Shown here one piece after another: positions 1 to 64,000 of a stretch of 64,000 nt of DNA. Position 1 is the first letter of the stretch. Every line of letters starts with the position of its first letter. A program made the position numbers and the translations under genes. The notes under the pieces were generated by a model that saw nothing but the letters and a program-made list of their open reading frames with translations, made no database searches and had not been told where the DNA came from. This DNA comes from Halobacteriales archaeon QS_4_69_225 (GTDB lineage Archaea > Halobacteriota > Halobacteria > Halobacteriales > Haloarculaceae), in the NCBI GenBank assembly GCA_003020965.1, contig PXRL01000012.1:1-64000 (forward strand), in the 5' to 3' direction.

Positions 1-526
1 CACGGGGCCACCTGACGTCCGTCACGTCGAGGTCGAGGCTCTCGTCTTTGGTTATCTTGGCGTCGAGCATCGCCGAGATGAGGTTGTGCGCCGAGGTCAA
101 CGCGTGGAGGTCGCCGGTGAAGTGGAGGTTAATGTCCTCCATCGGCAGCACCTGCGAGCGGCCGCCGCCCGCCGCCCCGCCCTTGAGGCCGAACACCGGC
201 CCGAGCGACGGCTCCCGGATGGCGATCATGGCCTCCTCGCCGAGGTGGTTGAGCGTCTGCCCCAGGCCGACCGTCGTGACGGTCTTGCCCTCACCCTTCG
301 GTGTCGGGGTCATCCCGGTGACGAGCACGAGGTTGTTCTCCCGATTCGCCGCCTCCTCGCGCAGACGGTCGAGGGCGTGGTGTTTGACCTTCGCGGTGTA
401 CTCGCCGAAGTACTGGAGATCGTCGAGATCGAGCCCCCACGGCTCGACGAGTTTCCAGATGGGTTCCATCTCGGTCGACTGTGCGATATCGTAGTCCGTC
501 GGAATCGGCTCCTCGGGGGATGACAT
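1..526 (-). CDS. fhs: Formate--tetrahydrofolate ligase, N-terminal part
   Basis: Partial gene: its ATG is the complement of 524-526 and it runs off the window start after about 175 codons. The product ATP-dependently joins formate to tetrahydrofolate, giving 10-formyl-THF in the cytosolic one-carbon pathway. The family N-terminus is clear: TPKGEGKTVTTVGL, the nucleotide-binding loop typical of these ligases, lies near residue 75, followed by REPSLGPVFGLKGGAAGGG and then MEDINLHFTGD. The start follows from the reading MSSPEEPIPTDYDIAQ, and the frame has no stop. Another folate gene, 5-formyl-THF cyclo-ligase, lies 21 kb away. The C-terminal two thirds is not visible. Confidence 0.93.
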   Translation of the reverse strand, partial: MSSPEEPIPTDYDIAQSTEMEPIWKLVEPWGLDLDDLQYFGEYTAKVKHHALDRLREEAANRENNLVLVTGMTPTPKGEGKTVTTVGLGQTLNHLGEEAMIAIREPSLGPVFGLKGGAAGGGRSQVLPMEDINLHFTGDLHALTSAHNLISAMLDAKITKDESLDLDVTDVRWPR

Positions 527-1016
527 CTTGTTCTGACGTTCCCGGTAGGGTTGTATGAAGGTTAGCATACCTGATAGACCCCGGATAGGATGTGTTTCCC
601 GCCGGGCGGTCCGAGCGACGGGCGAATACGATCCCGCCAGGATAGAAGGCAGTCGATAGGTTATGTAACGAGCAGGCGCAGAACCTCGCGCTTCAGCGGC
701 ATGGCGGGAGCTTGCTCTCGCTGCAACCGAAAATCTTCGATCTTCGAGGAGGAGACACTCGATCTCGCCGGCCTTGACGGCGAAGATGTCGATACCGTCC
801 ACGGTGACCCCTCGTCGGTCGGGTCGTACTGAAGAGGTCGATCATCGTACCACCGGTAGCGCCGCGGCGACGGAAAGGAGCTACCGGGCGTGCGAGGCGT
901 CCCCCCGGCATGGTTGTAGGTACGCATGTTTTACCTGTAGAAAGCTGAATAGAAATACGTCAATGAGAAACTACTGTTTCGAAATGGTTAAATCGGTCCG
1001 GGATCTATCCGTATAC
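527..1016. other. Intergenic stretch, no confident gene
   Basis: This 490-base stretch separates fhs from a small ORF. It must hold the minus-strand promoter of fhs. It contains an imperfect triloop palindrome around 727-746 (arms near CGAAAATC and GATCTTCG) like those elsewhere in the window. Short open frames exist on both strands, but none has family-like sequence. One minus-strand reading around 720-830 (VTVDGIDIFAVKAGEIE) faintly resembles the end of a SnoaL-like domain and could be a decayed gene; I would not call it. Confidence 0.35.
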
Positions 1017-1196
1017 ATGACAGAGACGTCGAGCGAGAGCAGTGACGACACCGCAGAGGAGTTCGTGAACTACATGCCGGGAATGCCGAAGCTCTCCCGG
1101 GAGCCCGGCCGGGTCGAACGGGTCCTCGCGAACCTGCTCGGCCGCCGCCGCGTCGGGTCGCTCCGCGTGGTCGGTCGCCGTCGGGACGGCGAGTAA
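1017..1196 (+). CDS. Small hypothetical protein, 59 aa
   Basis: I do not recognise this gene. The ATG at 1017 opens a 59-codon frame with the acidic, Ser/Thr-rich N-terminus usual in haloarchaea (MTETSSESSDDTAEEF) and an arginine-rich C-terminal half containing LANLLGRRRVGS. An AT-rich stretch (GGTTAAATC) lies about 30 nt before the ATG and fits a promoter with a short leader. The frame is open further upstream, but codon use there looks non-coding. There is no signal peptide or membrane segment. It may be a real small protein or chance. Confidence 0.45.
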   Translation: MTETSSESSDDTAEEFVNYMPGMPKLSREPGRVERVLANLLGRRRVGSLRVVGRRRDGE

Positions 1197-1313
1197 CCGG
1201 CCACACGCTCTCGTCCGGTCGCCACCGGACCGGCACAGTTGACGACGACTGCTGTGAGTCGCTTCGGTATCGACCACACGCCCTCGTGCGGTCGTACCGG
1301 CGAGCGGGTACAG

Positions 1314-1360
1314 TCAGCCGTCCACGAGTAAGTTCGTGGGCTTGTCGGTGGGACTCCCGA
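1314..1360 (-). mobile_element. Relic of an IS605-type (TnpB) right end
   Basis: Read on the minus strand this matches the last codons and right end of the complete TnpB element at 32647-34124. Both have GGGAGTCC, then ACCGACAAGCCCAC, then a hairpin segment, then a GGCTGA stop. The relic translates as SPTDKPTNLLVDG-stop, against STDKPTASALGG-stop in the intact gene. No tnpB body is recognisable at higher coordinates, so only the 3' tip survives. The hairpin loop has diverged but the stem still pairs (CCACGA with TCGTGG). Confidence 0.6.
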
Positions 1361-1580
1361 GTGTCGCGCTCCCGGCCCGAAACCCCACACCCCCGACGTT
1401 CTAATCAGGGGCTTTCTCGGATGGCTTTCGGGTCGGGAGTCGGAGGGACTCGATCAGCGTCTCCCGACTCCGGGGCTGGCTGACGGACAGCCGGTCCCAC
1501 CGACCGCTTCTGGGCCTGTGAGACGTATCTTTGCGGTCGATTCGGAGTCACATCGAGCTTCCGCGCTTCCTCCAACGTCG

Positions 1581-1626
1581 TCAGAAATCTTTGATTTCTG
1601 ACTGGCACACCGAACGCGAAGCGTTC
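1581..1626. repeat. Pair of triloop hairpins
   Basis: Two perfect palindromes with three-base loops stand 10 bases apart. The first pairs TCAGAAATC with GATTTCTGA around TTT (1581-1601). The second pairs GAACGC with GCGTTC around GAA (1612-1626). The same architecture recurs at 17545-17587 and, four in a row, at 25407-25510. The role is unknown. Confidence 0.6.
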
Positions 1627-1733
1627 CGGGGACGGCTAAAGTCGGGGGCTTCCGCGCTGTTGCCGCCGCGACCGGTACGAGTCCGGCACAAATTATTTTT
1701 CAGCGGTCACGGAACGTCGACTGAGTCACTCGA

Positions 1734-2180
1734 ATGTACGAAACCATTCTGATTCCGTACGACGGGTCGGACGAGGCGCAAATGGGGGCCGAGCACGGAC
1801 TGGAGCTCGCGGCGGCTCTGGGGGCGTCGGTGCACGTCCTCTACGTGATCAACATCCCCGGGACACCCCGGGCGGTCGCGCTGCGGGACGACGAGGAGGA
1901 GATACGGAAACGGTACCGGGAGTACGCCGACGAGATTCTCGGCGAGCTTTCGGAGACGGCCGAGGAGAAGGGTGTCGAGGCCGTAACCGCGACCCGGACC
2001 GGATCGGTGAGCCAGGAGATCGTCGAATACGCCGACGAGGAGGTCGTCGACGCCGTCGTGATGGGATCGGCCTATCGCGGGAAGATCGGCAACCTCATCG
2101 GGGGAACCACGGACAAGGTAGTCCGGAGCGCAACCGTTCCGGTGGTCACCAAGCGGATGAGCGCCGACGAGATCCGATAG
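1734..2180 (+). CDS. Universal stress protein, UspA family
   Basis: A single-domain cytosolic Usp protein of 148 aa, the usual length. It starts MYETILIPYDGSDEA, the classic first strand and loop of the fold. The C-terminal nucleotide-binding region reads GSAYRGKIGNLIGGTTDK then VPVVTK, close to the G-x2-G-x9-G(S/T) pattern of ATP-binding members but with one extra spacing residue, so ATP binding is likely but not certain. The ATG is preceded by an AT-rich box about 36-45 nt upstream. It is monocistronic and followed by a GC-rich hairpin. Physiological role unknown, probably stress or energy sensing. Confidence 0.95.
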   Translation: MYETILIPYDGSDEAQMGAEHGLELAAALGASVHVLYVINIPGTPRAVALRDDEEEIRKRYREYADEILGELSETAEEKGVEAVTATRTGSVSQEIVEYADEEVVDAVVMGSAYRGKIGNLIGGTTDKVVRSATVPVVTKRMSADEIR

Positions 2181-2207
2181 GGGTACCGTACGTCACTTCG
2201 GGGTCGG

Positions 2208-2225
2208 CCGCACGCCTTCGTGCGG
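2208..2225 (+). terminator. GC-rich hairpin after the stress-protein gene
   Basis: A perfect 7-bp stem (CCGCACG with CGTGCGG) with a CCTT loop lies 28 bases after the Usp stop. A near copy lies at about 1273-1293. There is no T tract, so it may be a processing or repeat element rather than a true archaeal terminator. Confidence 0.35.
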
Positions 2226-2250
2226 TCGATACCGGAACGACCCGTGATGA

Positions 2251-2418
2251 TCACCGTCGGCCACCGACGAGATACGTCTCCCGGACGTAGATGACGAGGC
2301 TGGCGCTCAGGAAGCTGGCGCCGGCCGGGGCGAGCGACCCCTCGGTCATCGCGAGCAGCCCGAACCCGAAGAGGACGACCGCGAGTCCGGCTGCCGCCGT
2401 CGCCGGCAGGTTCACCAT
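2251..2418 (-). CDS. Small two-helix membrane protein, 55 aa
   Basis: Starting at MVNLPATAAAGLAV, the product has two hydrophobic stretches (about residues 6-24 and 28-44) ending in RETYLVGGRR, so it is probably an integral membrane protein with two short helices and a basic cytoplasmic tail. I do not recognise the family. It is convergent with the stress-protein gene and divergent from the BCCT gene. A longer upstream frame exists, but the segment before this ATG is proline- and arginine-rich and does not look coding. Confidence 0.55.
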   Translation of the reverse strand: MVNLPATAAAGLAVVLFGFGLLAMTEGSLAPAGASFLSASLVIYVRETYLVGGRR

Positions 2419-2616
2419 GTAGCCGGGGAGTCGGCGGGCGCAGTAAGGTCTACCGTCTCCCGACCTGCCCAGGTGTCCGACCGGTCGGTCGTGTAAGATG
2501 TCCGAGCGGATGAGTTTCGTCGAGCGCTGCGCGAGCGGAACAAAAGGCCCGGTGCCGTATCCGATTCTTCGGGGGTCGGGCTTTTCGGCGCCCGGATTCC
2601 GGGGAGAATTTGGCCA

Positions 2617-2828
2617 AGGTTTATTACAGGTACAACCCTGTCTGACAATGACACCCCGTAGCATGAACCGCTCGACACGCAGGTGCGGGGCGACCGGTTC
2701 GGACACCGCGTGTCTGCCGGGGCGGCACGGTCGGAGCGTCGCTAGCTACAGTCAACCCACGCGACCGTGGGCCATCGGTACTAACGACATGAAATCGAAC
2801 ACCACGCGACCGTCGACGGAGGGAGAGC
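2617..2828 (+). promoter_or_regulatory. Promoter and long leader of the BCCT gene, possible upstream ORF
   Basis: A TATA-like GGTTTATTA at about 2617-2625 places the transcript start near 2647, where an ATG (2648) opens a 64-codon frame ending at 2842, 14 bases inside the BCCT gene. The BCCT ATG at 2829 has its own GGAGG about 8 nt upstream, unusual beside the leaderless genes around it. A hairpin (CCCACG with CGTGGG) lies at about 2756-2771. The short frame may be a leader peptide or chance; its protein sequence is basic and unlike the rest of the proteome. Confidence 0.4.
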
Positions 2829-5800
2829 ATGGCAGACAGTGAGGAAGCGACCGGCGAGATGTCCGACGGCCTTCAGGTGGAGCTGTTCCATCCGGAGTCC
2901 GACCGCGAACCGGGGGACACGAACCTCCAGGCGCTCGGGTTCGACGTTCACCCGGTGGTGTTCCCGGTCGCGCTGGTCATCGTCGCCCTGTTCATCCTGG
3001 TGACGGTGTTTTACCGGACGATCGCCGCCGCACTCGGGTGGACGATGAAAGTCAAGCCGAAAACGGCCGACGAGAAAGGCTATGAAGTCCTCAGACAGGC
3101 CGGCGACCAGGTGGTGGTCTACCAGAGCGCCAAGGACGCCTACACCGTGATATTTGACTTCATCGGAGCCAACTTCGGCTGGTTCTACCTGCTCGCGGTC
3201 AACATCTTCATCGTAGTGTTGCTGTACTTCGCACTCGGGAAGTACGGCACGATCAAGATCGGCGGGGTCGAGGCCGAAAAGGAGTTCAGCGATTTCTCGT
3301 GGATGGCGATGCTGTTCAGCGCCGGGATGGGGATCGGCCTCATGTTCTTCAGCGTGCTCGAACCGGTGTTCTACTACAACTCCCCGCCCGGCTTCTGGGG
3401 CGCCGAGGCCGGAACCGGCGCGGCCGCCTCGGCGGCGATGGCCCAGACGTTCTTCCACTGGGGCTTCCACCCGTGGGCGATCTACGGGCTCGTCGGCCTC
3501 GGGCTGGCGTTTTTCTCGTTCAACCGCGGCCTGCCGCTGACCTTCCGGTCGATCTTCTGGCCGCTGCTCGGCGAGCGTATCTACGGGTGGCCGGGACACG
3601 TCATCGATCTGGTGACGGTGTTCGCGACGCTGTTCGGTCTGTCGACCTCGCTGGGGCTGGGCGTCAAGCAGGTCAACAGCGGGATGGGGTACGTCGGCGG
3701 GAACATCCTCGGGATCGTCGGCGGTCCGATCCTCCCGGCGTTGTTCGATAACTTCGCGGAGGTCGTCCTGATCGGGCTGATCACGATCATCGCGGTCTTC
3801 TCGGTCGCGGCGGGCCTCGACGGGGGCGTCAAGCGGCTCAGCACGCTGAACCTCTATCTGATGTTCGGCCTGTTGAGCTTCATGCTGATCGTCGGGCCGA
3901 CGATCTTCATCCTCGGTGCGTGGATCGAGGGGCTCGGCACCTACTTCGCGAACGTCGCCGAACTCGGCTTCTACCGCGGGACGATGGGTCCCGGCGGCGG
4001 CGTCGTCACCGATTGGACGATCTTCTACTGGGGCTGGTGGATCGCGTGGTCACCGTTCGTCGGGATGTTCATCGCACGCATCTCGAAGGGCCGCACCGTC
4101 CGCGAGTTCGTCCTGGGGGTCCTGCTTCTCCCGTCGATGTTCTCGACGCTGTGGCTGTCGACCTTCGGCGGTGCCGCACTCGCCCCGTCCGTCCAGGAAG
4201 GCGGCAGCGGCGCCGTCGTGGGCGCGTACAACGAACTCGGTTACGGCGCCTTCGAGACGCTCGGCATGTTCGTCATGCTGAACAACTACCCGCTCGGCGC
4301 CATCACCGGGTCCCTGGCGACGCTGCTCGTGATCACGTTCTTCGTGACGTCGTCGGACTCCGGCTCGCTGGTCATCGATCACCTGACCTCCGGCGGCAAG
4401 CACGACGTTCCGAGGGTTCAGCGCATCTTCTGGGCGGGCACCGAGGGGTTCGTCGCGTCCGTGCTCCTGATCGGGGGCGGCCTGGACGCGCTGCAGACCG
4501 CCGCCATCACGACCGGACTGCCGTTCGCGGTGATCCTGTGTCTGATGTGTTACACGGTCTATCTGGGACTCGACAACGAGTACCAGATACTCGAATCCGA
4601 GGAGTTCGCCGAACGGATCGAGGCAGCAGCAGCGACTGACGGACCGAACTGTCGGCGTCTTCTGTACTGCGCCTTCGAGCGACGGTACACGGCGTCCCGC
4701 CGCCCGGCATCGTCGCACCCCTCGCGGTCGCCCTCCCGTTCGACGCTCGAACCAGCACTGACGGGCGACGGCGTCCACCCATTCGTGCGGACGCCGCGTG
4801 GACGGCCATGTTCCGGGGCCACAACTGGAGGCCGACGAACGTCAGGCCGACTCGTTCGCACGGACGCCGCGGGGACGGCCATGCTCCGGGCCGCCGCCGG
4901 CCTGCTGTCGCCGGTCGTCGCCGGCATTCACGTCCTGCACCCCTCAGGGCGGGGTCGCACTTGGCGGGGTCGCACTTCCGTCTACGCGCGGGTAGGCTCC
5001 CTCGGGGACCCTCGGCCGCTGCTGTTCGCGCTGGTGGAGTTCGCATTGGTGGGCGTCGTCGCGGGCTCCGTCGGCCTCGACCGCCGGCCGCCGTACCTCG
5101 GCGGCGCCGCGGTGACGCTCTCGCTGCTGGCGGGGGTCGTCCTCCGGCACACCGTCCTCGAACACGGGGTGTTCCGGCCGCACCCGCAGGCCGACGGCCA
5201 CCCCGACCGGCGCGCTGCTCGTGGCCGCGGACCCCCTCCGTTCCAGGGAGCGATCGGCCGCGAACGGCACCCTTTTCGTCGCTCCGATCCGCGCTCCACC
5301 ATGGTCATTCGCGCCGAGCGGGTGCGGCGCCGCTACGGGGAGACGGCGGCGCTCGACGGCGTCTCCCTGTCCGTCGAGAAGGGGACGGTGTTCGTCCTCG
5401 CCGGCCCGAACGGCGCCGGCAAGACGACGCTGATTCGTGCGCTGACGGGTACGACGAGGGTCGACGGCACCGTCGAGCTGTTCGGCAAGCCGCCGTCGGA
5501 GGTGTCCGGCGAGCGCATCGGACTGCTGCCACAGGAGTTCGCCCCCGCCGACCGCCTCACCGCCCGGGAACTCGTGGCGTACTACGGCGGCCTCTACGAT
5601 GAGTCCCGCGACGTCAACGCCGTTCTTGACGACGTCGGGCTGACGGAGGTGGCCGACACCCACTACGAGGACCTCTCCGGCGGCCAGAAGCGCCGCGTCT
5701 GCGTCGGGACGGCGCTGGTCAACGACCCCGAACTGCTCGTCCTCGACGAGCCGACGACCGGCGTCGACCCGGCGGGTCGGCGCGAGCTGTGGGGGGTCAT

Positions 5801-6224
5801 CGAGGGGCTCGCCGAGCGGGGGACGACCGTCGTCCTGACGACCCACTACATGGCGGAGGCCGAGCGGCTGGCCGACCGGGTGGGGCTGCTGGCCGACGGC
5901 CGGCTGGTCGCGCTCGGCTCGCCGGCCGAGCTGCTGGAGCGACACGGCGGCGCCGACCGGCTCGTCGTCGCGGTCGACGACCAGGGCGCGGCGGCGCGGG
6001 CGCTGGAGCGGGCCGACTACCACGTCCTGCCGGACGAGCGGCACCTCGCGGTCGGGGTCGGCCCCGAGGAGATCCCGGCGGTCGTCGAGACGCTGGCCGA
6101 CGCCGGCGTCGACTACGAGCGGCTCACCTGGCGGCAGCCCGACCTCGAGGACGTCTACCTCGCGCTGGCGGGCGTCGACGTCGACCCCCGGGAGCCCTCC
6201 GAGCCGGAGGCGGTCCGGGCGTGA
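2829..6224 (+). CDS. BCCT-family transporter; frame stays open into the ABC ATPase
   Basis: Residues 1 to about 600 are a betaine/choline/carnitine-type sodium-coupled carrier importing compatible solutes, with about 12 membrane helices. Clear marks are GMGIGLMFFSVLEPVFYY near 165 and the family signature WGWWIAWSPFVGMFIAR near 400. After residue 605 (about nt 4640) the sequence turns into Arg/Pro/Ser-rich translation of apparent non-coding DNA and a decayed membrane gene, yet no stop occurs until 6224. The last part is a complete ABC ATPase that has its own ATG at 5301. Either the BCCT gene lost its stop and its true C-terminus is near 4640-4680, or an 1131-aa product is made. I favour two genes. 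Confidence 0.8.
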   Translation: MADSEEATGEMSDGLQVELFHPESDREPGDTNLQALGFDVHPVVFPVALVIVALFILVTVFYRTIAAALGWTMKVKPKTADEKGYEVLRQAGDQVVVYQSAKDAYTVIFDFIGANFGWFYLLAVNIFIVVLLYFALGKYGTIKIGGVEAEKEFSDFSWMAMLFSAGMGIGLMFFSVLEPVFYYNSPPGFWGAEAGTGAAASAAMAQTFFHWGFHPWAIYGLVGLGLAFFSFNRGLPLTFRSIFWPLLGERIYGWPGHVIDLVTVFATLFGLSTSLGLGVKQVNSGMGYVGGNILGIVGGPILPALFDNFAEVVLIGLITIIAVFSVAAGLDGGVKRLSTLNLYLMFGLLSFMLIVGPTIFILGAWIEGLGTYFANVAELGFYRGTMGPGGGVVTDWTIFYWGWWIAWSPFVGMFIARISKGRTVREFVLGVLLLPSMFSTLWLSTFGGAALAPSVQEGGSGAVVGAYNELGYGAFETLGMFVMLNNYPLGAITGSLATLLVITFFVTSSDSGSLVIDHLTSGGKHDVPRVQRIFWAGTEGFVASVLLIGGGLDALQTAAITTGLPFAVILCLMCYTVYLGLDNEYQILESEEFAERIEAAAATDGPNCRRLLYCAFERRYTASRRPASSHPSRSPSRSTLEPALTGDGVHPFVRTPRGRPCSGATTGGRRTSGRLVRTDAAGTAMLRAAAGLLSPVVAGIHVLHPSGRGRTWRGRTSVYARVGSLGDPRPLLFALVEFALVGVVAGSVGLDRRPPYLGGAAVTLSLLAGVVLRHTVLEHGVFRPHPQADGHPDRRAARGRGPPPFQGAIGRERHPFRRSDPRSTMVIRAERVRRRYGETAALDGVSLSVEKGTVFVLAGPNGAGKTTLIRALTGTTRVDGTVELFGKPPSEVSGERIGLLPQEFAPADRLTARELVAYYGGLYDESRDVNAVLDDVGLTEVADTHYEDLSGGQKRRVCVGTALVNDPELLVLDEPTTGVDPAGRRELWGVIEGLAERGTTVVLTTHYMAEAERLADRVGLLADGRLVALGSPAELLERHGGADRLVVAVDDQGAAARALERADYHVLPDERHLAVGVGPEEIPAVVETLADAGVDYERLTWRQPDLEDVYLALAGVDVDPREPSEPEAVRA
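4881..5220 (+). pseudogene. Decayed small membrane-protein gene
   Basis: Translation from ATG 4881 gives MLRAAAGLLSPVVAGIHVLHP, then continues coherently only in another frame (QGGVALGGVAL), then returns to the first frame (VYARVGSLGDPRPLLFALVEFALVG and LAGVVLRHTVLEHG). This is the look of a haloarchaeal multi-helix membrane protein broken by compensating frameshifts. The jump coincides with a 15-base tandem duplication (GGCGGGGTCGCACTT twice, about 4952-4981). It lies wholly inside the open frame joining the BCCT and ABC genes. The family is not identified. Confidence 0.45.
5301..6224 (+). CDS. ABC-2 type transporter ATP-binding protein
   Basis: Cytosolic ATPase of an ABC exporter, 307 aa from ATG 5301, the usual length. 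Walker A is GPNGAGKTT near residue 37, the signature LSGGQKRRV near 130, and Walker B LLVLDEPTTGVDPAG near 150, followed by the switch histidine in TTHYMAEAERL. The C-terminal 90 residues form the small extra domain typical of the CcmA/NatA-like class. Its stop overlaps the permease GTG by 3 of 4 bases, so the two are translationally coupled. The substrate cannot be told; drug or lipid export is common for such pairs. Confidence 0.93.
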   Translation: MVIRAERVRRRYGETAALDGVSLSVEKGTVFVLAGPNGAGKTTLIRALTGTTRVDGTVELFGKPPSEVSGERIGLLPQEFAPADRLTARELVAYYGGLYDESRDVNAVLDDVGLTEVADTHYEDLSGGQKRRVCVGTALVNDPELLVLDEPTTGVDPAGRRELWGVIEGLAERGTTVVLTTHYMAEAERLADRVGLLADGRLVALGSPAELLERHGGADRLVVAVDDQGAAARALERADYHVLPDERHLAVGVGPEEIPAVVETLADAGVDYERLTWRQPDLEDVYLALAGVDVDPREPSEPEAVRA

Positions 6225-7012
6225 GCCGGGCCGGACGGGTCGCCGCCGAGACGCGGGCGGCCTGGTACGCCTTCGTCCGCCGGCGAACGGCCGTCTTCTT
6301 CACCTTCTTCTTCCCGGTCATCATCATCCTCATCTTCGGCGCGCTGGTCCGGACGGACCCGACCGGCGGCGGGCTGTTCACGGAGCCGCCGGGCTACTAC
6401 GTCGCCGGCTACCTCGCAGTGGTCGTCCTCTTCACGCCGCTGTCGCGGGTCGGCAGCGAGGTGGCCCGCCACCGGGACGGCAACCGCTTCGAGAAGCTGG
6501 CGACGACGCCGCTGTCCCGCGCCGAGTGGCTGCTGGCGCAGACGCTCGTCAACGTCGCCGTCGTCGGGCTGGCGGCCGTCCTCGTGTTCGGGCTGGTGGT
6601 CGCGGTCACCGGCGCCGGCGTCGCCGCCTCGCCGCTCGTCGTCCCGTATCTCGTCGCCGGTGTCGCGCTGTTCTGCGGCCTCGGGGCGGTGCTCGGCCGC
6701 GTCGCCGACTCCCAGGACGGCGTCATCGCCGCCGCCAACGGCGTCGCGCTCCCGCTTTTGTTCCTCTCGCGGACGTTCGTCCCGCCCGAACTGCTGCCGG
6801 CGTGGTTCCGCCCGGTCGTCGCGTTGTCGCCGCTGACGTACTTCGCCCGCGGCCTCCGGGCGGCGACCTTCCGGCCGCCGGGGACGCTCGCCACCTACCG
6901 GACCGGCGACGCCCTCGTCGGCACCGACCCCACCCTCAACCTCGCGGTACTGGCGGCGCTCGCGGTCGGCTTCTTCGCCGCCGGCGCCCTCGCGGTCCCG
7001 ACGACGGATTGA
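6221..7012 (+). CDS. ABC-2 type transporter permease
   Basis: Membrane partner of the preceding ATPase, 263 aa from a GTG overlapping its stop. About six helices are visible, with one near residues 22-40 (FFFPVIIILIFGAL), a large extracellular loop, and the ABC-2 C-terminal pattern LPLLFLSRTFVPPELLPAWF followed by SPLTYFARGLRAATF, characteristic of NodJ/DrrB-like permeases. It ends 37 bases before the convergent flavoprotein gene. Substrate unknown. Confidence 0.92.
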   Translation: MSRAGRVAAETRAAWYAFVRRRTAVFFTFFFPVIIILIFGALVRTDPTGGGLFTEPPGYYVAGYLAVVVLFTPLSRVGSEVARHRDGNRFEKLATTPLSRAEWLLAQTLVNVAVVGLAAVLVFGLVVAVTGAGVAASPLVVPYLVAGVALFCGLGAVLGRVADSQDGVIAAANGVALPLLFLSRTFVPPELLPAWFRPVVALSPLTYFARGLRAATFRPPGTLATYRTGDALVGTDPTLNLAVLAALAVGFFAAGALAVPTTD

Positions 7013-7049
7013 CGGCCGGAATCACGGGCGATCCGGTTCCGGTACCGGG

Positions 7050-8894
7050 CTACTCCAGCTGGTGGTAGTCGAGCTCGTGGTCGGCGTCGAGCGCCGTCTG
7101 GACCGGCTCGCTCGGCTCCTCGACCGGTGTCGTCGTCAGCCGGGGGCTGCCGACGCTGTCGCGCCGGTAGTGGACGTTCCGGCGCCACCCGGGGTCGCGG
7201 TCGGGATGGTCGGTCCGGTAGTGTGCGCCGCGGGATTCGGTCCGCTCGCGGGCGCTTCGGAGGACCGCGTCGGCACCCAGCAGGCCGAAGCCGAGGTTGA
7301 GCGCGAACTCGTAGGAGCGGCTCGTCCGGTCGCCGACCGCGAGGTCGGTCGCCCGCGACCGGAGCCGCTCGAGCCGGTCGAGACCGGCCGCCAGCCCGTC
7401 GTCGTCCCGGAGGATGCCAGCCCGCTCCCACAGTAGCTCCCGGAGCTCGTCGAGCAGCGCCTCGGGCTCCTCGTCGCCGTCGGCGTTCGACAGCGCCCGG
7501 AGGTCCCGGAGGTGGACCCGGGCGCGGTCGTGCAGCACGTCGGAGTCGCCGCCGGGAGCCGGAAGGCGGTCGGCGATGGCCTCGCCGGCGACGGCGCCGT
7601 AAGCGATGGTCTCCGCCAGGGAGTTGCCCCCGAGGCGGTTGGCGCCGTGGACGCCGGCCATCGTCTCGCCGACGGCGTAGAGGCCGTCGACGTCCGTCTC
7701 GCCGTCGTCGTCGACGACGACGCCGCCCATCCCGTAGTGGGCCGTCGGCGACACCTCGACGGGCTCCTCGGCCATGTCGACGCCCAGCTCGGCGAACCGC
7801 TCGTACATCCGCGGTAGCCGCTCCTCGATGAACGCGCGGTCCCGGTGGGAGATGTCGAGGAAAACGCCGCCGTGTTCCGTGCCGCGGCCCTCGTCGATCT
7901 CCTCGGCGATGGCCCGGGCGACGACGTCGCGGGCGTCCAGTTCCATCTGGTCCGGCGAGTACCGCTCCATGAACCGCTCACCGCCGGGAGCGCCCGGCTC
8001 TCCCGAGCCCCCGCTCGCGTCGCTCGCGGAGGCCTCGCTGTTGAACAGCCGGCCGCCCTCGCCACGGACGGCCTCGGTGACGAGCCGGCCGTCCCAGTCG
8101 GCGCCGTAGCGGTCGCCGACCATGCCGGTCGGGTGGAACTGGACGAACTCCATGTCGGTGAGCGCCGCGCCGGCCTGGTAGGCCAGCGCCGGCCCGTCGG
8201 CGGTGTTCTCGTCGTCCCGCGAGGAGTGGCGGCCGTACAGCCCGGTGTAGCCGCCGGCGGCCAGCACGACGACGTCGGCGTCGAAGACGACGAACTCGCC
8301 GGTGTCGAGGTCCGTCCCGACGGCGCCGAGCACGCGGCCCTCGTCGGCGACGAGCCGGGACACGAAGACGTTCTCGCGGTAGGGAATCGACAGCTCCTGA
8401 GCCCGCTCGACGAGGGTGTCGAGCAGCGCCTCGCCGGTGTAGTCGCCCGCGAAGGCCGTCCGGCGGAACGACTGGGCGCCGAAGTACCGCTGGGCGATGT
8501 CGCCGTCGTCGGTGCGGGTGAATTCCATGCCCCACTCGTCGAGCTCCCGCAGCAGCCCCGGCATCCGCCGGGTGACCGTCTCGACCTTCGCCGGGTCGTT
8601 GACGTGGTGGCCCTCGTTCAGTGTGTCGGCGGCGTGGATCGTCCAGTCGTCCTCGGAATCGAGGCTCCCGAGGGCGCCGTTGATGCCGCCGCGGGCCCAC
8701 ATCGTGTGGGCGTCGCCGTGGCTCCGCTTTCCGATGACGAGCACGTCCTCGGGGTCGACGCCCCGCTCGACCAGCTCGATGGCCGTCCGGGCGCCCGCCG
8801 CGCCGGCGCCGACCACGAGGACGCGCCGGTCGACGGTCTCGTAGTCGACCGGCTCGGTCGCCACGCCGTGGTCCGTCGGTGGTGTCTCCGTCAC
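7050..8894 (-). CDS. FAD-dependent fumarate reductase / L-aspartate oxidase-type flavoprotein
   Basis: 614 aa from a GTG (complement of 8892-8894) reading VTETPPTDHG; a longer frame exists, but the extra sequence is non-coding in look and a TATA-like GGGATTATCC sits just upstream of this GTG. The N-terminus carries the dinucleotide fold (VLVVGAGAAGARTA), then HTMWARGGINGALG where FAD is held. The active site is intact: FHPTG, TEAVRGEGGRLFN (proton-shuttle arginine) and GANRLGGNSLAE. The family oxidises or reduces C4 dicarboxylates: succinate dehydrogenase/fumarate reductase flavosubunit or NadB. No iron-sulfur or membrane subunit and no nadA/nadC lies beside it, so the exact reaction is open. 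Confidence 0.88.
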   Translation of the reverse strand: MTETPPTDHGVATEPVDYETVDRRVLVVGAGAAGARTAIELVERGVDPEDVLVIGKRSHGDAHTMWARGGINGALGSLDSEDDWTIHAADTLNEGHHVNDPAKVETVTRRMPGLLRELDEWGMEFTRTDDGDIAQRYFGAQSFRRTAFAGDYTGEALLDTLVERAQELSIPYRENVFVSRLVADEGRVLGAVGTDLDTGEFVVFDADVVVLAAGGYTGLYGRHSSRDDENTADGPALAYQAGAALTDMEFVQFHPTGMVGDRYGADWDGRLVTEAVRGEGGRLFNSEASASDASGGSGEPGAPGGERFMERYSPDQMELDARDVVARAIAEEIDEGRGTEHGGVFLDISHRDRAFIEERLPRMYERFAELGVDMAEEPVEVSPTAHYGMGGVVVDDDGETDVDGLYAVGETMAGVHGANRLGGNSLAETIAYGAVAGEAIADRLPAPGGDSDVLHDRARVHLRDLRALSNADGDEEPEALLDELRELLWERAGILRDDDGLAAGLDRLERLRSRATDLAVGDRTSRSYEFALNLGFGLLGADAVLRSARERTESRGAHYRTDHPDRDPGWRRNVHYRRDSVGSPRLTTTPVEEPSEPVQTALDADHELDYHQLE

Positions 8895-9409
8895 ACCACA
8901 GATTAGCGGGCGTGGACGGATAATCCCACCGCAAGGAAACGTCTGTGCAGGCTCTCTGCCCGCCGTTATCGCGCGTTTCTGGCCTTCTCGACCCCGCCCG
9001 TGAGACGGCGCGACGCCCCCGGAGACGGCCGGCCACGACGGTCTCACTCCGGGCCGGGGTAGCCGAGTGCGGCCGGCCACTCGGGGCGGAGTCGGCGTGG
9101 CACCTCATACCCCGTTCGATCGTAGTCATTTGGAGTACGTCCGACCGGCAGGACCCGCGTCATCGCGCCCAGCAGCAGAGTCGTCCGTCGTCATATCTCA
9201 TACGTAGCTCCGTCCGTCGCTCCTCGTATCGAAGTGCTTGCGGTGTCGTCCTTCGAGACGACCCGTGTCGCCGGGTGCGAACACTGCTTTCTCCGAGCCG
9301 TCTTCACCCCAAGCGCTCGAAGAGGTCGACGGACGGGCGACGCGACCTCCACGGCTGGTGACTCACCGTGGCTGAACGTTATACCCTCGGCTGCCCTTCT
9401 ATCGGGTGC
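8895..9409. other. Intergenic stretch between divergent genes
   Basis: No convincing gene in 515 bases. It contains the promoter of the flavoprotein gene at its left edge and, at 9378-9385, a TATA-like GTTATACC placed about 25 nt before the aldehyde dehydrogenase ATG. Base composition becomes visibly less GC-rich from about 9.1 kb onward. Confidence 0.4.
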
Positions 9410-10771
9410 ATGGACGTGATCAACCCCGCAACCGGTGAACGGGAGGCGACCTACGAGGAGGACACCCGCGAGGATGTCGACGCAGCACTCGATCGGGCGA
9501 CGAGCGCGTTCGGCGAGTGGCGCGACCGGTCGATTCGTGACCGCGAGCACCTCCTCGATGCGGCTGGAAGCGTCCTTCGGGAGAACAAGCGCGAATACGC
9601 CGAGACGATGACCCGCGAGATGGGCAAGCCGATCACCCAGGCGCTCGCCGAGGTCGAAAAGTGTGCCCGGGCCTGTGACCACTACGCCGAGCACGCCAGC
9701 GCCTATCTCGACCCCGAACCGCATCCGAGTCCACCGGGATCGACGGTCAAGACGGTGTACGAACCGCTCGGGGCCGTCCTCGCGGTGATGCCCTGGAACT
9801 TCCCCTTCTGGCAGGTGTTCCGCTTCGCAGCGCCGTACGTCACGGCGGGAAACGTCGGGCTTCTCAAACACGCCTCGAACGTCCCGGGATGTGCGCGTGC
9901 CATCGAGGAGGTGTTTCGGGAGGCCGGCTACCCCGAGGGCGTTTTTCAGTCGCTGTTGATCTCCTCGGATCTCGTCGACGACATGCTCGCCGACGACCGG
10001 CTCCGGGCGGCCACCCTCACCGGGAGCGGTCCAGCCGGGCGAGCCGTCGCGTCGACGGCCGGGGAACAGCTCAAAAAGACCGTTCTCGAACTCGGCGGGA
10101 GTGACCCGTTCGTCGTCCTCGAGGACGCCGACGTCGAAGCGGCGGCCGAGACCGGTGCGTGGGCGCGCAACCAGAACAACGGCCAGTCCTGCATCGCCGC
10201 CAAGCGGTTCATCGTTCACACCGACGTGTACGACACCTTTCTGGACCGGTTCCTCGGAGAGATCGAAGCACTCACCGTCGGCGATCCGATGGACGAGGAA
10301 ACCGACGTAGGTCCGCAGGCCCGGCAGGGTCTCCTCGACGACCTCCACGAACAGGTCGAAGCGAGCGTCGCCAGCGGTGCACGGGTCGTCACGGGCGGCG
10401 ACCCGATGGACCGGGATAGGGCGTACTACCCTCCGACGGTGCTGACGGACATCCCCGAGGGCAGTCCGGTCGATGCCGAGGAGGTGTTCGGTCCGGTCGC
10501 TGCGGTGTACGAAGTCGACGACGAGGCCGCGGCCGTCGAGAAGGCCAACGACACGGAGTTCGGCCTCGGTGCCAGTATCTGGACGGAAAACCGCGACCGC
10601 GGCGAGCGCGTCGCCCGACGGATTGACGCCGGCTGTGTCTACGTCAACCAGCTCGTGAAGTCTGACCCACGGGTTCCCTTCGGTGGTATCAATGAATCCG
10701 GATACGGGCGCGAACTCGCCGAGGACGGCATCACGGAGTTCGTCAATCGCAAGACCGTCTGGGTGGAGTAG
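9410..10771 (+). CDS. NAD(P)-dependent aldehyde dehydrogenase, succinate-semialdehyde type
   Basis: 453 aa oxidising an aldehyde to the acid. I start at ATG 9410 ([10 protein letters not shown]) because a TATA-like box lies 25 nt upstream, implying a leaderless mRNA; an upstream start would lie before the box. Visible motifs: MPWNFPFWQ, the glutamate loop LELGGSDPF near 240, the catalytic cysteine in [11 protein letters not shown] near 275, [10 protein letters not shown], and [14 protein letters not shown]. This pattern is closest to succinate-semialdehyde dehydrogenases of the GabD/YneI class, but the substrate is inferred. Its TAG is followed at once by the ATG of a ThDP enzyme, so the pair is one operon and may act in sequence. 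Confidence 0.92.
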
Positions 10772-12352
10772 ATGACGGCCTCGGACCTGCTGGTGGCCTG
10801 TCTCGAGCGCGAGGGTGTCGACCACGTCTTCGGCCTGCCGGGAGAGGAGATGGAGGACCTGTTGTTTTCACTTGAGGGGTCGGACGTGACGTTCGTCCCG
10901 GTGCGCCACGAGCAGGGTGCGGCGTTCATGGCCGACGTCCACGGCCGGCTCACGGGCGATGCCGGCGTCTGTCTTTCAACGCTGGGCCCCGGGGCGACGA
11001 ATCTCCTGACGGGTGTCGCGGACGCCCACTTGGACAAGAGCCCGCTCGTCGCGATCACCGCACAGGGCAGTCTCGAACGGCTTCACGTGGAGAGCCATCA
11101 GGCGATCGACGTGGTGGGGATGTTCGAGCCCGTGACCAAGTGGAACGCCCAGCTGAACGACCCGGACATCGTCCACGAATCGGTCCGCAAGGCGTTCAAA
11201 GTCGCCGAGTACGAGAAACCCGGCGCGACCCATCTCGAACTTCCCGAAGACGTCGCGGGCGAGGACACGGAGGTAGATCCACTTTCGACCCGTGAGCGTA
11301 CTCGGGGTGCGGACCCGAACCCGGAGTCTCTCGCCCGCGTCGAGGCGCTGCTCCGTGAGTCCGAGCGACCCCTGCTCGTCGCGGGCAACGGCGCCGTCCG
11401 CACGGGGGCTGCGGGCCCGCTCCGCGATCTGGTGGCCGTGACGGACCTCCCGGTCGTGTCCACGTATATGGGCAAAGGAGCCGTCTCGGATGACGACGAA
11501 CACTCGCTGATGACGCTCGATTCGGGTGCCCACGAGGAGGCGGCCGACGCTATCGCGGATGCCGACCTCCTGCTCACCGTCGGCTACGACGTCGCCGAAC
11601 ACGATCCCGCCGACTGGAGACGCGACGATGCCGCCGTGGTTCACATCGATAGCGAACCGGCCGAAGTGTACGAAGCGTACAATCCCGACGTGGAGGTGGT
11701 CGCGGACATCTGTCGCACCCTCCAGGAGTTGACCGAGTGGTGTGAAGCGACGGCAGCGAGCTTCGACACCGAGTGGTATTCGGACCTCCGCGAACACATC
11801 GTCGCCGATATCGACCGCGAGCCGGCCGACACACCACCGTTCACCGTTCGGGACGTCCTTCCGATACTGCGCGAGGCGATGGCGTCCGACGACGTGTTGA
11901 TCTCGGACGTCGGGAGTCACAAGATGGCGATCGCGCAGAACTTCCCCACGTACGAGCCCAACACCTGTCTCATCTCGAACGGGCTCGCCTCGATGGGGAT
12001 CGCCGTTCCCGGCGGGCTCGCGGCCGACCTCGCGATCGATGAGAACGTGGTCGCAGCGACCGGAGACGGTGGCTTTCTGATGAACGCTGCGGAGATAGAG
12101 ACCGCGACCCGCACGGGGTGTAGTTATACTATCGTCGTGTTCGTCGACGACGACTACGGGTTGATCTCCGAAAAGCAGCTGGACCACACGGACGAGACGG
12201 TCGGGACGGGCCTGACGAACCCGGATTTCGTCACCTTCGCGGAGAGTTTCGGTATCGACGGCTACCGACCGGAGTCCCCCGCCGAACTTCGGGACGTCTT
12301 CGAGGCCGCTATCGGGGGCGGAATGGCGCTGGTCGAAATTCCGGTCGAGTAG
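10772..12352 (+). CDS. Thiamine-diphosphate enzyme, acetolactate synthase large-subunit-like
   Basis: 526 aa with the three ThDP-enzyme domains. The N-terminal Pyr domain has GLPGEEMEDL and the activating glutamate in RHEQGAAFMADVHGRL; the middle FAD/NAD-like domain is residues 190-330; the C-terminal PP domain has the ThDP-magnesium motif GDGGFLMNAAEIETA. It lacks a neighbouring regulatory subunit and is not in an ilv operon, so it is probably a 2-oxoacid decarboxylase, carboligase or similar rather than anabolic acetolactate synthase. It is translationally linked to the dehydrogenase (TAG then ATG with no gap), suggesting its aldehyde product is oxidised by that enzyme. Confidence 0.9.
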   Translation: MTASDLLVACLEREGVDHVFGLPGEEMEDLLFSLEGSDVTFVPVRHEQGAAFMADVHGRLTGDAGVCLSTLGPGATNLLTGVADAHLDKSPLVAITAQGSLERLHVESHQAIDVVGMFEPVTKWNAQLNDPDIVHESVRKAFKVAEYEKPGATHLELPEDVAGEDTEVDPLSTRERTRGADPNPESLARVEALLRESERPLLVAGNGAVRTGAAGPLRDLVAVTDLPVVSTYMGKGAVSDDDEHSLMTLDSGAHEEAADAIADADLLLTVGYDVAEHDPADWRRDDAAVVHIDSEPAEVYEAYNPDVEVVADICRTLQELTEWCEATAASFDTEWYSDLREHIVADIDREPADTPPFTVRDVLPILREAMASDDVLISDVGSHKMAIAQNFPTYEPNTCLISNGLASMGIAVPGGLAADLAIDENVVAATGDGGFLMNAAEIETATRTGCSYTIVVFVDDDYGLISEKQLDHTDETVGTGLTNPDFVTFAESFGIDGYRPESPAELRDVFEAAIGGGMALVEIPVE

Positions 12353-12654
12353 GTGGCTGGCTGTCGCTCACCTGGATTCCGCTGGAACCCCCATCGGCTT
12401 GCCCGTAATAACCACAGTTCTACCACCGAACATCTATCCGACGCTTCGGTTCTTGTCTCTCGACCTGACTTGCCGTATGACTCCCCGAGTAGCGCTCCGG
12501 CGGCCATCTCGGCGATGATTCCTGTCGAATCAAAGACCGCTCCGCCGAGTCCTCCAGCAAGGGCCCCTCCGAGGCCTTCAGTGAACGTCTCGACGTTCTC
12601 GTTTGTTTCCTCTCGAGGCGACCTGCCGGACGAACTCGAGTGCGTGACTATCAT
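12262..12654 (-). CDS. Glycine-zipper-like small protein, 3' end overlapping the ThDP gene
   Basis: From MIVTHSSSSGRSPREE the frame gives a glycine-rich hydrophobic segment (EGLGGALAGGLGGAVF, then MAAGALLGESYGKSGRE) typical of glycine-zipper membrane proteins. After about residue 72 the translation becomes irregular and runs 91 bases antisense into the ThDP enzyme gene before stopping. The conserved-looking half is probably real and the tail an artefact of a lost stop. I do not recognise a named family. Confidence 0.35.
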   Translation of the reverse strand: MIVTHSSSSGRSPREETNENVETFTEGLGGALAGGLGGAVFDSTGIIAEMAAGALLGESYGKSGRETRTEASDRCSVVELWLLRASRWGFQRNPGERQPATYSTGISTSAIPPPIAASKTSRSSAGDSGR

Positions 12655-12868
12655 AATTGGGATACGTCTCAGAGTCCCACTACACATCTGTTCGCGGTGT
12701 AATCCTGACGGGCCAGCGGCGGCGGCCGCTAACATATCGGGCGTCGTGACGGGAAGCACACCACAGAAAGGGCCGCATTCACGACTGCTCATGAGGCACT
12801 CTACGACGTTCGAGAGCAAACCGGGAATCCCGCCCACGCGTCAGTCGACGGCGTGATCGACCTCGTAC

Positions 12869-13099
12869 TCACGCGGGCGGCAAATCCACGTACCGACCAC
12901 CAGGATGCTCATTTGCCGTATAGCCGGCATCCTCGACAGCAGTGACGAGTACTCTCGGTTCGGCCTCCCCGTCAACCGTGGCGGAATTGTTCGTCCGGTC
13001 GACCGCTACTGATTCAACTCCATCGACGTCTCGTAGGGCTTCAACAGTCTGTTCGCAGCCGTCGCAGCTCATTCCCTCGACGGTGAGTGTCACGCTCAT
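12869..13099 (-). CDS. Heavy-metal-associated (HMA) domain copper chaperone
   Basis: 76 aa single HMA domain, CopZ-like, starting MSVTLTVEGMSCDGCEQ. The two cysteines of MSCDGC near residues 11-14 bind Cu(I), and the fold ends at the usual EDAGY. It likely shuttles copper in the cytosol to the CopA ATPase 0.8 kb away. A longer upstream frame exists, but a TATA-like box (minus-strand AATAAATA, 13120-13127) lies 21-28 nt before this ATG, so this start is preferred. It is divergent from the TRASH regulator, with a 13-bp palindrome in its promoter. Confidence 0.9.
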   Translation of the reverse strand: MSVTLTVEGMSCDGCEQTVEALRDVDGVESVAVDRTNNSATVDGEAEPRVLVTAVEDAGYTANEHPGGRYVDLPPA

Positions 13100-13108
13100 A
13101 CCTAGATG

Positions 13109-13121
13109 TACGGCAGCCGTA
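13109..13121. promoter_or_regulatory. Palindromic candidate operator before the HMA gene
   Basis: TACGGCAGCCGTA is a perfect palindrome (6+1+6) lying between the TATA-like box and the ATG of the HMA chaperone gene. That is where an archaeal repressor would block the polymerase. The divergent neighbour encodes a metal-sensing Lrp-TRASH regulator, the obvious candidate ligand. No copy is seen before copA. Confidence 0.4.
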
Positions 13122-13226
13122 TTTATTCCGATTACTGCTTCGATACTAAGCTGACCGGCCGGCGAGATTTCGGATCTAAAGCAATTCGGGAACAACTGTT
13201 TTTAGACCGTAATTCATGGCGTAGTC

Positions 13227-13823
13227 ATGCGAGACCTCGACGAAACTGACTTTGAGATTCTGCAGTTACTGATGGAGGATGCCCGTCGACCCTTTCGGGA
13301 TATCGCCGACATCGTAGACCTCTCGCCGCCTGCGGTGTCTGACCGTGTAACTCGACTACAGGAGTTGGGCATCATCCGCCGGTTCACGATCGATATCGAT
13401 CGCTCGCAGCTCCACGAGGGTGTTCCTGTGCTTCTCGAACTACACCTTGATCCGACGACGGTCGAGACGGTTCGTGAAGCCTTGCGTACCGCTGATCCCG
13501 TTGAGCAGCTTCTCGTCACGGCCGAGTCCCATCTCGTGTGTCAGTGTTATATCCCGGACGGCGACGTTCGGGAGTGGCTATCCGAGACGATCGACCCCAC
13601 GGCGATCGATGAGTACACTGTAATGATGCTATCCGACGTGATGTGGACACCGAGCATCAAGGGTGCTGACTTCGCGCTCACGTGTGCCGAATGCGGGAAC
13701 CATGTTACCGCGAACGGGGTTTCGACCCGAATCGGCGACGAACTGTACCAATTCTGTTGTCCATTATGTGAGACACGGTTCGAAGAGCAGCACGAGCATC
13801 TTCAGGAGAGTGCTGTCGATTAG
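13227..13823 (+). CDS. Lrp/AsnC-family regulator with C-terminal TRASH metal-sensing domain
   Basis: 198 aa. Residues 1-60 form an AsnC-type winged helix (DETDFEILQLLMEDARRPF then PPAVSDRVTRL). Residues 65-145 are the ligand/oligomerisation half. Residues 150-190 are a TRASH domain with metal-binding cysteines CAECGNHV and FCCPLCETRF. Haloarchaeal proteins of exactly this build control copper ATPase expression; Halobacterium VNG1179C is the known case. A T-rich box lies about 22-29 nt before the ATG, so the mRNA is near leaderless. It sits between the HMA chaperone and copA, supporting a role as copper-responsive regulator. Confidence 0.92.
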   Translation: MRDLDETDFEILQLLMEDARRPFRDIADIVDLSPPAVSDRVTRLQELGIIRRFTIDIDRSQLHEGVPVLLELHLDPTTVETVREALRTADPVEQLLVTAESHLVCQCYIPDGDVREWLSETIDPTAIDEYTVMMLSDVMWTPSIKGADFALTCAECGNHVTANGVSTRIGDELYQFCCPLCETRFEEQHEHLQESAVD

Positions 13824-13933
13824 CCCATCAGTGAAGCAGCTCAAAGGCACTTTCGAATCAAAGAAATACGAAGCGAGCGGCCACAGGTTGTTAACAGAAA
13901 TCCGCATAAGTACGTATCCCCTATGTCTCCGTA

Positions 13934-16546
13934 ATGAGTGAACGGACGGTCTCCCTCGACATCCAGGGGATGAGTTGCACCAGCTGCGCGCAATCGATCA
14001 CTGACGCCCTCGACGCACTCGATGGCATCTCAGATACGACCATCAACTTCGCCACTGACGAGGGCACCGTCACGTACGATCCTGAGTGGGTATCGCTCGC
14101 TGAGATCTACCAAGCCGTCGACGATGCGGGCTACCGCGCGCTTCGCGAGTCTGTCTCGATCGGTATCGTAGACATGACCTGCGCCAACTGTGCGGAGACG
14201 AACCAGCAAGCACTCGAACGAGCATCTGGTGTTATCCGCGCAGAGGTCAACTTCGCGACCGACGAAGCCCAGGTCGAGTACAACCCCGCGGAGATCTCCG
14301 TCGACGAACTCTACGACGCGATCGAAGACGCCGGCTACACACCCATCCGCGAGACTGAATCCGACGCAGACGGACAATCAGAGCGGGACCATCGCGAGGC
14401 CGCCCGCACCGCAGAAATCCGTAAACAGTTGCGTCTCACCCTGTTCGGGGCAGTCCTTTCAGCACCGCTCGTCTTCTTCCTCGTCGAGCGATTCCTCTTC
14501 GGTGGTGGTATCCTGCCCGAGTCGATCCTCGGTATCGAGTTCGGCTGGGTCGAGTTCGTACTCGCGACGCCGGTGCAGGCGGTACTCGGCTGGCAGTTCT
14601 ACAAGAACTCCTACAAGGCGCTCGCGAAGAACCGCCGGGCGAACATGGATGTCCTCATCGCGCTGGGCTCCTCGACCGCGTATCTCTACAGCGTCGCCGT
14701 GCTCCTCGGACTCGTCGCGGGTGGGCTCTACTTCGACACGGCGGCGCTCATCCTCGTGTTCATCACGCTCGGCAACTACCTCGAGGCCCGCTCGAAGGGG
14801 CAGGCCGGCAAGGCGCTCCGCACGCTCCTCGAGATGGGCGCCGACACCGCGACCCTCGTCGAAGCGGACGGGACTGAACGCGAGGTGCCCGTCGAAGACA
14901 TCGAGGTCGGCGACCGGCTAAAAGTCCGCCCCGGCGAGAAGATTCCGACGGATGGTGTCGTGATCGAGGGGCAGAGCGCCGTCGACGAGTCGATGATCAC
15001 TGGTGAATCGGTGCCGGTCGAGAAGAGCGAGAGCGACGAGGTCGTCGGCGCGACCATCAACGAGAACGGCGTTCTGGTCGTCGAGGCGACGAAGGTGGGC
15101 TCGGAGACCGCACTCCAGCAGATCGTCGAGCTCGTCAAGGACGCTCAGAGTCGCCAGCCCGAGATCCAGAACCTCGCCGACCGCATCAGCGCGTACTTCG
15201 TACCCGCGGTCATCCTCAACGCAGTGATCTGGGCGAGCGTCTGGTACTTGTTCCCCGAGGCGCTCGCGGGCCTCGTCGACGCGCTCCCGTTGTGGGGGCT
15301 CGTCACCGGTGGGCCCGTGATCGCTGGTGGCACGGTGACCGTGTTCGAATTCGCGATTATCGTGTTCGCCTCTGCGGTGCTCATCGCGTGTCCGTGCGCG
15401 CTCGGCCTGGCGACGCCGGCGGCGACCATGGTCGGCACGACCCTCGGCGCACGGAACGGCGTGCTGTTCAAGGGCGGCGATATCCTCGAACGCGTCCGCG
15501 ATACCGATACGGTCATCTTCGACAAGACCGGGACGCTCACGAAGGGCGAAATGAGTCTCACCGATGTACTCGTTCTCGACGAGGAACGAACCGCGACCAA
15601 CGGTGAGACCGATGCTGCGGCCGACGGCGGCCAGCTGGCAGCGCGCGAGGCAGTCGACCAGGATTTTGTCCTGCGCGTCGCGGCGAGTGCCGAGAGCGGA
15701 AGCGAACACCCGCTCGCCGAGGCCATCGTCGAGGGGGCCGAGGAGCGCGGCCTCGACGTCGAGGCGCCCGACGAGTTCGAGAACGTACCAGGCCACGGTA
15801 TCAGGGCGACGATCAGCGACGGCGAGGTCCTGGTCGGCAATCGCAAGCTCCTGCGGGACGACGGCATCGACCCGTCGCCGGTCGAGGACGACTTGGAACG
15901 ACTGGAAAGCGATGGGAAGACTGCGATGCTGGTCGCACTGAACGGTCGGCTGCTGGGCATCGTGGCGGATGCGGACACGATCAAGGAGAGTGCGGCCGAG
16001 GCCGTCGCGCAGCTGCGTGAGCGCGAGATTGACGTCTGGATGATCACCGGCGACAACGAGCGCACCGCACGGGCGGTCGCCGAGCAGGTCGGCATCGGTC
16101 CCGACAACGTCCAGGCGGAGGTGCTGCCCGAGGACAAGGCCGACGTCGTCGAGGAGATCCAGTCGGACGGTCGCCGAGTGATGATGATCGGTGATGGCGT
16201 GAACGACGCGCCCGCCCTCGCTGCGGCCTACGTCGGGACGGCGATCGGCTCCGGAACCGACGTCGCCATCGAGGCGGCGGACATCACGCTCATGCGCGAC
16301 GATCCGCTGGACGTACTGAAGGCGATTCGTATCTCCGCGGGGACGCTCTCGAAGGTCAAGCAGAACCTCGGGTGGGCGCTCGGCTACAACACGCTGCTGA
16401 TCCCGCTGGCGTCGCTCGGGCTGCTCCAGCCGGTGCTGGCGGCCGCGGCGATGGCATTCTCGAGCGTGAGCGTGCTGACGAACACGCTTCTATTCAGACG
16501 GTACACGCCGGATCACGAGTACAAGCTCTTCGGACGCTTCCGGTAG
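13934..16546 (+). CDS. copA: Cu(+)-exporting P1B-type ATPase CopA
   Basis: 870 aa inner-membrane pump that exports Cu(I) using ATP. Two N-terminal HMA domains carry GMSCTSC (residues 11-17) and DMTCANC (about 79). About eight helices follow. The actuator loop has TGES near 355, the membrane metal site CPC ([12 protein letters not shown]) near 485, the phosphorylated aspartate DKTGTLT near 530, the SEHPLAEA His-Pro motif near 590, and [10 protein letters not shown] near 752. All key residues are intact. It is the effector of the copper locus downstream of the TRASH regulator. CPC plus HMA repeats argue for copper or silver rather than zinc. Confidence 0.96.
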
Positions 16547-16614
16547 GTACGTTACCCGCCGGAAGTTACCGTCTACGACCCGGACTCACGGACACCACTC
16601 ATCAACCTCAATCG

Positions 16615-16770
16615 ATGACGACTATCACCACTGATTCCGTTCGCACGTACCTCGAACAGCGAGCATCCGAGGAACCGACGTGTCTCGAAGCGAACGACAT
16701 CGCTGCTGACCTCGAGACATCACCGAAAGCACTCGTACAGTACCTCCACCGGGGTGAATCGAACGCATGA
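16615..16770 (+). CDS. Small HTH-like protein, 51 aa
   Basis: Short frame MTTITTDSVRTYLEQRASEEP with LEANDIAADLETSPKAL, which reads like the core of a winged-helix domain of a haloarchaeal small DNA-binding family but truncated. Its stop overlaps the ATG of the next gene, so the two are coupled, and it follows copA by 68 bases. It is probably part of the copper operon or its regulation; no direct evidence of function. Confidence 0.6.
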   Translation: MTTITTDSVRTYLEQRASEEPTCLEANDIAADLETSPKALVQYLHRGESNA

Positions 16771-17411
16771 CTCAAGAGACAGAGAACGATATACCGATGA
16801 TCACGCTCAAGACAGTCGACCGACTCGTCGGTCTCCTCGTTGTCGGGCTCATCCTGTTCGGGAGCTACAGCTGGTGGCAAGCGACGCGGCGGGCGCTCGC
16901 ACGGGACGGGATGATGAGCCAGATGATGGGGACGATGCCGGGGATGGACCCGATCTGGTATCTGTTCGGGACACTCGTTACGGTGAGCGTCGTACTTGGC
17001 GTCTATGTCGTGAGTCGAGAGCAGCTTGCTGATGTACTCTTAACATCGACGCCACCAAGTGAAGCGAACGCTGAGCATGATGAACCAGACGGATCTACGA
17101 GTCTCAGTGTCAATCCACCCGAGCATCCATCGGAGCAACCCCCACAAGAGTCGTCGGCGACCGATTCAACTCCGGATCGAACCTCGGCACTGACCGTTCT
17201 GCCGGAGGACGAGCGACGCGTTATCGACCCGATTCTGGAATCACCCGGTCTGACACAGGTTGAACTTCGCGCTCGGGCTGACTTCTCGAAAGCGAAAGTG
17301 AGCCAGACCGTCAGCGAACTCGAAGACCGAGGCTTGATCTACCGCGAAAAGCAGGGACGGACATATCGCGTCTATCCGGGAGAACTACTGAAGGAACAAC
17401 AGCAATCGTGA
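16767..17411 (+). CDS. Membrane-anchored winged-helix regulator
   Basis: 214 aa. Two N-terminal helices (about residues 19-37 and 60-82) flank a Met-rich loop (MMSQMMGTMPGMDP) that could touch copper. A disordered Pro/Ser/Glu linker covers 85-140. A C-terminal MarR/IclR-like winged helix (about 145-205) has LTQVELRARADFSKAKVSQTV and ELEDRGLIYREKQGRTYRV. This matches haloarchaeal helix-turn-helix proteins of the DUF7343 type. It is coupled by overlap to the 51-aa protein and sits after copA, so it may sense envelope copper; that is inference. Confidence 0.82.
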   Translation: MTQETENDIPMITLKTVDRLVGLLVVGLILFGSYSWWQATRRALARDGMMSQMMGTMPGMDPIWYLFGTLVTVSVVLGVYVVSREQLADVLLTSTPPSEANAEHDEPDGSTSLSVNPPEHPSEQPPQESSATDSTPDRTSALTVLPEDERRVIDPILESPGLTQVELRARADFSKAKVSQTVSELEDRGLIYREKQGRTYRVYPGELLKEQQQS

Positions 17412-17521
17412 TCGAAGTCGGACGATCCTCCCTGCTCGTCGTCGCCTATGCGACCGGCGTGCTCATGTTTTTGTCGACTCATAGCACCGAATCTATACCG
17501 TTAGGGAAGCCGTTGCTGTGA
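17408..17521 (+). CDS. Very short membrane peptide or gene fragment, 37 aa
   Basis: A GTG overlapping the stop of the HTH gene opens VIEVGRSSLLVVAYATGV, one hydrophobic helix, ending at TGA 17521. It could be a truncated remnant of a downstream membrane gene of the operon. No family recognised. Confidence 0.22.
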   Translation: MIEVGRSSLLVVAYATGVLMFLSTHSTESIPLGKPLL

Positions 17522-17544
17522 ACTGCCCCGGGTCACGTGGTTTG

Positions 17545-17587
17545 AGAGACCTTCGGTCTCTTGTCATTAATAGAAATCTTTGATTTC
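17545..17587. repeat. Pair of triloop hairpins
   Basis: AGAGACC pairs with GGTCTCT around TTC (17545-17561), and GAAATC pairs with GATTTC around TTT (17573-17587). The second shares its core with the hairpin at 1581-1601. Confidence 0.6.
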
Positions 17588-17735
17588 CCGCCAGCAGTCG
17601 AATTCCGTCGGAATCCGACAGTATCACGAGTCGGCTTCGCCGTCTCGGACGACCCCGAGGCAGTTGACCTGCTCTGCCTGTAGAAGACCGGTCACTGTCA
17701 AGGACGGCCGCGACAAACGATCCTATCTCACAAAC

Positions 17736-17759
17736 ACGTTCATATTGCTCTATGAACGT
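17736..17759. promoter_or_regulatory. Palindrome, candidate operator of the Met-rich protein gene
   Basis: ACGTTCATA and TATGAACGT form perfect 9-bp arms around a 6-base spacer, 82 nt before the ATG at 17842. The size and spacing suit a dimeric regulator. The half-site is not seen before copA or the HMA gene. Confidence 0.4.
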
Positions 17760-17841
17760 TCTGATCGATTCTGAGAGGACCGTTCACGCCCACAGGGATA
17801 AATCCGTAGCGCATCTATGTGGAGGTGTAGGTGACGACAAC

Positions 17842-18156
17842 ATGCGAAACTTCACACGAACTATATTGGCCGCTCTTGCGGTCCTCATGCTTGCCGTCGG
17901 CGGCGTTGCCGCTCACGGGAGTGACGGTACCGCTTCGGACCAAGATCCCGTCCCTGAGAACGCCTCGGCGGATGAACGGGGAACATGGATGGAACAACAT
18001 ATGACCGAGCACATGGGCGCGGATTCGGCCGCGCAGATGCAGGACCGGATGAGTATGAGCTACGAGCAGATGGGCTCCGTAATGAAGGGAATGATGGACG
18101 ACGAAGGGATGGATAATATGATGAATGAAAACGGGTCGGGAACGGGGTGTCACTAA
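17842..18156 (+). CDS. Secreted Met/His-rich putative metal-binding protein
   Basis: 104 aa. MRNFTRTILAALAVLMLAVG is a Sec-type signal peptide ending near VAAHG. The mature part is acidic and dense in methionine and histidine (MEQHMTEHMG, MQDRMSMSYEQM, MKGMMDDEGMDNMMNE), a composition that binds Cu(I) or Ag(I) outside the cell, as in bacterial PcoE/SilE-like proteins; homology to those is not claimed. It ends GTGCH. The start is set by the signal peptide and a GGAGGTG box 14 nt upstream. Its position next to copA supports a copper buffer role. Confidence 0.72.
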   Translation: MRNFTRTILAALAVLMLAVGGVAAHGSDGTASDQDPVPENASADERGTWMEQHMTEHMGADSAAQMQDRMSMSYEQMGSVMKGMMDDEGMDNMMNENGSGTGCH

Positions 18157-18405
18157 AAACCAAACGACGGAGATTGAAATTATAGAATGTACCCCAAGAT
18201 CACGCCTAATTTTCCGACGTGGACGCTTTGTTCACCGGATTTTGAGACCTATCCCGGCTGAAGATCAGGCAAAGAGGGTCGGGGACTCCGTAGATAGGGA
18301 CACGAATCAGGATACTCTGAAGTTGAGAACGCTGAAGTTCGTCAGATACGTCATCTCCGACGATGGAGCATATCACGAAATTGAGGCCTGGAACCCGCTC
18401 TCTAG

Positions 18406-19641
18406 TTATCCCTCGAAGGATAGCGCGGCGACGCGGCCGTCCCCGTACATGATCAGAATCTCACTACCTGGATCCTCGTCGATGTCCGCCAGTACCGGAT
18501 ACGTCCAGATGGGAGTCTCGCGTTCGTAGGTCGCCAGTTGCTCACCGGAGGATGGATCGAGTACGTACACCACTCCCTCCTGCGTCCCGACCACTAACTC
18601 GGGAGATCGGTCGCCACCGATGTCGCCCAGCGTCGGTGGCGGCATGATGCGATTCTCGCCAGGGAACTGCGTTGACCATTCGTCGGTTCCGTCGCTGGCG
18701 TCAAGCGCCTGGACCGTGCCCCCGCTGAGACCGAGATACACCTCGTCAGTACCGTCCCCGTCTCCGTCTCCGACCGAGTGCATCTTTGAGATGGTATCGA
18801 GGCTCCGCGACCAAATCGTCCCGCCGTCGTCACCGTCAAGTGCAACTACATCATCGTTACTGGCGACGAATAGCTCCGGCGCTTTGCCGTCGTCCGCCTG
18901 CCCCGTAACTAAGAATTGTGCCGATATGTCCTTCTCCCAAAGGAGCTCGCCATCAGCTTCGTAGAGGTAGATCGCATCACCGGTGCCGACTGCGATTTCA
19001 GGGTCGCCGTCGCCGTCGAAATCTGCAATCTGTGGATCGGCCCACGTAGACGAGTCGTGATTTCGGTCCCAAGCGGTCGTCCCGTTCGAACGTACGACGA
19101 ATAGCCCACCCTGCAAATCCACGACGACTACCTCCTTACCGTCACCGGGAAGGAGATTCGCGGTGGCGGGCTTACTGTAGCCGAGGGAGGTAGTTGGATG
19201 CCGCCATCTCTCCGCCCCCGTGTCGGCGTCGTGGGCTACAAGCCTCTGATCGCCGGTCGCTGAGAGTACTTCGGGAGTACCATCCCCGTCGATGTCGTCG
19301 ATCGCTGGCTCCGTAAGCGCGTGGTTCGTGCAGTTCTCGGCGGGAAGGCCCGCTTGCCGCTCCGCATCCCCGTTTGAGGGATCAAGCCACACGAGCGCAC
19401 ACGACGTATCCGTTACTCCCTCTATCGTACTCAATTCGTTGATCGGGGCGACGATAATCGTCTCGTTTTCCAGCTCCGTTGCCATCATGGGGTGATGGTT
19501 CTGCTGATAATTTCGCGACGTATCCGAAACCCATCGTTCAGAGAGGGTTCCGCTTCCAGACGTCTCTGCAAAGGCGTAGAATCCACCCCCAACGAGAAGC
19601 ACGAATAGAGCTACGACGAGAACCGCTGTGGAGGTACGCAT
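18406..19641 (-). CDS. Secreted FG-GAP/PQQ-like beta-propeller protein
   Basis: 411 aa from MRTSTAVLVVALFVLLVGGG, a signal or anchor helix. The rest is a propeller of repeated blades, many with calcium-binding DxDxDGxxE loops (DIDGDGTPEVL, DFDGDGDPEIAVG, DGDGDGTDEVYLG) alternating with LxWxxxxGxxxW-type PQQ blades. It acts outside the cell; ligand unknown. The start is 19641, not the upstream ATG at 19674, because a TATA-like T-rich box (complement of 19661-19670) covers the latter and leaves this ATG about 20 nt downstream. Confidence 0.82.
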   Translation of the reverse strand: MRTSTAVLVVALFVLLVGGGFYAFAETSGSGTLSERWVSDTSRNYQQNHHPMMATELENETIIVAPINELSTIEGVTDTSCALVWLDPSNGDAERQAGLPAENCTNHALTEPAIDDIDGDGTPEVLSATGDQRLVAHDADTGAERWRHPTTSLGYSKPATANLLPGDGKEVVVVDLQGGLFVVRSNGTTAWDRNHDSSTWADPQIADFDGDGDPEIAVGTGDAIYLYEADGELLWEKDISAQFLVTGQADDGKAPELFVASNDDVVALDGDDGGTIWSRSLDTISKMHSVGDGDGDGTDEVYLGLSGGTVQALDASDGTDEWSTQFPGENRIMPPPTLGDIGGDRSPELVVGTQEGVVYVLDPSSGEQLATYERETPIWTYPVLADIDEDPGSEILIMYGDGRVAALSFEG

Positions 19642-19660
19642 CAACCGAGAGTACGACTCC

Positions 19661-19670
19661 AAAATAAAAA
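19661..19670 (-). promoter_or_regulatory. TATA-like box of the propeller gene
   Basis: TTTTTATTTT on the minus strand, 20-29 nt before the ATG at 19641. It implies a leaderless mRNA and decides the start codon. Confidence 0.5.
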
Positions 19671-19741
19671 GCATAGCTACATACGCCTCTCCCGGCCAAA
19701 AACAGGCAAACTAAGAGGCTACACCACCCACCTCCCGGATA

Positions 19742-21094
19742 ATGGGCGCTTTTCATCGGATTCATCGCCTCGGAGTCATACTCATCTTTCTCCTCTTGGT
19801 GCCCGGTATAGCGAGCGCACACGAGATATCCGGCCAGTTCGAGGCACCCCTGCCACTGACTCTCCTTTTCAGCGGTGCTGCTGTGACCGTGGGAGTCACC
19901 GCTTTCATGCTCGCATTCGCCGTCGAGGAACCGCTCGCTGACGCCGTCCTCGAACCCCGCTTTTCGATATCTCCCCCAGTAGCTGCTGGCCTTCGGGTGA
20001 CGGCTCGTGGACTGTTCTTTCTCGCGTTCGTTCTCACGCTGGTAACTGGCCTTCTTGCGAGACAGGTCCAGGCGGAGAATTTTGCGACGATCTTCGTCTG
20101 GGCCGTCTGGCTCAAGGGCATCGCACTCATGGCGGCGATCACTGGGAGTCCGTGGCGCGTCCTCTCACCCTGGCGGGCCCTCTACGACGTGCTCAGCCGT
20201 CTTGAGAGACGACCGATCGCCGTACTCGGTGACTATCCCTCGTGGCTTGGCGTGGGACCAGCACTCATCGGGTATCTGTTCTGGATCGGCATCATCGAGA
20301 ATCTCACCGTCATCCCTAGATCACCGAACTCGACCGTTCTCCTGCTCATCGGATACACGACAGTGATGCTTGTCGGTGGCCTGCTGTTCGGTCCGGAATG
20401 GTTCCGGAAGGCGGACGTGCTTTCCGTTCTCTATCGGCTGTTCGGGCGGGTGTCTCCGGTGTATGCGACCCGTACGGAGACGGGTGGGTATCGAATCGAA
20501 TTTAGAGGTCCCTGGCAGGGCTGTACGCGATCCGTATACGGACTCGCCGTTGCCGGCTTCGTGATCGCAACCGTCTACACGGTGAGTTTCGACGGATTCA
20601 CCAGCACGCCCGAGTATCAGACGATTCTGTTAGAAGTGCAGAGGATATTCGACGTCGGTCCAACCGTCGCTGTACTGCTCTATCTCGTCGGGTTTCTGGG
20701 ATTCATCGCAGCGTTTGCCGTGACAATCGTGCTTACCGGATGGCTCGCTGACGAGCCGAGTTCAGACTGGCGACGTACGGCATTCGCGTTCGCGCCGACA
20801 GTTCTTCCCATCGCCGTCGCCTACGAGGTCGCCCACAACTATCCGTTCGTGCTGGCCAACGCGGGGCAGCTACCGGCGACGCTCTGGCCGTTCTTCGGCC
20901 TCGGTCGCGAACCGACGTTCGACCTGCTGTGGTGGCTTACTGTATCTCAGCCGGTACGAGACTACACGGAAAGCACGGAGAGCCCACGGTCCACTCGTCG
21001 TCCTGATGATCGGCTATACCGTCCTCTCGCTGTGGATCATCTCCCGACCCGTTGTGACTGGATAACGCAATCATTGAGATCCTCCCCGCGCTAA
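19742..21094 (+). CDS. Polytopic membrane protein with frameshifted C-terminus
   Basis: 450 aa reading. A signal peptide ends near ASAHEISG, then about eight to ten hydrophobic helices follow. After FDLLWWLTVSQPV (about nt 20960) the frame turns hydrophilic and irregular (DYTESTESPRSTRRPDD). The neighbouring frame then reads GPLVVLMIGYTVLSLWIISR then PVVTG-stop, ending at about 21064, an obvious last membrane helix. So the gene has a frameshift, probably with a small deletion, near 20960-20990. Divergent from the propeller gene. Family not named by me; the topology suggests a haloarchaeal transporter-like or heme/copper-related membrane protein, unproven. Confidence 0.65.
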   Translation: MGAFHRIHRLGVILIFLLLVPGIASAHEISGQFEAPLPLTLLFSGAAVTVGVTAFMLAFAVEEPLADAVLEPRFSISPPVAAGLRVTARGLFFLAFVLTLVTGLLARQVQAENFATIFVWAVWLKGIALMAAITGSPWRVLSPWRALYDVLSRLERRPIAVLGDYPSWLGVGPALIGYLFWIGIIENLTVIPRSPNSTVLLLIGYTTVMLVGGLLFGPEWFRKADVLSVLYRLFGRVSPVYATRTETGGYRIEFRGPWQGCTRSVYGLAVAGFVIATVYTVSFDGFTSTPEYQTILLEVQRIFDVGPTVAVLLYLVGFLGFIAAFAVTIVLTGWLADEPSSDWRRTAFAFAPTVLPIAVAYEVAHNYPFVLANAGQLPATLWPFFGLGREPTFDLLWWLTVSQPVRDYTESTESPRSTRRPDDRLYRPLAVDHLPTRCDWITQSLRSSPR

Positions 21095-21106
21095 AAACTT
21101 GATTTG

Positions 21107-21490
21107 GTGAATACGACGGCTACGACCAGTGACTCGTCGGTTTCCTTCGAGGAAATCGGCACGCGACCAGACGACATGAATGTACCATCGGACAGTAGAT
21201 CGACGACCTCGTCGCCGGCGTCGACGACGTACAGGCCAGCGCGGAATTCCAAGGGTGGCTCGATGTCCAGAGTCGGTTCCACGACTACTCTTACCGGAGC
21301 ACGCTCCTCATCAAACAACAGTGCCCCGAGGCGACTCGCGTGGCGGGCTACCGAACGTGGCAGGAGGAGTTCGACCGGTACGTCCAGGAGGGCGAGTCGG
21401 CGATCTGGATCCGGGCGCCGATCATCACGAGTAAGTGCCCGAAGTGCGAGAACTCGCCGAACTCTCCATCGAACACGTTCCATGATCGTC
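21107..21490 (+). pseudogene. ArdC-like antirestriction/ssDNA-binding protein, N-terminal remnant
   Basis: Translation from GTG 21107 gives VNTTATTSDSSVSFEEI to about TRPDDMN, then shifts frame near 21180, passes an in-frame TAG, and continues IDDLVAGVDDVQASAEFQGW, RFHDYSYRSTLLIKQQCPEA, GYRTWQEEFDRYVQEGESAI and WIRAPI, ending after CPKCEN. These are hallmarks of the N-terminal ArdC domain found on haloarchaeal plasmids and integrated elements. The frameshift, the stop and the loss of the metallopeptidase half mark it as dead. It signals a mobile element once present here. Confidence 0.72.
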
Positions 21491-21714
21491 GGCCGCCCGC
21501 TTCGCCAGAGTCCGGCCAGAGTGGCCTTCAACGACCACGTGATCCACTCATACTGGTCTTTTTATATGGAGTATTTAGTTACACACCAATCACTTCTGAC
21601 GTTTGTTTTACCGGCAAACGCCACTGGTAGTCGGGCCTTCTGGTATAAACGACTTCCTGAACAGGTGTGTATATCAGTTCTAGACTATCCAACTACGGAC
21701 TGACATTACGCTCG

Positions 21715-22434
21715 TTACGGGCCCGAGTCCGCTCGTTCGAGCCGTCGTAGAACCGGAATCTCGTCGAGTCGTTCTTCGTCGAGAACGTCCCAGTCGAGCC
21801 CCGTGGGCTTACTGTCTGCAGCGTCCGTTCGAATCGGTCGCTCCGGGGTGAATATCCAGTCCATTGGCACGTCCTGTGGCGTCGTAGGAATCGCTTCGTC
21901 GACGACTTGGATCTCGTGCGCCGTCGTGACGGTGACGGTATCGTCGTCCACCAGTCCGAACTCCCGCAGAACGGCGAACTCAAGGTCGCTGTATCCCTCG
22001 CCCTTGCCGACCCGTTCGCCGCGTTCGGTCACCGCGACGCTCCCGGAGACGATCAGATCGACGGTGTCCATCTCGTCGGGGCCGACCTGCGTGCCGAGTT
22101 CGGAGGACCCACCGATCGTCGTCGCGTGGTCGATGTCCTCTATCTCGCTCGGGTCCAGTCGCAGGAAGCACTTCTCGTCCCGCAGCCGAGGGACTGCCAT
22201 GTAGACGACCGTGCCGGCCTCCAGCGCCCGCCGACGAACCGGTCGCTGTGGCGAATCGGGGTTCGATTTGATGACGTCCGCACGCTTCCACGCTTCGGTG
22301 TCCTCGAGTCGTTCGGCGGCCCGCTCTGCCCCGGCAAAGTTGGGAATTCTGCCATGCGGTGGAAACGGAAACCGTGCTGCTCCGCTCTCCTCTAACTCGT
22401 TCCAGACCCGTTCCCGGAGTTCCTGTTTTTCCAT
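21715..22434 (-). CDS. 5-formyltetrahydrofolate cyclo-ligase family protein
   Basis: 239 aa, haloarchaeal length for this family. The N-terminus MEKQELRERVWNELEESG then FPFPPHGRIPNFAGAE is typical, as are VIKSNPDSPQRPVRRRALE and the glycine-rich GKGEGYSDLEFAVLREFG, which holds the ATP/folate site motif. It converts 5-formyl-THF to 5,10-methenyl-THF in the cytosol. A few residues may make it the archaeal MTHFS-like variant of uncertain substrate. It is monocistronic, and a decayed paralogous N-terminus lies directly upstream. Confidence 0.88.
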   Translation of the reverse strand: MEKQELRERVWNELEESGAARFPFPPHGRIPNFAGAERAAERLEDTEAWKRADVIKSNPDSPQRPVRRRALEAGTVVYMAVPRLRDEKCFLRLDPSEIEDIDHATTIGGSSELGTQVGPDEMDTVDLIVSGSVAVTERGERVGKGEGYSDLEFAVLREFGLVDDDTVTVTTAHEIQVVDEAIPTTPQDVPMDWIFTPERPIRTDAADSKPTGLDWDVLDEERLDEIPVLRRLERADSGP

Positions 22435-22473
22435 GTCTCTCGTTACGGCCCGCGGTATTAGTACGCTCTCACC

Positions 22474-22557
22474 TCACGGCGGAAACGGAGGCCGTGCCGT
22501 TCCGCTCTCGTCGAGTTCGTTCTACGCCGCCTCCCGGATCGCGTTCTCGTCGGGCAT
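22474..22557 (-). pseudogene. Remnant of a second 5-formyl-THF cyclo-ligase N-terminus
   Basis: The minus strand reads MPDENAIREAA-stop, NELDESGTARPPFPP-stop. This matches RERVWNELEESGAARFPFPP of the neighbouring gene at both protein and DNA level (GGCGGAAACGGA against GGTGGAAACGGA, both followed by CCGTGC). Two stops and truncation show it is dead. It lies 1 base from the end of the DUF420 gene. Confidence 0.6.
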
Positions 22558-22558
22558 C

Positions 22559-23161
22559 TCAGGCGCCGCCCCTGACGAACTCGATGTGTTGGGGGCCGTA
22601 GAAGAACGCCAGCATGAGGTAGGCGACGACCCCGAGGACGAGGCTGACGAGCCAGGCGGAGACGGCGACGCGGCCGACCGTCGCGTGGGCGGTCTCCCGC
22701 AGTTCGGCGGTGGTGTGGGTCAGCCCCAGCGTCACCTGATAGAGGACCAGCGGCACCGACACCACCGACAGCAGGATGTGGATTCCGAGCATCCCGAGGT
22801 AGTAGCTGCGCAGCGGCGCGCCTGCGACGATCTCCTTGCGACCGCCGCCGCCGGTCTTCAGCAGGTAGAGCACGAGGAACACGAGGATGAGCGAGAACGC
22901 CGCGGCCATCGCCGCCCGGTGTTTCCGGACCTCGCCGTTGCGGATCCAGCGGACGCCGGCCAGCAGACAGCCGACGGTGAGGGAGTTGACGACGGCGATG
23001 GCGGCCGCCAGAACGTCGACGGTCGACTCCGAAATCTCCGGATAGAGGCCGATGTCGCCGTACAGCGTCCCGACGACGACGACGTAGCCGACGACGGTCA
23101 GAACGGCCGTCAGCGCCCGCGGGTGTTCGCGGGCGAGGGCCGGGCCACGAACTGTCGACAT
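22559..23161 (-). CDS. DUF420 family membrane protein
   Basis: 200 aa with about five or six helices. It has the DUF420 pattern: LTAVLTVVGYVVVVGTLYG, conserved histidines in KHRAAMAAAF and GIHILLSVVSVPLVLYQV, and HATVGRVAVSAWLVSLVLG. DUF420 proteins are often near cytochrome oxidase genes, and some are thought to help oxidase or heme/copper assembly; no oxidase is in this window. I start at MSTVRGPA (23161); an in-frame ATG 3 codons earlier is also possible. The 48-aa upstream extension of the frame looks non-coding. Confidence 0.88.
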   Translation of the reverse strand: MSTVRGPALAREHPRALTAVLTVVGYVVVVGTLYGDIGLYPEISESTVDVLAAAIAVVNSLTVGCLLAGVRWIRNGEVRKHRAAMAAAFSLILVFLVLYLLKTGGGGRKEIVAGAPLRSYYLGMLGIHILLSVVSVPLVLYQVTLGLTHTTAELRETAHATVGRVAVSAWLVSLVLGVVAYLMLAFFYGPQHIEFVRGGA

Positions 23162-23529
23162 ATCCGGCATTCGGCGCCGGCGGTCAAGGAGGCTTCGCTT
23201 TCCTGTCCGTCGGCGATCACGTTTAGCTACGCGAGAGCCGGCCGGCGTCGGGCGGGACCTCGAACGGGGCCGACCGCTCGCGGAGCGAGTCCGAGCGAGC
23301 GTAGCGAGAGCGGCCTCGAGGCGGAGCGGCGTCCTCGCGAGTGAAGCGAGCGAGGGCTCGGCAGAGCGTCGCTCTACCGGCGAGCAAAGCGAGTCGTGAG
23401 CCGCAGCCCGCGAGCGGGAGAAGGCGTTTGCGTACGCCGCCGTCACCGCCGAACGACGCTACTCCCCCCGACCAAACACCATCGCGCCGACGGCCCGGAG
23501 GCTTTTGTTCGCTGGCGAGAAGGGCCGAC
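23162..23529. other. Intergenic region with inverted-repeat arm and GAGCG-rich repeats
   Basis: 368 bases with no gene. The first 60 after 23220 are one arm of a long inverted repeat shared with 25610-25677. From about 23275 to 23405 short repeats built on GAGCGNAGCGAG and CGAGTGAAGCGAGCGAG recur, able to form many small hairpins. The acylphosphatase promoter must lie at the right end. Confidence 0.45.
23221..23279 (+). repeat. Long inverted repeat, left arm
   Basis: About 59 bases starting GTTTAGCTACGCGAGAGCC and ending GGGGCCGACCGCTCG. They match the reverse complement of 25610-25677 almost perfectly, apart from one or two substitutions and a 12-base insertion in the other arm. The two arms enclose acyP and nnr. 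Confidence 0.75.
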
Positions 23530-23808
23530 ATGGCCGACCGCATCAGAGCCCACGTCTTCGTCTCCGGCACGGTCCAGGGCGTCTACTACCGCGCGAACAC
23601 CCGCGACACCGCACGCGAGCGCGGCGTCGACGGCTGGGTCCGGAACCTCGAGGACGGCCGCGTCGAGGCCGTCTTCGAAGGCGACGAACCCGACGTCGAG
23701 GCGACGATCGAGTGGTGCCACACCGGTAGTCCGCAGGCGGTCGTCGACGACGTCGACGTCGAGTACGAACCGCCCGAGGGCGAGTCCGGTTTCGAGATAC
23801 GGTACTGA
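23530..23808 (+). CDS. acyP: Acylphosphatase
   Basis: 92 aa, the normal size. It hydrolyses acyl phosphates such as 1,3-bisphosphoglycerate in the cytosol. The signature is VSGTVQGVYYRANTRDTA, with the catalytic arginine, followed by GWVRNLEDGRVEAVFEG where the catalytic asparagine lies. Start at ATG 23530; the longer frame upstream is repeat DNA. It is followed 82 bases later by nnr on the same strand. Confidence 0.95.
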   Translation: MADRIRAHVFVSGTVQGVYYRANTRDTARERGVDGWVRNLEDGRVEAVFEGDEPDVEATIEWCHTGSPQAVVDDVDVEYEPPEGESGFEIRY

Positions 23809-23890
23809 GCAGACGACCGGGACGCGCGACGCAGGCCGACCACTCCGCAGCGCCGCAAGGGTTACCGCCCGACCGGACGAAAACACATCC

Positions 23891-25315
23891 ATGATATCCA
23901 GCGAGGAGATCGCCGTCGTGGACGCCAACGCGGCGGCGCTGGGCGTGCCCCGCAAGCAGCTGATGGAGTCGTCGGGCAACGCCGTCGCCCGGGTCGTCCG
24001 GGAGGTCGCCGACGCCGATGATTCCGTGGCGCTGGTCTGCGGCCGGGGCAACAACGGCGGCGACGCCTTCGTCGCCGCGCGCTTTCTCTCGGCGTTCGAC
24101 GTGACCGCCCACCTGCTGGGCCGCGGGGCGACCATCTCGACGGACATCGCCCGCGAGAACTGGGCGGCGCTCGAGGCGGCGGACATCGACGCCCGCGAGG
24201 TCCGGGACTCCGCGTCGCTGGCGCTCGAAGACCCCGACGTCGTGGTCGACGCGATGCTGGGCACCGGCGCGACCGGCGCATTGCGGGAGCCGGAGGCGAC
24301 GGCCGCCCGCGTCATCAACGACGGCGACGCGACCGTCGTGTCCGTGGACGTGCCCTCCGGCGTCGACGCCGACACGGGCGAGGCCGCCGGCGTCGCCGTC
24401 GAGGCCGACCGCGTCGTCACGTTCCACGACGCCAAGCCGGGGCTGGCGGCGCTGGACGCGCCGGTGACGGTCGCCGACATCGGCATCCCGGCGGCCGCCG
24501 AGCGGGTCGTCGAGCGCGGCGACCTGCTGCGGCTGTCGCGGGACCCGACCGCCCACAAGGGCGACTTCGGCGAGGTGCTGGTCGTCGGCGGCGGCCCGTA
24601 CGCGGGGGCGCCGGCGCTGGCCGGGCGGGCGACGCTGCGGGCCGGCGCCGACCTCGTATCCGTCGCCTGCCCGGCGGCCGTCGCCGACACGGTCCAGGGG
24701 TACGACGAGGGGCTGATCGTCGAGGCGCTGCCCGGCGAGCGGGTCGCCCCGGACCACGTCGACGCGCTGCTGGCGGCGGCGGCCGACGCCGACGCCGTCG
24801 TCGTCGGCCCGGGGCTGGGCGACCACGACGACACCACCGCGGCCGTCCGGCGCTTTCTCTCGTCGTTCGACGGAACGGCGGTCGTCGACGCCGACGCGCT
24901 GGTCGCCGTTCCGGCCGTCGAGACGGCCGCGAGGCTGCTCTGCACGCCACACCGGGGGGAGCTGGCGGCGATGGCCGACGGCCCCGTCGACGACGTCGAG
25001 GCGCGCGTCGAGACGCTGGCCGACCGCCTCGGCGCGACGCTGCTGACGAAGGGTCCCCGGGACGTCGTCTCCGACGGCGAGACGACGCGGATCAACCGGA
25101 CCGGCACGGCCGCCATGACCGTCGGCGGCACCGGCGACGTGCTGGCGGGCGTCGCCGGCGCGCTGGCGTGCCGTCTCGACCCCCTCGAAGCCGCCGCCGT
25201 CGCCGCCCACGCGACCGGCCGAGCCGGCGAGGCCGCCGCCGACGGCCGGAACGGCGGTCTCGTCGCGACGGACCTCCTGGAAACGCTGCCGGCGGCGCTG
25301 CGGCCGCCGGCCTGA
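23891..25315 (+). CDS. nnr: Bifunctional NAD(P)H-hydrate epimerase / ADP-dependent dehydratase
   Basis: 474 aa fused repair enzyme. The N-terminal YjeF domain (1-210) epimerises damaged NAD(P)HX: GRGNNGGDAFVAARFL, DAMLGTGATG and VDVPSGVDADTGE are diagnostic. The C-terminal carbohydrate-kinase-like domain (220-470) dehydrates it using ADP: AHKGDFGEVLVVGG, VVGPGLG, LTKGPRDVVSDG and NRTGTAAMTVGGTGDVLAG. Length and motifs are complete. Cytosolic. Same strand as acyP. The 3' side runs into a hairpin array. Confidence 0.96.
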   Translation: MISSEEIAVVDANAAALGVPRKQLMESSGNAVARVVREVADADDSVALVCGRGNNGGDAFVAARFLSAFDVTAHLLGRGATISTDIARENWAALEAADIDAREVRDSASLALEDPDVVVDAMLGTGATGALREPEATAARVINDGDATVVSVDVPSGVDADTGEAAGVAVEADRVVTFHDAKPGLAALDAPVTVADIGIPAAAERVVERGDLLRLSRDPTAHKGDFGEVLVVGGGPYAGAPALAGRATLRAGADLVSVACPAAVADTVQGYDEGLIVEALPGERVAPDHVDALLAAAADADAVVVGPGLGDHDDTTAAVRRFLSSFDGTAVVDADALVAVPAVETAARLLCTPHRGELAAMADGPVDDVEARVETLADRLGATLLTKGPRDVVSDGETTRINRTGTAAMTVGGTGDVLAGVAGALACRLDPLEAAAVAAHATGRAGEAAADGRNGGLVATDLLETLPAALRPPA

Positions 25316-25406
25316 CGGTACTGTTCGTCGAGAGTGAATACGGTGCGAACGAGGTGGACGAGATCCCGGAAGCCCCTGCGCTCTCGACGGCTGCGACTCG
25401 CTGTCG

Positions 25407-25510
25407 CCCGAAAATCTTCGATTTTCGGGAGTGAGCGGATCGGAGATCCGCGATCTACGGAAGAGCTTCGCTCTTCCGGTATGACGGACGACGGCTCGCG
25501 GAGCCGTCGT
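25407..25510. repeat. Array of four triloop hairpins
   Basis: Four perfect palindromes follow each other. 25407-25429 has a 10-bp stem with arm CCCGAAAATC and loop TTC. 25435-25451 has arm GCGGATC and loop GGA. 25458-25478 has arm CGGAAGAGC and loop TTC. 25488-25510 has arm ACGACGGCTC and loop GCG. The arms differ in sequence while the loop is always three bases, so the structure rather than the sequence seems kept. Confidence 0.7.
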
Positions 25511-25609
25511 TCGAACCACGCTCCCGTGTCGTCGCTCCGTGCGTCGCTCCTCCCGCTCGCTTTTTGATGAGGCCTCCCTCCCTTCGATCGGTCGGCCTCG
25601 CGGTGCGAG

Positions 25610-25677
25610 CGGTCGGCCCCGTTCGAGGTCCCGCCCGACGCCGGCCGACCGGCCGGCCGGCTCTCGCGTGACTAAAC
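25610..25677 (-). repeat. Long inverted repeat, right arm
   Basis: Reverse complement of 23221-23279 with an extra 12 bases (a GGCCGG-type duplication) in the middle. It ends 9 bases before the pyk stop. Confidence 0.75.
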
Positions 25678-25686
25678 ACGACCACC

Positions 25687-27423
25687 TCACCGGCCGGTGA
25701 CGTCGGACCCGTAGACGACGCCGCGGTCGCCGTCGACGGTGACGACGGCCCCGTCGTCGGCGTCGAGAGCGGCGTCGCCCACCATCGGCACGCCGAGTTC
25801 GCGGGCGACGACCGCCGGCAGGGAGGTCATTCCGTCGTCGGCGGCGACGAGCGCCGCGACCGCTCCGAGGTCGCCGGTGAACTCGCCGTCGAACGGCTCC
25901 GGCAGGACGACGACGGCGCCGTCCGGGCAGTCCGCGAGGTCGCCGTCGGGCGCGCGGTGGACCGGGCCGGCGGCCCGCCCGGCGCTGACGCCGCGACCGC
26001 TCGCCAGCACTTCGGCGGCGAGGTGAACCTTCAGCGTGTTCGTGGTGTCGGCGCCCTCCAGGTCGGTCATCATCCCGACCAGAACGGCGACGGTGTCGCC
26101 GCCGTCGGCGACGCCGGCCTCGACGCTCTCGGCGGCGGCGCCCTCGATGAGGTCGGCCGCGCCGGCGTCGACGAACGGCAGGTGCCGCGGCCGGGTGCCC
26201 CAGGTGAGCGCGAGCCGGCGGCGGACGGCCGGGTCGGGTGTGACCGCCACCACCGGTACCGTCGGGCGGTACTTGGCGACCTTGCGGGCGGTGTAGCCGG
26301 ACTCGGTGACAGCGACGACGGCGCCGGCACCGAGATCGCGGGCGAGGTACCCCGCCGACCGCGCCAGCGCGTCCGTCCGGCCGTCGCCGGCGGCCGGCAT
26401 CCGCCCGTCGCGGGAGGCGGCGTACTCCTCGCTGGCCTCGACGTCGCGGACGATACGGGCCATCGTCTCGACGACCCGGACGGGGTGGTCGCCGACGGCC
26501 GTCTCCGCCGACAGCATCACCGCGTCGGTGCCGTCCAGCACCGCGTTGGCCACGTCGGAGGCCTCCGCGCGGGTCGGGCGGCGCTCGTCGACCATCGAGT
26601 CCAGCATCTCCGTGGCCGTGATGACCGGGATGCCGGCGGCCATCGCCGTCCGGATGATGCGCTTCTGGATGAGCGGCACCCGTTCGAGAGGGCACTCGAC
26701 GCCGAGGTCGCCGCGGGCGACCATCACGCCGTCGGCGGCGTCGATTATCTCCGCGAGGTTCTCGACGGCGTCGGCCCGCTCGATTTTGGCGACCACGGGC
26801 GTGTCGGCGCCGAACGACTCCAGAACCTCGGTGACGGCGTAGACGTCGTCGGCCGACCCGACGAAGCTGGCGGCCACGAAGTCGGCGCCCCGCTCGGCGG
26901 CCATCCGTAGCTCCTCGCGGTCGGCGTCGGTGACCGGCGCCAGCCCCAGGTCGACGCCGGGGACGTTGACGCCCTTGCGACCGCCGAGCGATCCACCGGA
27001 GTCGACCTCGACGACGGGGACCTCGCCGTCGATGCGCTGGACGGTACTCTCGATGCGGCCGTCGTCGAACAGCACCCTGTCGCCGGGAGCGACGGCCGAG
27101 AGCGACGTCGAGACGCCGAGCGTCCCCTCGTCGGCGATGTCGTCCTCGACGAGACGGAGCCGGCTGCCGGTTTCCAGTTCGACGGGCTCCGACAGCGGGG
27201 CGGTCCGGACCTCCGGCCCGGAGACGTCGACCATCGTCGCGACCGGCACGCCGGCCTCCTCGCCGACCGACCGCACGCGGTCGAGGAGTTCCGCCCGGTC
27301 TGCCGTCGAGCCGTGGCTGGCGTTGAGCCGCGCGACCGACATCCCGGCCGACAGCAGCCCGCGGATCGTCTCGCGGTCGTCGGAAGCCGGCCCGAGCGTA
27401 CAGACGATCTTCGCCCGGCACAT
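25687..27423 (-). CDS. pyk: Pyruvate kinase with C-terminal PEP-utiliser-like domain
   Basis: 578 aa cytosolic enzyme that makes pyruvate and ATP from phosphoenolpyruvate. The N-terminus MCRAKIVCTLGPASDD, MSVARLNASHG, the catalytic lysine region VVAKIERADAVEN, MVARGDLGVE and TEMLDSMVDERRPTRAEASD are all intact. The last 115 residues form the extra mobile domain common in haloarchaeal and Bacillus pyruvate kinases. Its DGMTSLPAVVAREL has Leu where phosphotransferring relatives have the phospho-His, so it is structural. It overlaps no gene but starts 2 bases from the aldehyde dehydrogenase remnant upstream. Confidence 0.96.
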   Translation of the reverse strand: MCRAKIVCTLGPASDDRETIRGLLSAGMSVARLNASHGSTADRAELLDRVRSVGEEAGVPVATMVDVSGPEVRTAPLSEPVELETGSRLRLVEDDIADEGTLGVSTSLSAVAPGDRVLFDDGRIESTVQRIDGEVPVVEVDSGGSLGGRKGVNVPGVDLGLAPVTDADREELRMAAERGADFVAASFVGSADDVYAVTEVLESFGADTPVVAKIERADAVENLAEIIDAADGVMVARGDLGVECPLERVPLIQKRIIRTAMAAGIPVITATEMLDSMVDERRPTRAEASDVANAVLDGTDAVMLSAETAVGDHPVRVVETMARIVRDVEASEEYAASRDGRMPAAGDGRTDALARSAGYLARDLGAGAVVAVTESGYTARKVAKYRPTVPVVAVTPDPAVRRRLALTWGTRPRHLPFVDAGAADLIEGAAAESVEAGVADGGDTVAVLVGMMTDLEGADTTNTLKVHLAAEVLASGRGVSAGRAAGPVHRAPDGDLADCPDGAVVVLPEPFDGEFTGDLGAVAALVAADDGMTSLPAVVARELGVPMVGDAALDADDGAVVTVDGDRGVVYGSDVTGR

Positions 27424-27424
27424 A

Positions 27425-27817
27425 TCAGAGTACGATGGTCTTCTCCCGTACGAAGGCGTCGATCGTGTAGCCGATCCCCTCCCGGCCGATGCCGGAGCGC
27501 TTGACGCCGCCGAAGGGGATGTCGCCGAGGCCGTGGCTCGGGGCGCCGTTGATCCGGACGGCGCCGGCCTCGATGCGGTCGGCCAGCCGCATCGCGCGGT
27601 CGTAGTCGCTCGTGAACACCGCCGCGTCGAGCCCGAGGTCGCCGCCGTTGGCCAGCGCCAGCGCCTCCGACTCGTCGACGTCCGCGGGCGTCGCCGCCGC
27701 AATCCGGGTGAACCGCTCGCCATCTGTCAGGTCCGTCACCTCGATGTGGTCGTCCGGCGTCCGCCACTCGCCGCCGATGTGCAACCCCTCGCGCCCCGAC
27801 GCGTGGTGTGTGGCCAT
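27425..27817 (-). pseudogene. Aldehyde dehydrogenase with large in-frame internal deletion
   Basis: The 130-aa frame starts MATHHASGREGLHIGGEWR, an aldehyde dehydrogenase N-terminus of about 50 residues, and then jumps directly to the C-terminal 80 (ESEALALANGGDLGLDAAVF, RMADRIEAGAVRINGAP-like, IPFGGVKRSGIGREG). The whole NAD-binding and catalytic middle, with the Glu and Cys, is missing, roughly 330-350 residues. The frame is kept. It precedes pyk, and intact relatives are probably glyceraldehyde-type dehydrogenases of sugar degradation. It cannot be catalytic. Confidence 0.8.
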
Positions 27818-27874
27818 ACCCGCCGGTAGCTCCGCCACCGTTAACAAGTTTACTCACGTTAGAATAAAATATAC

Positions 27875-28972
27875 ATGAGCGATCCGACGTTACCGGCCGG
27901 GCGGCGCGCCCGGCTGGACGCGCTGCTGGAGCGACGGTCGCTGGCGGCCGTCTGGGTCGCCCGGCCGGCCACCTTCGCGTGGTTGACCGGCGGCGACAAC
28001 GTCGTCGACCAAACGGCTGACGTCGGCGTCGCGGCGGCGGGCTACGACGGCGAGGAGCTGTGCGTCGTGACGAACGACATCGAGGCCGGGCGGCTCGCCG
28101 ACGAGCAGCTGCCGGCCGGCGTCGCCGTCGACGCCTACGAGTGGCACGCCTCGTCGCTCGCGTCGGCGGTGGCCGACCGGAGCCCGCGGCCGGCCGCCGC
28201 CGACTTCGACGTCCCCGGGCTGGCGGCGCTGGAGGCCGACGAACTCCGGGGGCCGCTGACCGACGGCGACGTCGACCGCTACCGGCGGCTCGGGGCGACC
28301 GTCGCGGAGGCCGTCGAGGACGTCTGCCGGGCGGCGGCGCCCGACGACGCCGAGCGGGCCGTCGCCGCCGACCTCCGGGGGCGGCTCACCCGCGCCGGCG
28401 TCGAGACGCCGGTGGTGCTCGTCGGCGGCGCCGACCGGGCGACGGCGTACCGCCACTACACGCCGACGACGGCCGACCTCGGCGACTACGCCCTCGTCAG
28501 CGTCACCGCCGAGCGGGACGGACTGTTCGCCTCCTGCAGCCGGACGGTAGCCTTCGACCCGCCGGCGTGGCTGTCGGCGCGCCACCGCGCGGCCTGCCGG
28601 GTGGAGGCGACGGCCCTGGCGGCGACGCGGGCCGTCGGCCGCGAGGGCGGCACCGCCGGCGACGTCTTCGAGGCGGTTCGGGAGGCGTACGACGCCGTCG
28701 GCTGGTCCGGGGAGTGGCGCAACCACCACCAGGGCGGGGCGGCCGGCTTCGCGGGCCGGGAGTGGATCGCGACGCCGGGGGCGACCGCGCCGGTCCGGCT
28801 GCCGATGGCCTACGCCTGGAACCCGACCGTCGCCGGCGCCAAGAGCGAGGGGACCGTCCTCGTAACGGCGTCGGGGTACGAGCGGCTGACGGCGGGCAGG
28901 TGGCCGACCGTCACCGCCGAGGCCGTCGGCCGCGACGAGCGGCTAAAGCGGCCCGGCCTGCTGCGGCGCTGA
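27875..28972 (+). CDS. M24 (creatinase/aminopeptidase P)-like protein, ligands apparently lost
   Basis: 365 aa with the two-domain layout of the family: an N-terminal creatinase-like domain to about 130, then a pita-bread domain. The C-terminal half shows DYALVSVTAERDGLFASCSR where active M24 enzymes have D-x-G and D-x-T metal ligands, and NHHQGGAAGFAGREW for the usual His loop. At least the first two Asp ligands seem replaced, so metal-peptidase activity is doubtful; a creatinase-like or binding role is possible. Divergent from the pyk side and convergent with a sugar kinase that starts its stop codon at the next base. Confidence 0.72.
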   Translation: MSDPTLPAGRRARLDALLERRSLAAVWVARPATFAWLTGGDNVVDQTADVGVAAAGYDGEELCVVTNDIEAGRLADEQLPAGVAVDAYEWHASSLASAVADRSPRPAAADFDVPGLAALEADELRGPLTDGDVDRYRRLGATVAEAVEDVCRAAAPDDAERAVAADLRGRLTRAGVETPVVLVGGADRATAYRHYTPTTADLGDYALVSVTAERDGLFASCSRTVAFDPPAWLSARHRAACRVEATALAATRAVGREGGTAGDVFEAVREAYDAVGWSGEWRNHHQGGAAGFAGREWIATPGATAPVRLPMAYAWNPTVAGAKSEGTVLVTASGYERLTAGRWPTVTAEAVGRDERLKRPGLLRR

Positions 28973-29920
28973 TTACTCCCGGATCGCCCGGACCCGCTCG
29001 CGGTCGACGGCCGCGCTCATCGCGCCCTCCTCGGTCGTCGCGGCCGCGGCGACGGCGTTGCCGACGGCGACGGCCTCCGACAACGGGTCGCCGTCGGCCA
29101 GCGCCCGCAGCGCGCCCGCGGTGAAGGCGTCGCCGGCGCCGGTCGTGTCGACGGCCTCGACGTCGAAGCCGTCGTGGGCGACGTCGGCGGAGCCCCACGG
29201 CGCCGCCGCCGTCGCCGTCGCGCGGGCGCCGGCCGACCCCAGCGTCAGCAGGACCGTGTGCGGGCCCATCGCGACGACGTCGTCGAGCAGCGCCGCCGGA
29301 TCGCCGTCGAGGCCGGCCGCCGCGAGGTCCGCCGGGGTCGCCTTCACCACGTCGGCCAGCCCGAAGGCCGTCTCGACGACCTCGGAGAAGCCGCCGTCCC
29401 ACAGCTCCGGCCGGGCGTTGGGGTCGAAGACCGTCGTACAGCCGTGCTCGCGGGCCCGCTCGGCGAGGTCGAAGGTCGCGGTCCGGGCGGGGTCGGTCGA
29501 CAGCGCCACCCCGCCGAAGGCCACCCACTCCAACGCCGACAGCGTCTCGTCGGGGACGGCCCCCGGCCGGAACCGGGTGTCGGCGGTCGCCTCCCGCCGG
29601 AATGAAAAGTCGCGGTCGGCCGACTCGTCGTGGGCGACGAACGCCAGCGTCGTCTTCGCGTCGTCGTCGCGGACGACGAACCGCTCGGGGAGGCCGTGGT
29701 CGGCGAGCGTCGCCGCGAGGTGGTCGCCGAAGGGGTCGGCGCCGAGCCGCGTCCACAGGTACGGCGCCGGCCCGAGGCCGGCCAGCCGGACGGCGACGTT
29801 GGCCGGCGCGCCGCCGGCCCGCCGCTCGAACCGCCGCACGTCGGCCAGCCGGCCGGACCGGTCGGGGATGAAGTCGACGAGACACTCGCCGGCGACGAGA
29901 ACGTCCGGGTCGGGGGTCAT
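28973..29920 (-). CDS. PfkB-family carbohydrate kinase, fructokinase-like
   Basis: 315 aa ribokinase-fold kinase. It has the two PfkB signatures: AGGAPANVAVRLAGLG near residue 35 and DTTGAGDAFTAGAL near 260 with the catalytic Asp. VFDPNARPELW in the middle is typical of fructokinases. It phosphorylates a sugar, probably fructose or a related ketose, in the cytosol. It follows the KDG-kinase-like gene on the same strand by 55 bases, forming a probable operon. Confidence 0.9.
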   Translation of the reverse strand: MTPDPDVLVAGECLVDFIPDRSGRLADVRRFERRAGGAPANVAVRLAGLGPAPYLWTRLGADPFGDHLAATLADHGLPERFVVRDDDAKTTLAFVAHDESADRDFSFRREATADTRFRPGAVPDETLSALEWVAFGGVALSTDPARTATFDLAERAREHGCTTVFDPNARPELWDGGFSEVVETAFGLADVVKATPADLAAAGLDGDPAALLDDVVAMGPHTVLLTLGSAGARATATAAAPWGSADVAHDGFDVEAVDTTGAGDAFTAGALRALADGDPLSEAVAVGNAVAAAATTEEGAMSAAVDRERVRAIRE

Positions 29921-29975
29921 ACCGTCGGCACGGCGCCCGGCGGCAAAAAGCTCCCCGCGACGGGCCGGCGTCCCG

Positions 29976-30923
29976 TCACCGGGACAGCTCGGCGTCGCCG
30001 TCGACGACGGCCTCGACGTCGGCCGGCGACACGAGCGGCATGTCGCCGTCGAGCGTCCGCGCGACCGCGGCGGTCGCGGCGCCGTACTCCAGGGCCGCCG
30101 CGAGGTCGTCGCCGGCCAGCCGGCGGGCGAGGAAGCCGCCGACGAGGGCGTCGCCGGAGCCGACCGGGTCGCGGGTGTCGGCCTCGAAGGCTGGCTGTTC
30201 GGCGACGGCGTCGGCCGTCACGGCGACCGCCCCCTCGGCGCCGCGCGTGACGACGACCGTCTCGTGGTCGTAATCGGCGAGCAGGCCGCGGCCGACGGCC
30301 GCGGGGCCGCCCGACCGCCCGAACACCGTCTCGGCGTCCCGCCCGGCGACGACGAGCACGTCCACGAACTCCAGCAGGTCGGTCAGCGTCCCGGCGGCCG
30401 CCTCGGCCGACCATAGCTTCGAGCGGTAGTTGACGTCGAGGACGGTCGTCGTCCCGGCCGACCGCGCGATCGTCAGCAGCTCGCGGGTGGTGTCGGCCAG
30501 CGTCGCCGACAGCGCCGGCGTGATGCCGCTGATGTGGAAGGCGTCGGCGGCGGCGACGCGGTCGGTCGCCAGCTCGTCGGGCGTCGCCGTCGTGACCGCG
30601 GCGTCGGCCCGGTCGTAGCGGACGTCGGTCCCGCGCGGCCGGCCGCCGAACTCGACGTAGTAGACGCCCTGGCGGCCGGTCTCGCCGCGGACGACCGCCG
30701 TGGTGACGCCCTGTGCGGCGACGGCCCGCTCGACGCGGTCGCCGAGCGGCGACGCCGGCAGCTTCGAGAGCCAGATCGCCTCGCGGCCCAGCCGGGCGGC
30801 GGCGACGGCGACGTTGCTCTCGGCGCCGCCGACGTGGACCGACAGCTCCTCGGCGGCCTCCAGCCGCTCGCCGGGCGGCGGGGCGTACCGCAGCATCGTC
30901 TCCCCGAAGGTGACGAGCGTCAT
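29976..30923 (-). CDS. kdgK: PfkB-family kinase, probable 2-keto-3-deoxygluconate kinase
   Basis: 315 aa. It starts MTLVTFGETMLRYAPPPGER, the usual opening of haloarchaeal KDG kinases. GGAESNVAVAAARLG is the first PfkB signature, DVNYRSKLW the middle motif, and DPVGSGDALVGGFL the second signature with catalytic Asp. It would phosphorylate KDG in the semiphosphorylative Entner-Doudoroff pathway, consistent with pyk and a sugar kinase nearby. A paralogous ribokinase specificity cannot be excluded from sequence alone. Confidence 0.87.
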   Translation of the reverse strand: MTLVTFGETMLRYAPPPGERLEAAEELSVHVGGAESNVAVAAARLGREAIWLSKLPASPLGDRVERAVAAQGVTTAVVRGETGRQGVYYVEFGGRPRGTDVRYDRADAAVTTATPDELATDRVAAADAFHISGITPALSATLADTTRELLTIARSAGTTTVLDVNYRSKLWSAEAAAGTLTDLLEFVDVLVVAGRDAETVFGRSGGPAAVGRGLLADYDHETVVVTRGAEGAVAVTADAVAEQPAFEADTRDPVGSGDALVGGFLARRLAGDDLAAALEYGAATAAVARTLDGDMPLVSPADVEAVVDGDAELSR

Positions 30924-30947
30924 GCCCCGACCACGACGCCGCCGGAT

Positions 30948-31193
30948 TTACGCGCTTCGGCCCGACGGCGTCCGCGTCGTCAGCTCCAGGGCGTGGATGT
31001 CGGTCGTCATCGCCTCGCCGAGGGCGTCGTACACCGCCTCGTGCTGGTCGACCAGCGACTCCCCCTCGAAGGCCGGCGAGACGACCGTCGCCTCGAGGTG
31101 GTCGTCCTCGTGGGCGCCGCGGGCCGGCTCGACGGTCGCCTCGCACTCTTCGAGCGCCGATTCGATGCGAGCCTCGACTTCCTCTGGTGTCAT
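30948..31193 (-). CDS. BolA family protein
   Basis: 81 aa, matching the BolA fold: MTPEEVEARIESALEECEAT, the variable loop, then VVSPAFEGESLVDQHEAVYD with the conserved V-S-x-x-F-x-G-x-x-x-x-x-x-H pattern including the invariant His. BolA proteins work with monothiol glutaredoxins in iron-sulfur cluster handling or regulation. No glutaredoxin lies beside it. It is 24 bases upstream of the kinase operon and may share its transcript. Confidence 0.9.
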   Translation of the reverse strand: MTPEEVEARIESALEECEATVEPARGAHEDDHLEATVVSPAFEGESLVDQHEAVYDALGEAMTTDIHALELTTRTPSGRSA

Positions 31194-31537
31194 GTCCGAG
31201 GATGGGGCCGGCGCCGATAAAAGACCGCCGGCCGTACCGTCCCGTCGCGGTGGCCGGCAAACGAACCCGGCGTTTCGGCGGCCGGTGCAGCCACAGAAGA
31301 CTTATTCAGGGAGGGATCTCCCGAACGATTATGCAACTGTGTTCGCGTCGCGCCCCCTCCGCGCCGCCGCCGTCGTGGCCTGCGGGGCAGCAGCCGAATG
31401 CGTCGGCGAGAGGCCGGAAACGCTCGACGAAAACTATGCGGAGGGGCTGGCCGAGGGGTCGGCATCGGCCGGCGGAACCGGTCGCCCCGCCGGGAAAATC
31501 CAAAACCTTCATTTGACGGTCAGATGACCGTCCTGTT

Positions 31538-31798
31538 ATGGAACGACGCGAGTTTCTCGCGACGACGGGTGCGGCGGCCGCGGTCGGGCTCGCTGGCTGC
31601 AGCCAGCCGGAGCCGACTGTCGAGAACGTCACCGCCGAGGGACAGCTGGTCGGGCCGACGGAGATAACCGTCGAGGTGCAGAACAGTGGTTCCGCCGGCG
31701 AGGCGGAGATCGTCATCAAGACCTACGACGAACAGGACACGGTGCTCGACGAGCTGATACTGTCGGTCATGGGCCTCCGAAGCGACGGTCCATACTGA
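31538..31798 (+). CDS. Truncated Tat-type lipoprotein, 86 aa
   Basis: MERREFLATTGAAAAVGLAG, then Cys, is a clear twin-Arg-like signal (RRE-FL) with a lipobox, so the product is exported and lipid-anchored. The mature domain begins like a small beta-sandwich (EITVEVQNSGSAGEAEIVIK) but stops after LRSDGPY, where relatives usually continue with one or two more strands. It may be shortened by mutation. Function unknown. Confidence 0.65.
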   Translation: MERREFLATTGAAAAVGLAGCSQPEPTVENVTAEGQLVGPTEITVEVQNSGSAGEAEIVIKTYDEQDTVLDELILSVMGLRSDGPY

Positions 31799-31870
31799 CT
31801 CTGTAAATCGTTCCGGGGACGAACTATTTCCTCGGAAAATTATTTGCCGCCTCGCCGTGTGTTGTCGGAC

Positions 31871-32383
31871 ATGACCGAGACGTGGGACGATGTCAACGAA
31901 CAGGTCAAATCGGACTGGAAAGACGACACCACGCCGTTCGAGCGAGTATACGAAATCGTTGAACAGACCCACCAGGGGGAGTCGGCAGCCGAGATCGCTG
32001 ACCGGGCCTTCGTGAGCGAGCCGACGGCCCGTCGCCACTGCAAGACGCTCGTGAACACGGGGTTCGCCGAGACGGACCACGACGGCCGGACGACGCTGTA
32101 CCGGCGCAACGGCGACCGGATTCTGATGGCCCGAATCCGCGAACTCCGCGACGAGACGGACCGAACGGAGTTACTCGAAGGGATCAGAGAGATGAAAGCC
32201 GAGATTCGTCGCTACGAGGACCGCTACGACGTAGTGTCGCCCGAAGAGCTCGCCCAGCAGCTCGATGCCGACGACACCGAGGGGTGGGACGACCTCACCG
32301 CGTGGAAAACCACCCGACAGAACCTCGCGGTCGCGCAGGCAGCGCTCGCCTACGACGAAGCGAGTCACCGACTCGCCGTATGA
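31871..32383 (+). CDS. HTH-domain regulator, DUF7342 type
   Basis: 170 aa from ATG 31871 (MTETWDDVNEQVKSDWKDD). An N-terminal winged helix has GESAAEIADRAFVSEPTARRH, CKTLVNTGFAETDHDGRTTL and YRRN, followed by a helical region (RYEDRYDVVSPEELAQQL). A TATA-like AATTATTT at 31838-31845 lies 26 nt upstream, so a short or no leader. The ATGA overlap couples it to the next gene, which is cut by a transposon. Probably a transcription regulator or antitoxin-like partner; unproven. Confidence 0.85.
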   Translation: MTETWDDVNEQVKSDWKDDTTPFERVYEIVEQTHQGESAAEIADRAFVSEPTARRHCKTLVNTGFAETDHDGRTTLYRRNGDRILMARIRELRDETDRTELLEGIREMKAEIRRYEDRYDVVSPEELAQQLDADDTEGWDDLTAWKTTRQNLAVAQAALAYDEASHRLAV

Positions 32384-32785
32384 GCGACCGGGACCGTGCC
32401 GGTGAGTTCGGCCCGATCTATCTGCCTGCTCTCCGTCGTATTCGTGATCTCTGGCTCGAATGCGAACCGCTGACCGATACGGTAGCGTACGATGACGTCA
32501 TCGCACCCACGGAACTGCAGATCGGTCTCACCGACGGCCTCGGAGACGCTGACGCCGCGCGGCTCGATATCCAGTGGAGCGAACGAGGAATGTACTCGTT
32601 TCACTACGTCGATAGCGCGGATGTCAACTGGCGATTCGATCGTCACAGGGTAACAGCGCGGAAGCCCACGGCTTCAGCCGTGGGAGGAAGCGCGTACGCT
32701 CCAGTAAACCCATCTACAGAACTGCTGCCGTTCTGACTCCCTCATCGCCGACCATTAAGTGCCAGCTGGCCTTTCAATACAGCAC

Positions 32786-34123
32786 ATGGTGGAGGCCACG
32801 CGGACGGTTCGCATCCCGCTCATTATTCCCGCCGACCGACGGGACGACCTCCACCAGACCCGCCCTAAGTACCAGCACTGTCAGAACCGAACCGTCGAGT
32901 ACTGCTGGCCGACCACGCCGAAACAATCTGACAATCTCATCACGGACAAAGGAGACGCCGAGGCTGCCCTCTACGACCAACTCCGCGAGGAGACTAACGG
33001 CCTCCACGCCAACCTCGTCCAGAAGGCCATCAAGGACGCTACCAGCGCGGTCGGCGCCGCCAAATCCAACTGGGAAAGCGGCGACCGGGTCAGCAAACCC
33101 GACTTCGATGACACGGACGATCCCTCGTGGTCGATGACCTACGACAAGCGGGCCGCCACCTACCATCGCCACAAGGTGTCCTTGGCGACCGTCAACGGCC
33201 GCCTCGAAGCCCGCTACGTTCTTCCACGGAAACTGGACGGCACGCCGTACGCACGGTACGTTCTCGACCGCCGGTGGTCGTTCTCGACGTCGAAACTCGT
33301 CTACGACGGCGACCGGTTCTGGTTGCACGCCGTGATGAAGCGCCACTACACCGCCTCCAAGGCGGTCGACGAATCGGGTTCGGACACGCACAGCGGGGAC
33401 TGCACCAGAGTCCTCGGCGTGGATCTGAACGTCGACGGCTACAGCGCGGTCACCAGCGCAGGCGGCTTCCACGGTAACGCCGATTACCTCAACCATCGTC
33501 GCAAGCAATTCGAATCCCTGCGGGCGGAGTTACAACAAACAGGCACGCGATCAGCCCACCGGCGAATGAAACAACGGAAGGGTAACGAGTGGCGGTGGTT
33601 CGACCAGTACGCACACGACGTGGCGAACGGAATCGTCGCCGACGCCGTCCAGGTAGGGGCAACCCACGTCGTCTTCGAGCGGTTGACCCATATCCGGCAG
33701 CGCATCTCTAATCTGCCGAAGTTCCAGCAGTGGTTCTTCCGGCGGGTTCAAGAATACGCCGAGTACAAACTCGAGGAGTACGGGATCGAGTACCGGCAGG
33801 TGAACCCACGGAACACGAGCCGGGCGTGTAGCCGGACAGATTGCGATTGTGTGTCGGCGGCGAATCGGAAGGAGAAAACCTTCCGGTGTACTGAATGCGG
33901 GTACGAGGTGAATGCGGACTACAACGCTGCAAAGAACGTTGGCTTCGCCCTTCTCGACGACCTCAGCGACGGCACGGATGTCCCGGCGAGCCACACGCGT
34001 TCGCCCGGGAGGGCCAGAAGTCAGCTGGCCCTGATGTCGGGGACACTCACCCCGGCTGGCAGCTTCGCCAGCAGAGAGTGGGAGTCCACCGACAAGCCCA
34101 CCGCTTCAGCGCTGGGTGGCTGA
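32786..34123 (+). CDS. tnpB: TnpB RNA-guided endonuclease, IS605 OrfB family
   Basis: 445 aa from MVEATRTVRIPL. The RuvC-like site appears complete: Asp in LGVDLNVDGYSAV (about 211), Glu in VVFERLTHIRQR (about 296) and Asp in NADYNAAKNVG (about 376). The zinc finger between them has CSRTDCDC and CTECGYEV. So the nuclease is probably active, using an omega-type guide RNA from the element's right end. Ends SREWESTDKPTAS then ALGG-stop inside the right-end hairpin region. The upstream extension of the frame is rejected because it lies in the left end. Confidence 0.95.
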   Translation: MVEATRTVRIPLIIPADRRDDLHQTRPKYQHCQNRTVEYCWPTTPKQSDNLITDKGDAEAALYDQLREETNGLHANLVQKAIKDATSAVGAAKSNWESGDRVSKPDFDDTDDPSWSMTYDKRAATYHRHKVSLATVNGRLEARYVLPRKLDGTPYARYVLDRRWSFSTSKLVYDGDRFWLHAVMKRHYTASKAVDESGSDTHSGDCTRVLGVDLNVDGYSAVTSAGGFHGNADYLNHRRKQFESLRAELQQTGTRSAHRRMKQRKGNEWRWFDQYAHDVANGIVADAVQVGATHVVFERLTHIRQRISNLPKFQQWFFRRVQEYAEYKLEEYGIEYRQVNPRNTSRACSRTDCDCVSAANRKEKTFRCTECGYEVNADYNAAKNVGFALLDDLSDGTDVPASHTRSPGRARSQLALMSGTLTPAGSFASREWESTDKPTASALGG

Positions 34124-34124
34124 C
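33965..34124 (+). ncRNA. Putative omega (right-end) guide RNA of the TnpB element
   Basis: By family knowledge TnpB guide RNAs cover the tnpB 3' end and the right end of the element, with the guide taken from flanking DNA. Here the last 160 bases hold GC-rich pairable segments and end in the CCCACCGC/GCGCTGGG hairpin. The guide would begin CCGAACACAC, immediately after 34124. The 5' boundary is a guess. Confidence 0.4.
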
Positions 34125-34579
34125 CCGAACACACATTCCCCCGAGAGCCACTTTCACTTCCCGCCCGATGCGGCCACCAGGACGGCGGAACCGTCCTGTA
34201 TCGACGTGACCGAGGTGTCACTCGTCACCCGTGCCGTCCACGCGATGTGGCGAGCGGCGTACGAGAACGACGACCTCGATCGGCTGAACAGCGCATCGAA
34301 CCCACCCTGACCACGACCGCTGGAACTGACCGCCTCGCCGAGGGCCCCGACATATCCCCAGAAGAAGTGTCATATCCGGTCCCTCGGCCGCCAGGACAGC
34401 CTGAGTGAATCCAGCCGCGTCGGCGACCTCGCCGTTGACAGCTCAGAAAACGAGGGTCTTATCGAGCTTGTAACCCGCGGCGACCCCAACAGGGAACGTG
34501 CTGCATGCGGCTGCTACGTCGGGTCGAGACGTGTCCCGTCCGTGCCGTGTGGGCGTCGGTCGGAGCCCCCGCCCCCGCG

Positions 34580-35566
34580 TCACGTCCAGCGGTCCAGGCC
34601 GGCCTGGACGACCGACTCCTCGATTCGCTCGAAGCCGCGGTCGACCTCCGACTCGGGGACCTCCCACTCGTCGGTGACGTACGTCCGGGCGGCCTCGAGG
34701 TCCGGCTCGATGTCGGGGTCGTAGTCGTAGTCGTCGGTCACCGTCGGGTCGAGGAACATCGCCCGGATGCGGTCGGCGTGGGGGATGGTCTCCTCGCGGG
34801 CCGCGAGTGCCGCGAGGAGGTCGCCGTGTTCGTGGATCAGCTTCACGGCGGTCTTGGGGCCGACGCCGTCGATACCGTCGTTGAAGTCGGTGCCGACGAG
34901 AACGGCCGCGTCGACGAGTCCCTCCCAGGTGAGGCCGTGCCGTTCGAGGGTCGCCTCGAAGTCCATCCGCTCGGGGTCGCCGGAGCTGGTCAGACGCCGG
35001 AGCGTCTGCGGCGCTCCCAACAGCAGCGCGTCGTAGTCCTCGGAGCCGACGTAGTCGGCGTCGCCGTGCCGGGCCATGTGGGCGGCCTGGGCCTCGCCCT
35101 CGGCCGGCGCCTCGACGTACGGCACGTCGAGGCGGTCGAGCAGCCCGCGGGTGGTCCGCTGGATTGTCTCGGTGAGCCGCTGGGTGCGGGACTCCAGCGT
35201 CGCCACCTCGGCGGCGTCGACGTCGTCGGCCGTGCGGGCCGCCTCGAGTTCGTCCTCGTAGCGTTCCCGCTGCTCGCGGCGTCGTCCGACCTCGTCGTCC
35301 TTCAGTTCGGTGACGCCGCCGTCGAAGACGAAAACGGGCGTGACGTCGTGTTCGAAGAACTTCGGCAGCCCCTGGACGGCGCCGACGAGGTTGGCCACCT
35401 CCTCGCCGTCGGCCGTCGTGTAGGCGTCGCTGCTCGTGAACCTGACCGTGGTCGTGAGATAGCGGTACAGCCAGTTGTGGGCGTCGACGGCGACGACCGA
35501 CCCGCCGAGGTCGTCGAACGACGCCGGCTCGAGCGCTGCCAGTTGTCGCAGGTCCGCGTTTCCCAT
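34580..35566 (-). CDS. fen: Flap endonuclease 1
   Basis: 328 aa structure-specific nuclease that removes 5' flaps in Okazaki-fragment maturation and repair. It starts [13 protein letters not shown]; the N-domain has [14 protein letters not shown], and the conserved acids appear in [28 protein letters not shown] and [12 protein letters not shown], then [19 protein letters not shown] (helix-two-turn-helix). The C-terminus [10 protein letters not shown] is a PCNA-binding PIP-like box. Start chosen because the upstream frame is non-coding. It is 27 bases from the GNAT gene on the same strand. Confidence 0.95.
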
Positions 35567-35592
35567 CGGCGGCCGTAGGCCCGCCGTCGGCT

Positions 35593-36162
35593 TCAACCCC
35601 CCGACGCTCGCTGTAGCGGCGGCGGCGCGGCGCCGGCCTTCCGGTCGAGAAACGCCGTCTCCTCGGCCGACAGCTCCCGGCGGCGGAACCGGTCGAGCCC
35701 GCGCCGGTAGGCCGCCGCCGGCCGGTCGGCGGGCTCGGCGGCCGGCCGCTCCAGTACGAGCTCCGCCAGGCCGGTCGTCTCGCCGGTGAAGCCGAAGCCG
35801 ACCCGGTACAGCGCCTCGTAGGCGAAGGGGTTGTTGACGGCGATGCGGAGGCGCTCGTAGCCGCGGTCGGCCGCCCGGTCGACGACCAGCCCGCAGAGTC
35901 GCGGCCCGAGGCCCTCCCCGCGGCGGTCGCGACGGACGGTCACGTAGCGGAGCCACAGAGTCGCCGGGTCGGTGCGGTCCTCGTTGAACGCCACGGCCGC
36001 CAGCACCGCGTCGTCGTACTCGCGGTCGGTCGCCTCTCCGGGGTCGCGGACGACCGCCTTTCCCGTGTTCGACATGACGAACTTGCCGGCGTAGCTGAAC
36101 CGCCGGTGGTCGAGCCGGAGGGTCGGTCCGTCGGACGGCCACCCGACGACGAGACGCTCCAT
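35593..36162 (-). CDS. GNAT-family N-acetyltransferase
   Basis: 189 aa. Strand and acetyl-CoA loop of the GNAT fold: [20 protein letters not shown], with R-x-x-G-x-G at about residue 82, followed by [20 protein letters not shown] and [17 protein letters not shown]. The last 45 residues are an Arg-rich extension ([16 protein letters not shown]). The acceptor is unknown. Cytosolic. It is just upstream of fen on the same strand and divergent from a methyltransferase gene. Confidence 0.88.
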
Positions 36163-36213
36163 GGCCGGGGTTGTGGAGCAACCGTGTTATGTCCGGCGCC
36201 CGAGCGGGCGGAC

Positions 36214-36777
36214 ATGCGCCCGGACGTCGCCGCTTTCGACGCGTTCGCCCCGCTGTACGACCTGCTGATGCCGGCGACCGACCGGACGGCCCTCCGGAAG
36301 GGGCTGTTCTGTGCCGACCGCGAGGTCGACCGCTGCGTCGAGGTCGGCGGCGGCTCCGGCCGGGCCGCACGCGAGGTCGGCGCCGCGGTCGTCGACCCGG
36401 CCGGGGGGATGCTCCGGCGGGCCCGCCGGCGGGGCCTCGAAACCGTCCGGGGGACCGCCGAGACGCTGCCGTTGGCCGACGACTCCGTCGACGCCGTGCT
36501 CGTCGTCGACGCGCTGCATCACTTCGCGGACCACGACGCCGCCCTCGCGGAGGCCGCCCGCGTGCTCGCGCCGGGCGGGGTGGTCGTCGTCCGGGAGTTC
36601 GACCGCTCGACGCGCCGCGGGCAGCTACTGGCGGCCGGCGAGCGGCTGATCGGCTTCGACTCGCGGTTCCTCACGGCCGCCGAACTCGAGACGGCCGTCG
36701 CGGCGGCCGGCCTCGACGCCCGGCCCGTCGAGTACGGCTTCGGGATGACCGTCGCCGGCGTGAAGGAAAAGGAGTAG
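36214..36777 (+). CDS. Class I SAM-dependent methyltransferase, UbiE/Methyltransf_11 type
   Basis: 187 aa from [20 protein letters not shown], the usual opening helix of UbiE-like enzymes. Motif I is [15 protein letters not shown] near residue 40, the acidic post-I is VVDPAGGML, and motif IV is [17 protein letters not shown] near 98, then [12 protein letters not shown]. The substrate is unknown; small-molecule or quinone methylation is typical of the class. The longer upstream frame crosses the GNAT promoter and is rejected. Confidence 0.88.
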
Positions 36778-36793
36778 TAGTCCCGGCGTCGCT

Positions 36794-37207
36794 CTATCGG
36801 AAAAGGAAGTAGAGCCCGCGCCAAAACGAGAGTACGAGAGCCCCACCGACGAGCATGACGACGGCGAAGATGGGGTCGAAGCCGCTGGCCGGAACGGCAA
36901 CGACGCGGGCGACGAGGCCCACGACGACGGCCGGTATCCACGAGCGGATCGCGAGGGGAATCGAGGAGTTGGGCGCCGACCCCCCGCCCGGCGAGTACGC
37001 GCCGACGAGCGGTGCACAGGCCAGCCACCCCAGGACGAACGGCCAGGCGGCGTCGACGTAGATCATCGGTGCGATCTTGAGCGCGGGGATGGTATGGTGC
37101 TGGAGCACCCCGGCGAGGAAGAACAGCAGAAGAACGGCCAGGTCACCGACCACGAGGGGCCAGGTGCTCGCGTCGAGTCGCTGCTCGAGAAACGAGGGGT
37201 CTGCCAT
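36794..37207 (-). CDS. DUF3054 family membrane protein
   Basis: 137 aa with four predicted helices (about residues 18-38, 50-68, 85-103, 110-132). It starts MADPSFLEQRLDASTW, and HHTIPALKIAPMIYVDAAWP and FVLGWLACAPLVGAYSPG are recognisable DUF3054 features. Role unknown. Convergent with the methyltransferase gene. Confidence 0.85.
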   Translation of the reverse strand: MADPSFLEQRLDASTWPLVVGDLAVLLLFFLAGVLQHHTIPALKIAPMIYVDAAWPFVLGWLACAPLVGAYSPGGGSAPNSSIPLAIRSWIPAVVVGLVARVVAVPASGFDPIFAVVMLVGGALVLSFWRGLYFLFR

Positions 37208-37247
37208 GTCGAGCCGTTCGGCTGGCCTCCTACAAGGCCTTGCGGAT

Positions 37248-38543
37248 TCAATCGCGGACGACGCCGGCCGGCGGCCGGAGCGCGAGGGCGGCGAGGCCGG
37301 CGCCGGCGGCGAGAACGCCGCCGAACGCGAAGGTCGGTCCCCAGCCGGCCGTCCCCGCCAGGTAACCCGCGAGGGTACCGGCGACGACGCCGCCGCCGAC
37401 CTTCGCCGTGTACAGCACCGCGTAGTTGCTCGAGGAGAACGCCGAGCCGTAGTAGTCCGACAGCAGTGCCGGGAAGTAGACGTACAGCGGCGAGGAGAAG
37501 GCGATGGCCGCGAGCACGAGCGCGACGAAGACGACCGGCCGGCCCGCACGGCCGGCGGCGACGAGGCCGAACCGGAAGACCCCGGCGAGCAGGAAGGAAA
37601 CGGCCATCACGCGCCGGTGGCCGAAGCGGTCGGTGATCTCGCCGAGGACGAGCCGGGAGACGCCGGCCGCCAGCGGCAGCAGCGTCGCCGCGGCGGTGAC
37701 GACACCGCCGGCGAAGCCCAGGGCGTCGGCGAAGACGACGACGTTGGCGACAACAACGAGGTCCGCGCCCGCGGTCGCGACGAACATCGCGTACAGCAGC
37801 CAGAACTGCCAGGTGGCGACCGCCTCGCGGGAAGTGTAGGCCGTCTCCCGCCGCGACGCCGTGGTGTCGGCGTCGGTGTCGGCGTCAGCGTCGGTGTCGG
37901 CGTCAGCGTCGGCGCCGAACCCATCGGCGTCGAGCCACTCCTCCGGCGGGTCCCGCAACAGGACCGCCCCGGCGAGCAGGACCACGAGGATGACGATCCC
38001 GACGGTCCGGAGGACGTCGGGGTAGCCCTCGGCGGTCGCGTTCGCCCGGACGTACGGCACCGCCAGCACGCTGCCGGCGGCGAAGGCCATCGTCCCCAGG
38101 CCGGTCGTCAGGCCGGTCCGATCGGGAAACCACTTGACCGCGGTGTTGACCGCGACGGTGTAGACGATCCCGACGCCGATCGACCCCAGCGAGTAGAGAA
38201 CGTACAGCTGCGGCACGGTGGTCGCGTAGGCCAGCCCGACGTAGCCGCCGCCGGCCAGCAGCGCCGCCAGCGCACAGAGCGACCGCGGCCCGCGGCGGTC
38301 CCGCCACCAGCCGGCCGGGAACTGCGACAGCGACTGGAAGGCGACGTACAGCGAGAACACCGCCCCCAGCGCCGCCGGCGCGACCGACAGCCGCTCGGAG
38401 ATCGGCGGCGCGACCGACGACCAGACGTACTGGTAGGGGCTGACCGCCGCCATCATCGCCGTCACCGCCGCGACCTGCCACCACCGCGAGAAGCCCAGCG
38501 CCTCGCGGGCCCGTCGGGCGTAGTCGGCGCCGCCGTCAGCCAT
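37248..38543 (-). CDS. MFS transporter, oxalate/formate-antiporter-like
   Basis: 431 aa, 12 helices. The first half has WQVAAVTAMMAAVSPYQYVW and AGWWRDRRGPRS, the loop 2-3 motif G-x-x-x-D-R-x-G-P-R of the superfamily. The central cytoplasmic loop holds a low-complexity run of Asp-Ala dipeptides (DADADTDADADTDADTT, about residues 205-222) encoded by a simple GTCGGC/GTCAGC repeat. The second half repeats the motif as GEITDRFGHRRVM. OFA-type proteins exchange small carboxylates; the substrate here is unknown. Start MADGGADY at 38543. Confidence 0.9.
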   Translation of the reverse strand: MADGGADYARRAREALGFSRWWQVAAVTAMMAAVSPYQYVWSSVAPPISERLSVAPAALGAVFSLYVAFQSLSQFPAGWWRDRRGPRSLCALAALLAGGGYVGLAYATTVPQLYVLYSLGSIGVGIVYTVAVNTAVKWFPDRTGLTTGLGTMAFAAGSVLAVPYVRANATAEGYPDVLRTVGIVILVVLLAGAVLLRDPPEEWLDADGFGADADADTDADADTDADTTASRRETAYTSREAVATWQFWLLYAMFVATAGADLVVVANVVVFADALGFAGGVVTAAATLLPLAAGVSRLVLGEITDRFGHRRVMAVSFLLAGVFRFGLVAAGRAGRPVVFVALVLAAIAFSSPLYVYFPALLSDYYGSAFSSSNYAVLYTAKVGGGVVAGTLAGYLAGTAGWGPTFAFGGVLAAGAGLAALALRPPAGVVRD

Positions 38544-38814
38544 GTGTCGCCGCTCGCTCCCGCGGCACATCAATCGTCCGGAGCCGGCGAGTCGCCGCGG
38601 TATGCACTTCGGGCGTCGCGAGCGGACGGGCGGACGCCCTCGAGCGACGTCGGCCCCCGGATCCCGGCCGTCGAGGGGCGCCTCGCCGTCCCCACTCGAT
38701 AAGTTATCAGAAGGTTCTCCGGAAGTTCTTCGTGGCCACCACGGTGCTACGATGTACATCCTGGGGATACTACCAAACACTTATATCGTCCGTCGTCCTC
38801 GGTTCTACTGTACT
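38544..38814. other. Intergenic region with TATA-like box
   Basis: 271 bases between divergent genes. CACTTATATCG at 38778-38788 places a promoter about 30 nt before the ATG at 38815. The rest shows no coding frame. Confidence 0.35.
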
Positions 38815-39015
38815 ATGACGAGTTACTACGACGTCGTGCTCGGGCTGATCCCGCTGTCGCTGGCCGGGTTGACCGCGGCGCTGGTCGCCGGCGGGCTCCC
38901 GTCGGCGGTCGCGGTCCCGCTGGCGTCGACGGTCGCGGTCGGCGTGATAGGTCACGCGATGTTCGTCAACGGCCCCGACGCCGAGACACCGGAAACGGGT
39001 CCCGCGGCCGAGTAG
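38815..39015 (+). CDS. Small two-helix membrane protein, 66 aa
   Basis: MTSYYDVVLGLIPLSLAGLT, then two hydrophobic helices (about residues 7-25 and 29-52) and an acidic tail (PDAETPETGPAAE). The start is supported by the TATA-like TTATAT 29-34 nt upstream. Similar short proteins are common in haloarchaea; function unknown. Confidence 0.7.
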   Translation: MTSYYDVVLGLIPLSLAGLTAALVAGGLPSAVAVPLASTVAVGVIGHAMFVNGPDAETPETGPAAE

Positions 39016-39052
39016 CCCCAGTTGCTAAGCCGGTCGCCGCCGAAGGCGGGGT

Positions 39053-40051
39053 ATGACCGAGGTCCTGTTCCTGCGGAGCGACGAACTCGCCGACCTGGCG
39101 GAGCCGGCCGACTACGTCGAGGCGGTCCGGGCCGGCTACGAGAGCCACGGCAACGAGGGCAGCGCGGCGCCGCGGACGAAGCTGGTCGCCGACGAGCCGC
39201 CCGGCATCTGCACCGGCTACCTGGCGGTGCTGCCGGAGGTCGGCGCCATGGGCGGCTACACGTACGCGGCGGGCTTCGACGACGAGGACGTCCACTTCGT
39301 GCTGCCGCTGTTCGACGCCGAGTCGGGGCGGCTGGTCGCGCTGTTGGACGGCGCGTCGATGAACCCGTTCAAGACCGGCGCGGCCGGCGCGGTCGGGGTG
39401 GACGCCCTCGCCCGCGAGAACGCGACGACGTGTGCGGTCGTCGGCTCCGGCGCACAGGCTCACGGCCAGTTGCGGGCGACGGCGACGGTCCGGGAGTTCG
39501 AGCGGGTCCGGGTGTACTCGCCGACGACCGCCCACCGGGAGGCCTTCGCCGCGGAGTTCGACGACCGGCTGGCGGCCGACGTCTCGGCGGTCGGGTCGGC
39601 GGCCGACGCCCTCGACGGCGCCGACGTCGTCGTCACGGCCACGCGGGCCTCGGAGCCGGTGTTCGCCGACGGCGCCCTCCCGGACGGCGCCCACGTCACC
39701 GCCATGGGCCAGTACGATGCCGACAAAAACGAGCTGCCGCCGCGGACGGTCGCCCGCAGCACCTACGTCCCGGACCTGACGGCCCGGGCGTTCCAGGACG
39801 CCGGCTCCTTTCTGGCGGCCCGGGAGGCCGGACTCGTCGACGACGGCCACGTTCACGCCGAGCTGGGCGAGGTGGTGGCGGGACAGGAGCCGGGCCGGCC
39901 CGACGAGGAGGCGGTGACGGTCTTCGACAGCGGCGGCACCGGCATCGAGACGGTGGCGGCGGCGTGGATGCTGTACGAGCGGGCCCGCGAGCGGGGCCGC
40001 GGCCGGACCGTCGAGTTCCTCCCCGGAAGCGAGGCGCTGACGGGCGATTAG
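39053..40051 (+). CDS. Ornithine cyclodeaminase / mu-crystallin family protein
   Basis: 332 aa with the family layout: an outer domain with PRTKLVADEPPGICTGYLAV, then the NAD-binding fold starting TCAVVGSGAQAHGQLRATA near residue 125, FERVRVYSPTTAH, DVVVTATRASEPVF, and GTGIETVAAAWMLYERA at the end. Members are ornithine cyclodeaminases, alanine dehydrogenases or ketimine reductases; the substrate cannot be chosen here. ATG 39053 is 37 bases after the small membrane gene. It overlaps the presenilin gene end by 4 bases (convergent). Confidence 0.9.
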   Translation: MTEVLFLRSDELADLAEPADYVEAVRAGYESHGNEGSAAPRTKLVADEPPGICTGYLAVLPEVGAMGGYTYAAGFDDEDVHFVLPLFDAESGRLVALLDGASMNPFKTGAAGAVGVDALARENATTCAVVGSGAQAHGQLRATATVREFERVRVYSPTTAHREAFAAEFDDRLAADVSAVGSAADALDGADVVVTATRASEPVFADGALPDGAHVTAMGQYDADKNELPPRTVARSTYVPDLTARAFQDAGSFLAAREAGLVDDGHVHAELGEVVAGQEPGRPDEEAVTVFDSGGTGIETVAAAWMLYERARERGRGRTVEFLPGSEALTGD

Positions 40052-41118
40052 AGGTACGGCGCGAGGCCGACGGCCTCGGCGACGGCGACGCCGGCCAGGG
40101 CCGTCCCGAGCAGGTAGCCGGCGATGGCGCCGCCGTTCAGCAGCGGTAGCCCGGCGTGAGCCCGGCCCTTCGTCACCAGCCACAGCAGCCCCGACAGTCC
40201 GCAGAGCGTCCCGGCCATCGCCCCCAGGGCCGGCAGCGTCACCGCCAGCCCGGGCACCGCGAGCAGGCCGGCGTCGCCGGGCCGGAAGAACGCTGCCGAC
40301 GCGACCAGGATGGTCGGGATGACCGCGTCGCCCAGCCCGATGAAGAAGGCGTCGCGGGCGAACGCCTCCCCGGCCGGGTCGTCGGCGTCACCGCCGCCAT
40401 CGGCGTCACCGCTGCCGTCGTCGTCGATGTCGTCGTCCGGTGCTCCAGCGCCGTCCGACTCGCCGGTACCCGGGGCGTCGGCGTCCGACTTCTCGTCGTT
40501 TTCGAGCGTCGCCGGGCCGTCGTCGTCCAGAAAGGAGTACGACAGCGTCAGCGGGACGACGAAGACGACGGGCAGTCGGAGGTCCATCGCGCCGGAGGCC
40601 AGCGTGAGCATGTGCTCGGTGCCGTAGACGGAGACGGCGTCGTAGACGGCCAGGACGACCAGCAGTAACAGTGCGGGCGCGAGCCCGAAGCTGATGCCGA
40701 AGAGGCCGGCGGCGCCGGCCCCCATGACGACGCCGGCGGCGTCGATGACGTACCACTCGGGGTACGCCAGCAGGCCGACGCCGAGCAGGGCGGCGGCGGC
40801 GACCGCCGGGAGGTTCAGCCCGGCGTAGGTGACGACGGCCGGCACCGTCACCGAGAAGACGTAGAACGCCAGGAAGACGGCCGCGAAGACGATGAGTCCC
40901 TGCAGCAGCCCCTCGACGCCGAGCCGGATGGCCCCGAGCATCACCGCCGTCGCGACGAGAATCGCGCCGACGTACAGCAGGCTGTTCGTCGGGTCGGAGG
41001 GGTCCTCGACGGTCCGGTAGCCGGCGTCGACGAACGGCTCGACGAGCACGAGCGCGCCCACCTGGACCGCGACGAACAGCCCGACGGTGGCCGCGGCGGC
41101 GACGTATGCCCGCTCCAT
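40048..41118 (-). CDS. Presenilin/signal-peptide-peptidase homologue (PSH)
   Basis: 356 aa intramembrane aspartyl protease, nine helices. Both catalytic motifs are intact: YD in LAVYDAVSVYGTEH (about residue 160) and GLGD in FFIGLGDAVIPTIL (about 262). The third motif is LPLLNGGAI near 325, in place of the usual PAL. Between the aspartates lies an acidic Gly/Asp-rich loop of about 55 residues. Archaeal PSH proteins cleave within the membrane; the substrate is unknown. Start MERAYVAAAATVG at 41118. Upstream on the same strand are gar1 and srp19. Confidence 0.92.
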   Translation of the reverse strand: MERAYVAAAATVGLFVAVQVGALVLVEPFVDAGYRTVEDPSDPTNSLLYVGAILVATAVMLGAIRLGVEGLLQGLIVFAAVFLAFYVFSVTVPAVVTYAGLNLPAVAAAALLGVGLLAYPEWYVIDAAGVVMGAGAAGLFGISFGLAPALLLLVVLAVYDAVSVYGTEHMLTLASGAMDLRLPVVFVVPLTLSYSFLDDDGPATLENDEKSDADAPGTGESDGAGAPDDDIDDDGSGDADGGGDADDPAGEAFARDAFFIGLGDAVIPTILVASAAFFRPGDAGLLAVPGLAVTLPALGAMAGTLCGLSGLLWLVTKGRAHAGLPLLNGGAIAGYLLGTALAGVAVAEAVGLAPYL

Positions 41119-41156
41119 ACCCGTCAGTCCGGCGGCGCCCGCTTGGTCGTTGTGAT

Positions 41157-41384
41157 TCAGTCGGCGTAGAGCCGGTCGCCGAGCAGACTCGCCGGCTCGA
41201 CGCCGTCGGCCGTCGAGACGGCGACGTACGGCCGCTCCACGGGGCCGAACACGTCGACCACCCGGCCGACGTCGTCGAGCTCCCGGTCGACGACCCGCTC
41301 GCCCAGCTCCGGGTGGCCCGCGTCCGGACACCGGACGACCGCCAGCCCCTGTGCCGTCCGGACCACCTCGCCGAGGGGCCTCAT
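41157..41384 (-). CDS. gar1: H/ACA RNP component Gar1
   Basis: 75 aa beta-barrel protein of the H/ACA guide-RNA pseudouridylation complex, with Cbf5, Nop10 and L7Ae. [20 protein letters not shown] and [19 protein letters not shown] match archaeal Gar1, including the conserved G-x-V-x-x-V-F-G-P. Its ATG overlaps the srp19 stop (4-base overlap), so the two are translationally coupled. This pairing is common in haloarchaea. Confidence 0.93.
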
Positions 41385-41659
41385 CCGCGGATCGCCGAGA
41401 GGTAGGCGGCGACGGCCCCCAGCAGGTCCGACTTGGTGGCGTCTCCGGCGTCCTCGACCACGACGCGGCCCCGGGGCTCGTACTCCCGCGGGTAGGTCGC
41501 ATCGCGCTCGATGACCGCGTCGTAGCCCACCTGCTGGACCGCCTGGGCGATCTCGTCGACGGTCGGCTCCGGGACCGCCAGCTCCTCGGCGACCCGGCGG
41601 CCCTCGCTCCGGGAGCAGGCGGCATCGAGATAGGCGGGCCAGATGACGTTCTCGACCAT
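41381..41659 (-). CDS. srp19: Signal recognition particle 19 kDa protein
   Basis: 92 aa. [19 protein letters not shown] is the family signature, and [19 protein letters not shown] follows. It binds SRP RNA and promotes SRP54 loading for co-translational targeting. Length is normal for archaea. First gene of the srp19-gar1 pair. Confidence 0.95.
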
Positions 41660-41714
41660 GTCCGGCCGTGGGCGGCCGTCGCGTAAAAAGCGGCCGGTTG
41701 TCGGTTACCGATGA

Positions 41715-41933
41715 ACCAGCAGCGCGGCCGCCGACCTCGTCGAGGCCGCCGACGCGACGGGTCTGGCGGCGCCGGTCGACGGCGCCAACGCGACGCTGAC
41801 CCGCCGGAGCCGGCGGCTGCTCGCACTCGAAAATACCGACCCGCCGCCGGCCGCGGCGATCGTCTCCGAGTCGGAGCTGCCGGCGGCGCCCTCGGCGGAG
41901 CCGTCGCGCCGGTCGTCGATGACCCCGCGGTAG
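41715..41933 (+). other. Open frame without start, possible gene remnant
   Basis: The frame reads DLVEAADATGLAAPVDGANA, TLTRRSRRLLALENTDPP and SESELPAAPSAEPSRR, with third-position GC bias like real genes, but no start codon (TGA at 41712 upstream) and an abrupt TAG at 41931. It may be the leftover of a gene between srp19 and the zinc-ribbon gene. Family not recognised. Confidence 0.22.
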
Positions 41934-41958
41934 GGGACGCGAGGGACCGCCGGGAGGA

Positions 41959-42117
41959 TCAGTTCTGTCTCGTCGACCGCGCCTCGCGGATCTCGGCGCC
42001 GTCGCGGAGCTTGTCCTCGCAGTTGGGGCAGACGCGCACCGTCGACATCCCCTGTGGTGCGAACACGCGGACGTAACTCTCCGTCACGAACGCATCACAG
42101 TTGCGGCATCGTGGCAT
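41959..42117 (-). CDS. Small zinc-ribbon protein, DUF7563 type, 52 aa
   Basis: MPRCRNCDAFVTESYVRVFA, then VRVCPNCEDKL and a basic tail. Two CxxC knuckles (CRNC and CPNC) bind one zinc. Such tiny proteins are a large haloarchaeal family and several affect stress or motility, but this one is uncharacterised. A TATA-like GGTATTTATTTG lies about 30 nt before the ATG, and the start fits a very short leader. Confidence 0.82.
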   Translation of the reverse strand: MPRCRNCDAFVTESYVRVFAPQGMSTVRVCPNCEDKLRDGAEIREARSTRQN

Positions 42118-42331
42118 ATGCTGTTCCCGCGAAACCGTCAAATAAATACCTTTTCACTTCCGGCCGAAAAATACGTCCCGCGATCGCCGATATATCGGAG
42201 GCGAGGGGGTACCGCGCGGGGTGGCCACCGCGGGCGGCGGCGCCGGATTCGCGGGAGCCGCCGCGGATAACTCGCCGTGTCGTCCCCAAACGATTACCAC
42301 CCTCGGTGTCAAGCTACGTCAGAACACGGTC

Positions 42332-43009
42332 ATGCGATACTTCGACCTCGTCCTGACGCCGGAGCGCGGAGGCATCCACCCGGTCGACGCGGAACTCGCG
42401 TCGATGCCCGGGGTGGACCGGGACGCGCTGCTCCACATCGACGCCTTCGGCGACGGGACGGGGGTGCTGCTGTACCGCCTCGAAGGCGACCGGGAGACGG
42501 TCGTGGAGGCCGTCGCCAACCACGACTACCTCGTCAGCTACGACATCCTGGACGTCGACGCCGAGAACACCTTCCATCTCTACCTGCACGTCCGGCCCGG
42601 CGAGCCGGCGGGGACGCTGATGGCGCTCTGCTACGAGTACGCGCTGATCATCGACACGCCGATCAAGTTCACCGACCGCGGCGGGGTCCTCGCGACGGTC
42701 GTCGGCACCCACGACATGCTCCGGAAGGCGCTGAAATCCATCCCCGACAGCATCAGCGTCTCGGTTCAGCAGGTCGGCGAGTACTCCCCGGGCACCCGCG
42801 ACATGCTGTCGATGCTGACCGAGCGCCAGCGGGAGGTGTTCGAGACCGCCGTCAACATGGGCTACTACGACATCCCCCGGGAGGTCAATCAGGGCGACCT
42901 CGCCGAGACGCTCGGCTGTGCGCCGTCGACCGTCGACGAGCACCTCCGCAAGGCCGAATCGAAGATGCTGTCGGCACTGCTCCGAACCACCAACGTCGAC
43001 GAGTCCTGA
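42332..43009 (+). CDS. Bacterio-opsin-activator-like HTH-10 regulator
   Basis: 225 aa. The N-terminal 150 residues are the sensory/BAT-like domain (MRYFDLVLTPERGGIHPVD). The C-terminal HTH-10 domain has LTERQREVFETAVNMGYYDI, then PREVNQGDLAETLGCAPSTV and DEHLRKAESKM, the class signature. It is a DNA-binding transcription regulator; no target is evident. Its 3' 121 bases overlap the convergent nuclease frame. The start is the ATG before RYFDLVL; the longer frame is non-coding. Confidence 0.92.
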   Translation: MRYFDLVLTPERGGIHPVDAELASMPGVDRDALLHIDAFGDGTGVLLYRLEGDRETVVEAVANHDYLVSYDILDVDAENTFHLYLHVRPGEPAGTLMALCYEYALIIDTPIKFTDRGGVLATVVGTHDMLRKALKSIPDSISVSVQQVGEYSPGTRDMLSMLTERQREVFETAVNMGYYDIPREVNQGDLAETLGCAPSTVDEHLRKAESKMLSALLRTTNVDES

Positions 43010-43923
43010 CCGTACGGCCGCTCGAGAATCGTCCGGCCGTCGGCCGTCTCGACGGTGACCGCGTCGCCGGCGTTGTTCCAGACGGCACCGTTCCGCCGCC
43101 AGTACAGTTCGGCGTCCGTGTCGGTCCCGTCGCCCGTGTGGAGCCGCACCCGCCCGCCGGCCGCCAGGGTGAACCCCTCGGGAACGACGTACGTGTGGCC
43201 GGCCTCGTCGCGGACCCGCCACCCGGAGAGATCCAGCGGCTCGTCGCCGGTGTTCTCGAAGACGACGTACTCGTCGTCGAGGTTCTCGTGGTCGTTGCCC
43301 GTGGCGTCGGCGTGAATCTCGGCGACGACGAGAGCCGCGTCGGCCTCGGCCGCCCCGGACTGGCCGCCCCCGTACCCCCAGACCCCGATGTCCTCCGTCC
43401 GCGCCTCCGCCTCGGCCGCCTCGAAGGCCGACCGCCGCGAGAACCGCGCGTCGTACAGCCGGGCGTGACCCGTCTCGAGCAGCCGGCGGTTGAAGTTCTC
43501 CCCGTCGTGGTAGACGTAGGCGAGCAGCCGCCCGTAGTCGCCCCGAACGTCGGACGCCGGGTCGGTGACGACTCGGACCGTCTCGCCGGCGAGCTCCCCG
43601 CGGGCGAACGCGCTGGCCCGCTCGCCCCACTCGCCGAGCCACGCGCGGCCCGCCTCGGTGTCGGGGACGCCTTCGAACTCCGCCGGCTCCGCCCGGCCGC
43701 TCACCTCGGGCGTGTCGACGCCGAGCAGCCGGACCCGCTCGATCGAGCCGTCCGGATAGCGGACATCCATCGTGTCCCCGTCGACGACCTCGACGACCGT
43801 GGCCGTCCGTCCCTCCTCGAGCGACGTCGGCGTCGGCTCGCCGGCATCCGACGGGAGCGAGCCGCTCGCGCAACCGGCCAGCGCGAGCGTCAGGAGAAGC
43901 GCCACCCACGTCGTCCGCTCCAT
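42889..43923 (-). CDS. Secreted thermonuclease (SNase) with lamin-tail domain
   Basis: 344 aa lipoprotein: the signal MERTTWVALLLTLALAG then Cys is a lipobox. Residues 38-165 are a staphylococcal-nuclease domain: VVEVVDGDTMDVRYPDGS, RVRLLGVDTPE and YGRLLAYVYHDG retain the Asp, Glu and Arg core. Residues 190-295 form a lamin-tail domain (ENTGDEPLDLSGWRVRDEAG). After ILERPY the frame runs on about 40 residues antisense to the HTH-10 gene and looks spurious; the natural end may have been lost. It would cut extracellular nucleic acid at the cell surface. Confidence 0.87.
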   Translation of the reverse strand: MERTTWVALLLTLALAGCASGSLPSDAGEPTPTSLEEGRTATVVEVVDGDTMDVRYPDGSIERVRLLGVDTPEVSGRAEPAEFEGVPDTEAGRAWLGEWGERASAFARGELAGETVRVVTDPASDVRGDYGRLLAYVYHDGENFNRRLLETGHARLYDARFSRRSAFEAAEAEARTEDIGVWGYGGGQSGAAEADAALVVAEIHADATGNDHENLDDEYVVFENTGDEPLDLSGWRVRDEAGHTYVVPEGFTLAAGGRVRLHTGDGTDTDAELYWRRNGAVWNNAGDAVTVETADGRTILERPYGQDSSTLVVRSSADSIFDSALRRCSSTVDGAQPSVSARSP

Positions 43924-44071
43924 ACCGCTTCGCAGGAACGGCTGATACAAGCCTCCGGCGGTCCCGGGCGGTCGAGCGTTGCCACGGGCGGCGGTACTGC
44001 GCTCGCGTGACACGACATCGATCGCGAGTACCCGCCTCTCGGCCGGTCGAATCGGAGCGCAGAAGATCCGA

Positions 44072-44097
44072 AAGCCGGTGGAAAGGATCTGAACCAC
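44072..44097 (-). repeat. Degenerate direct copy of the tRNA-Thr 3' end
   Basis: AAAGCCGGTGGAAAGGATCT then GAACC resembles the tRNA 3' region at 44170-44192 (AAAGCCGGTGGAGGGATTTG, AACCC) in the same orientation. It is a possible ancient attachment-site copy. Confidence 0.45.
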
Positions 44098-44121
44098 GGT
44101 CGGAGCAAAGCTCCTCCCTGT

Positions 44122-44148
44122 TTCAAATCCCTCCACCGGCTTTCGCTG
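44122..44148 (+). repeat. Inverted copy of the tRNA-Thr T-arm and acceptor
   Basis: TTCAAATCCCTCCACCGGCT then TTCGCTG matches the gene's T-loop, T-stem, acceptor and a few bases beyond (one small indel), but on the opposite strand. With the gene it can form a 24-bp perfect hairpin arm. Confidence 0.7.
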
Positions 44149-44170
44149 CTCACGTACGTTCACAGCAGAA

Positions 44171-44244
44171 AGCCGGTGGAGGGATTTGAACCCTCGGCCT
44201 AATCCTTACGAAGGATTCGCTCTGCCAGTCTGAGCTACACCGGC
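44171..44244 (-). tRNA. tRNA-Thr (anticodon CGU)
   Basis: Complete cloverleaf on the minus strand. Acceptor GCCGGTG pairs with CACCGGC. D stem is GCTC/GAGC. Anticodon stem is AATCC/GGATT with loop TTCGTAA, so the anticodon is CGT (CGU) reading ACG. T arm is GAGGG-TTCAAAT-CCCTC. Discriminator is T. No intron, and CCA is not encoded. It stands alone between the nuclease and a surface-protein gene, and its 3' end is duplicated nearby. Confidence 0.96.
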
Positions 44245-44293
44245 GCTACGTCTCGATGTGCGAGGATAGTCGCAATAAGGGTTGCGAATCGCG

Positions 44294-46858
44294 CTATCTC
44301 CGGGCGATTCGGGAGCCGTACAGCAGCACGGCGGCGGCGATCACGGCGATCACCAACACGACGAACCGCGCCGGGCCGCCGCCGCCGATCTCCTGGAGGC
44401 TGCCGACGACCGAGTCGTCGTCCGTGTCGGTCGACGACCCGCCGTCGGTCGGCGTCGGAGTCGCCGTCTCGTTGCCGGTCGACCCGATACCGCCGTCGCC
44501 GCCGGTTCCGTCGTCCGAGCCGTCACCGGTGTCACCGGCACCGCCTCCGCCGGCGCTATCGCTTCCGTCGCCACCGCTGCCGTCGCTACTGCCGTCGTCC
44601 CCACCACCGCCATCGCCACCGCTATCATCCCCACTTCCGTCCCCACCGCTTCCGTCACCGCTGCCATCGGCACCGCCTCCGCCAACGTTACCGCTGCCAT
44701 CGCCACTACCATCATCCCCACCGCTGCCGTCGCTACTGCCGTCGTCCCCACTACTGCCATCGCTATTTCCGTCGCCACCACTGCCGTCGCTGTTTCCGTC
44801 GCCACCACTACCGTCGCTACTTTCGTCGCCGCCACTTCCGTCGCTGTCGCTGCCGTCGCCACCGTTTCCGTCGCCACTGCCATCGTTCCCATCACTGCCG
44901 TCGCCGCCGCTTCCGTCGTCGGTCGACTGTTCGTCGACCGACACGACCTTATCGGTCGACTGCGTGACGTCCTCGTCGCCGGGCGTCGTCGTTACGAGTA
45001 GCGACGCATCGTCGGCGCCGGGAGCGGTGTCGAACCTGATGGCACGGTCGTCGCTCCGGCGGAGTTGGAAGCTGTCGCCCGCTTCGGTGGTCTCCTGGAC
45101 GTCGAGAACGACCGTCCGGCCGTCGACCGCCTCGACGGTCGGCGCCGCGGTGTCGCCGGAGGTCGTCACGACCTTGGGCGTCTGCGACTCGTCGAAGGTG
45201 ACCCCCGTGTCTTCCAGCTCGACGGTGACAGTCGTACCGGCGGCCATCATCCCGCCGATGTCGTCGGTGAGGTCGACCCGGACGTCGCCGTCGCCGGCGG
45301 TCGCCGTCCGGTCGGCCGCGACGGTCGTCCCGCCGGGCTCGACGACCGGCGCGTGCGCCGACACCGGGTTGCCGCCCTCCTCGACGAACACCCGTTCGGT
45401 CGCGTTCACCGGCTTGTGGGTGCCGTCGAGCCGCGCGACGAACTCCGCCGGCTCGGCCGCCGTCGCGCCGCTGACGTTGAACCTGATGTTTTTGACCATC
45501 AGGTACTCCTCGCGGTCGATCTGACAGCTGAGGTCGACCAGCACCGAGTTTTCGGTGACGTTTACGTCCTCGGGGAGCGGATCGGAAACTACGTCGCCGA
45601 TGATCGGGGGCTCGCAGTTGCCCTCCCTAGTGAAGGCCTGGACGTCACTGGAGGTGTCGAAGGAGACCTCTTCCCGGTACTCCTCGGGAATCTGGATGGC
45701 GAGAAGTTCGTCCTCTGCGTGGAACCCCTCGGTCTTCGCGTCGCTCGGCGCCTGGGCGAAGAACTTGGCGCCGTCGCCGGGCACCCCGTCGGCGCCGCGC
45801 GGGAGGTCGTTCCCGAAGCCGAGGAACTTGAGCCGCTCGGGCGTCACCGTCGTCGTCCCGGAGACGTCGCCGAACTGCCAGGTCGCCGCCTCGACGCTAG
45901 CGTTGTCGTCGCTGGTGAACCGGAGCCCCTCCAGGGCCAGCGAACTGTTCACCTCGGGGTCGACGCCGTCGACGTCGACCGTCACCGTCCGCGCGGTGAC
46001 GTCGGCCACCTCGGCGTCGGCGCCGTCGGCGGTCGCCGTCGCCGAGGTGGCGTTAGTGTCGAAGGTGACGGTGCTGTCGTCGTCGAGCGTCAGCCGCGCG
46101 GTGCCGTTGTCCGGGAAGTCGCCGGCGGCCTCCTCGGTCAGCCGCAGGGTTGCCGGCCCCTCGCCAGCCTCCGCGATCGGTGCCTGCGCGGAGGCGCCGG
46201 CGGTGACGGCGACCGACGCCGGGGCGGCGGCCCCCTGTCCCGATGCCCCAGCGCCCGACGAACCCTCCTGGCTTCCGGCGGCCTGCGGAGTACCGAGCGC
46301 TCCATCGACGACCGAAAGTCCGACTCCGGTCGTCGCCCCGCTCGTGACGTCGTCGGCCGTCCCGGCGGCCTCGTCAGTCGTCTCCTCAGCGGCGTCGACT
46401 GTCTCGTCAGCCGTCTCCTCGGCAGTGTCTACCGTCTCGTCAGCCGTCTCCTCGGCGGTGTCGACCGTCTCGTCGGTCGTTTCCTCGGCGGTATCGGCTG
46501 TCTCGTCGGTCGTCTCGGCCGCCTCGTCTACGTCGGCGTCGCCGTCGTCGGCCGTCTCGCCTGCGTCGGCCGCGTCGGTCGTTCTCTCGTCGGAGCCGCC
46601 AGAGGAGTCCCTCGAAGAGTCGCCCGAGGAGTCGGTGTCGGCGGCGTCCGTGATTCCGTCGTCGGTACTGTCCTCCGTGTCGGTCGGGTCGGTCGTGTCG
46701 TCGGCGCCCACGTCCGTCGCGGCGGTGGCGTCGTCGGGAGAGCCGTCGGCGACCGTCTGACCGGCGACGGCGACGGCTCCACCGACCATCGACAGCATCA
46801 TCGCTGCTGCCAGCAGGACCGCTCGAACCCGTTCGCTCGTTTTCGATCGTCGGCTCAT
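44294..46858 (-). CDS. Low-complexity cell-surface protein with C-terminal membrane anchor
   Basis: 854 aa. A signal peptide follows MSRRSKTSERVRAVLLAAAM. Residues about 120-170 are 11-residue repeats of the type ETADETVDTAE. The folded middle (about 240-600) holds Thr/Asp-rich beta segments with N-glycosylation sequons. Residues 650-800 are Gly/Ser/Asp repeats (GDGSGGDGS-like). The tail ends GGGGPARFVVLVIAVIAAAV, then LLYGSRIARR: a helix and Arg tail as in sortase-type anchors, but without PGF. Probably envelope-exposed and glycosylated. The nucleotide repeat makes the exact length prone to variation. Start at 46858, before the hydrophobic signal. Confidence 0.78.
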   Translation of the reverse strand: MSRRSKTSERVRAVLLAAAMMLSMVGGAVAVAGQTVADGSPDDATAATDVGADDTTDPTDTEDSTDDGITDAADTDSSGDSSRDSSGGSDERTTDAADAGETADDGDADVDEAAETTDETADTAEETTDETVDTAEETADETVDTAEETADETVDAAEETTDEAAGTADDVTSGATTGVGLSVVDGALGTPQAAGSQEGSSGAGASGQGAAAPASVAVTAGASAQAPIAEAGEGPATLRLTEEAAGDFPDNGTARLTLDDDSTVTFDTNATSATATADGADAEVADVTARTVTVDVDGVDPEVNSSLALEGLRFTSDDNASVEAATWQFGDVSGTTTVTPERLKFLGFGNDLPRGADGVPGDGAKFFAQAPSDAKTEGFHAEDELLAIQIPEEYREEVSFDTSSDVQAFTREGNCEPPIIGDVVSDPLPEDVNVTENSVLVDLSCQIDREEYLMVKNIRFNVSGATAAEPAEFVARLDGTHKPVNATERVFVEEGGNPVSAHAPVVEPGGTTVAADRTATAGDGDVRVDLTDDIGGMMAAGTTVTVELEDTGVTFDESQTPKVVTTSGDTAAPTVEAVDGRTVVLDVQETTEAGDSFQLRRSDDRAIRFDTAPGADDASLLVTTTPGDEDVTQSTDKVVSVDEQSTDDGSGGDGSDGNDGSGDGNGGDGSDSDGSGGDESSDGSGGDGNSDGSGGDGNSDGSSGDDGSSDGSGGDDGSGDGSGNVGGGGADGSGDGSGGDGSGDDSGGDGGGGDDGSSDGSGGDGSDSAGGGGAGDTGDGSDDGTGGDGGIGSTGNETATPTPTDGGSSTDTDDDSVVGSLQEIGGGGPARFVVLVIAVIAAAVLLYGSRIARR

Positions 46859-46999
46859 TGATCCACCCGGGGTTCCCCCGATCGCAGGACGTACTCCCCG
46901 GTATCGTACAAAAACAGTTGTGACAAACGCTTCCAAACGACGGATACGATCGGGTGTCTTAAACAGTGTACGGAGTGAAAACAACCCACGAACCGCCGG

Positions 47000-47983
47000 T
47001 CACCGACGGAGCCGGACGTCGAGACAGACGTTCGATTCGTGGGGCGCGTACGACCGGACCCGGCGGCGGTTCTCGACGCGCACCTCGTACTCGGCGGCGG
47101 CGGCCCTGATCGCCCGCTCGCCCGCGGCGAAGGGGTCGTCGTCCGGCTGGATGTCGTAGTAGTGGAGCACGCAGTCGTCGCCGGCGAGTTCGACGGCGGT
47201 ATCGAGGAACGCGTCGGCGCTGTGCGGGAGGTTCATCACCAGGCGGTCGGCCCGGTCGTCGTAGCCCTCCACGTCGCGGACGTCGGCGTGGACGGCGGTC
47301 ACGCGGTCGGCGACGTCGTTGCGCTCGGCGTTCCGGCGGAGGTAGTCGACGGCCGTCTCGTTGAGATCGACGCCGACCGCCTCCGCGCCCCGTCTCGCGG
47401 CCGGGATGACGAACGGCCCGACACCGGCGAACATGTCGACGAGGAGTTCCCCGGCGTCGACCTGCTCGACGACCCGGTGTCGCTCGGTCGCCAGCCGCGG
47501 CGAGAAGTACACCGCGGCGACGTCGACCGCGAAGGCACAGCCGTACTCCCGGTGGATGGTCTCGGTTCCGTCGCCGGCGAGGACGTCCCACTGCCGGACC
47601 CGGAGTTCGCCCTCGACGGGCGAGGCCCGGTCGAGCACGGTCTCGACCGGCAGGTCCGAGCCGACCAGCGCGTCCGCCAGCGCACGCGCCCGCTCGTCGT
47701 CGTCCTCGTCGACGATGGCGACGTCGCCGAGCCGCTCGTACGACGGCTCGAAGTCGAGCAGGTCTGCAGGCAGCGTCTGCGTCTCCCGGCGCTCGGCGTC
47801 GTAGTCGACGACCTCGAGGTCGTCGTCCAGCGCCGCGGCGTCGGCGTCCGGCGACAGCGGGATGTAGAGGAAGCCGTCCTCGACGGCGATCTCGTAGCCC
47901 TCCGCGATCGCGTCCCGCTCGGCGAGCCGCCGACGGGTCGTCTCCCCCTCCTCGCGGGGCACGCGGACGCAGTTGACTGCCAT
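47000..47983 (-). CDS. trm5: tRNA (guanine37-N1)-methyltransferase family, Trm5/TYW2 type
   Basis: 327 aa. An N-terminal archaeal Trm5 domain is followed by a SAM domain: ELLVDMFAGVGPFVIPAARR (motif I) near residue 185, VGVDLNETAVDYLRRNAERN, and the catalytic-loop NLPHSADAFLD near 256. VYFSPRLATERHRV is the conserved R-L-x-x-E-R segment. It methylates N1 of G37 next to the anticodon or acts in wyosine synthesis; the two cannot be fully separated by eye. Divergent from dph5 across a region with tandem repeats. Confidence 0.87.
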   Translation of the reverse strand: MAVNCVRVPREEGETTRRRLAERDAIAEGYEIAVEDGFLYIPLSPDADAAALDDDLEVVDYDAERRETQTLPADLLDFEPSYERLGDVAIVDEDDDERARALADALVGSDLPVETVLDRASPVEGELRVRQWDVLAGDGTETIHREYGCAFAVDVAAVYFSPRLATERHRVVEQVDAGELLVDMFAGVGPFVIPAARRGAEAVGVDLNETAVDYLRRNAERNDVADRVTAVHADVRDVEGYDDRADRLVMNLPHSADAFLDTAVELAGDDCVLHYYDIQPDDDPFAAGERAIRAAAAEYEVRVENRRRVRSYAPHESNVCLDVRLRR

Positions 47984-48012
47984 TGCCGGAACTCCGGGCG
48001 CGGGCGCGGTAA

Positions 48013-48090
48013 GGCTGGCGCTCCGCGTCGGCGCTCCCCGGGGCTGGCGCTCCGCGTCGGCGCTCCTCGGGGCTGGCGCTCCGCGCCGAC
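48013..48090 (+). repeat. 29-bp tandem repeat between trm5 and dph5
   Basis: The unit starting GGCTGGCGCTCCGCGTCGGC occurs at 48013-48041 and 48042-48070 with one difference, plus a partial third copy at 48071-48090. It lies in the only space for the two divergent promoters. Confidence 0.75.
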
Positions 48091-48224
48091 TGCCGCCGGG
48101 GCGACGCCCGCGCTCGCTCGAGGCTGCCGGCCGACGTGCCGACGCGACCTCGCGACCGACTCGGGGTGCGCCGCGACCGCCCGGCTACCGCGTCGCTTTT
48201 GCCCGCGGCGGGCCGACCGACGGT

Positions 48225-49025
48225 ATGCTCACCCTCGTCGGCCTCGGCCTCTACGACGAGCGGTCGATCACCGTCCGGGGACGGGACGCCCTGCGGGCCG
48301 CCGACCGCGTCTTCGCGGAGTTCTACACCAGCACGCTCGCCGGGGCGACGGTCGCAGACCTCGAGGCCGAACACGGCGTCGAAATCGAGGTCCGGGACCG
48401 CGAGGGCGTCGAGCGGAACCCCGAGCCGATCCTCGCCGCCGCCGAGGCCGGCGACGCCGTCTTCCTCACCGCCGGCGACACGATGATCTCGACGACGCAC
48501 GTCGACCTCCGGCTCCGAACGGCCCGACGTGGCATCGACACGCGGGTCGTCCACGGCACGACCGCCGAGGCCGCTGCCGCCTCGCTCTGCGGCCTCCAGA
48601 ACTACCGCTTCGGGAAGGCGACGACGCTGCCGTTCCCCTGGGCCCACGGCGGCGAGGGCGTCCCGGACAGCGTCGTCGAGACGGTCGAACGGAACCGCGA
48701 GCGCGGCCTCCACACGCTCGTCTTCCTCGACATCAAGGTCGGCACCGGGCCGTCGGGCCCCGACCCCGACTTCGAGGAGTACATGACCGCCGACCGGGCG
48801 GCGGGGCTGCTCGCCGACGAGGTGGGCGGCGTCGCCGTCGCCGTCGCCCGCGCCGGCGGCCCGGACCCGGTCGTCGTCGCCGACGAGCTGTCGGCGCTCG
48901 CCGGGCGGTCCTTCGGCGCCCCGCTGCACCTGCTGGTGGTCCCGGGCGACCTCCACGTCGTCGAGCGCGACGCCCTCGCGGAGCTGGTCGACGGCCCCGC
49001 GGACGTCCTCCCGGACCCCGTTTAG
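48225..49025 (+). CDS. dph5: Diphthine synthase
   Basis: 266 aa. It methylates the modified histidine of elongation factor aEF-2 during diphthamide synthesis, using SAM. MLTLVGLGLYDERSITVRGR, TAGDTMISTTHVDLRLR and NYRFGKATTLPFPW are the hallmark segments. The start MLTLVGLG is the family start; the frame extends upstream through repeat DNA that is not coding. Its end overlaps the convergent second sortase gene by 4 bases. Confidence 0.96.
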   Translation: MLTLVGLGLYDERSITVRGRDALRAADRVFAEFYTSTLAGATVADLEAEHGVEIEVRDREGVERNPEPILAAAEAGDAVFLTAGDTMISTTHVDLRLRTARRGIDTRVVHGTTAEAAAASLCGLQNYRFGKATTLPFPWAHGGEGVPDSVVETVERNRERGLHTLVFLDIKVGTGPSGPDPDFEEYMTADRAAGLLADEVGGVAVAVARAGGPDPVVVADELSALAGRSFGAPLHLLVVPGDLHVVERDALAELVDGPADVLPDPV

Positions 49026-49996
49026 TCGTCGGCCCGCGCCGGGTCGGCGCCCGGGCGGTCCTCCAGCAGCCCGAGTTCGGCGGCCGTGTCCCGCTCCTCG
49101 CCGGTCGCCATGTAGGTGACGTCGTCGACGATGACCAGCAGCTCCGGCAGCTCCCGGATGATGAACCACGCGATGGCGACCAGCGCGACGACGGACAGCA
49201 CCTGGCTGATGATCCCCTCGGCGACGATGTGCGACACCATGTAGGGGTCGGACTCGCCGAACAGTTCCATCAGGTACGGCGCGTACGGCCCGTCGAACCA
49301 CTGGTGGCCGAAGGCCAGCCCGATGAACGTCGTCCGGACGACGTTGAGAACGTAGATGACGCCGACCGCGACGGCCAGCGCGCGGAGCTTCCGGGCCAGC
49401 GGCGCCCGTACCGCCGCGATACAGCCGGCGAAGATGGCCATGCTCCCCAGTCCCGTACACGCCATCACGATGTTGTAGACGATGCCGTCGTGGGAGGGGT
49501 CGGCCGTCTCGAAGTGGAATGCGGCCATGTATCCCTCGTAGGCGGGCCGATCGGAGTCGATGGGCCGCAGCGTCGGGTCGTAGCCCAAGAGATCCATCAG
49601 CAGCGCCGTCTGCCGGGCGACGTGTTCGACGAGCAGCTGCCGGACGAACGGAATCGTCTCGGCCGGCATGTACACCAGCCCCATCACGGCGACGGCCCGC
49701 GAGAGGACGAACAGCGAGTCCCGACCCCCGGCGAGCAGGAAGCCGGCGTACAGACAGGCGGGGACGCCGGCCAGCGCCAGCGCCGCCTCGACGACGCTGT
49801 TCTGAACGAGGAAGAAAAACGGCGCCAGCAGCAGCCAGAAGACGGCGAACAGCGCCCACGCCGCCCCGACGACGTACCGCGCGGCGGCCGGGCGCCGCCG
49901 CTCGAGGAGGGCACCGCCGCCGAACAGCGCCACCAGCACCCACGCCAGCGGGTCGGTGACCGCGAGCACGTCCACCGGAAGCATCGGTTCCACCAT
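49022..49996 (-). CDS. Second archaeosortase-like membrane protein, altered third active-site position
   Basis: 324 aa, about eight helices, alignable along its whole length to ArtA at 51046-51990. Shared are the Cys in IVMACTGLGSMAIFAG (Cys180) and the Arg in VLNVVRTTFIGLA (Arg221). Where ArtA has ADRVLSQ, this has AEGIISQ: the third catalytic Arg is a Gly (residue 261), with His256 five residues before. It may use the His or be inactive. It is last of a three-gene strand with ArtA and a Tat protein, so it may act on a distinct substrate or assist ArtA. The cytoplasmic C-terminus is acidic. Confidence 0.85.
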   Translation of the reverse strand: MVEPMLPVDVLAVTDPLAWVLVALFGGGALLERRRPAAARYVVGAAWALFAVFWLLLAPFFFLVQNSVVEAALALAGVPACLYAGFLLAGGRDSLFVLSRAVAVMGLVYMPAETIPFVRQLLVEHVARQTALLMDLLGYDPTLRPIDSDRPAYEGYMAAFHFETADPSHDGIVYNIVMACTGLGSMAIFAGCIAAVRAPLARKLRALAVAVGVIYVLNVVRTTFIGLAFGHQWFDGPYAPYLMELFGESDPYMVSHIVAEGIISQVLSVVALVAIAWFIIRELPELLVIVDDVTYMATGEERDTAAELGLLEDRPGADPARADD

Positions 49997-50032
49997 GGGT
50001 CGGTCGTCTGAAGTCGTTGTCGGCCCGCCGTC

Positions 50033-51049
50033 TCACCACTGGACGTGGGTCGCCCGGTGGCGATCGTCGTACGCCGCCAGCCCTCGACCGGCCACCGACG
50101 CCACGCCGAGGTCGTCGTACACCGTCGAGTGGGTGTAGTCGACGAACGTCATCGGCACCACCAGGTCGCCGTCCTCCCGGATCGCCGACGCCACGCCGGT
50201 GTAGACGTGCTTGTGGCGGGCGTCCCGGACGTAGGCAGCCGCGACCGGCGCCCGCTGGACGTGCGGCGCGACCGCCTGTAGCGCCTCCATCGACCGGACG
50301 GTGAGCTCGTAGCAGAACAGCCCGGCGTCGTCGTCCGTCAGCAGCCCCTCGAGGTCCGTCCGTTCCTCGAACGGCGCCCGGAGGTCGACCGCGCCGAGCA
50401 GGACGTTGTCCTCGACCGACCCCGCGAGGTACCGCGGAATGTCGTAGGAGGCGTGCTCGCGGAACGCGTCGACGAGGCCGTCGACCGTCGCCGCCGGCCG
50501 CCGCGGGGAGACGCCGGCGAACCGCTCGACGACGTCTGGGTCGACCCGTCGGTCCGTCCGTCCCCGCATTGCGGTGACGGCCTCCGGGCGGGGATCGGCG
50601 CCGGCGACCCGCTCGAAGAACGCCGCCGGCCGACCGAACGTCAGTTCGTACTCTCCGGCAACGAGGTCGCTCGCGTCGGCGTACAGCGCCTCGAGACGGC
50701 CGCCGAGCCCCAGGTCGGCGTCGAGGTCGGCCGCCGTCGCCTCCGCGTCCGCCCGGAGGGCGAGGCGGCGACCGCCGTCGGCCGTCGAGACGACGACGTC
50801 GCCGTCGATGACCCGGAGCCGGCGGCCGGCGACCCGCTCGTCGTACCACATCCGGAGGCTGTCGGCGACGAGGCCCGCGAGGTCCTGCTCGAGGAGGTTC
50901 GTCCCGTAACCCAACTCCCCGTAGCCGAGCAGCGCGTTGTCGGCGGCTCGGGCGGCGGCGCCGCCGGCGAGCGTCCCGCCGGCGCCGGCGAGGAAGCGCC
51001 GCCGGGAGACGTCCGGGAACTCCGCGACCCGGGGGGTCTCCTCGGTCAC
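50033..51049 (-). CDS. Tat-exported protein between two archaeosortases, unknown family
   Basis: 338 aa from a GTG overlapping the artA stop (VTEETPRVAEF). A twin-Arg signal VSRRRFLAGAGGTLAGGAAA near residue 15 directs folded export through Tat. The mature part is acidic and alpha/beta; I do not recognise its family. It contains DNALLGYGELGYGTNLLEQD, LVPMTFVDYTHSTVYDDLG-like, and ends RHRATHVQW. Conserved Asp/His/Tyr in MTFVDYTHSTVYDD suggests an enzyme. Its conserved place in one operon with two sortases suggests a role in processing or anchoring surface proteins. Confidence 0.72.
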   Translation of the reverse strand: MTEETPRVAEFPDVSRRRFLAGAGGTLAGGAAARAADNALLGYGELGYGTNLLEQDLAGLVADSLRMWYDERVAGRRLRVIDGDVVVSTADGGRRLALRADAEATAADLDADLGLGGRLEALYADASDLVAGEYELTFGRPAAFFERVAGADPRPEAVTAMRGRTDRRVDPDVVERFAGVSPRRPAATVDGLVDAFREHASYDIPRYLAGSVEDNVLLGAVDLRAPFEERTDLEGLLTDDDAGLFCYELTVRSMEALQAVAPHVQRAPVAAAYVRDARHKHVYTGVASAIREDGDLVVPMTFVDYTHSTVYDDLGVASVAGRGLAAYDDRHRATHVQW

Positions 51050-51990
51050 CGTCGCTCGCCCCCGTCGGTCGCCGTCGACGGCGGCCGCAGCCGCACCTCG
51101 TCGCCGGTCACTAGGTACAGCAGGTCCTCGGCGATCCCGAGCAGTTGTGGCACCCACCGCGAGACCAGCCACGCGATGCCGACCAGGGCGACCAGCGCGA
51201 GACTCTGCGACAGCACGCGGTCGGCAAAGTAAAACGACACATGTGAGGGGTCCGACAGCCCGAACGCCGCCATCACCGGCCCTTCCAGCGCCGGGTGGTC
51301 GAACCAGGCGTAGCCGTTGGCCGCCGCGATGAAGGCGTTGCGGACGATATTGAGCACCCAGATGATCGACAGCGACACCGCGAGTGCCACCGCCTTCCGG
51401 CGCAGCGGCGCCCGGACGGCACCGATGAGCCCCCCGAAGATTGCCAGACTCCCGATGCCCGTACAGGCGAATATCACCCGCGAGGCCCGCTCCGTCTCCG
51501 GGAACCAGAACGTGTTCCGCAGGGTCGACCCCTCGGGGTCTTCGATCAGCTCCATCCCGTCGCCGAGGCCGGCCACCTCCAGCAGCCACGCCGTCTGCCG
51601 GGCCACCGTCTCGATGAGAAACCCCCGGATCGGCGCCGACATCTGGAACGGCAGGTAGATCAGCCCCATCAGCGCCACGGCGCGGGACAGCACGAGCAGC
51701 GACTCCCGGCCGGCGAGCAGCGTCCGGCCGACGTACAGACACAGCGGCACCGCCGCGGCCACGAGCACCGTCTCGACGATGCTACGGTGGACGACGGCGA
51801 ACTGGTGGATCAACAACAGCCAGAAGACGGCGAACAGCGCCCAGGCGCCGGCCGTCACCCGGCGAGCGAGGTCGCGCCGCTCCTGGCGGTCGGCGAGCAC
51901 CCCCAGTAGGAAGACGCCGACGACGATCCACGCCAGGACGTCCGTGACCGGAAGCACCGACAGCCCCGTCAGCGACTGCGCCGGGAGCAT
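51046..51990 (-). CDS. artA: Archaeosortase A
   Basis: 314 aa membrane protein of about eight helices, the enzyme that recognises the PGF-CTERM tail, removes it and joins the protein to lipid. The catalytic set is intact: Cys176 in VIFACTGIGSLAIFGG, Arg217 in VLNIVRNAFIAAANG and Arg258 in FADRVLSQSLA. Start MLPAQSLTGLSVLPVTD. A PGF-CTERM surface protein gene lies directly upstream on the same strand, separated by 228 bases containing 22-bp repeats. It is followed by overlap (GTGA) with the Tat protein gene, so the three genes are probably one transcript. Confidence 0.9.
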   Translation of the reverse strand: MLPAQSLTGLSVLPVTDVLAWIVVGVFLLGVLADRQERRDLARRVTAGAWALFAVFWLLLIHQFAVVHRSIVETVLVAAAVPLCLYVGRTLLAGRESLLVLSRAVALMGLIYLPFQMSAPIRGFLIETVARQTAWLLEVAGLGDGMELIEDPEGSTLRNTFWFPETERASRVIFACTGIGSLAIFGGLIGAVRAPLRRKAVALAVSLSIIWVLNIVRNAFIAAANGYAWFDHPALEGPVMAAFGLSDPSHVSFYFADRVLSQSLALVALVGIAWLVSRWVPQLLGIAEDLLYLVTGDEVRLRPPSTATDGGERR

Positions 51991-52108
51991 CCTTGTTCGA
52001 AACTACGCCACGACCATCATATGTCTTGTCGTCGCGGGCGCGACCGGGACAGAACACCCGCCGGCGTGTCGGTCGGAGCCGGCACACTGTCGGCGGGGTG
52101 TCCGCGTC

Positions 52109-52165
52109 GCTGTCGGTAGGTATCGGCGACGCTGTCGGTAGGTACCAGCGACGCTGTCGGCGTCG
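52109..52165 (+). repeat. 22-bp tandem repeat upstream of artA
   Basis: The unit GCTGTCGGTAGGTATCGGCG then AC stands at 52109-52130, a slightly changed copy at 52131-52152, and a partial copy at 52153-52165. It lies 119-175 bases before the artA ATG and 53 bases from the stop of the surface glycoprotein gene. Confidence 0.65.
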
Positions 52166-52217
52166 CGCGCGAAAGAATGGTACCGCGGAAACCGCGAAGG
52201 CCGGGCGGTCCGGCTGG

Positions 52218-55200
52218 TTAGAAGTCGGTCCGACGGGCAGCCAGCAGCGCCGCGCCGATGAGCGCGATCAGCGCCAGCACGGCACCGAAGCCGGGCTGGT
52301 CGGTGGGCGTCTCGGTCGGCGTCGGCGTCGACGGCTCCGGCGTCGCGGTCGGCGTCGGCGTCGACGGCTCCGGCGTCGGCGTCTCCTGCTCGAAGGTGAC
52401 CGACGCGGAGTCCGTCACGATTGCGCCGCCAGCGGTGTACGGACCGTCTTCGCCGCCTTCCGTCTCGACGAAGTCGTACTCCTCGTTGTCGTTGGTGTCC
52501 TGGTGCGGCATCGCGATGGCGGTCTGCGTCTCGCCGTCGCTTCTCACGTACGGATCGTCGAGTTCGATCTCGAGGTTGCTGAAGTTGCCCTCCTCGAGGT
52601 ACTCGGAGGACCCACGGACGCTGTCTAACGTCGCGCCGTCTTGCAGCGTGCCGTCGTGGATGGTGACGAAACCGCCCTGCGGCAAGGAGCCGGAGTCAAC
52701 CGTGATGGTCGACACCTCGTCCTGGTCGACAGAGGCCGTGGTTTCGCTGATGGACACCTGAGCGTTCCGGCCCTCGACGACGCGGCCGTCCGTTTCGGCG
52801 CTGTCCTCGATACCCGCTCTGGTCGCGGTCACGACGAACGTCCGTCCGACCTCGTTGTCCGAGAAGTCGAACGTGCTGTCACCGAAGCTGCCGTCGTCCT
52901 GGACCTCGACGTCGGCCCGCTGGAAGACGGGTGCCAGCTCGGAGGTGTCGTTGCTGTTGTTGCGCCGCGTCCGGGTCGAGGAGTCCACCGCGATGGTGAG
53001 ATTCGTACCGGGTGCGATGTTGGTCGTCCCAGCGATCTCCTGGTCCGCGGCCGGTTCGACACGGACCTCACTGCCGTCTCCGGTGTCGAACTCGGCCGTG
53101 CGGTCCTCGATGTCGAGGTTGACCGACGTGCTCTCTTCGGGAGCGTACTCGTCGATGCCGCCCTCGAAGGTCTCGTTGAAGCCCGACCCGACGTTGAACT
53201 CGAACCTGTAGAGGTCGCCGGTTTCGACCTGCTCGTCCGTGTTGGGCTCGTCGGCGGTCTCGCGGTTCAGGCTGATCTGCTGGACGTCGGTGACGAGGTA
53301 GACCGTCTCGTTGTCCTCGTCGATGACGAACTCGAAGCCTTCACCGGTCGGGTTGGTGAAGTTGTTCCGCTTCGGCTCGCGGTTCTGCCGGAAGTTCACC
53401 TGCTCGAACGTGAGGTTCAGGATCGGATCGTCCTCGCTGGACGCGCCGAGCGCGGTGCCGCCGGTCTGTGCCTCGCGCAGAATCTCCTCGCCGTCTGCGC
53501 TCTCCAGCGAGCCGGCGCCGGTGGACTCGGTACGGATCGCGTCGAACGCACCGTAGACACCGGAGATGTTGACTCGGTGGATCAGGAGGTCACGCTCGGG
53601 GCTGCCGCGGTCGTCGTCGCGGTCCGAGAGCGTGACGACGTCGGTCTCCGAGAGGTCCTCGTTCTCGGACAGCTCCGAGACCTCGTCGGCGTTGGACAGC
53701 GACGTGTCGGGGTGCCGGAGCTGGTCCAGCGACTCGTAGCTCGACTGGCGGATGTTGAGCACACCCGCGTCGACCTCGCGCTCGCGTTCCGTCTGCCGGG
53801 TCTCGATCGTCAGGTCGTACTGACCCTCGTCGAGAACGCCGGTCAGCTGATCCGTCCGGCGGTTGGACGTCACGAGCTCGCCCTCGGTCACCTCGTAGGC
53901 GTCCGAGGCGTTCTCGACGTTGCCGGCGAGGAAGGTGTTCATCCGGATCTCGATCTCGCCGTCGTCGCTCGGCTCGACGACGAGCGTCGTTTCGTAGTTG
54001 TTCCGCTCCTCGTCGCCGATCGTGACGGTGACGGTTTCGATGTCGGTCGTATCGATCGAAATCGTCGAGTCCGAGTTACCCTCGTCACTCTGGATGTCGC
54101 CACGCTTGACCGTGAACGCCCCGCTGTCGGAGGCGAACTCGGCGTCAGCGTCCGGCTGCTCCTCGATTTCGATCTCCGCGCTCGCGTTGCCGGTGGTATC
54201 CTGCACCTCGAAGTCGAACGAGAAGTTACCCGTCTCGTCGAAGTTGAACAGGATCGAACCGGTTTCGTTGACGCCGTCCACGCGGACCGCGTCGTCGCTC
54301 GGCGAGCGATCGGTGTTGATGTTGGTGGACGTGCTGTCCTGGATGATGCTCGTCAGCTCGCTCTGGCTGAGGTTATCCGAGTCGACGAACAGGTCGAAGT
54401 TGTCACGGTTGGAGTCGACCTCCAGCGTCACGTTTTCGCCCTCGAACTCCGTGTCCGTTTCGAACTCGGTGCTGAGCGTCTGCGGGACGATTTCGACGGC
54501 GTCGTCGTCCGCGTTGTCGTTACCGCCGGCGCCAGCATCGAATCCCTGCTGTTCGCCTTCCTCGTTGACCTCGACGATCGTCGGATCGTTGAACTCGGTA
54601 CCGTTCTCGTCCGTACCCTGTGCCGTGATGACGACGCGCTCGTTGTCCGGCACGTTCTCGGTTTCGATCTGTGCACCCTCGCTGTCGTTCAGCGAGATCT
54701 GGGTGATCAGCGCGCCGATGTCTTCGTCACCGTTGCGATCGCCCGGCGTGTAGAGCCGGAGCTCGTAATCCTCGATCTGGCCGCCGTTGGTGTCGGCCTC
54801 GAAGTCCAGGATCTGGCCCTTGAACCGGGTCTGACCGCCGCCGAAGCTGTCGTCGGTGTTCCGATCGCGACGGTCTTCCTCGGCGTCGCCGGCGTCATTG
54901 ATGTCGTAGCTGTCGGTGGTGGACTTGAAGTCGTTCGACGAGAACACACCGGGCTCGTAGGAACGCAGCTCGCCCTGGTAGGTGTCCTCGACGGCCGGGT
55001 TGTCCACGCTGTCGGCGATTCCGACTCGGAGCTCCGCGCCGTCGTCCGGCTCGACGTTGTTCTGGAACTCGATCTGGAAGGAGTCCTGCGTGCCGTCGCC
55101 GTCGTTGTCGACGGCCGCGGCGTCGTCGACGACGACGTCCCGCTCGGTACCGTTGTCGAGAGTGACGTTGACGTCACTCTCGTCCGGGTCATCGACGCTA

Positions 55201-55484
55201 CCACCGGAGGTGCCGTCGGAAGCGTCGGTGAGCACGATCTCAACGCCACCGATCGAGTTGTTCTCGTCGTCCGAACCGTTCTGAACGTCGAACGAGAAGT
55301 TGTACGTTACGTCCTGTGCGTCTGTGCTACTATCCTGCGGGGTAATGTCACCATTGCTGATGCTGCCATTACCCTCGATTGCGGCGGCACTCCCTGCCAG
55401 CGCGACGGTTCCTGCGAAGACCCACAGGACCATCAGCGCCGCGAGGAACACCGCACGCAGCGGATTGTTGGTTTCGTCTGTCAT
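52218..55484 (-). CDS. PGF-CTERM surface glycoprotein, S-layer-like
   Basis: 1088 aa. A signal peptide after MTDETNNPLRAVFLAALMVL is of the haloarchaeal S-layer type. The long acidic body (residues 35-1020) has many Asn-Xaa-Ser/Thr sequons and beta-sandwich-like segments. A Thr/Pro spacer (TPTPEPSTPTPTATPEPS) suits O-glycosylation. The end TDQPGFGAVLALIALIGAAL, then LAARRTDF, is a complete PGF-CTERM: PGF motif, helix and basic tail, the archaeosortase A signal. It is probably the S-layer or a major envelope protein, since it is long, has a TATA box and long leader, and sits next to artA. Start at 55484. Confidence 0.9.
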   Translation of the reverse strand: MTDETNNPLRAVFLAALMVLWVFAGTVALAGSAAAIEGNGSISNGDITPQDSSTDAQDVTYNFSFDVQNGSDDENNSIGGVEIVLTDASDGTSGGSVDDPDESDVNVTLDNGTERDVVVDDAAAVDNDGDGTQDSFQIEFQNNVEPDDGAELRVGIADSVDNPAVEDTYQGELRSYEPGVFSSNDFKSTTDSYDINDAGDAEEDRRDRNTDDSFGGGQTRFKGQILDFEADTNGGQIEDYELRLYTPGDRNGDEDIGALITQISLNDSEGAQIETENVPDNERVVITAQGTDENGTEFNDPTIVEVNEEGEQQGFDAGAGGNDNADDDAVEIVPQTLSTEFETDTEFEGENVTLEVDSNRDNFDLFVDSDNLSQSELTSIIQDSTSTNINTDRSPSDDAVRVDGVNETGSILFNFDETGNFSFDFEVQDTTGNASAEIEIEEQPDADAEFASDSGAFTVKRGDIQSDEGNSDSTISIDTTDIETVTVTIGDEERNNYETTLVVEPSDDGEIEIRMNTFLAGNVENASDAYEVTEGELVTSNRRTDQLTGVLDEGQYDLTIETRQTEREREVDAGVLNIRQSSYESLDQLRHPDTSLSNADEVSELSENEDLSETDVVTLSDRDDDRGSPERDLLIHRVNISGVYGAFDAIRTESTGAGSLESADGEEILREAQTGGTALGASSEDDPILNLTFEQVNFRQNREPKRNNFTNPTGEGFEFVIDEDNETVYLVTDVQQISLNRETADEPNTDEQVETGDLYRFEFNVGSGFNETFEGGIDEYAPEESTSVNLDIEDRTAEFDTGDGSEVRVEPAADQEIAGTTNIAPGTNLTIAVDSSTRTRRNNSNDTSELAPVFQRADVEVQDDGSFGDSTFDFSDNEVGRTFVVTATRAGIEDSAETDGRVVEGRNAQVSISETTASVDQDEVSTITVDSGSLPQGGFVTIHDGTLQDGATLDSVRGSSEYLEEGNFSNLEIELDDPYVRSDGETQTAIAMPHQDTNDNEEYDFVETEGGEDGPYTAGGAIVTDSASVTFEQETPTPEPSTPTPTATPEPSTPTPTETPTDQPGFGAVLALIALIGAALLAARRTDF

Positions 55485-55608
55485 GGTTGTTGACTGCTAT
55501 CGGTCGGCGACCGTACCTCGTACGCGATGGGGCGTCGCGGTCGGCCCGTCATCGGTACGCCGTACTGTCACCATGGGTAGGGGTACGGTCCGAACAACTA
55601 ACGCTCAG

Positions 55609-55616
55609 TATAAATG
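55609..55616 (-). promoter_or_regulatory. TATA-like box of the surface glycoprotein gene
   Basis: CATTTATA on the minus strand. A start about 25 nt downstream would leave a leader of about 100 nt before the ATG at 55484, longer than at most genes here. Confidence 0.5.
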
Positions 55617-55748
55617 CTTTGTGGGGTCGGTAGACCCGTGCTAACCCGTCACGCTCCCGAAAACGACCGGTAGGCGGGTTTTGGTATCTCGTCACACGCC
55701 CGTCGGACGCCCGGCGAACACATATAAACGATCGGTGACCGGGGCCGC

Positions 55749-56501
55749 TCAGGCCGTCACGAGTTCGACCTCGTGGCCGTCCTGATCCGTCGTGAAGGCG
55801 TAGCGGTGGTCGCAGGAGGCGGGGTCGCGGTAGTCGGCCGCCTCCCGCTCCATCAGCGTCGCCCAGCCGTCTTCGAGGTCCTCGACCTCGACGGCCAGGT
55901 GGCCCCAGGCGTCGCCCAGCTCGTAGTCCCGGCCGTCGTAGTTGTACGTCAGCTCGACCGACATGGCCTCCTCGGCGGCGCCGTCGGGCTCGACGAAGTA
56001 GTTCGCGAACGTGTCGGCCTCCCACCGGCCGGCGGGTCGGTAGCCGAACTTCCGGGTCCAGAAGCCCAGCGCCTCGTCGGCGTCCTCGACGCGGACCATC
56101 GTGTGGTCCAGCGACCACCGCGCCCCGTGGTCCCGCTCGACGAGTTCGACCTCGTGGCCGTCGGGGTCCCGGACGAAGGCGTAGCCGGGGTTTTCCGCCG
56201 GCGGTCGGTAGTCCGCGACGCCGCCGTCCATCAGCTCCTCGTAGGCGGCCTCGACGTCCTCGACCCGGACCGCGATGTGGCCCCAGGCGTCGCCCATCGT
56301 GTACTCCCGGCCGTCGTGGTTGTACGTCAGCTCCAGCAGCGCGCCGTCGTCGTGGACGTCCGCCGGGCCGAGGAAGACGTTCGTGAACGTGTCAGCCTCC
56401 CACCGGCCCTTCTCCTCGTAGTCGAGGTGGGTGGTGTACCACTCCAGCGACTCCTCGAGGTCCTCGACGCGCATCATCGTGTGGTCCAGCGTCGCGTCCA
56501 T
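55749..56501 (-). CDS. Glyoxalase/bleomycin-resistance (VOC) protein, two domains
   Basis: 250 aa formed by two similar VOC domains, about residues 1-120 and 127-250. Both carry the glyoxalase-I-type pattern: H-T-M-x-R-V, E-L-T-Y-N, W-G-H-x-A-V, and G-H-E-V-E-L-V. That is, LDHTMMRVEDLEESLEWYTT and LDHTMVRVEDADEALGFW, with the metal ligands His/Glu repeated. It may detoxify methylglyoxal or dispose of other 2-oxoaldehyde adducts. Upstream frame extension looks non-coding. Divergent from the lipoprotein gene. Confidence 0.9.
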   Translation of the reverse strand: MDATLDHTMMRVEDLEESLEWYTTHLDYEEKGRWEADTFTNVFLGPADVHDDGALLELTYNHDGREYTMGDAWGHIAVRVEDVEAAYEELMDGGVADYRPPAENPGYAFVRDPDGHEVELVERDHGARWSLDHTMVRVEDADEALGFWTRKFGYRPAGRWEADTFANYFVEPDGAAEEAMSVELTYNYDGRDYELGDAWGHLAVEVEDLEDGWATLMEREAADYRDPASCDHRYAFTTDQDGHEVELVTA

Positions 56502-56593
56502 GTCCGAACGGTAGAGCGCCAGATACGAAAAGGCTCGCAAGCGGGAACCGAGGCGAAGGTAGTTTTTATATGGCGGCTTGTCGACACGGAGAT

Positions 56594-57766
56594 ATGACCC
56601 TCCGGAGGCGGAAACTACTGACGACCGCTGCTGCGGCGCCGCTCGCTGCGACCGCCGGGTGTACCGACGGGTTCGGGTTCGGCGACGACGCGGATACCAG
56701 GGACGTGCCGGCGTACGCTCGATGGGTCCCGGCCAGCGGCCCCGGCGAGGACGGAGCCGGATACGTGTATGTGGACTGGGCCGCAATAAATACTCTCCAA
56801 GACCTCGGGGAGAGCCTCCCGGGCGACGACCCGCCGTTCGAGGGGACACCCGGTAGGGGCTCGACGGAGGGAACTGGGGGTGACGCACTCGTCATCGTCC
56901 CGGGGACGGCCGTCGTCGCCGCGGGGCTCGGCATCGGGGTCGGCCTCGGCGTCTACGGAATCGAGTCTCTCGTCGGCCTCGTTGACGAGTACGTGGACGA
57001 TCCCGTCATGGACGACCCCGGCGATTCGCCCGCAGAGACACCCACCGACGACGGAGAGCCGGACCTCGGCAGCATGGAGACGACGCTCCTGACGCGGCGC
57101 GCTATCGTGCTTGAGGGGTCTTTCGACCTTGAGGCAGTCGAGGAGGCCGCGACCGACGCCGAGTTCGAACGGTCCGGCACGCATCAGGACGCCCGAATCT
57201 ACGAGGGAACGGGCGGGATACTCGGGTCGGACGACCTCGCGTTCGCCGCCCGCGAGGACGCCCTCGTGTTCGGCATTGCGCCCTCCGACGGCTCGTCCCT
57301 CGGGGAGACGCCCACGGAGGAAGCCCCTCGCGAGGAGGACGTGCGGTCCCGCGTCGAGCGCCTTTTGAACGCGGAGTCGGGAGAGACCGAACGACTGTCC
57401 GGGCGCAGTGACGACGCCGGGTGGGCGCTGGGGAGGGCCGGCCACGGCCACGTCGTCGTCGGTGGATGGGGCGATGTCGACGCCGACTCCCCCGGCGGCG
57501 GGGCGTTCGAGGCCCCCGGGTTCGGCACCGGGGAGGCGACGCCGGAACCGCTCCCCGAGTCTGACGGTGAGGTGTACTCCCTGACGCTGGAGGAGTCGGA
57601 GCTATCGGGCGACATGGCGGCCGTGTACCCGGAAAGCGAGACCCCCGACCGCGAACCCGTCGAGTCCAGCGTCGGCAACACCGCCGACGGACGGGAAATC
57701 GAAATCGACGGCCAGCGGGTGGCCGTTACCGGCACCTGGAGCCGCGAAACCGAACAGAAAAGCTAA
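56594..57766 (+). CDS. Lipoprotein of unknown function, 390 aa
   Basis: Begins MTLRRRKLLTTAAAAPLAAT then AGC: a Tat-like twin-Arg signal (RRRK) with a lipobox cysteine, so it is exported and lipid-anchored. The mature part is acidic with Gly/Pro-rich loops and a hydrophobic stretch near residue 100 (ALVIVPGTAVVAAGLGIGVG). No family is recognised. Similar haloarchaeal proteins lie next to DNA-repair or lipoprotein loci. It ends 4 bases into the convergent membrane gene. Confidence 0.7.
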   Translation: MTLRRRKLLTTAAAAPLAATAGCTDGFGFGDDADTRDVPAYARWVPASGPGEDGAGYVYVDWAAINTLQDLGESLPGDDPPFEGTPGRGSTEGTGGDALVIVPGTAVVAAGLGIGVGLGVYGIESLVGLVDEYVDDPVMDDPGDSPAETPTDDGEPDLGSMETTLLTRRAIVLEGSFDLEAVEEAATDAEFERSGTHQDARIYEGTGGILGSDDLAFAAREDALVFGIAPSDGSSLGETPTEEAPREEDVRSRVERLLNAESGETERLSGRSDDAGWALGRAGHGHVVVGGWGDVDADSPGGGAFEAPGFGTGEATPEPLPESDGEVYSLTLEESELSGDMAAVYPESETPDREPVESSVGNTADGREIEIDGQRVAVTGTWSRETEQKS

Positions 57767-58218
57767 ACGGCGAGACCCCGCTCTCGGACCAGCGGCCAGT
57801 AGAACCACCACGCCACGGCCCACGTCGTCAGCACCCCGACCGGCAGCACCATCGCGGGACTCGTTCCGTACGCCCGGTGGAGACCGTAGGCGACCTGTGC
57901 ATGGGCGAGCCCGGCAAAGACGAGCAGGCCGCCGGTCAGCCGCGGGTCCTCGAACGACCGGAGACCACCGACTGCGCTCGCGAGCGCGCCCGCGTGAAGC
58001 ACGGTACCCGCCGGCCACGCCTGCAGCCGCCGCGGGAGCCTGCCGGTGTGGACGAAGAGGTAGTCGTAGATGTTCACGAGCGTCGGCGGGTTCGTGTTCA
58101 CCAGGCCGAACCCGAAGACGAGACTCGCCTCCCCGTCGAGGAGGATCACCGTCCACGGCAGGAGTCCGAGAGAGGCGACCGCGGCGAGCCGTCGCCCCGG
58201 GGATGACCCGTCGTCCAT
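57763..58218 (-). CDS. Haloarchaeal membrane protein, TIGR04206-like
   Basis: 151 aa with about four helices. It starts MDDGSSPGRRLAAVASLGLL, then PWTVILLDGEASLVFGFGLV, a polar loop NIYDYLFVHTGRLPRRLQAW and a conserved-looking HAQVAYGLHRAYGTSPAMVL. The pattern resembles the haloarchaeal TIGR04206 family; I am not certain. Function unknown. Confidence 0.65.
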   Translation of the reverse strand: MDDGSSPGRRLAAVASLGLLPWTVILLDGEASLVFGFGLVNTNPPTLVNIYDYLFVHTGRLPRRLQAWPAGTVLHAGALASAVGGLRSFEDPRLTGGLLVFAGLAHAQVAYGLHRAYGTSPAMVLPVGVLTTWAVAWWFYWPLVRERGLAV

Positions 58219-58321
58219 CCGGCGTCGGTACGGGTCGCCGACACTTGCGAACTCCGGTTCGCGGACGACGGGGCGACCGGAGGGCCATCGAGGGGTGCGA
58301 GCCCGGACGGCTCGCCGGTCG

Positions 58322-59434
58322 CTACTTCCGCGCGACGATACGGAGGACGTCCTCGTCGACGAGTCCGTGGTCGCGGCCGACCTGCTGTTCGTCGTGTTTC
58401 GCCGAGGGGCCGGTCACGCGGGCGAACCGGAACCGCTGGTCGAAGCTCCCGCCCAGCTTCTCAAGGGCGTCGTCGACGGTGGCGCCCTCGGTCAGGACGA
58501 GCGGCTCCTCGCGGTCGACGCCGCGGCCCGGCTTGTCCATGTACACCCGGATGAGCCCGAGGTCGTCCCAGATGGTCCCCGTCAGCGACTCGAGGCCGCG
58601 TTCCTCCTCGGCGCTGATGAACACGGCCTCCTCGGGGTCGATGTCGTGGTCCCGGAGGTTCGCCTCGACCGTCTCGAGGTACTCCGGCTCGATGAGGTCG
58701 ACCTTGTTGACGGCGACCGCCGACGGGAGGTACTCCCGGTTGTCCTGGATGGCGTCGACCAGCTGGTCGATGGTGAGGTCCTCGCGGATGGTGACGTCGG
58801 CGTTGACGAAGTCGTACTGCCGGAGCACCTCGGTGATGGTCTCGTCGTCGAGGCTCACACGGTCGGAGGTGGTCAGGTTGATGCCGCCCTTGTGTCGCTT
58901 GCGGACGTTGACCTGGACGGGTTCGGTGTCCAGCCGGACCTTGTTCTCGTACAGCTCCTCGCGGAGCCGTTCGTACTGATCGATCTCGAACGCCGACAGC
59001 ACGAACAACACGAGGTCGGCGGTCCGGACGACCGACAGCACGGCCTGGCCGCCGCCGCGGTCGTCGGCGGCGCCCTCGATGAGTCCCGGCACGTCCAGCA
59101 GCTGGATGTTCGCGCCGTTGTACTCCAGCATGCCGGGGTTGACGTCCAGCGTCGTGAATTCGTAGGAGCCGACCTCGCTGTCGGCGTTGGTGAGGGCGTT
59201 GAGGAGCGTCGACTTGCCGACCGACGGGAAGCCGACCAGCGCGACGGTGGCGTCGCCGTGCTTCTCGACGGCGTAGCCGCCACTGCCGCTGCCGGACGAT
59301 TGGCGGCGCTCGAGTTCCTCTTTCTTCTCGGAGAGCTTCGCCTTCAGCCGGCCGATGTGCTGCTCGGTCGACTTGTTGTACGGGGTCTCGGCGATCTCCT
59401 GCTCGAGCTCTTCGATCTCCTCTTCGAGCCCCAT
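58322..59434 (-). CDS. DRG-type OBG GTPase
   Basis: 370 aa, cytosolic. An N-terminal helix-rich segment (GLEEEIEELEQEIAETPYNK) precedes the G domain: G1 GFPSVGKSTLLNA, G3 DVPGLIEGAADDRGGG, G4 VNKVDLIE, with the OBG-specific FTTLDVNPGMLEYN before G3. A TGS domain closes the C-terminus (IRVYMDKPGRGVDREEPLVL). These GTPases (Rbg/DRG) act on ribosomes and stress responses. Start at MGLEEEIE. Confidence 0.95.
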   Translation of the reverse strand: MGLEEEIEELEQEIAETPYNKSTEQHIGRLKAKLSEKKEELERRQSSGSGSGGYAVEKHGDATVALVGFPSVGKSTLLNALTNADSEVGSYEFTTLDVNPGMLEYNGANIQLLDVPGLIEGAADDRGGGQAVLSVVRTADLVLFVLSAFEIDQYERLREELYENKVRLDTEPVQVNVRKRHKGGINLTTSDRVSLDDETITEVLRQYDFVNADVTIREDLTIDQLVDAIQDNREYLPSAVAVNKVDLIEPEYLETVEANLRDHDIDPEEAVFISAEEERGLESLTGTIWDDLGLIRVYMDKPGRGVDREEPLVLTEGATVDDALEKLGGSFDQRFRFARVTGPSAKHDEQQVGRDHGLVDEDVLRIVARK

Positions 59435-59518
59435 CACCCGAGCACACTCGCCGACGCCGAAAAAGCCGTTCGGTTGGCGGGGCGCCGGGATTATCTCCTC
59501 CCGGCCGCAACGACGGGC

Positions 59519-59683
59519 ATGGACGGCAAAAAGCGGCTCGCGTACAGCCTCCTCTGCGTCGGCGTGGCGTTCGTCGGCGTCTTCCACTTCGTCTTCTCGA
59601 CGGTGTACAGCTACGGACTCCGGGAGGTGAGCGGGCTGTTGGTGGCGGCGGCGCTGTTCGGACTCCTGCTCGTCAACGCTTGA
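59519..59683 (+). CDS. Small two-helix membrane protein, 54 aa
   Basis: MDGKKRLAYSLLCVGVAFVG, a first helix (about 8-26), a loop YSYGLREVS and a second helix (about 36-54). Divergent from the DRG gene and 85 bases before rpl11. Function unknown. Confidence 0.65.
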   Translation: MDGKKRLAYSLLCVGVAFVGVFHFVFSTVYSYGLREVSGLLVAAALFGLLLVNA

Positions 59684-59738
59684 CCGCCGGCGGCCGCGAC
59701 GGCCGGCCCGAGCGCGCCCGTGACCCGAATCGACAACG

Positions 59739-59747
59739 CTTAAAACC
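59739..59747 (+). promoter_or_regulatory. TATA-like box of rpl11
   Basis: CTTAAAACC, 22-30 nt before the rpl11 ATG at 59769; a leaderless start is expected. Confidence 0.45.
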
Positions 59748-59768
59748 GCGGCGACGCTTCCCCTTCGT

Positions 59769-60260
59769 ATGGCTGGAACTATCGAGGTACTCGTTCCCGG
59801 CGGAGAGGCCGATCCGGGGCCGCCGCTCGGGCCCGAGCTCGGCCCGACCCCCGTCGACATCCAGGCGGTCGTCGGCGAGATCAACGACCAGACGGAGGCG
59901 TTCGACGGCACCGAGGTCCCCGTCACCGTCGACTACGACGACGACGGCTCCTTCGACATCGACGTCGGCGTTCCGCCGACGGCGGCGCTCGTCAAGGACG
60001 AACTCGGCTTCGAGACCGGCTCCGGCGAGCCCAACGAGGAGTTCGTCGCCGACATGTCCGCCGAACAGCTGAAGACCGTCGCCGAGCAGAAGCTCCCGGA
60101 CCTGCTGGGCTACGACGTCCGCAACGCCGCAAAGGAGGTCGCCGGCACCTGCGCCTCCCTCGGGGTCACCGTCGAGGGCGAGGACGCCCGGACGTTCAAC
60201 GAGCGGCTGGAGGATGGCGAGTTCGACGGGGTCTTTGACGAGGCCGAAGCGGTAGCGTAG
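59769..60260 (+). CDS. rpl11: Ribosomal protein L11 (uL11)
   Basis: 163 aa large-subunit protein at the GTPase centre. MAGTIEVLVPGGEADPGPPL then GPELGPTPVDIQAVVGEIND is the classic N-terminal domain; the RNA-binding C-domain has LLGYDVRNAAKEVAGTCASL then GVTVEG. It ends with the acidic FDEAEAVA, as in other haloarchaea. Its last codons are duplicated four times downstream, which is unusual. Confidence 0.98.
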   Translation: MAGTIEVLVPGGEADPGPPLGPELGPTPVDIQAVVGEINDQTEAFDGTEVPVTVDYDDDGSFDIDVGVPPTAALVKDELGFETGSGEPNEEFVADMSAEQLKTVAEQKLPDLLGYDVRNAAKEVAGTCASLGVTVEGEDARTFNERLEDGEFDGVFDEAEAVA

Positions 60261-60520
60261 GCCGAGTCAAAGGCTCGAAAAGACTCACTCCGTTCGTCTT
60301 TTCGGTGTTTTTGCTGAGGCGGAGCCAACGGCGTAGCCGAAGCGAAAGCTCGAACCCGAGCGGAGCGAGGGTTCGGTGTCTTCGACGAAGCCGAAGCAGC
60401 AGCGTAGGCGAAGTCGAAGGCTCGGGGCGCGAGCGGAGCGAGCGGCCCGGTGTCTTCGACGAGGCCGAAGCGGTAGCGTAGGCTTCCTCGAAGGTTCGAA
60501 AAGAGCGCTGTCTGAATTTT
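60229..60520 (+). repeat. Fourfold tandem copy of the rpl11 3' end plus hairpin
   Basis: Four units of about 72-75 bases begin near 60229, 60303, 60374 and 60449. Each starts with a version of GTCTTTGACGAGGCCGAAGC and could encode VFDEAEAVA, VFAEAEPTA, VFDEAEAAA, VFDEAEAVA, each followed by TAG in the same relative place. Each unit then has a palindrome with diverged arms (AAAAGAC/GTCTTTT in unit 1, GAACCC/GGGTTC in unit 2). The first unit is the true gene end. T runs follow unit 1 (CTTTTCGGTGTTTTT). Confidence 0.8.
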
Positions 60521-60691
60521 GTGAGACCGACCCGGGTTGTATCGGTTGTCCGTAGCGTCTCGATTGTTCGATCGGCAGGGGACCGGCCGCCGGCGTCGCT
60601 CGAGACCCTGAGCACCGTTGTGGTCGACGGAACGACGGCCGTGGACCCGTCCGACCCAAGACATTTGACGCAGCTCCGCTGAGCTACGGGC

Positions 60692-61639
60692 ATGCGCCGC
60701 CGTTCACTCCTGGCGACCGCCGCTATGTCCCTTCCCCCATTGGTCGCTGGGTGCACCGGTCCCGGCGGTGAGAGCAACGCCGCGGAAATCGCCACAGCCC
60801 GGCTCAAAATGACGACAATCGCCGACGCGGACCTCCCACCGAAGGTCCTCCATACAGTCCGTCCCACGGAAGGCGACGACTCGAGAACCCGGCTGTTAAA
60901 CCGGATCCTCGACGGCGGTGCGACAACCAAAGCAACCCGGCCGCCGTTCCCCGAGCAGCGTCATCTCGCGTATCAAGACGGCGTCTACGAACTGTCGTTC
61001 GAGGTGATCGAGGAAACGCTGGCCACCAGGTACGCCGTGACGGTGGATATCGTCACGGGGACCGTCCGCGAGGCCGACGCGATCCAGTTCGCTGACCTCC
61101 CGCAGGTCGACGGGGAGAAGTTTGCTGGCAAGGGCCTGGCCGATGGCGACCCGGTCGGGGTCGGAACGACGTTCCTCTATACGGACGCAGAGCGCGAGCA
61201 CTCCGTCCTCGTCCCCGAGTCGGAGTACTCGTATATCACCTGGGCGGATGGGACCGAAGCCGAGTGGGCCGTCGATGACGCCGACGAAACGACGCTGAAC
61301 ACGTATCGCTATTCCGGCGAGCAGGTGACGACGGCCGCCGCCTACGGCCGTCGGATGCGCGAACGGTTCACGTTCGAACTCTCGGGACCGTCGGCGGCCG
61401 AGCGAGACATCCTCGAGACGGCGATCGCGAACGACTCGTACATCGTCGGGTCTGACGAGCCGCTGTCCGATGGGTTCCGTGCGCTCGCCGACCGGTTTCG
61501 CGGACACGAACAGGCCCACGGGCTCGATGAAGACGGTGAAGGCGACCTGAGCGGTCCGTATCTGGTTCGGTACGAAGGTGACGTGTACTGGACGTCGCTC
61601 GCCGTTCGAAGTGGCGTCCTCACGCCGACGGCGACGTGA
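60692..61639 (+). CDS. Lipoprotein of unknown function, 315 aa
   Basis: Begins MRRRSLLATAAMSLPPLVAG then Cys: a twin-Arg-like signal and lipobox. The mature domain is alpha/beta with charged repeats but no motif I know; it contains DGVYELSFEVIEETLATRYA and YLVRYEGDVYWTSLAVRSG. Monocistronic. Confidence 0.7.
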   Translation: MRRRSLLATAAMSLPPLVAGCTGPGGESNAAEIATARLKMTTIADADLPPKVLHTVRPTEGDDSRTRLLNRILDGGATTKATRPPFPEQRHLAYQDGVYELSFEVIEETLATRYAVTVDIVTGTVREADAIQFADLPQVDGEKFAGKGLADGDPVGVGTTFLYTDAEREHSVLVPESEYSYITWADGTEAEWAVDDADETTLNTYRYSGEQVTTAAAYGRRMRERFTFELSGPSAAERDILETAIANDSYIVGSDEPLSDGFRALADRFRGHEQAHGLDEDGEGDLSGPYLVRYEGDVYWTSLAVRSGVLTPTAT

Positions 61640-61865
61640 CGCGGCCTCTTCGGTGGGCTAATTCGCCGAACGGCTGATTCAGCGGAGAGTCGCTGAATGA
61701 AACCAATCCACACTGCTGACTCCATCCCCCATATTCGGTAGTCCATTACGTTACGCCGGACAGCCCTCTCCAAGCGAGAGGAAGACGAAACGGCCGCGTA
61801 ATCAAATCGGATCCGAGGGCCCCACAAGCCCCATCCTCTTGTCGCTCCCGCTGGTAGCGTCGGGC

Positions 61866-62282
61866 ATGGCGGAGGCCGACGTCCCCACCGACCGGCCGGT
61901 GCTGCTGTTCGACGGCGTCTGCAACCTCTGTAACGGGCTGGTCCGGTGGGTCATCGAGCGGGACGACGGGCAGTTCCGGTTCGCGCCGCTGCAGTCGGCG
62001 GCCGGTCGGCGGCTGCTCGAGCGACACGACCTGCCGGTCGACGACCTCGATACGGTCGTACTCGTGGTCGACGGGGAGTGTCACACGAAGTCGACGGCCG
62101 CGCTGCGGGTGCTGCGACGGCTCGGCCTGCCGTACTCGCTGGGCTACCCGCTGGTCGCGGTGCCGCGGCGGCTCCGGGACCGCGCTTACGACCTCGTGGC
62201 CGAGCACCGCTACGGCGCCTTCGGCCGCCGGGACGCCTGCATGCGGCCGGCGCCGGAGCGACAGGAGCGGTTCCTGGAGTGA
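61866..62282 (+). CDS. DCC-family (DUF393) thiol-disulfide oxidoreductase
   Basis: 138 aa from MAEADVPTDRPVL. VLLFDGVCNLCNGLVRWVIE has the D-x-x-C-x-x-C motif of the family, and DGECHTKSTAALRVLRRLGL and YSLGYPLVAVPRRLRDRAYD follow. These predicted thioredoxin-fold enzymes handle disulfides, with substrates mostly unknown. Cytosolic or peripheral. It precedes rpl1 by 119 bases on the same strand, but the rpl1 promoter lies in the gap. Confidence 0.9.
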   Translation: MAEADVPTDRPVLLFDGVCNLCNGLVRWVIERDDGQFRFAPLQSAAGRRLLERHDLPVDDLDTVVLVVDGECHTKSTAALRVLRRLGLPYSLGYPLVAVPRRLRDRAYDLVAEHRYGAFGRRDACMRPAPERQERFLE

Positions 62283-62307
62283 CGGCCGCACGGCGGCGGT
62301 TCGACGC

Positions 62308-62401
62308 GTTTAAGTGCGTCATCTTCCTCCGTACAGACGAGACAGGCAGCGCCTGTTTCACGCCGTAGAAGCCGATCAGGCACCGACTACGGAGGTGAAC
62401 G
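62308..62401 (+). promoter_or_regulatory. Promoter and leader of the rpl1-rpl10 operon
   Basis: A TATA-like GTTTAAGTG at 62308-62316 predicts a start near 62340 and a leader of about 60 nt. It contains a small stem region (CAGGCAGCGCCTG) and ends with GGAGGTG at 62391-62397 before the ATG. Archaeal L1 binds its own mRNA by mimicry of its rRNA site, so an autoregulatory element here is plausible from family knowledge. Confidence 0.5.
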
Positions 62402-63040
62402 ATGCCAGATTCGATAGAGGACGCAGTATCTCGCGCGATCGACGAGGCCCCCGAGCGGAACTTCGAGGAGACGGTGGACCTCGCTGTCAACCTGCGCGAC
62501 TTAGACTTAGACGACCCCAACAACCGGGTGGACGAGAGCATCGTCCTACCGTCGGGTACGGGCCAGGACACGCGTATCATCGTCTTCGCCGAGGGTGAAA
62601 CCGCCATCCGTGCGGAGGAGGTGGCGGACGAGGTGCTCGGCGACGAGGACCTCGAGGACCTCGGCGACGACGACGACGCGGCGAAGGACCTCGCGGACGA
62701 GACGGACTTCTTCATCGCGGAGGCCAACCTGATGCAGGACATCGGCCGCTATCTCGGGACCGTGCTCGGTCCCCGCGGGAAGATGCCGACGCCGCTGCAG
62801 CCGGACGACGACGTCGTCGAGACGATCGAGCGGATGAAAAACACCGTCCAGGTGCGCTCCCGCGACCGACGGACGTTCCACACGCGCGTCGGCGCCGAGG
62901 ACATGTCCGCCGACGAGATTTCGGACAACATCGACGTCATCCTGCGTCGGCTGTTCACGGACCTCGAGAAGGGACCGCAGAACATCGACGCGGTGTACGT
63001 GAAGACGACGATGGGGCCGGCCGTGGAGGTGCCCGCATGA
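62402..63040 (+). CDS. rpl1: Ribosomal protein L1 (uL1)
   Basis: 212 aa. [40 protein letters not shown] and [20 protein letters not shown] then TPLQPDDD are conserved L1 segments; RNA-binding loops are intact. A strong SD (GGAGGTG) precedes the ATG, unlike many leaderless genes here. The stop overlaps the L10 ATG, so translation is coupled. Confidence 0.98.
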
Positions 63041-64000
63041 GCGCCGAGGCCGACCGCCGGACCGAGACGATTCCGGAGTGGAAGCGCGAGGAGGTCGACG
63101 AGCTGACGGCCTTCATCGAGCGGTACGACTCCGTCGGAGTCGTCGACGTCACCGGCATCCCGAGCCGCCAGCTCCAGGACATGCGCCGGGGGCTGTACGG
63201 CACCGCCGCGCTGCGCATCTCGCGGAACACGCTCATCGAGCGGGCCCTCGAGGAGGCCGGCGGCGAACGGTCGTCGCTGACCGAGCACGTCTCCGGTCAG
63301 GTGGGGCTCATCGGGACCGACGACAACCCCTTCGGACTGTACCAGCAGCTCGAGGCCTCGAAGACGCCCGCGCCGATCAACGCGGGCGAGGTCGCCCCCA
63401 ACGACATCGTCGTCCCCGAGGGCGACACGGGGGTCGACCCCGGGCCGTTCGTCGGCGACCTCCAGCAGGTGGGTGCCAACGCCCGCATCGAGGGCGGCTC
63501 CATCACGGTCGTCGAGGACTCTACCGTCCTCGAGACCGGCGAGGAGGTCTCCGCCGACCTCGCGAACGTGCTGAGCGAGCTGGGCATCGAGCCCAAGGAG
63601 GTCGGGCTCGACCTCCGGAGCGTCTTCTCCGACGGCGTGCTGTTCGCCCCGGAGGAGCTCGACATCGACGTCGACGACTACCGCGCGGACGTCGAGTCGG
63701 CGGCCGCCGGGGCACGGAACCTCGCGGTCAACGCCGACTACCCGACCGCCCGGACCGCGCCGACGCTGCTGTCGAAGGCGACCGGCGAGGCCAAATCCGT
63801 CGGCCTCTCGGCGGCCGTCGAGAGCCCCGACCTCGCCGACGACCTCGTCTCGAAGGCCGACGCCCAGGTGCGGGCGCTCGCGGCGGCCGTCGACGACGAG
63901 GAGGCGCTGCCCGATGAACTTCGGGACGTCGAGGCCCCGGCCGCCGGCGCGGCGCCGGCCGCCGACGAGGAGGCCGACGAGGGCGAATCGAGCGACGAAG
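63037..64000 (+). CDS. rpl10: Ribosomal protein L10/P0 (uL10), 3' end beyond window
   Basis: At least 321 aa in the window. [40 protein letters not shown] and [19 protein letters not shown] define uL10, the stalk base that carries L12 dimers; [18 protein letters not shown] is in the archaeal P0 extension. The acidic C-terminal tail ([11 protein letters not shown]) is under way at the window edge, so only a short end is missing; L12 probably follows. ATG overlaps the rpl1 stop. Confidence 0.97.

Follow-up and report, generated by a model that had tools for sequence, protein, structure and literature searches.

An archaeosortase A locus with a probable accessory Tat-signal protein family and a divergent ArtA paralogue in haloarchaea

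Introduction

Among the closest described counterparts of the locus considered here is the ArtA/PGF-CTERM/PssA-PssD anchoring system of Haloferax volcanii. The study that linked PssA and PssD to ArtA (PMC7157517) offers a model, called speculative by its own authors, of how ArtA joins protein to membrane lipid, in which archaetidylethanolamine from PssA and PssD is the acceptor. Cys173, Arg214 and Arg253 are given as the critical residues of H. volcanii ArtA (PMC9263693). PMC7157517 also describes an artA-pssA-pssD cluster in Methanosarcina and reports artA and pssD as unclustered in haloarchaea.

Within the window (the whole stretch of 64,000 nucleotides that was analysed) lies a locus that shares features with both. 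As in H. volcanii, one ArtA keeps each of the three critical residues, PGF-CTERM proteins are present, and a PssD is encoded in the same genome, on a separate contig; unlike in the system as described, a gene for a Tat-signal protein overlaps the ArtA gene and a second ArtA is clustered with it. As in Methanosarcina, genes of one anchoring pathway stand side by side, but the added gene here belongs to the Tat protein family. We regard the locus as a known pathway, joined here by an accessory family not described before and by a divergent ArtA paralogue.

Results

Layout of the locus

Four minus-strand genes, all open, stand in one row, as the initial annotation had placed them:

52218..55484, minus strand: PGF-CTERM surface glycoprotein, 1088 aa, with halo_sig_pep, BGTF surface domain, DUF7282 and PGF-CTERM tail
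52230-52310, minus strand: PGF-CTERM tail of the glycoprotein
51046..51990, minus strand: ArtA-1, archaeosortase A, 314 aa, TIGR04125 match
51046..51049, minus strand: GTGA, four-base overlap of the ArtA-1 stop with the Tat-protein start, read from the sequence
50033..51049, minus strand: Tat-signal protein of an unnamed family, 338 aa, twin arginine at 16-17
50314-50312, 50209-50207 and 50140-50138, minus strand: invariant Cys246, His281 and Asp304 of the Tat protein
49022..49996, minus strand: ArtA-2, divergent archaeosortase A, 324 aa, TIGR04125 match
48225..49025, plus strand: diphthine synthase dph5, TIGR00522 at 230.1 bits (cut-off 114.3)
57763..58218, minus strand: TIGR04206 "near_ArtA" protein, 151 aa, 122.2 bits (cut-off 90)

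The sequence also bears out the annotated GTGA overlap (51049-51046); a gap of 36 bases separates the Tat-protein stop from ArtA-2. The row recurs in two other metagenome bins, L004 and L013 (the latter with a shortened Tat frame), and relatives within the genus and the family carry variants of it, which argues that the arrangement is more than chance.

The annotated PGF-CTERM end of the 1088-aa glycoprotein stands: its tail scores 42.1 bits to TIGR04126 (cut-off 24.5) and 30 bits to PF18204 (18.8), and it has the PGF motif, the hydrophobic stretch and the basic tail. Against NF041335, the ArtA-dependent S-layer glycoprotein, the protein scores 97.3 bits, below the equivalog cut-off of 1100. 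A relative (cluster c6) ending in a PGF or AGF tail lies close to the Tat gene at 15 of the 66 loci examined, and 10 of the 11 PGF-CTERM matches in the window's own genome are above cut-off.

ArtA-1 and ArtA-2

Both sortases far exceed the TIGR04125 cut-off of 75 (ArtA-1 325 bits, ArtA-2 322.9 bits), share 49% identity and are the only ArtAs found in the assembly, which is about 89% complete. ArtA-1 carries Cys176 (51465-51463), Arg217 (51342-51340) and Arg258 (51219-51217), intact as annotated and matching Cys173, Arg214 and Arg253 of H. volcanii ArtA. ArtA-2 had been described as a full-length ArtA paralogue, which holds for its length, but a catalytic position is changed: Cys180 and Arg221 are retained, whereas Glu260-Gly261 (Gly codon 49216-49214) stands in place of Asp257-Arg258 of ArtA-1, leaving no basic residue at the Arg253 pair.

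We compared this pair across 125 ArtA rows (95 read; 10 dropped as duplicate, truncated or misread, with L079 among them restored from our own gene calls; 21 thinned out, each of which has Arg at this position; then 60 new). A basic residue at the pair, in the form DR, DK, HN, HH or HS, is found in 114 of the 125, and the ArtA-2-type pair is Glu-Gly or Glu-Ser. HN, HH, HS or DK stands there in ArtAs that are the sole copy of their genome, so loss of Arg253 is by itself no proof of lost activity; the idea that ArtA-2 is dead for want of this Arg is weakened, as other ArtAs have N, H, K or S at the position. Purifying selection acts on ArtA-2 despite its Glu-Gly pair (dN/dS 0.19-0.32 in three comparisons, with the L079 ArtA-2 row, dN 2.13 at 82% identity, dropped as misframed; ArtA-1 0.17-0.37), and ArtA-2 is therefore probably an altered partner rather than debris.

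The altered second-copy groups, Glu-Gly and Glu-Tyr, may be a single ancient paralogue; they fall on one side of a tree branch with a support of only 49. Two full-length ArtA copies occur in 9 of 56 genomes carrying the Tat gene and in 8 of 335 without it (Fisher p 0.00013, kinship ignored). The pair lies inside the Tat cluster in eight of the nine carriers, whereas G159 has its two copies as a tandem on a separate contig.

The Tat protein family

The Tat protein belongs to a haloarchaeal family present in 56 of 391 sampled genomes of the class, with no match in the other 335; cultured carriers include Natronomonas, Haloarchaeobius and Haladaptatus, and one sampled family (f4) has it in a single genome, G259. 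A phylum-wide search matched 12 of 392 genomes, all in the window's own order, the share of the 392 outside that order not being listed. As annotated, the protein belongs to no recognised family: nothing in Pfam, NCBIfam or PADLOC was above cut-off. A PF14449 hit came from one member only (E 0.041), and PDB sequence matches (best E 0.00012) were to designed repeat proteins; we attribute both to chance. The twin arginine is aligned in all 63 rows of the family alignment, where start codons were picked partly by this RR, and scores to the TAT_signal models are below cut-off (12.3 against 22.7, and 11.7 against 16.7).

Cys246, His279, His281 and Asp304 are identical in 63/63 aligned rows (63 of 67 sequences, four short ones excluded and some genomes represented twice). 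Three of these invariant residues, Cys246, His281 and Asp304, are suggestive of a thiol enzyme, and their order is that of transglutaminase-like and arylamine N-acetyltransferase (NAT) enzymes. The predicted structure resembles these in its placement of helix and strands, with Cys246 at a helix start, His281 at a strand start and Asp304 just past a strand; the whole-protein model is of moderate quality (pLDDT 71.4). Unlike those enzymes, the Tat protein yields no significant sequence or fold match. With the full-length model, Foldseek searches of PDB and viral libraries gave nothing below E 0.001, the weak rows to NAT being short and not significant (E 0.5 to 1.4); the C-terminal domain alone, modelled too poorly for use (pLDDT 52.1), likewise gave nothing below E 0.001. 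Of the 54 rows in which spacing was measured, 48 have Cys-His and His-Asp distances of 35 and 23, where 23 transglutaminase cores from haloarchaea have 43 and 16; hhalign of the Tat profile against these cores returned a probability of 0.7%.

Gene neighbourhoods of the Tat family

ArtA was found in 390 of the 391 sampled genomes, including all 56 carriers, so the case that the initial annotation named as refuting its idea, a Tat protein widespread where sortases are absent, does not arise. Fifty-five carriers were fetched, with ArtA within 1.6 kb of the Tat gene in 19 and PssD in 18; with the window, which has ArtA, 38 of 56 carriers (20 ArtA, 18 PssD) have one of the two within that distance. 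One representative of the neighbouring PssDs scores 301.5 bits (cut-off 240) to NF038088, the "protein sorting system archaetidylserine decarboxylase". A four-base ArtA/Tat overlap is possible in 11 of the 20 ArtA-adjacent carriers, and of the 16 loci examined that have ArtA upstream of the Tat gene, 12, from two families, offer a start codon at -4.

These neighbourhoods support the surface-processing module put forward in the annotation; its expectation that the Tat protein would always lie beside a second sortase fails. A single ArtA match is present in 47 of the 56 carriers, so the Tat protein does not need a second sortase, and in 18 of the 55 fetched carriers the Tat gene has no ArtA and no PssD within 1.6 kb (in one of them, G388, ArtA is 2.7 kb away).

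At least nine changes of context are required on the Tat tree (54 of 67 sequences). Spread is patchy, with at least 20 changes in presence or absence of the family on the ArtA tree. As if it were dispensable, the gene is truncated or broken up in L013, L083 and L009, and its rate of evolution is higher than that of ArtA-1 (dN/dS 0.39-0.53 versus 0.17-0.37).

Discussion

Given that its gene adjoins artA in some genomes and pssD in others, two genes reported as unclustered in haloarchaea, the Tat protein most likely has its role in lipid anchoring by ArtA and PssD; relatives often keep the gene beside one or another gene of this pathway, so that it looks like a missing part of it. In our proposal, ArtA-1 would be the working sortase, cutting the C-terminal PGF signal of proteins like the adjacent glycoprotein and transferring the C terminus so formed onto an archaeal lipid, for which archaetidylethanolamine from PssA and PssD is a candidate. 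The Tat protein would be exported to the outer face in the same pathway as ArtA and, most likely as a Cys-His-Asp thiol enzyme of transglutaminase-like design, would help to form, trim or reverse the link that ties a surface protein to an aminolipid; we infer both its export and its reaction. ArtA-2 would be a kept but altered paralogue which, lacking the basic residue at a position critical in Haloferax ArtA, probably modulates ArtA-1 or serves another substrate, the standard reaction being less likely. Taken as a whole, an elaborated ArtA anchoring locus with a Tat thiol enzyme and an altered ArtA-2 seems to us a reasonably probable reading. More specifically, the Tat protein may be a second thiol enzyme, a transglutaminase-like acyl transferase or hydrolase on the outer face with the altered ArtA-2 as its partner in some species, which we put forward tentatively; just as tentative is its meeting there of the ArtA-cut protein and the PssD-made aminolipid.

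The invariant Cys, His and Asp and the twin-arginine start would equally suit a cysteine protease at the surface which, on the pattern of bacterial LapG, frees or trims PGF-CTERM proteins rather than aiding their attachment, and ArtA and a PGF-CTERM protein are indeed neighbours of the Tat gene. Its place beside PssD, a lipid-making enzyme, points to attachment over release, however, and no peptidase family in Pfam or NCBIfam was matched above cut-off; we consider a protease unlikely. A non-catalytic partner or chaperone of ArtA or its lipid substrate would fit the outcome of the fold and profile searches, in which no thiol enzyme was matched significantly, and His279, His281 and Asp304 could bind metal, the conserved residues then being structural or metal ligands. 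Yet a thiol enzyme would lead one to expect just such a Cys, identical in every row and placed at a helix start, with His and Asp after it at strand edges, and we consider this alternative unlikely too. Still less probable is that the linkage is old gene order devoid of function, the Tat gene having come by chance to lie beside PssD in one lineage and ArtA in another and been carried along. Carriers cluster by genus and family, so their contexts are not independent samples, and nearly a third (18/55) have neither neighbour; against this, two unlinked sites belong to one pathway, the four-base overlap is possible in two families, context has changed repeatedly on the Tat tree, and, by our own estimate for a genome of about 3.5 Mb, well under 1% of random sites would fall near ArtA or PssD.

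As for ArtA-2, it could be a second active sortase with substrates of its own rather than an altered or regulatory paralogue, a possibility we take seriously while leaning against it. Retention of Cys180 and Arg221 under purifying selection favours activity, as does a nearby gene for a surface protein that has no PGF tail (44294-46858); Glu-Gly or Glu-Ser where 114 of 125 rows hold a basic residue speaks against it, as does the fact that relatives' surface proteins at that place share no single tail motif. A new tail motif on the 44294-46858 protein as the ArtA-2 substrate was dropped, the relatives' tails differing there; no match to this protein was found in the stretches fetched from G351 and G389.

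A family tied by gene order to both a sortase and a lipid-making enzyme offers a direct handle on the lipid-joining step, and if the second-thiol-enzyme reading is true, ArtA anchoring would take two enzymes in some of the haloarchaea. Replacement of an Arg critical in H. volcanii ArtA by HN, HH or HS in single-copy ArtAs bears on the sortase mechanism.

Two further genes of the window may be mentioned. The 151-aa protein belongs to TIGR04206, a family named for its proximity to ArtA and distinct from that of the Tat protein, which has no match to the near_ArtA model at E up to 1. The dph5 gene is convergent with ArtA-2, overlaps its end by four bases and is a neighbour in many related loci too.

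Genes of the archaeosortase locus

The source genome (2.95 Mb in 28 contigs, completeness about 89%) encodes in the window a surface glycoprotein, two copies of archaeosortase A (ArtA-1 and the divergent ArtA-2) and, between these, a protein with a predicted twin-arginine signal (the Tat protein). The first four genes below are listed in order of transcription.

Genes of the locus
52218-55484, minus strand, surface glycoprotein of 1088 aa
51046-51990, minus strand, ArtA-1, TIGR04125 match far over the cut-off
50033-51049, minus strand, Tat-signal protein of 338 aa
49022-49996, minus strand, ArtA-2, TIGR04125 match far over the cut-off
57763-58218, TIGR04206 "near_ArtA" gene

The glycoprotein gene is separated from ArtA-1 by 227 bases, ArtA-1 and the Tat gene overlap in the bases GTGA, the Tat gene lies 36 bases from ArtA-2, and ArtA-2 and dph5 adjoin tail to tail. 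ArtA-1 and ArtA-2 are the only TIGR04125 matches in the whole genome, at its completeness of about 89%. Besides its surface signal peptide and PGF-CTERM tail, the glycoprotein carries a BGTF domain and DUF7282, and it reaches 97 bits against the named S-layer glycoprotein model, which requires 1100; there are 11 PGF-CTERM matches in the genome, 10 of them exceeding the cut-off. The gene for PssD, the archaetidylserine decarboxylase of the ArtA pathway, is on a different contig. A further gene of the window (44294-46858) encodes an acidic protein of surface-like type, whose N terminus resembles a signal and whose C terminus has a hydrophobic stretch plus Arg-Arg; the PGF motif is absent, and an NCBIfam search at E 0.001 gave no matches.

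The Tat family and its association with ArtA and PssD

Cleavage and lipid attachment by ArtA are established. The Tat protein has no match over cut-off in Pfam or NCBIfam, and none up to E 1 in PADLOC. Neither it nor paired ArtAs are mentioned in the portions consulted of four articles (PMC7157517, PMC9263693, PMC8305020, PMC4500146); the Haloferax ArtA papers of 2013 or 2018 may describe them. The family is present in 56 of 391 genomes of the class (27 of 86 genera), a count on which protein and profile searches agree, and in 12 of 392 genomes of the phylum, all 12 from the window's own order.

Neighborhoods of the Tat gene from the 55 other carriers, some stretches being shortened by contig ends, were searched for ArtA and PssD: within 1.6 kb, ArtA was found in 19, PssD in 18 and neither in 18. 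With the window counted, ArtA stands beside the Tat gene in 20 of 56 carriers, and in one of the 18 genomes with neither (G388) ArtA is 2.7 kb away, with a second Tat copy adjoining it. A single representative of the PssD group scored 301.5 bits against NF038088 (protein sorting system archaetidylserine decarboxylase; cut-off 240). In Haloferax volcanii, ArtA-dependent maturation requires PssD and PssA, according to the part of the study consulted (PMC7157517), which also reports that the genes for ArtA and PssD do not cluster in haloarchaea. Because the Tat family lies beside ArtA in some lineages and beside PssD in others, this double linkage is sound evidence that the family takes part in that pathway, and the Tat protein probably works outside the cell within it.

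A start codon giving a four-base overlap with the ArtA stop is available at 12 of the 16 loci examined with ArtA upstream, in two families, and such an overlap is possible in 11 of the 20 carriers with a Tat-adjacent ArtA. The Tat gene precedes ArtA in four of these 20 (genera g9, g10 and g14), and in G351 it is inverted. A tree of 54 Tat proteins implies at least nine changes of context. Weighing against a pathway role, Tat presence mapped onto the ArtA tree takes at least 20 changes, and the Tat gene appears shortened or split in a metagenome bin (L013), a genome 82% complete (L083) and a complete Haladaptatus chromosome (L009). The Tat gene has a dN/dS of 0.39-0.53 in four comparisons, a weaker constraint than that on ArtA-2.

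Some neighborhoods hold further genes. In G119 (L098), a gene on the opposite strand immediately past the Tat gene encodes a surface-like protein with a PGF-type tail; the fetched stretch yielded no ArtA and no PssD. A protein weakly resembling the SdpB family (27.2 bits for the L099 copy, cut-off 178.4) follows the Tat gene in L006, L008, L011 and L099, in L011 between the Tat gene and the ArtA pair. Another protein immediately precedes the Tat gene in L093, L097, L105, L121 and L127; the L127 copy has an RR start and an HETLH motif.

A candidate Cys-His-Asp enzyme

In an alignment of 63 of the 67 Tat sequences (4 short ones omitted, certain genomes represented twice), the following residues never vary: Arg16, Arg17, Arg162, Arg206, Tyr207, Cys246, Arg252, His279, His281, Asp304 and Tyr305; the RR pair had partly guided the choice of start codons. 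In the AlphaFold2 model (pLDDT 71.4), Cys246 opens a helix, His281 opens a strand and Asp304 comes right after a strand, as in transglutaminase-like enzymes; haloarchaeal transglutaminase cores likewise have Cys, His and Asp in this order. Alignment of the Tat family with 23 such cores by hhalign gave a probability of 0.7%, and Foldseek with the model returned no matches below E 0.001, arylamine N-acetyltransferases appearing only as weak rows. Since neither homology test confirmed it, a thiol enzyme is a reading that we infer; a Cys-His-Asp enzyme seems slightly more likely than not. An action on the lipid bond itself, whether joining, trimming or undoing it, is a tentative and rather doubtful suggestion.

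ArtA copy number

The initial annotation had inferred a surface-processing module at a locus with two sortases; a two-sortase module as such does not hold for the family, as 47 of the 56 carriers have a single ArtA match. Two full-length copies occur in 9/56 carriers versus 8/335 non-carriers, and Fisher values on these numbers take no account of relatedness. The latter figure is a raw 13 less three C-terminal second fragments and two split genes, and includes G369, whose two equal-scoring copies may be an assembly duplicate. The ArtA pair lies within the Tat cluster in eight of the nine two-copy carriers; in G159 a tandem ArtA pair and the Tat gene are on separate contigs, the latter ending beside an ArtA fragment. 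Among the eight non-carriers, two have copies distant on one contig and six have them on different contigs, where contig ends may hide closeness.

Substitutions at the Arg253 position and a possible history of ArtA-2

Arg253 of H. volcanii ArtA is critical by mutagenesis, as reported in the section consulted of PMC9263693. This residue and the one preceding it correspond to Asp257-Arg258 in ArtA-1 and Glu260-Gly261 in ArtA-2, and in 125 ArtA rows the pair reads DR (66), HN (26), DK (8), HH (7), HS (7), EG (5), EY (4) or ES (1), with one deletion. Every row lacking a basic residue here is a second copy. At several loci (among L197-L255), HN, HH or HS replaces the Asp-Arg pair (window 51217-51222) in the sole ArtA of the genome, a naturally occurring substitution at a catalytic residue; because lone ArtAs tolerate these residues, we call the ArtA-2 site altered, not dead. 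ArtA-2 is under purifying selection (dN/dS 0.32 against L004, 0.19 against L013 and 0.20 against L080). Distant second ArtA-like copies with Glu-Tyr at the pair occur in four genomes without the Tat protein (L185-L188; G371, G228, G258 and G165), not adjoining the main ArtA as far as the contigs show.

In a tree of the 125 rows, calculated by a quick method, one group (support 99) unites the Tat-adjacent ArtAs of the window's genus (g1) with those of family f9 and with two f9 ArtAs from Tat-less genomes. The larger group around it, of 79 rows (support 94), takes in the Tat-adjacent ArtAs of other f1 genera as well as ArtAs of carriers and non-carriers from other families. The second copy of tandem pairs in other f1 genera (on the dph5 side where seen) falls in the ordinary f1 ArtA group (98), and ArtA-2 of the window with six relatives forms a separate, long-branched group (99). 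In our reading, the family acquired or itself gave rise to an ArtA coupled to the Tat protein, and the older copy persisted, changed or disappeared; in six g1 members the Tat-adjacent ArtA is the only one left.
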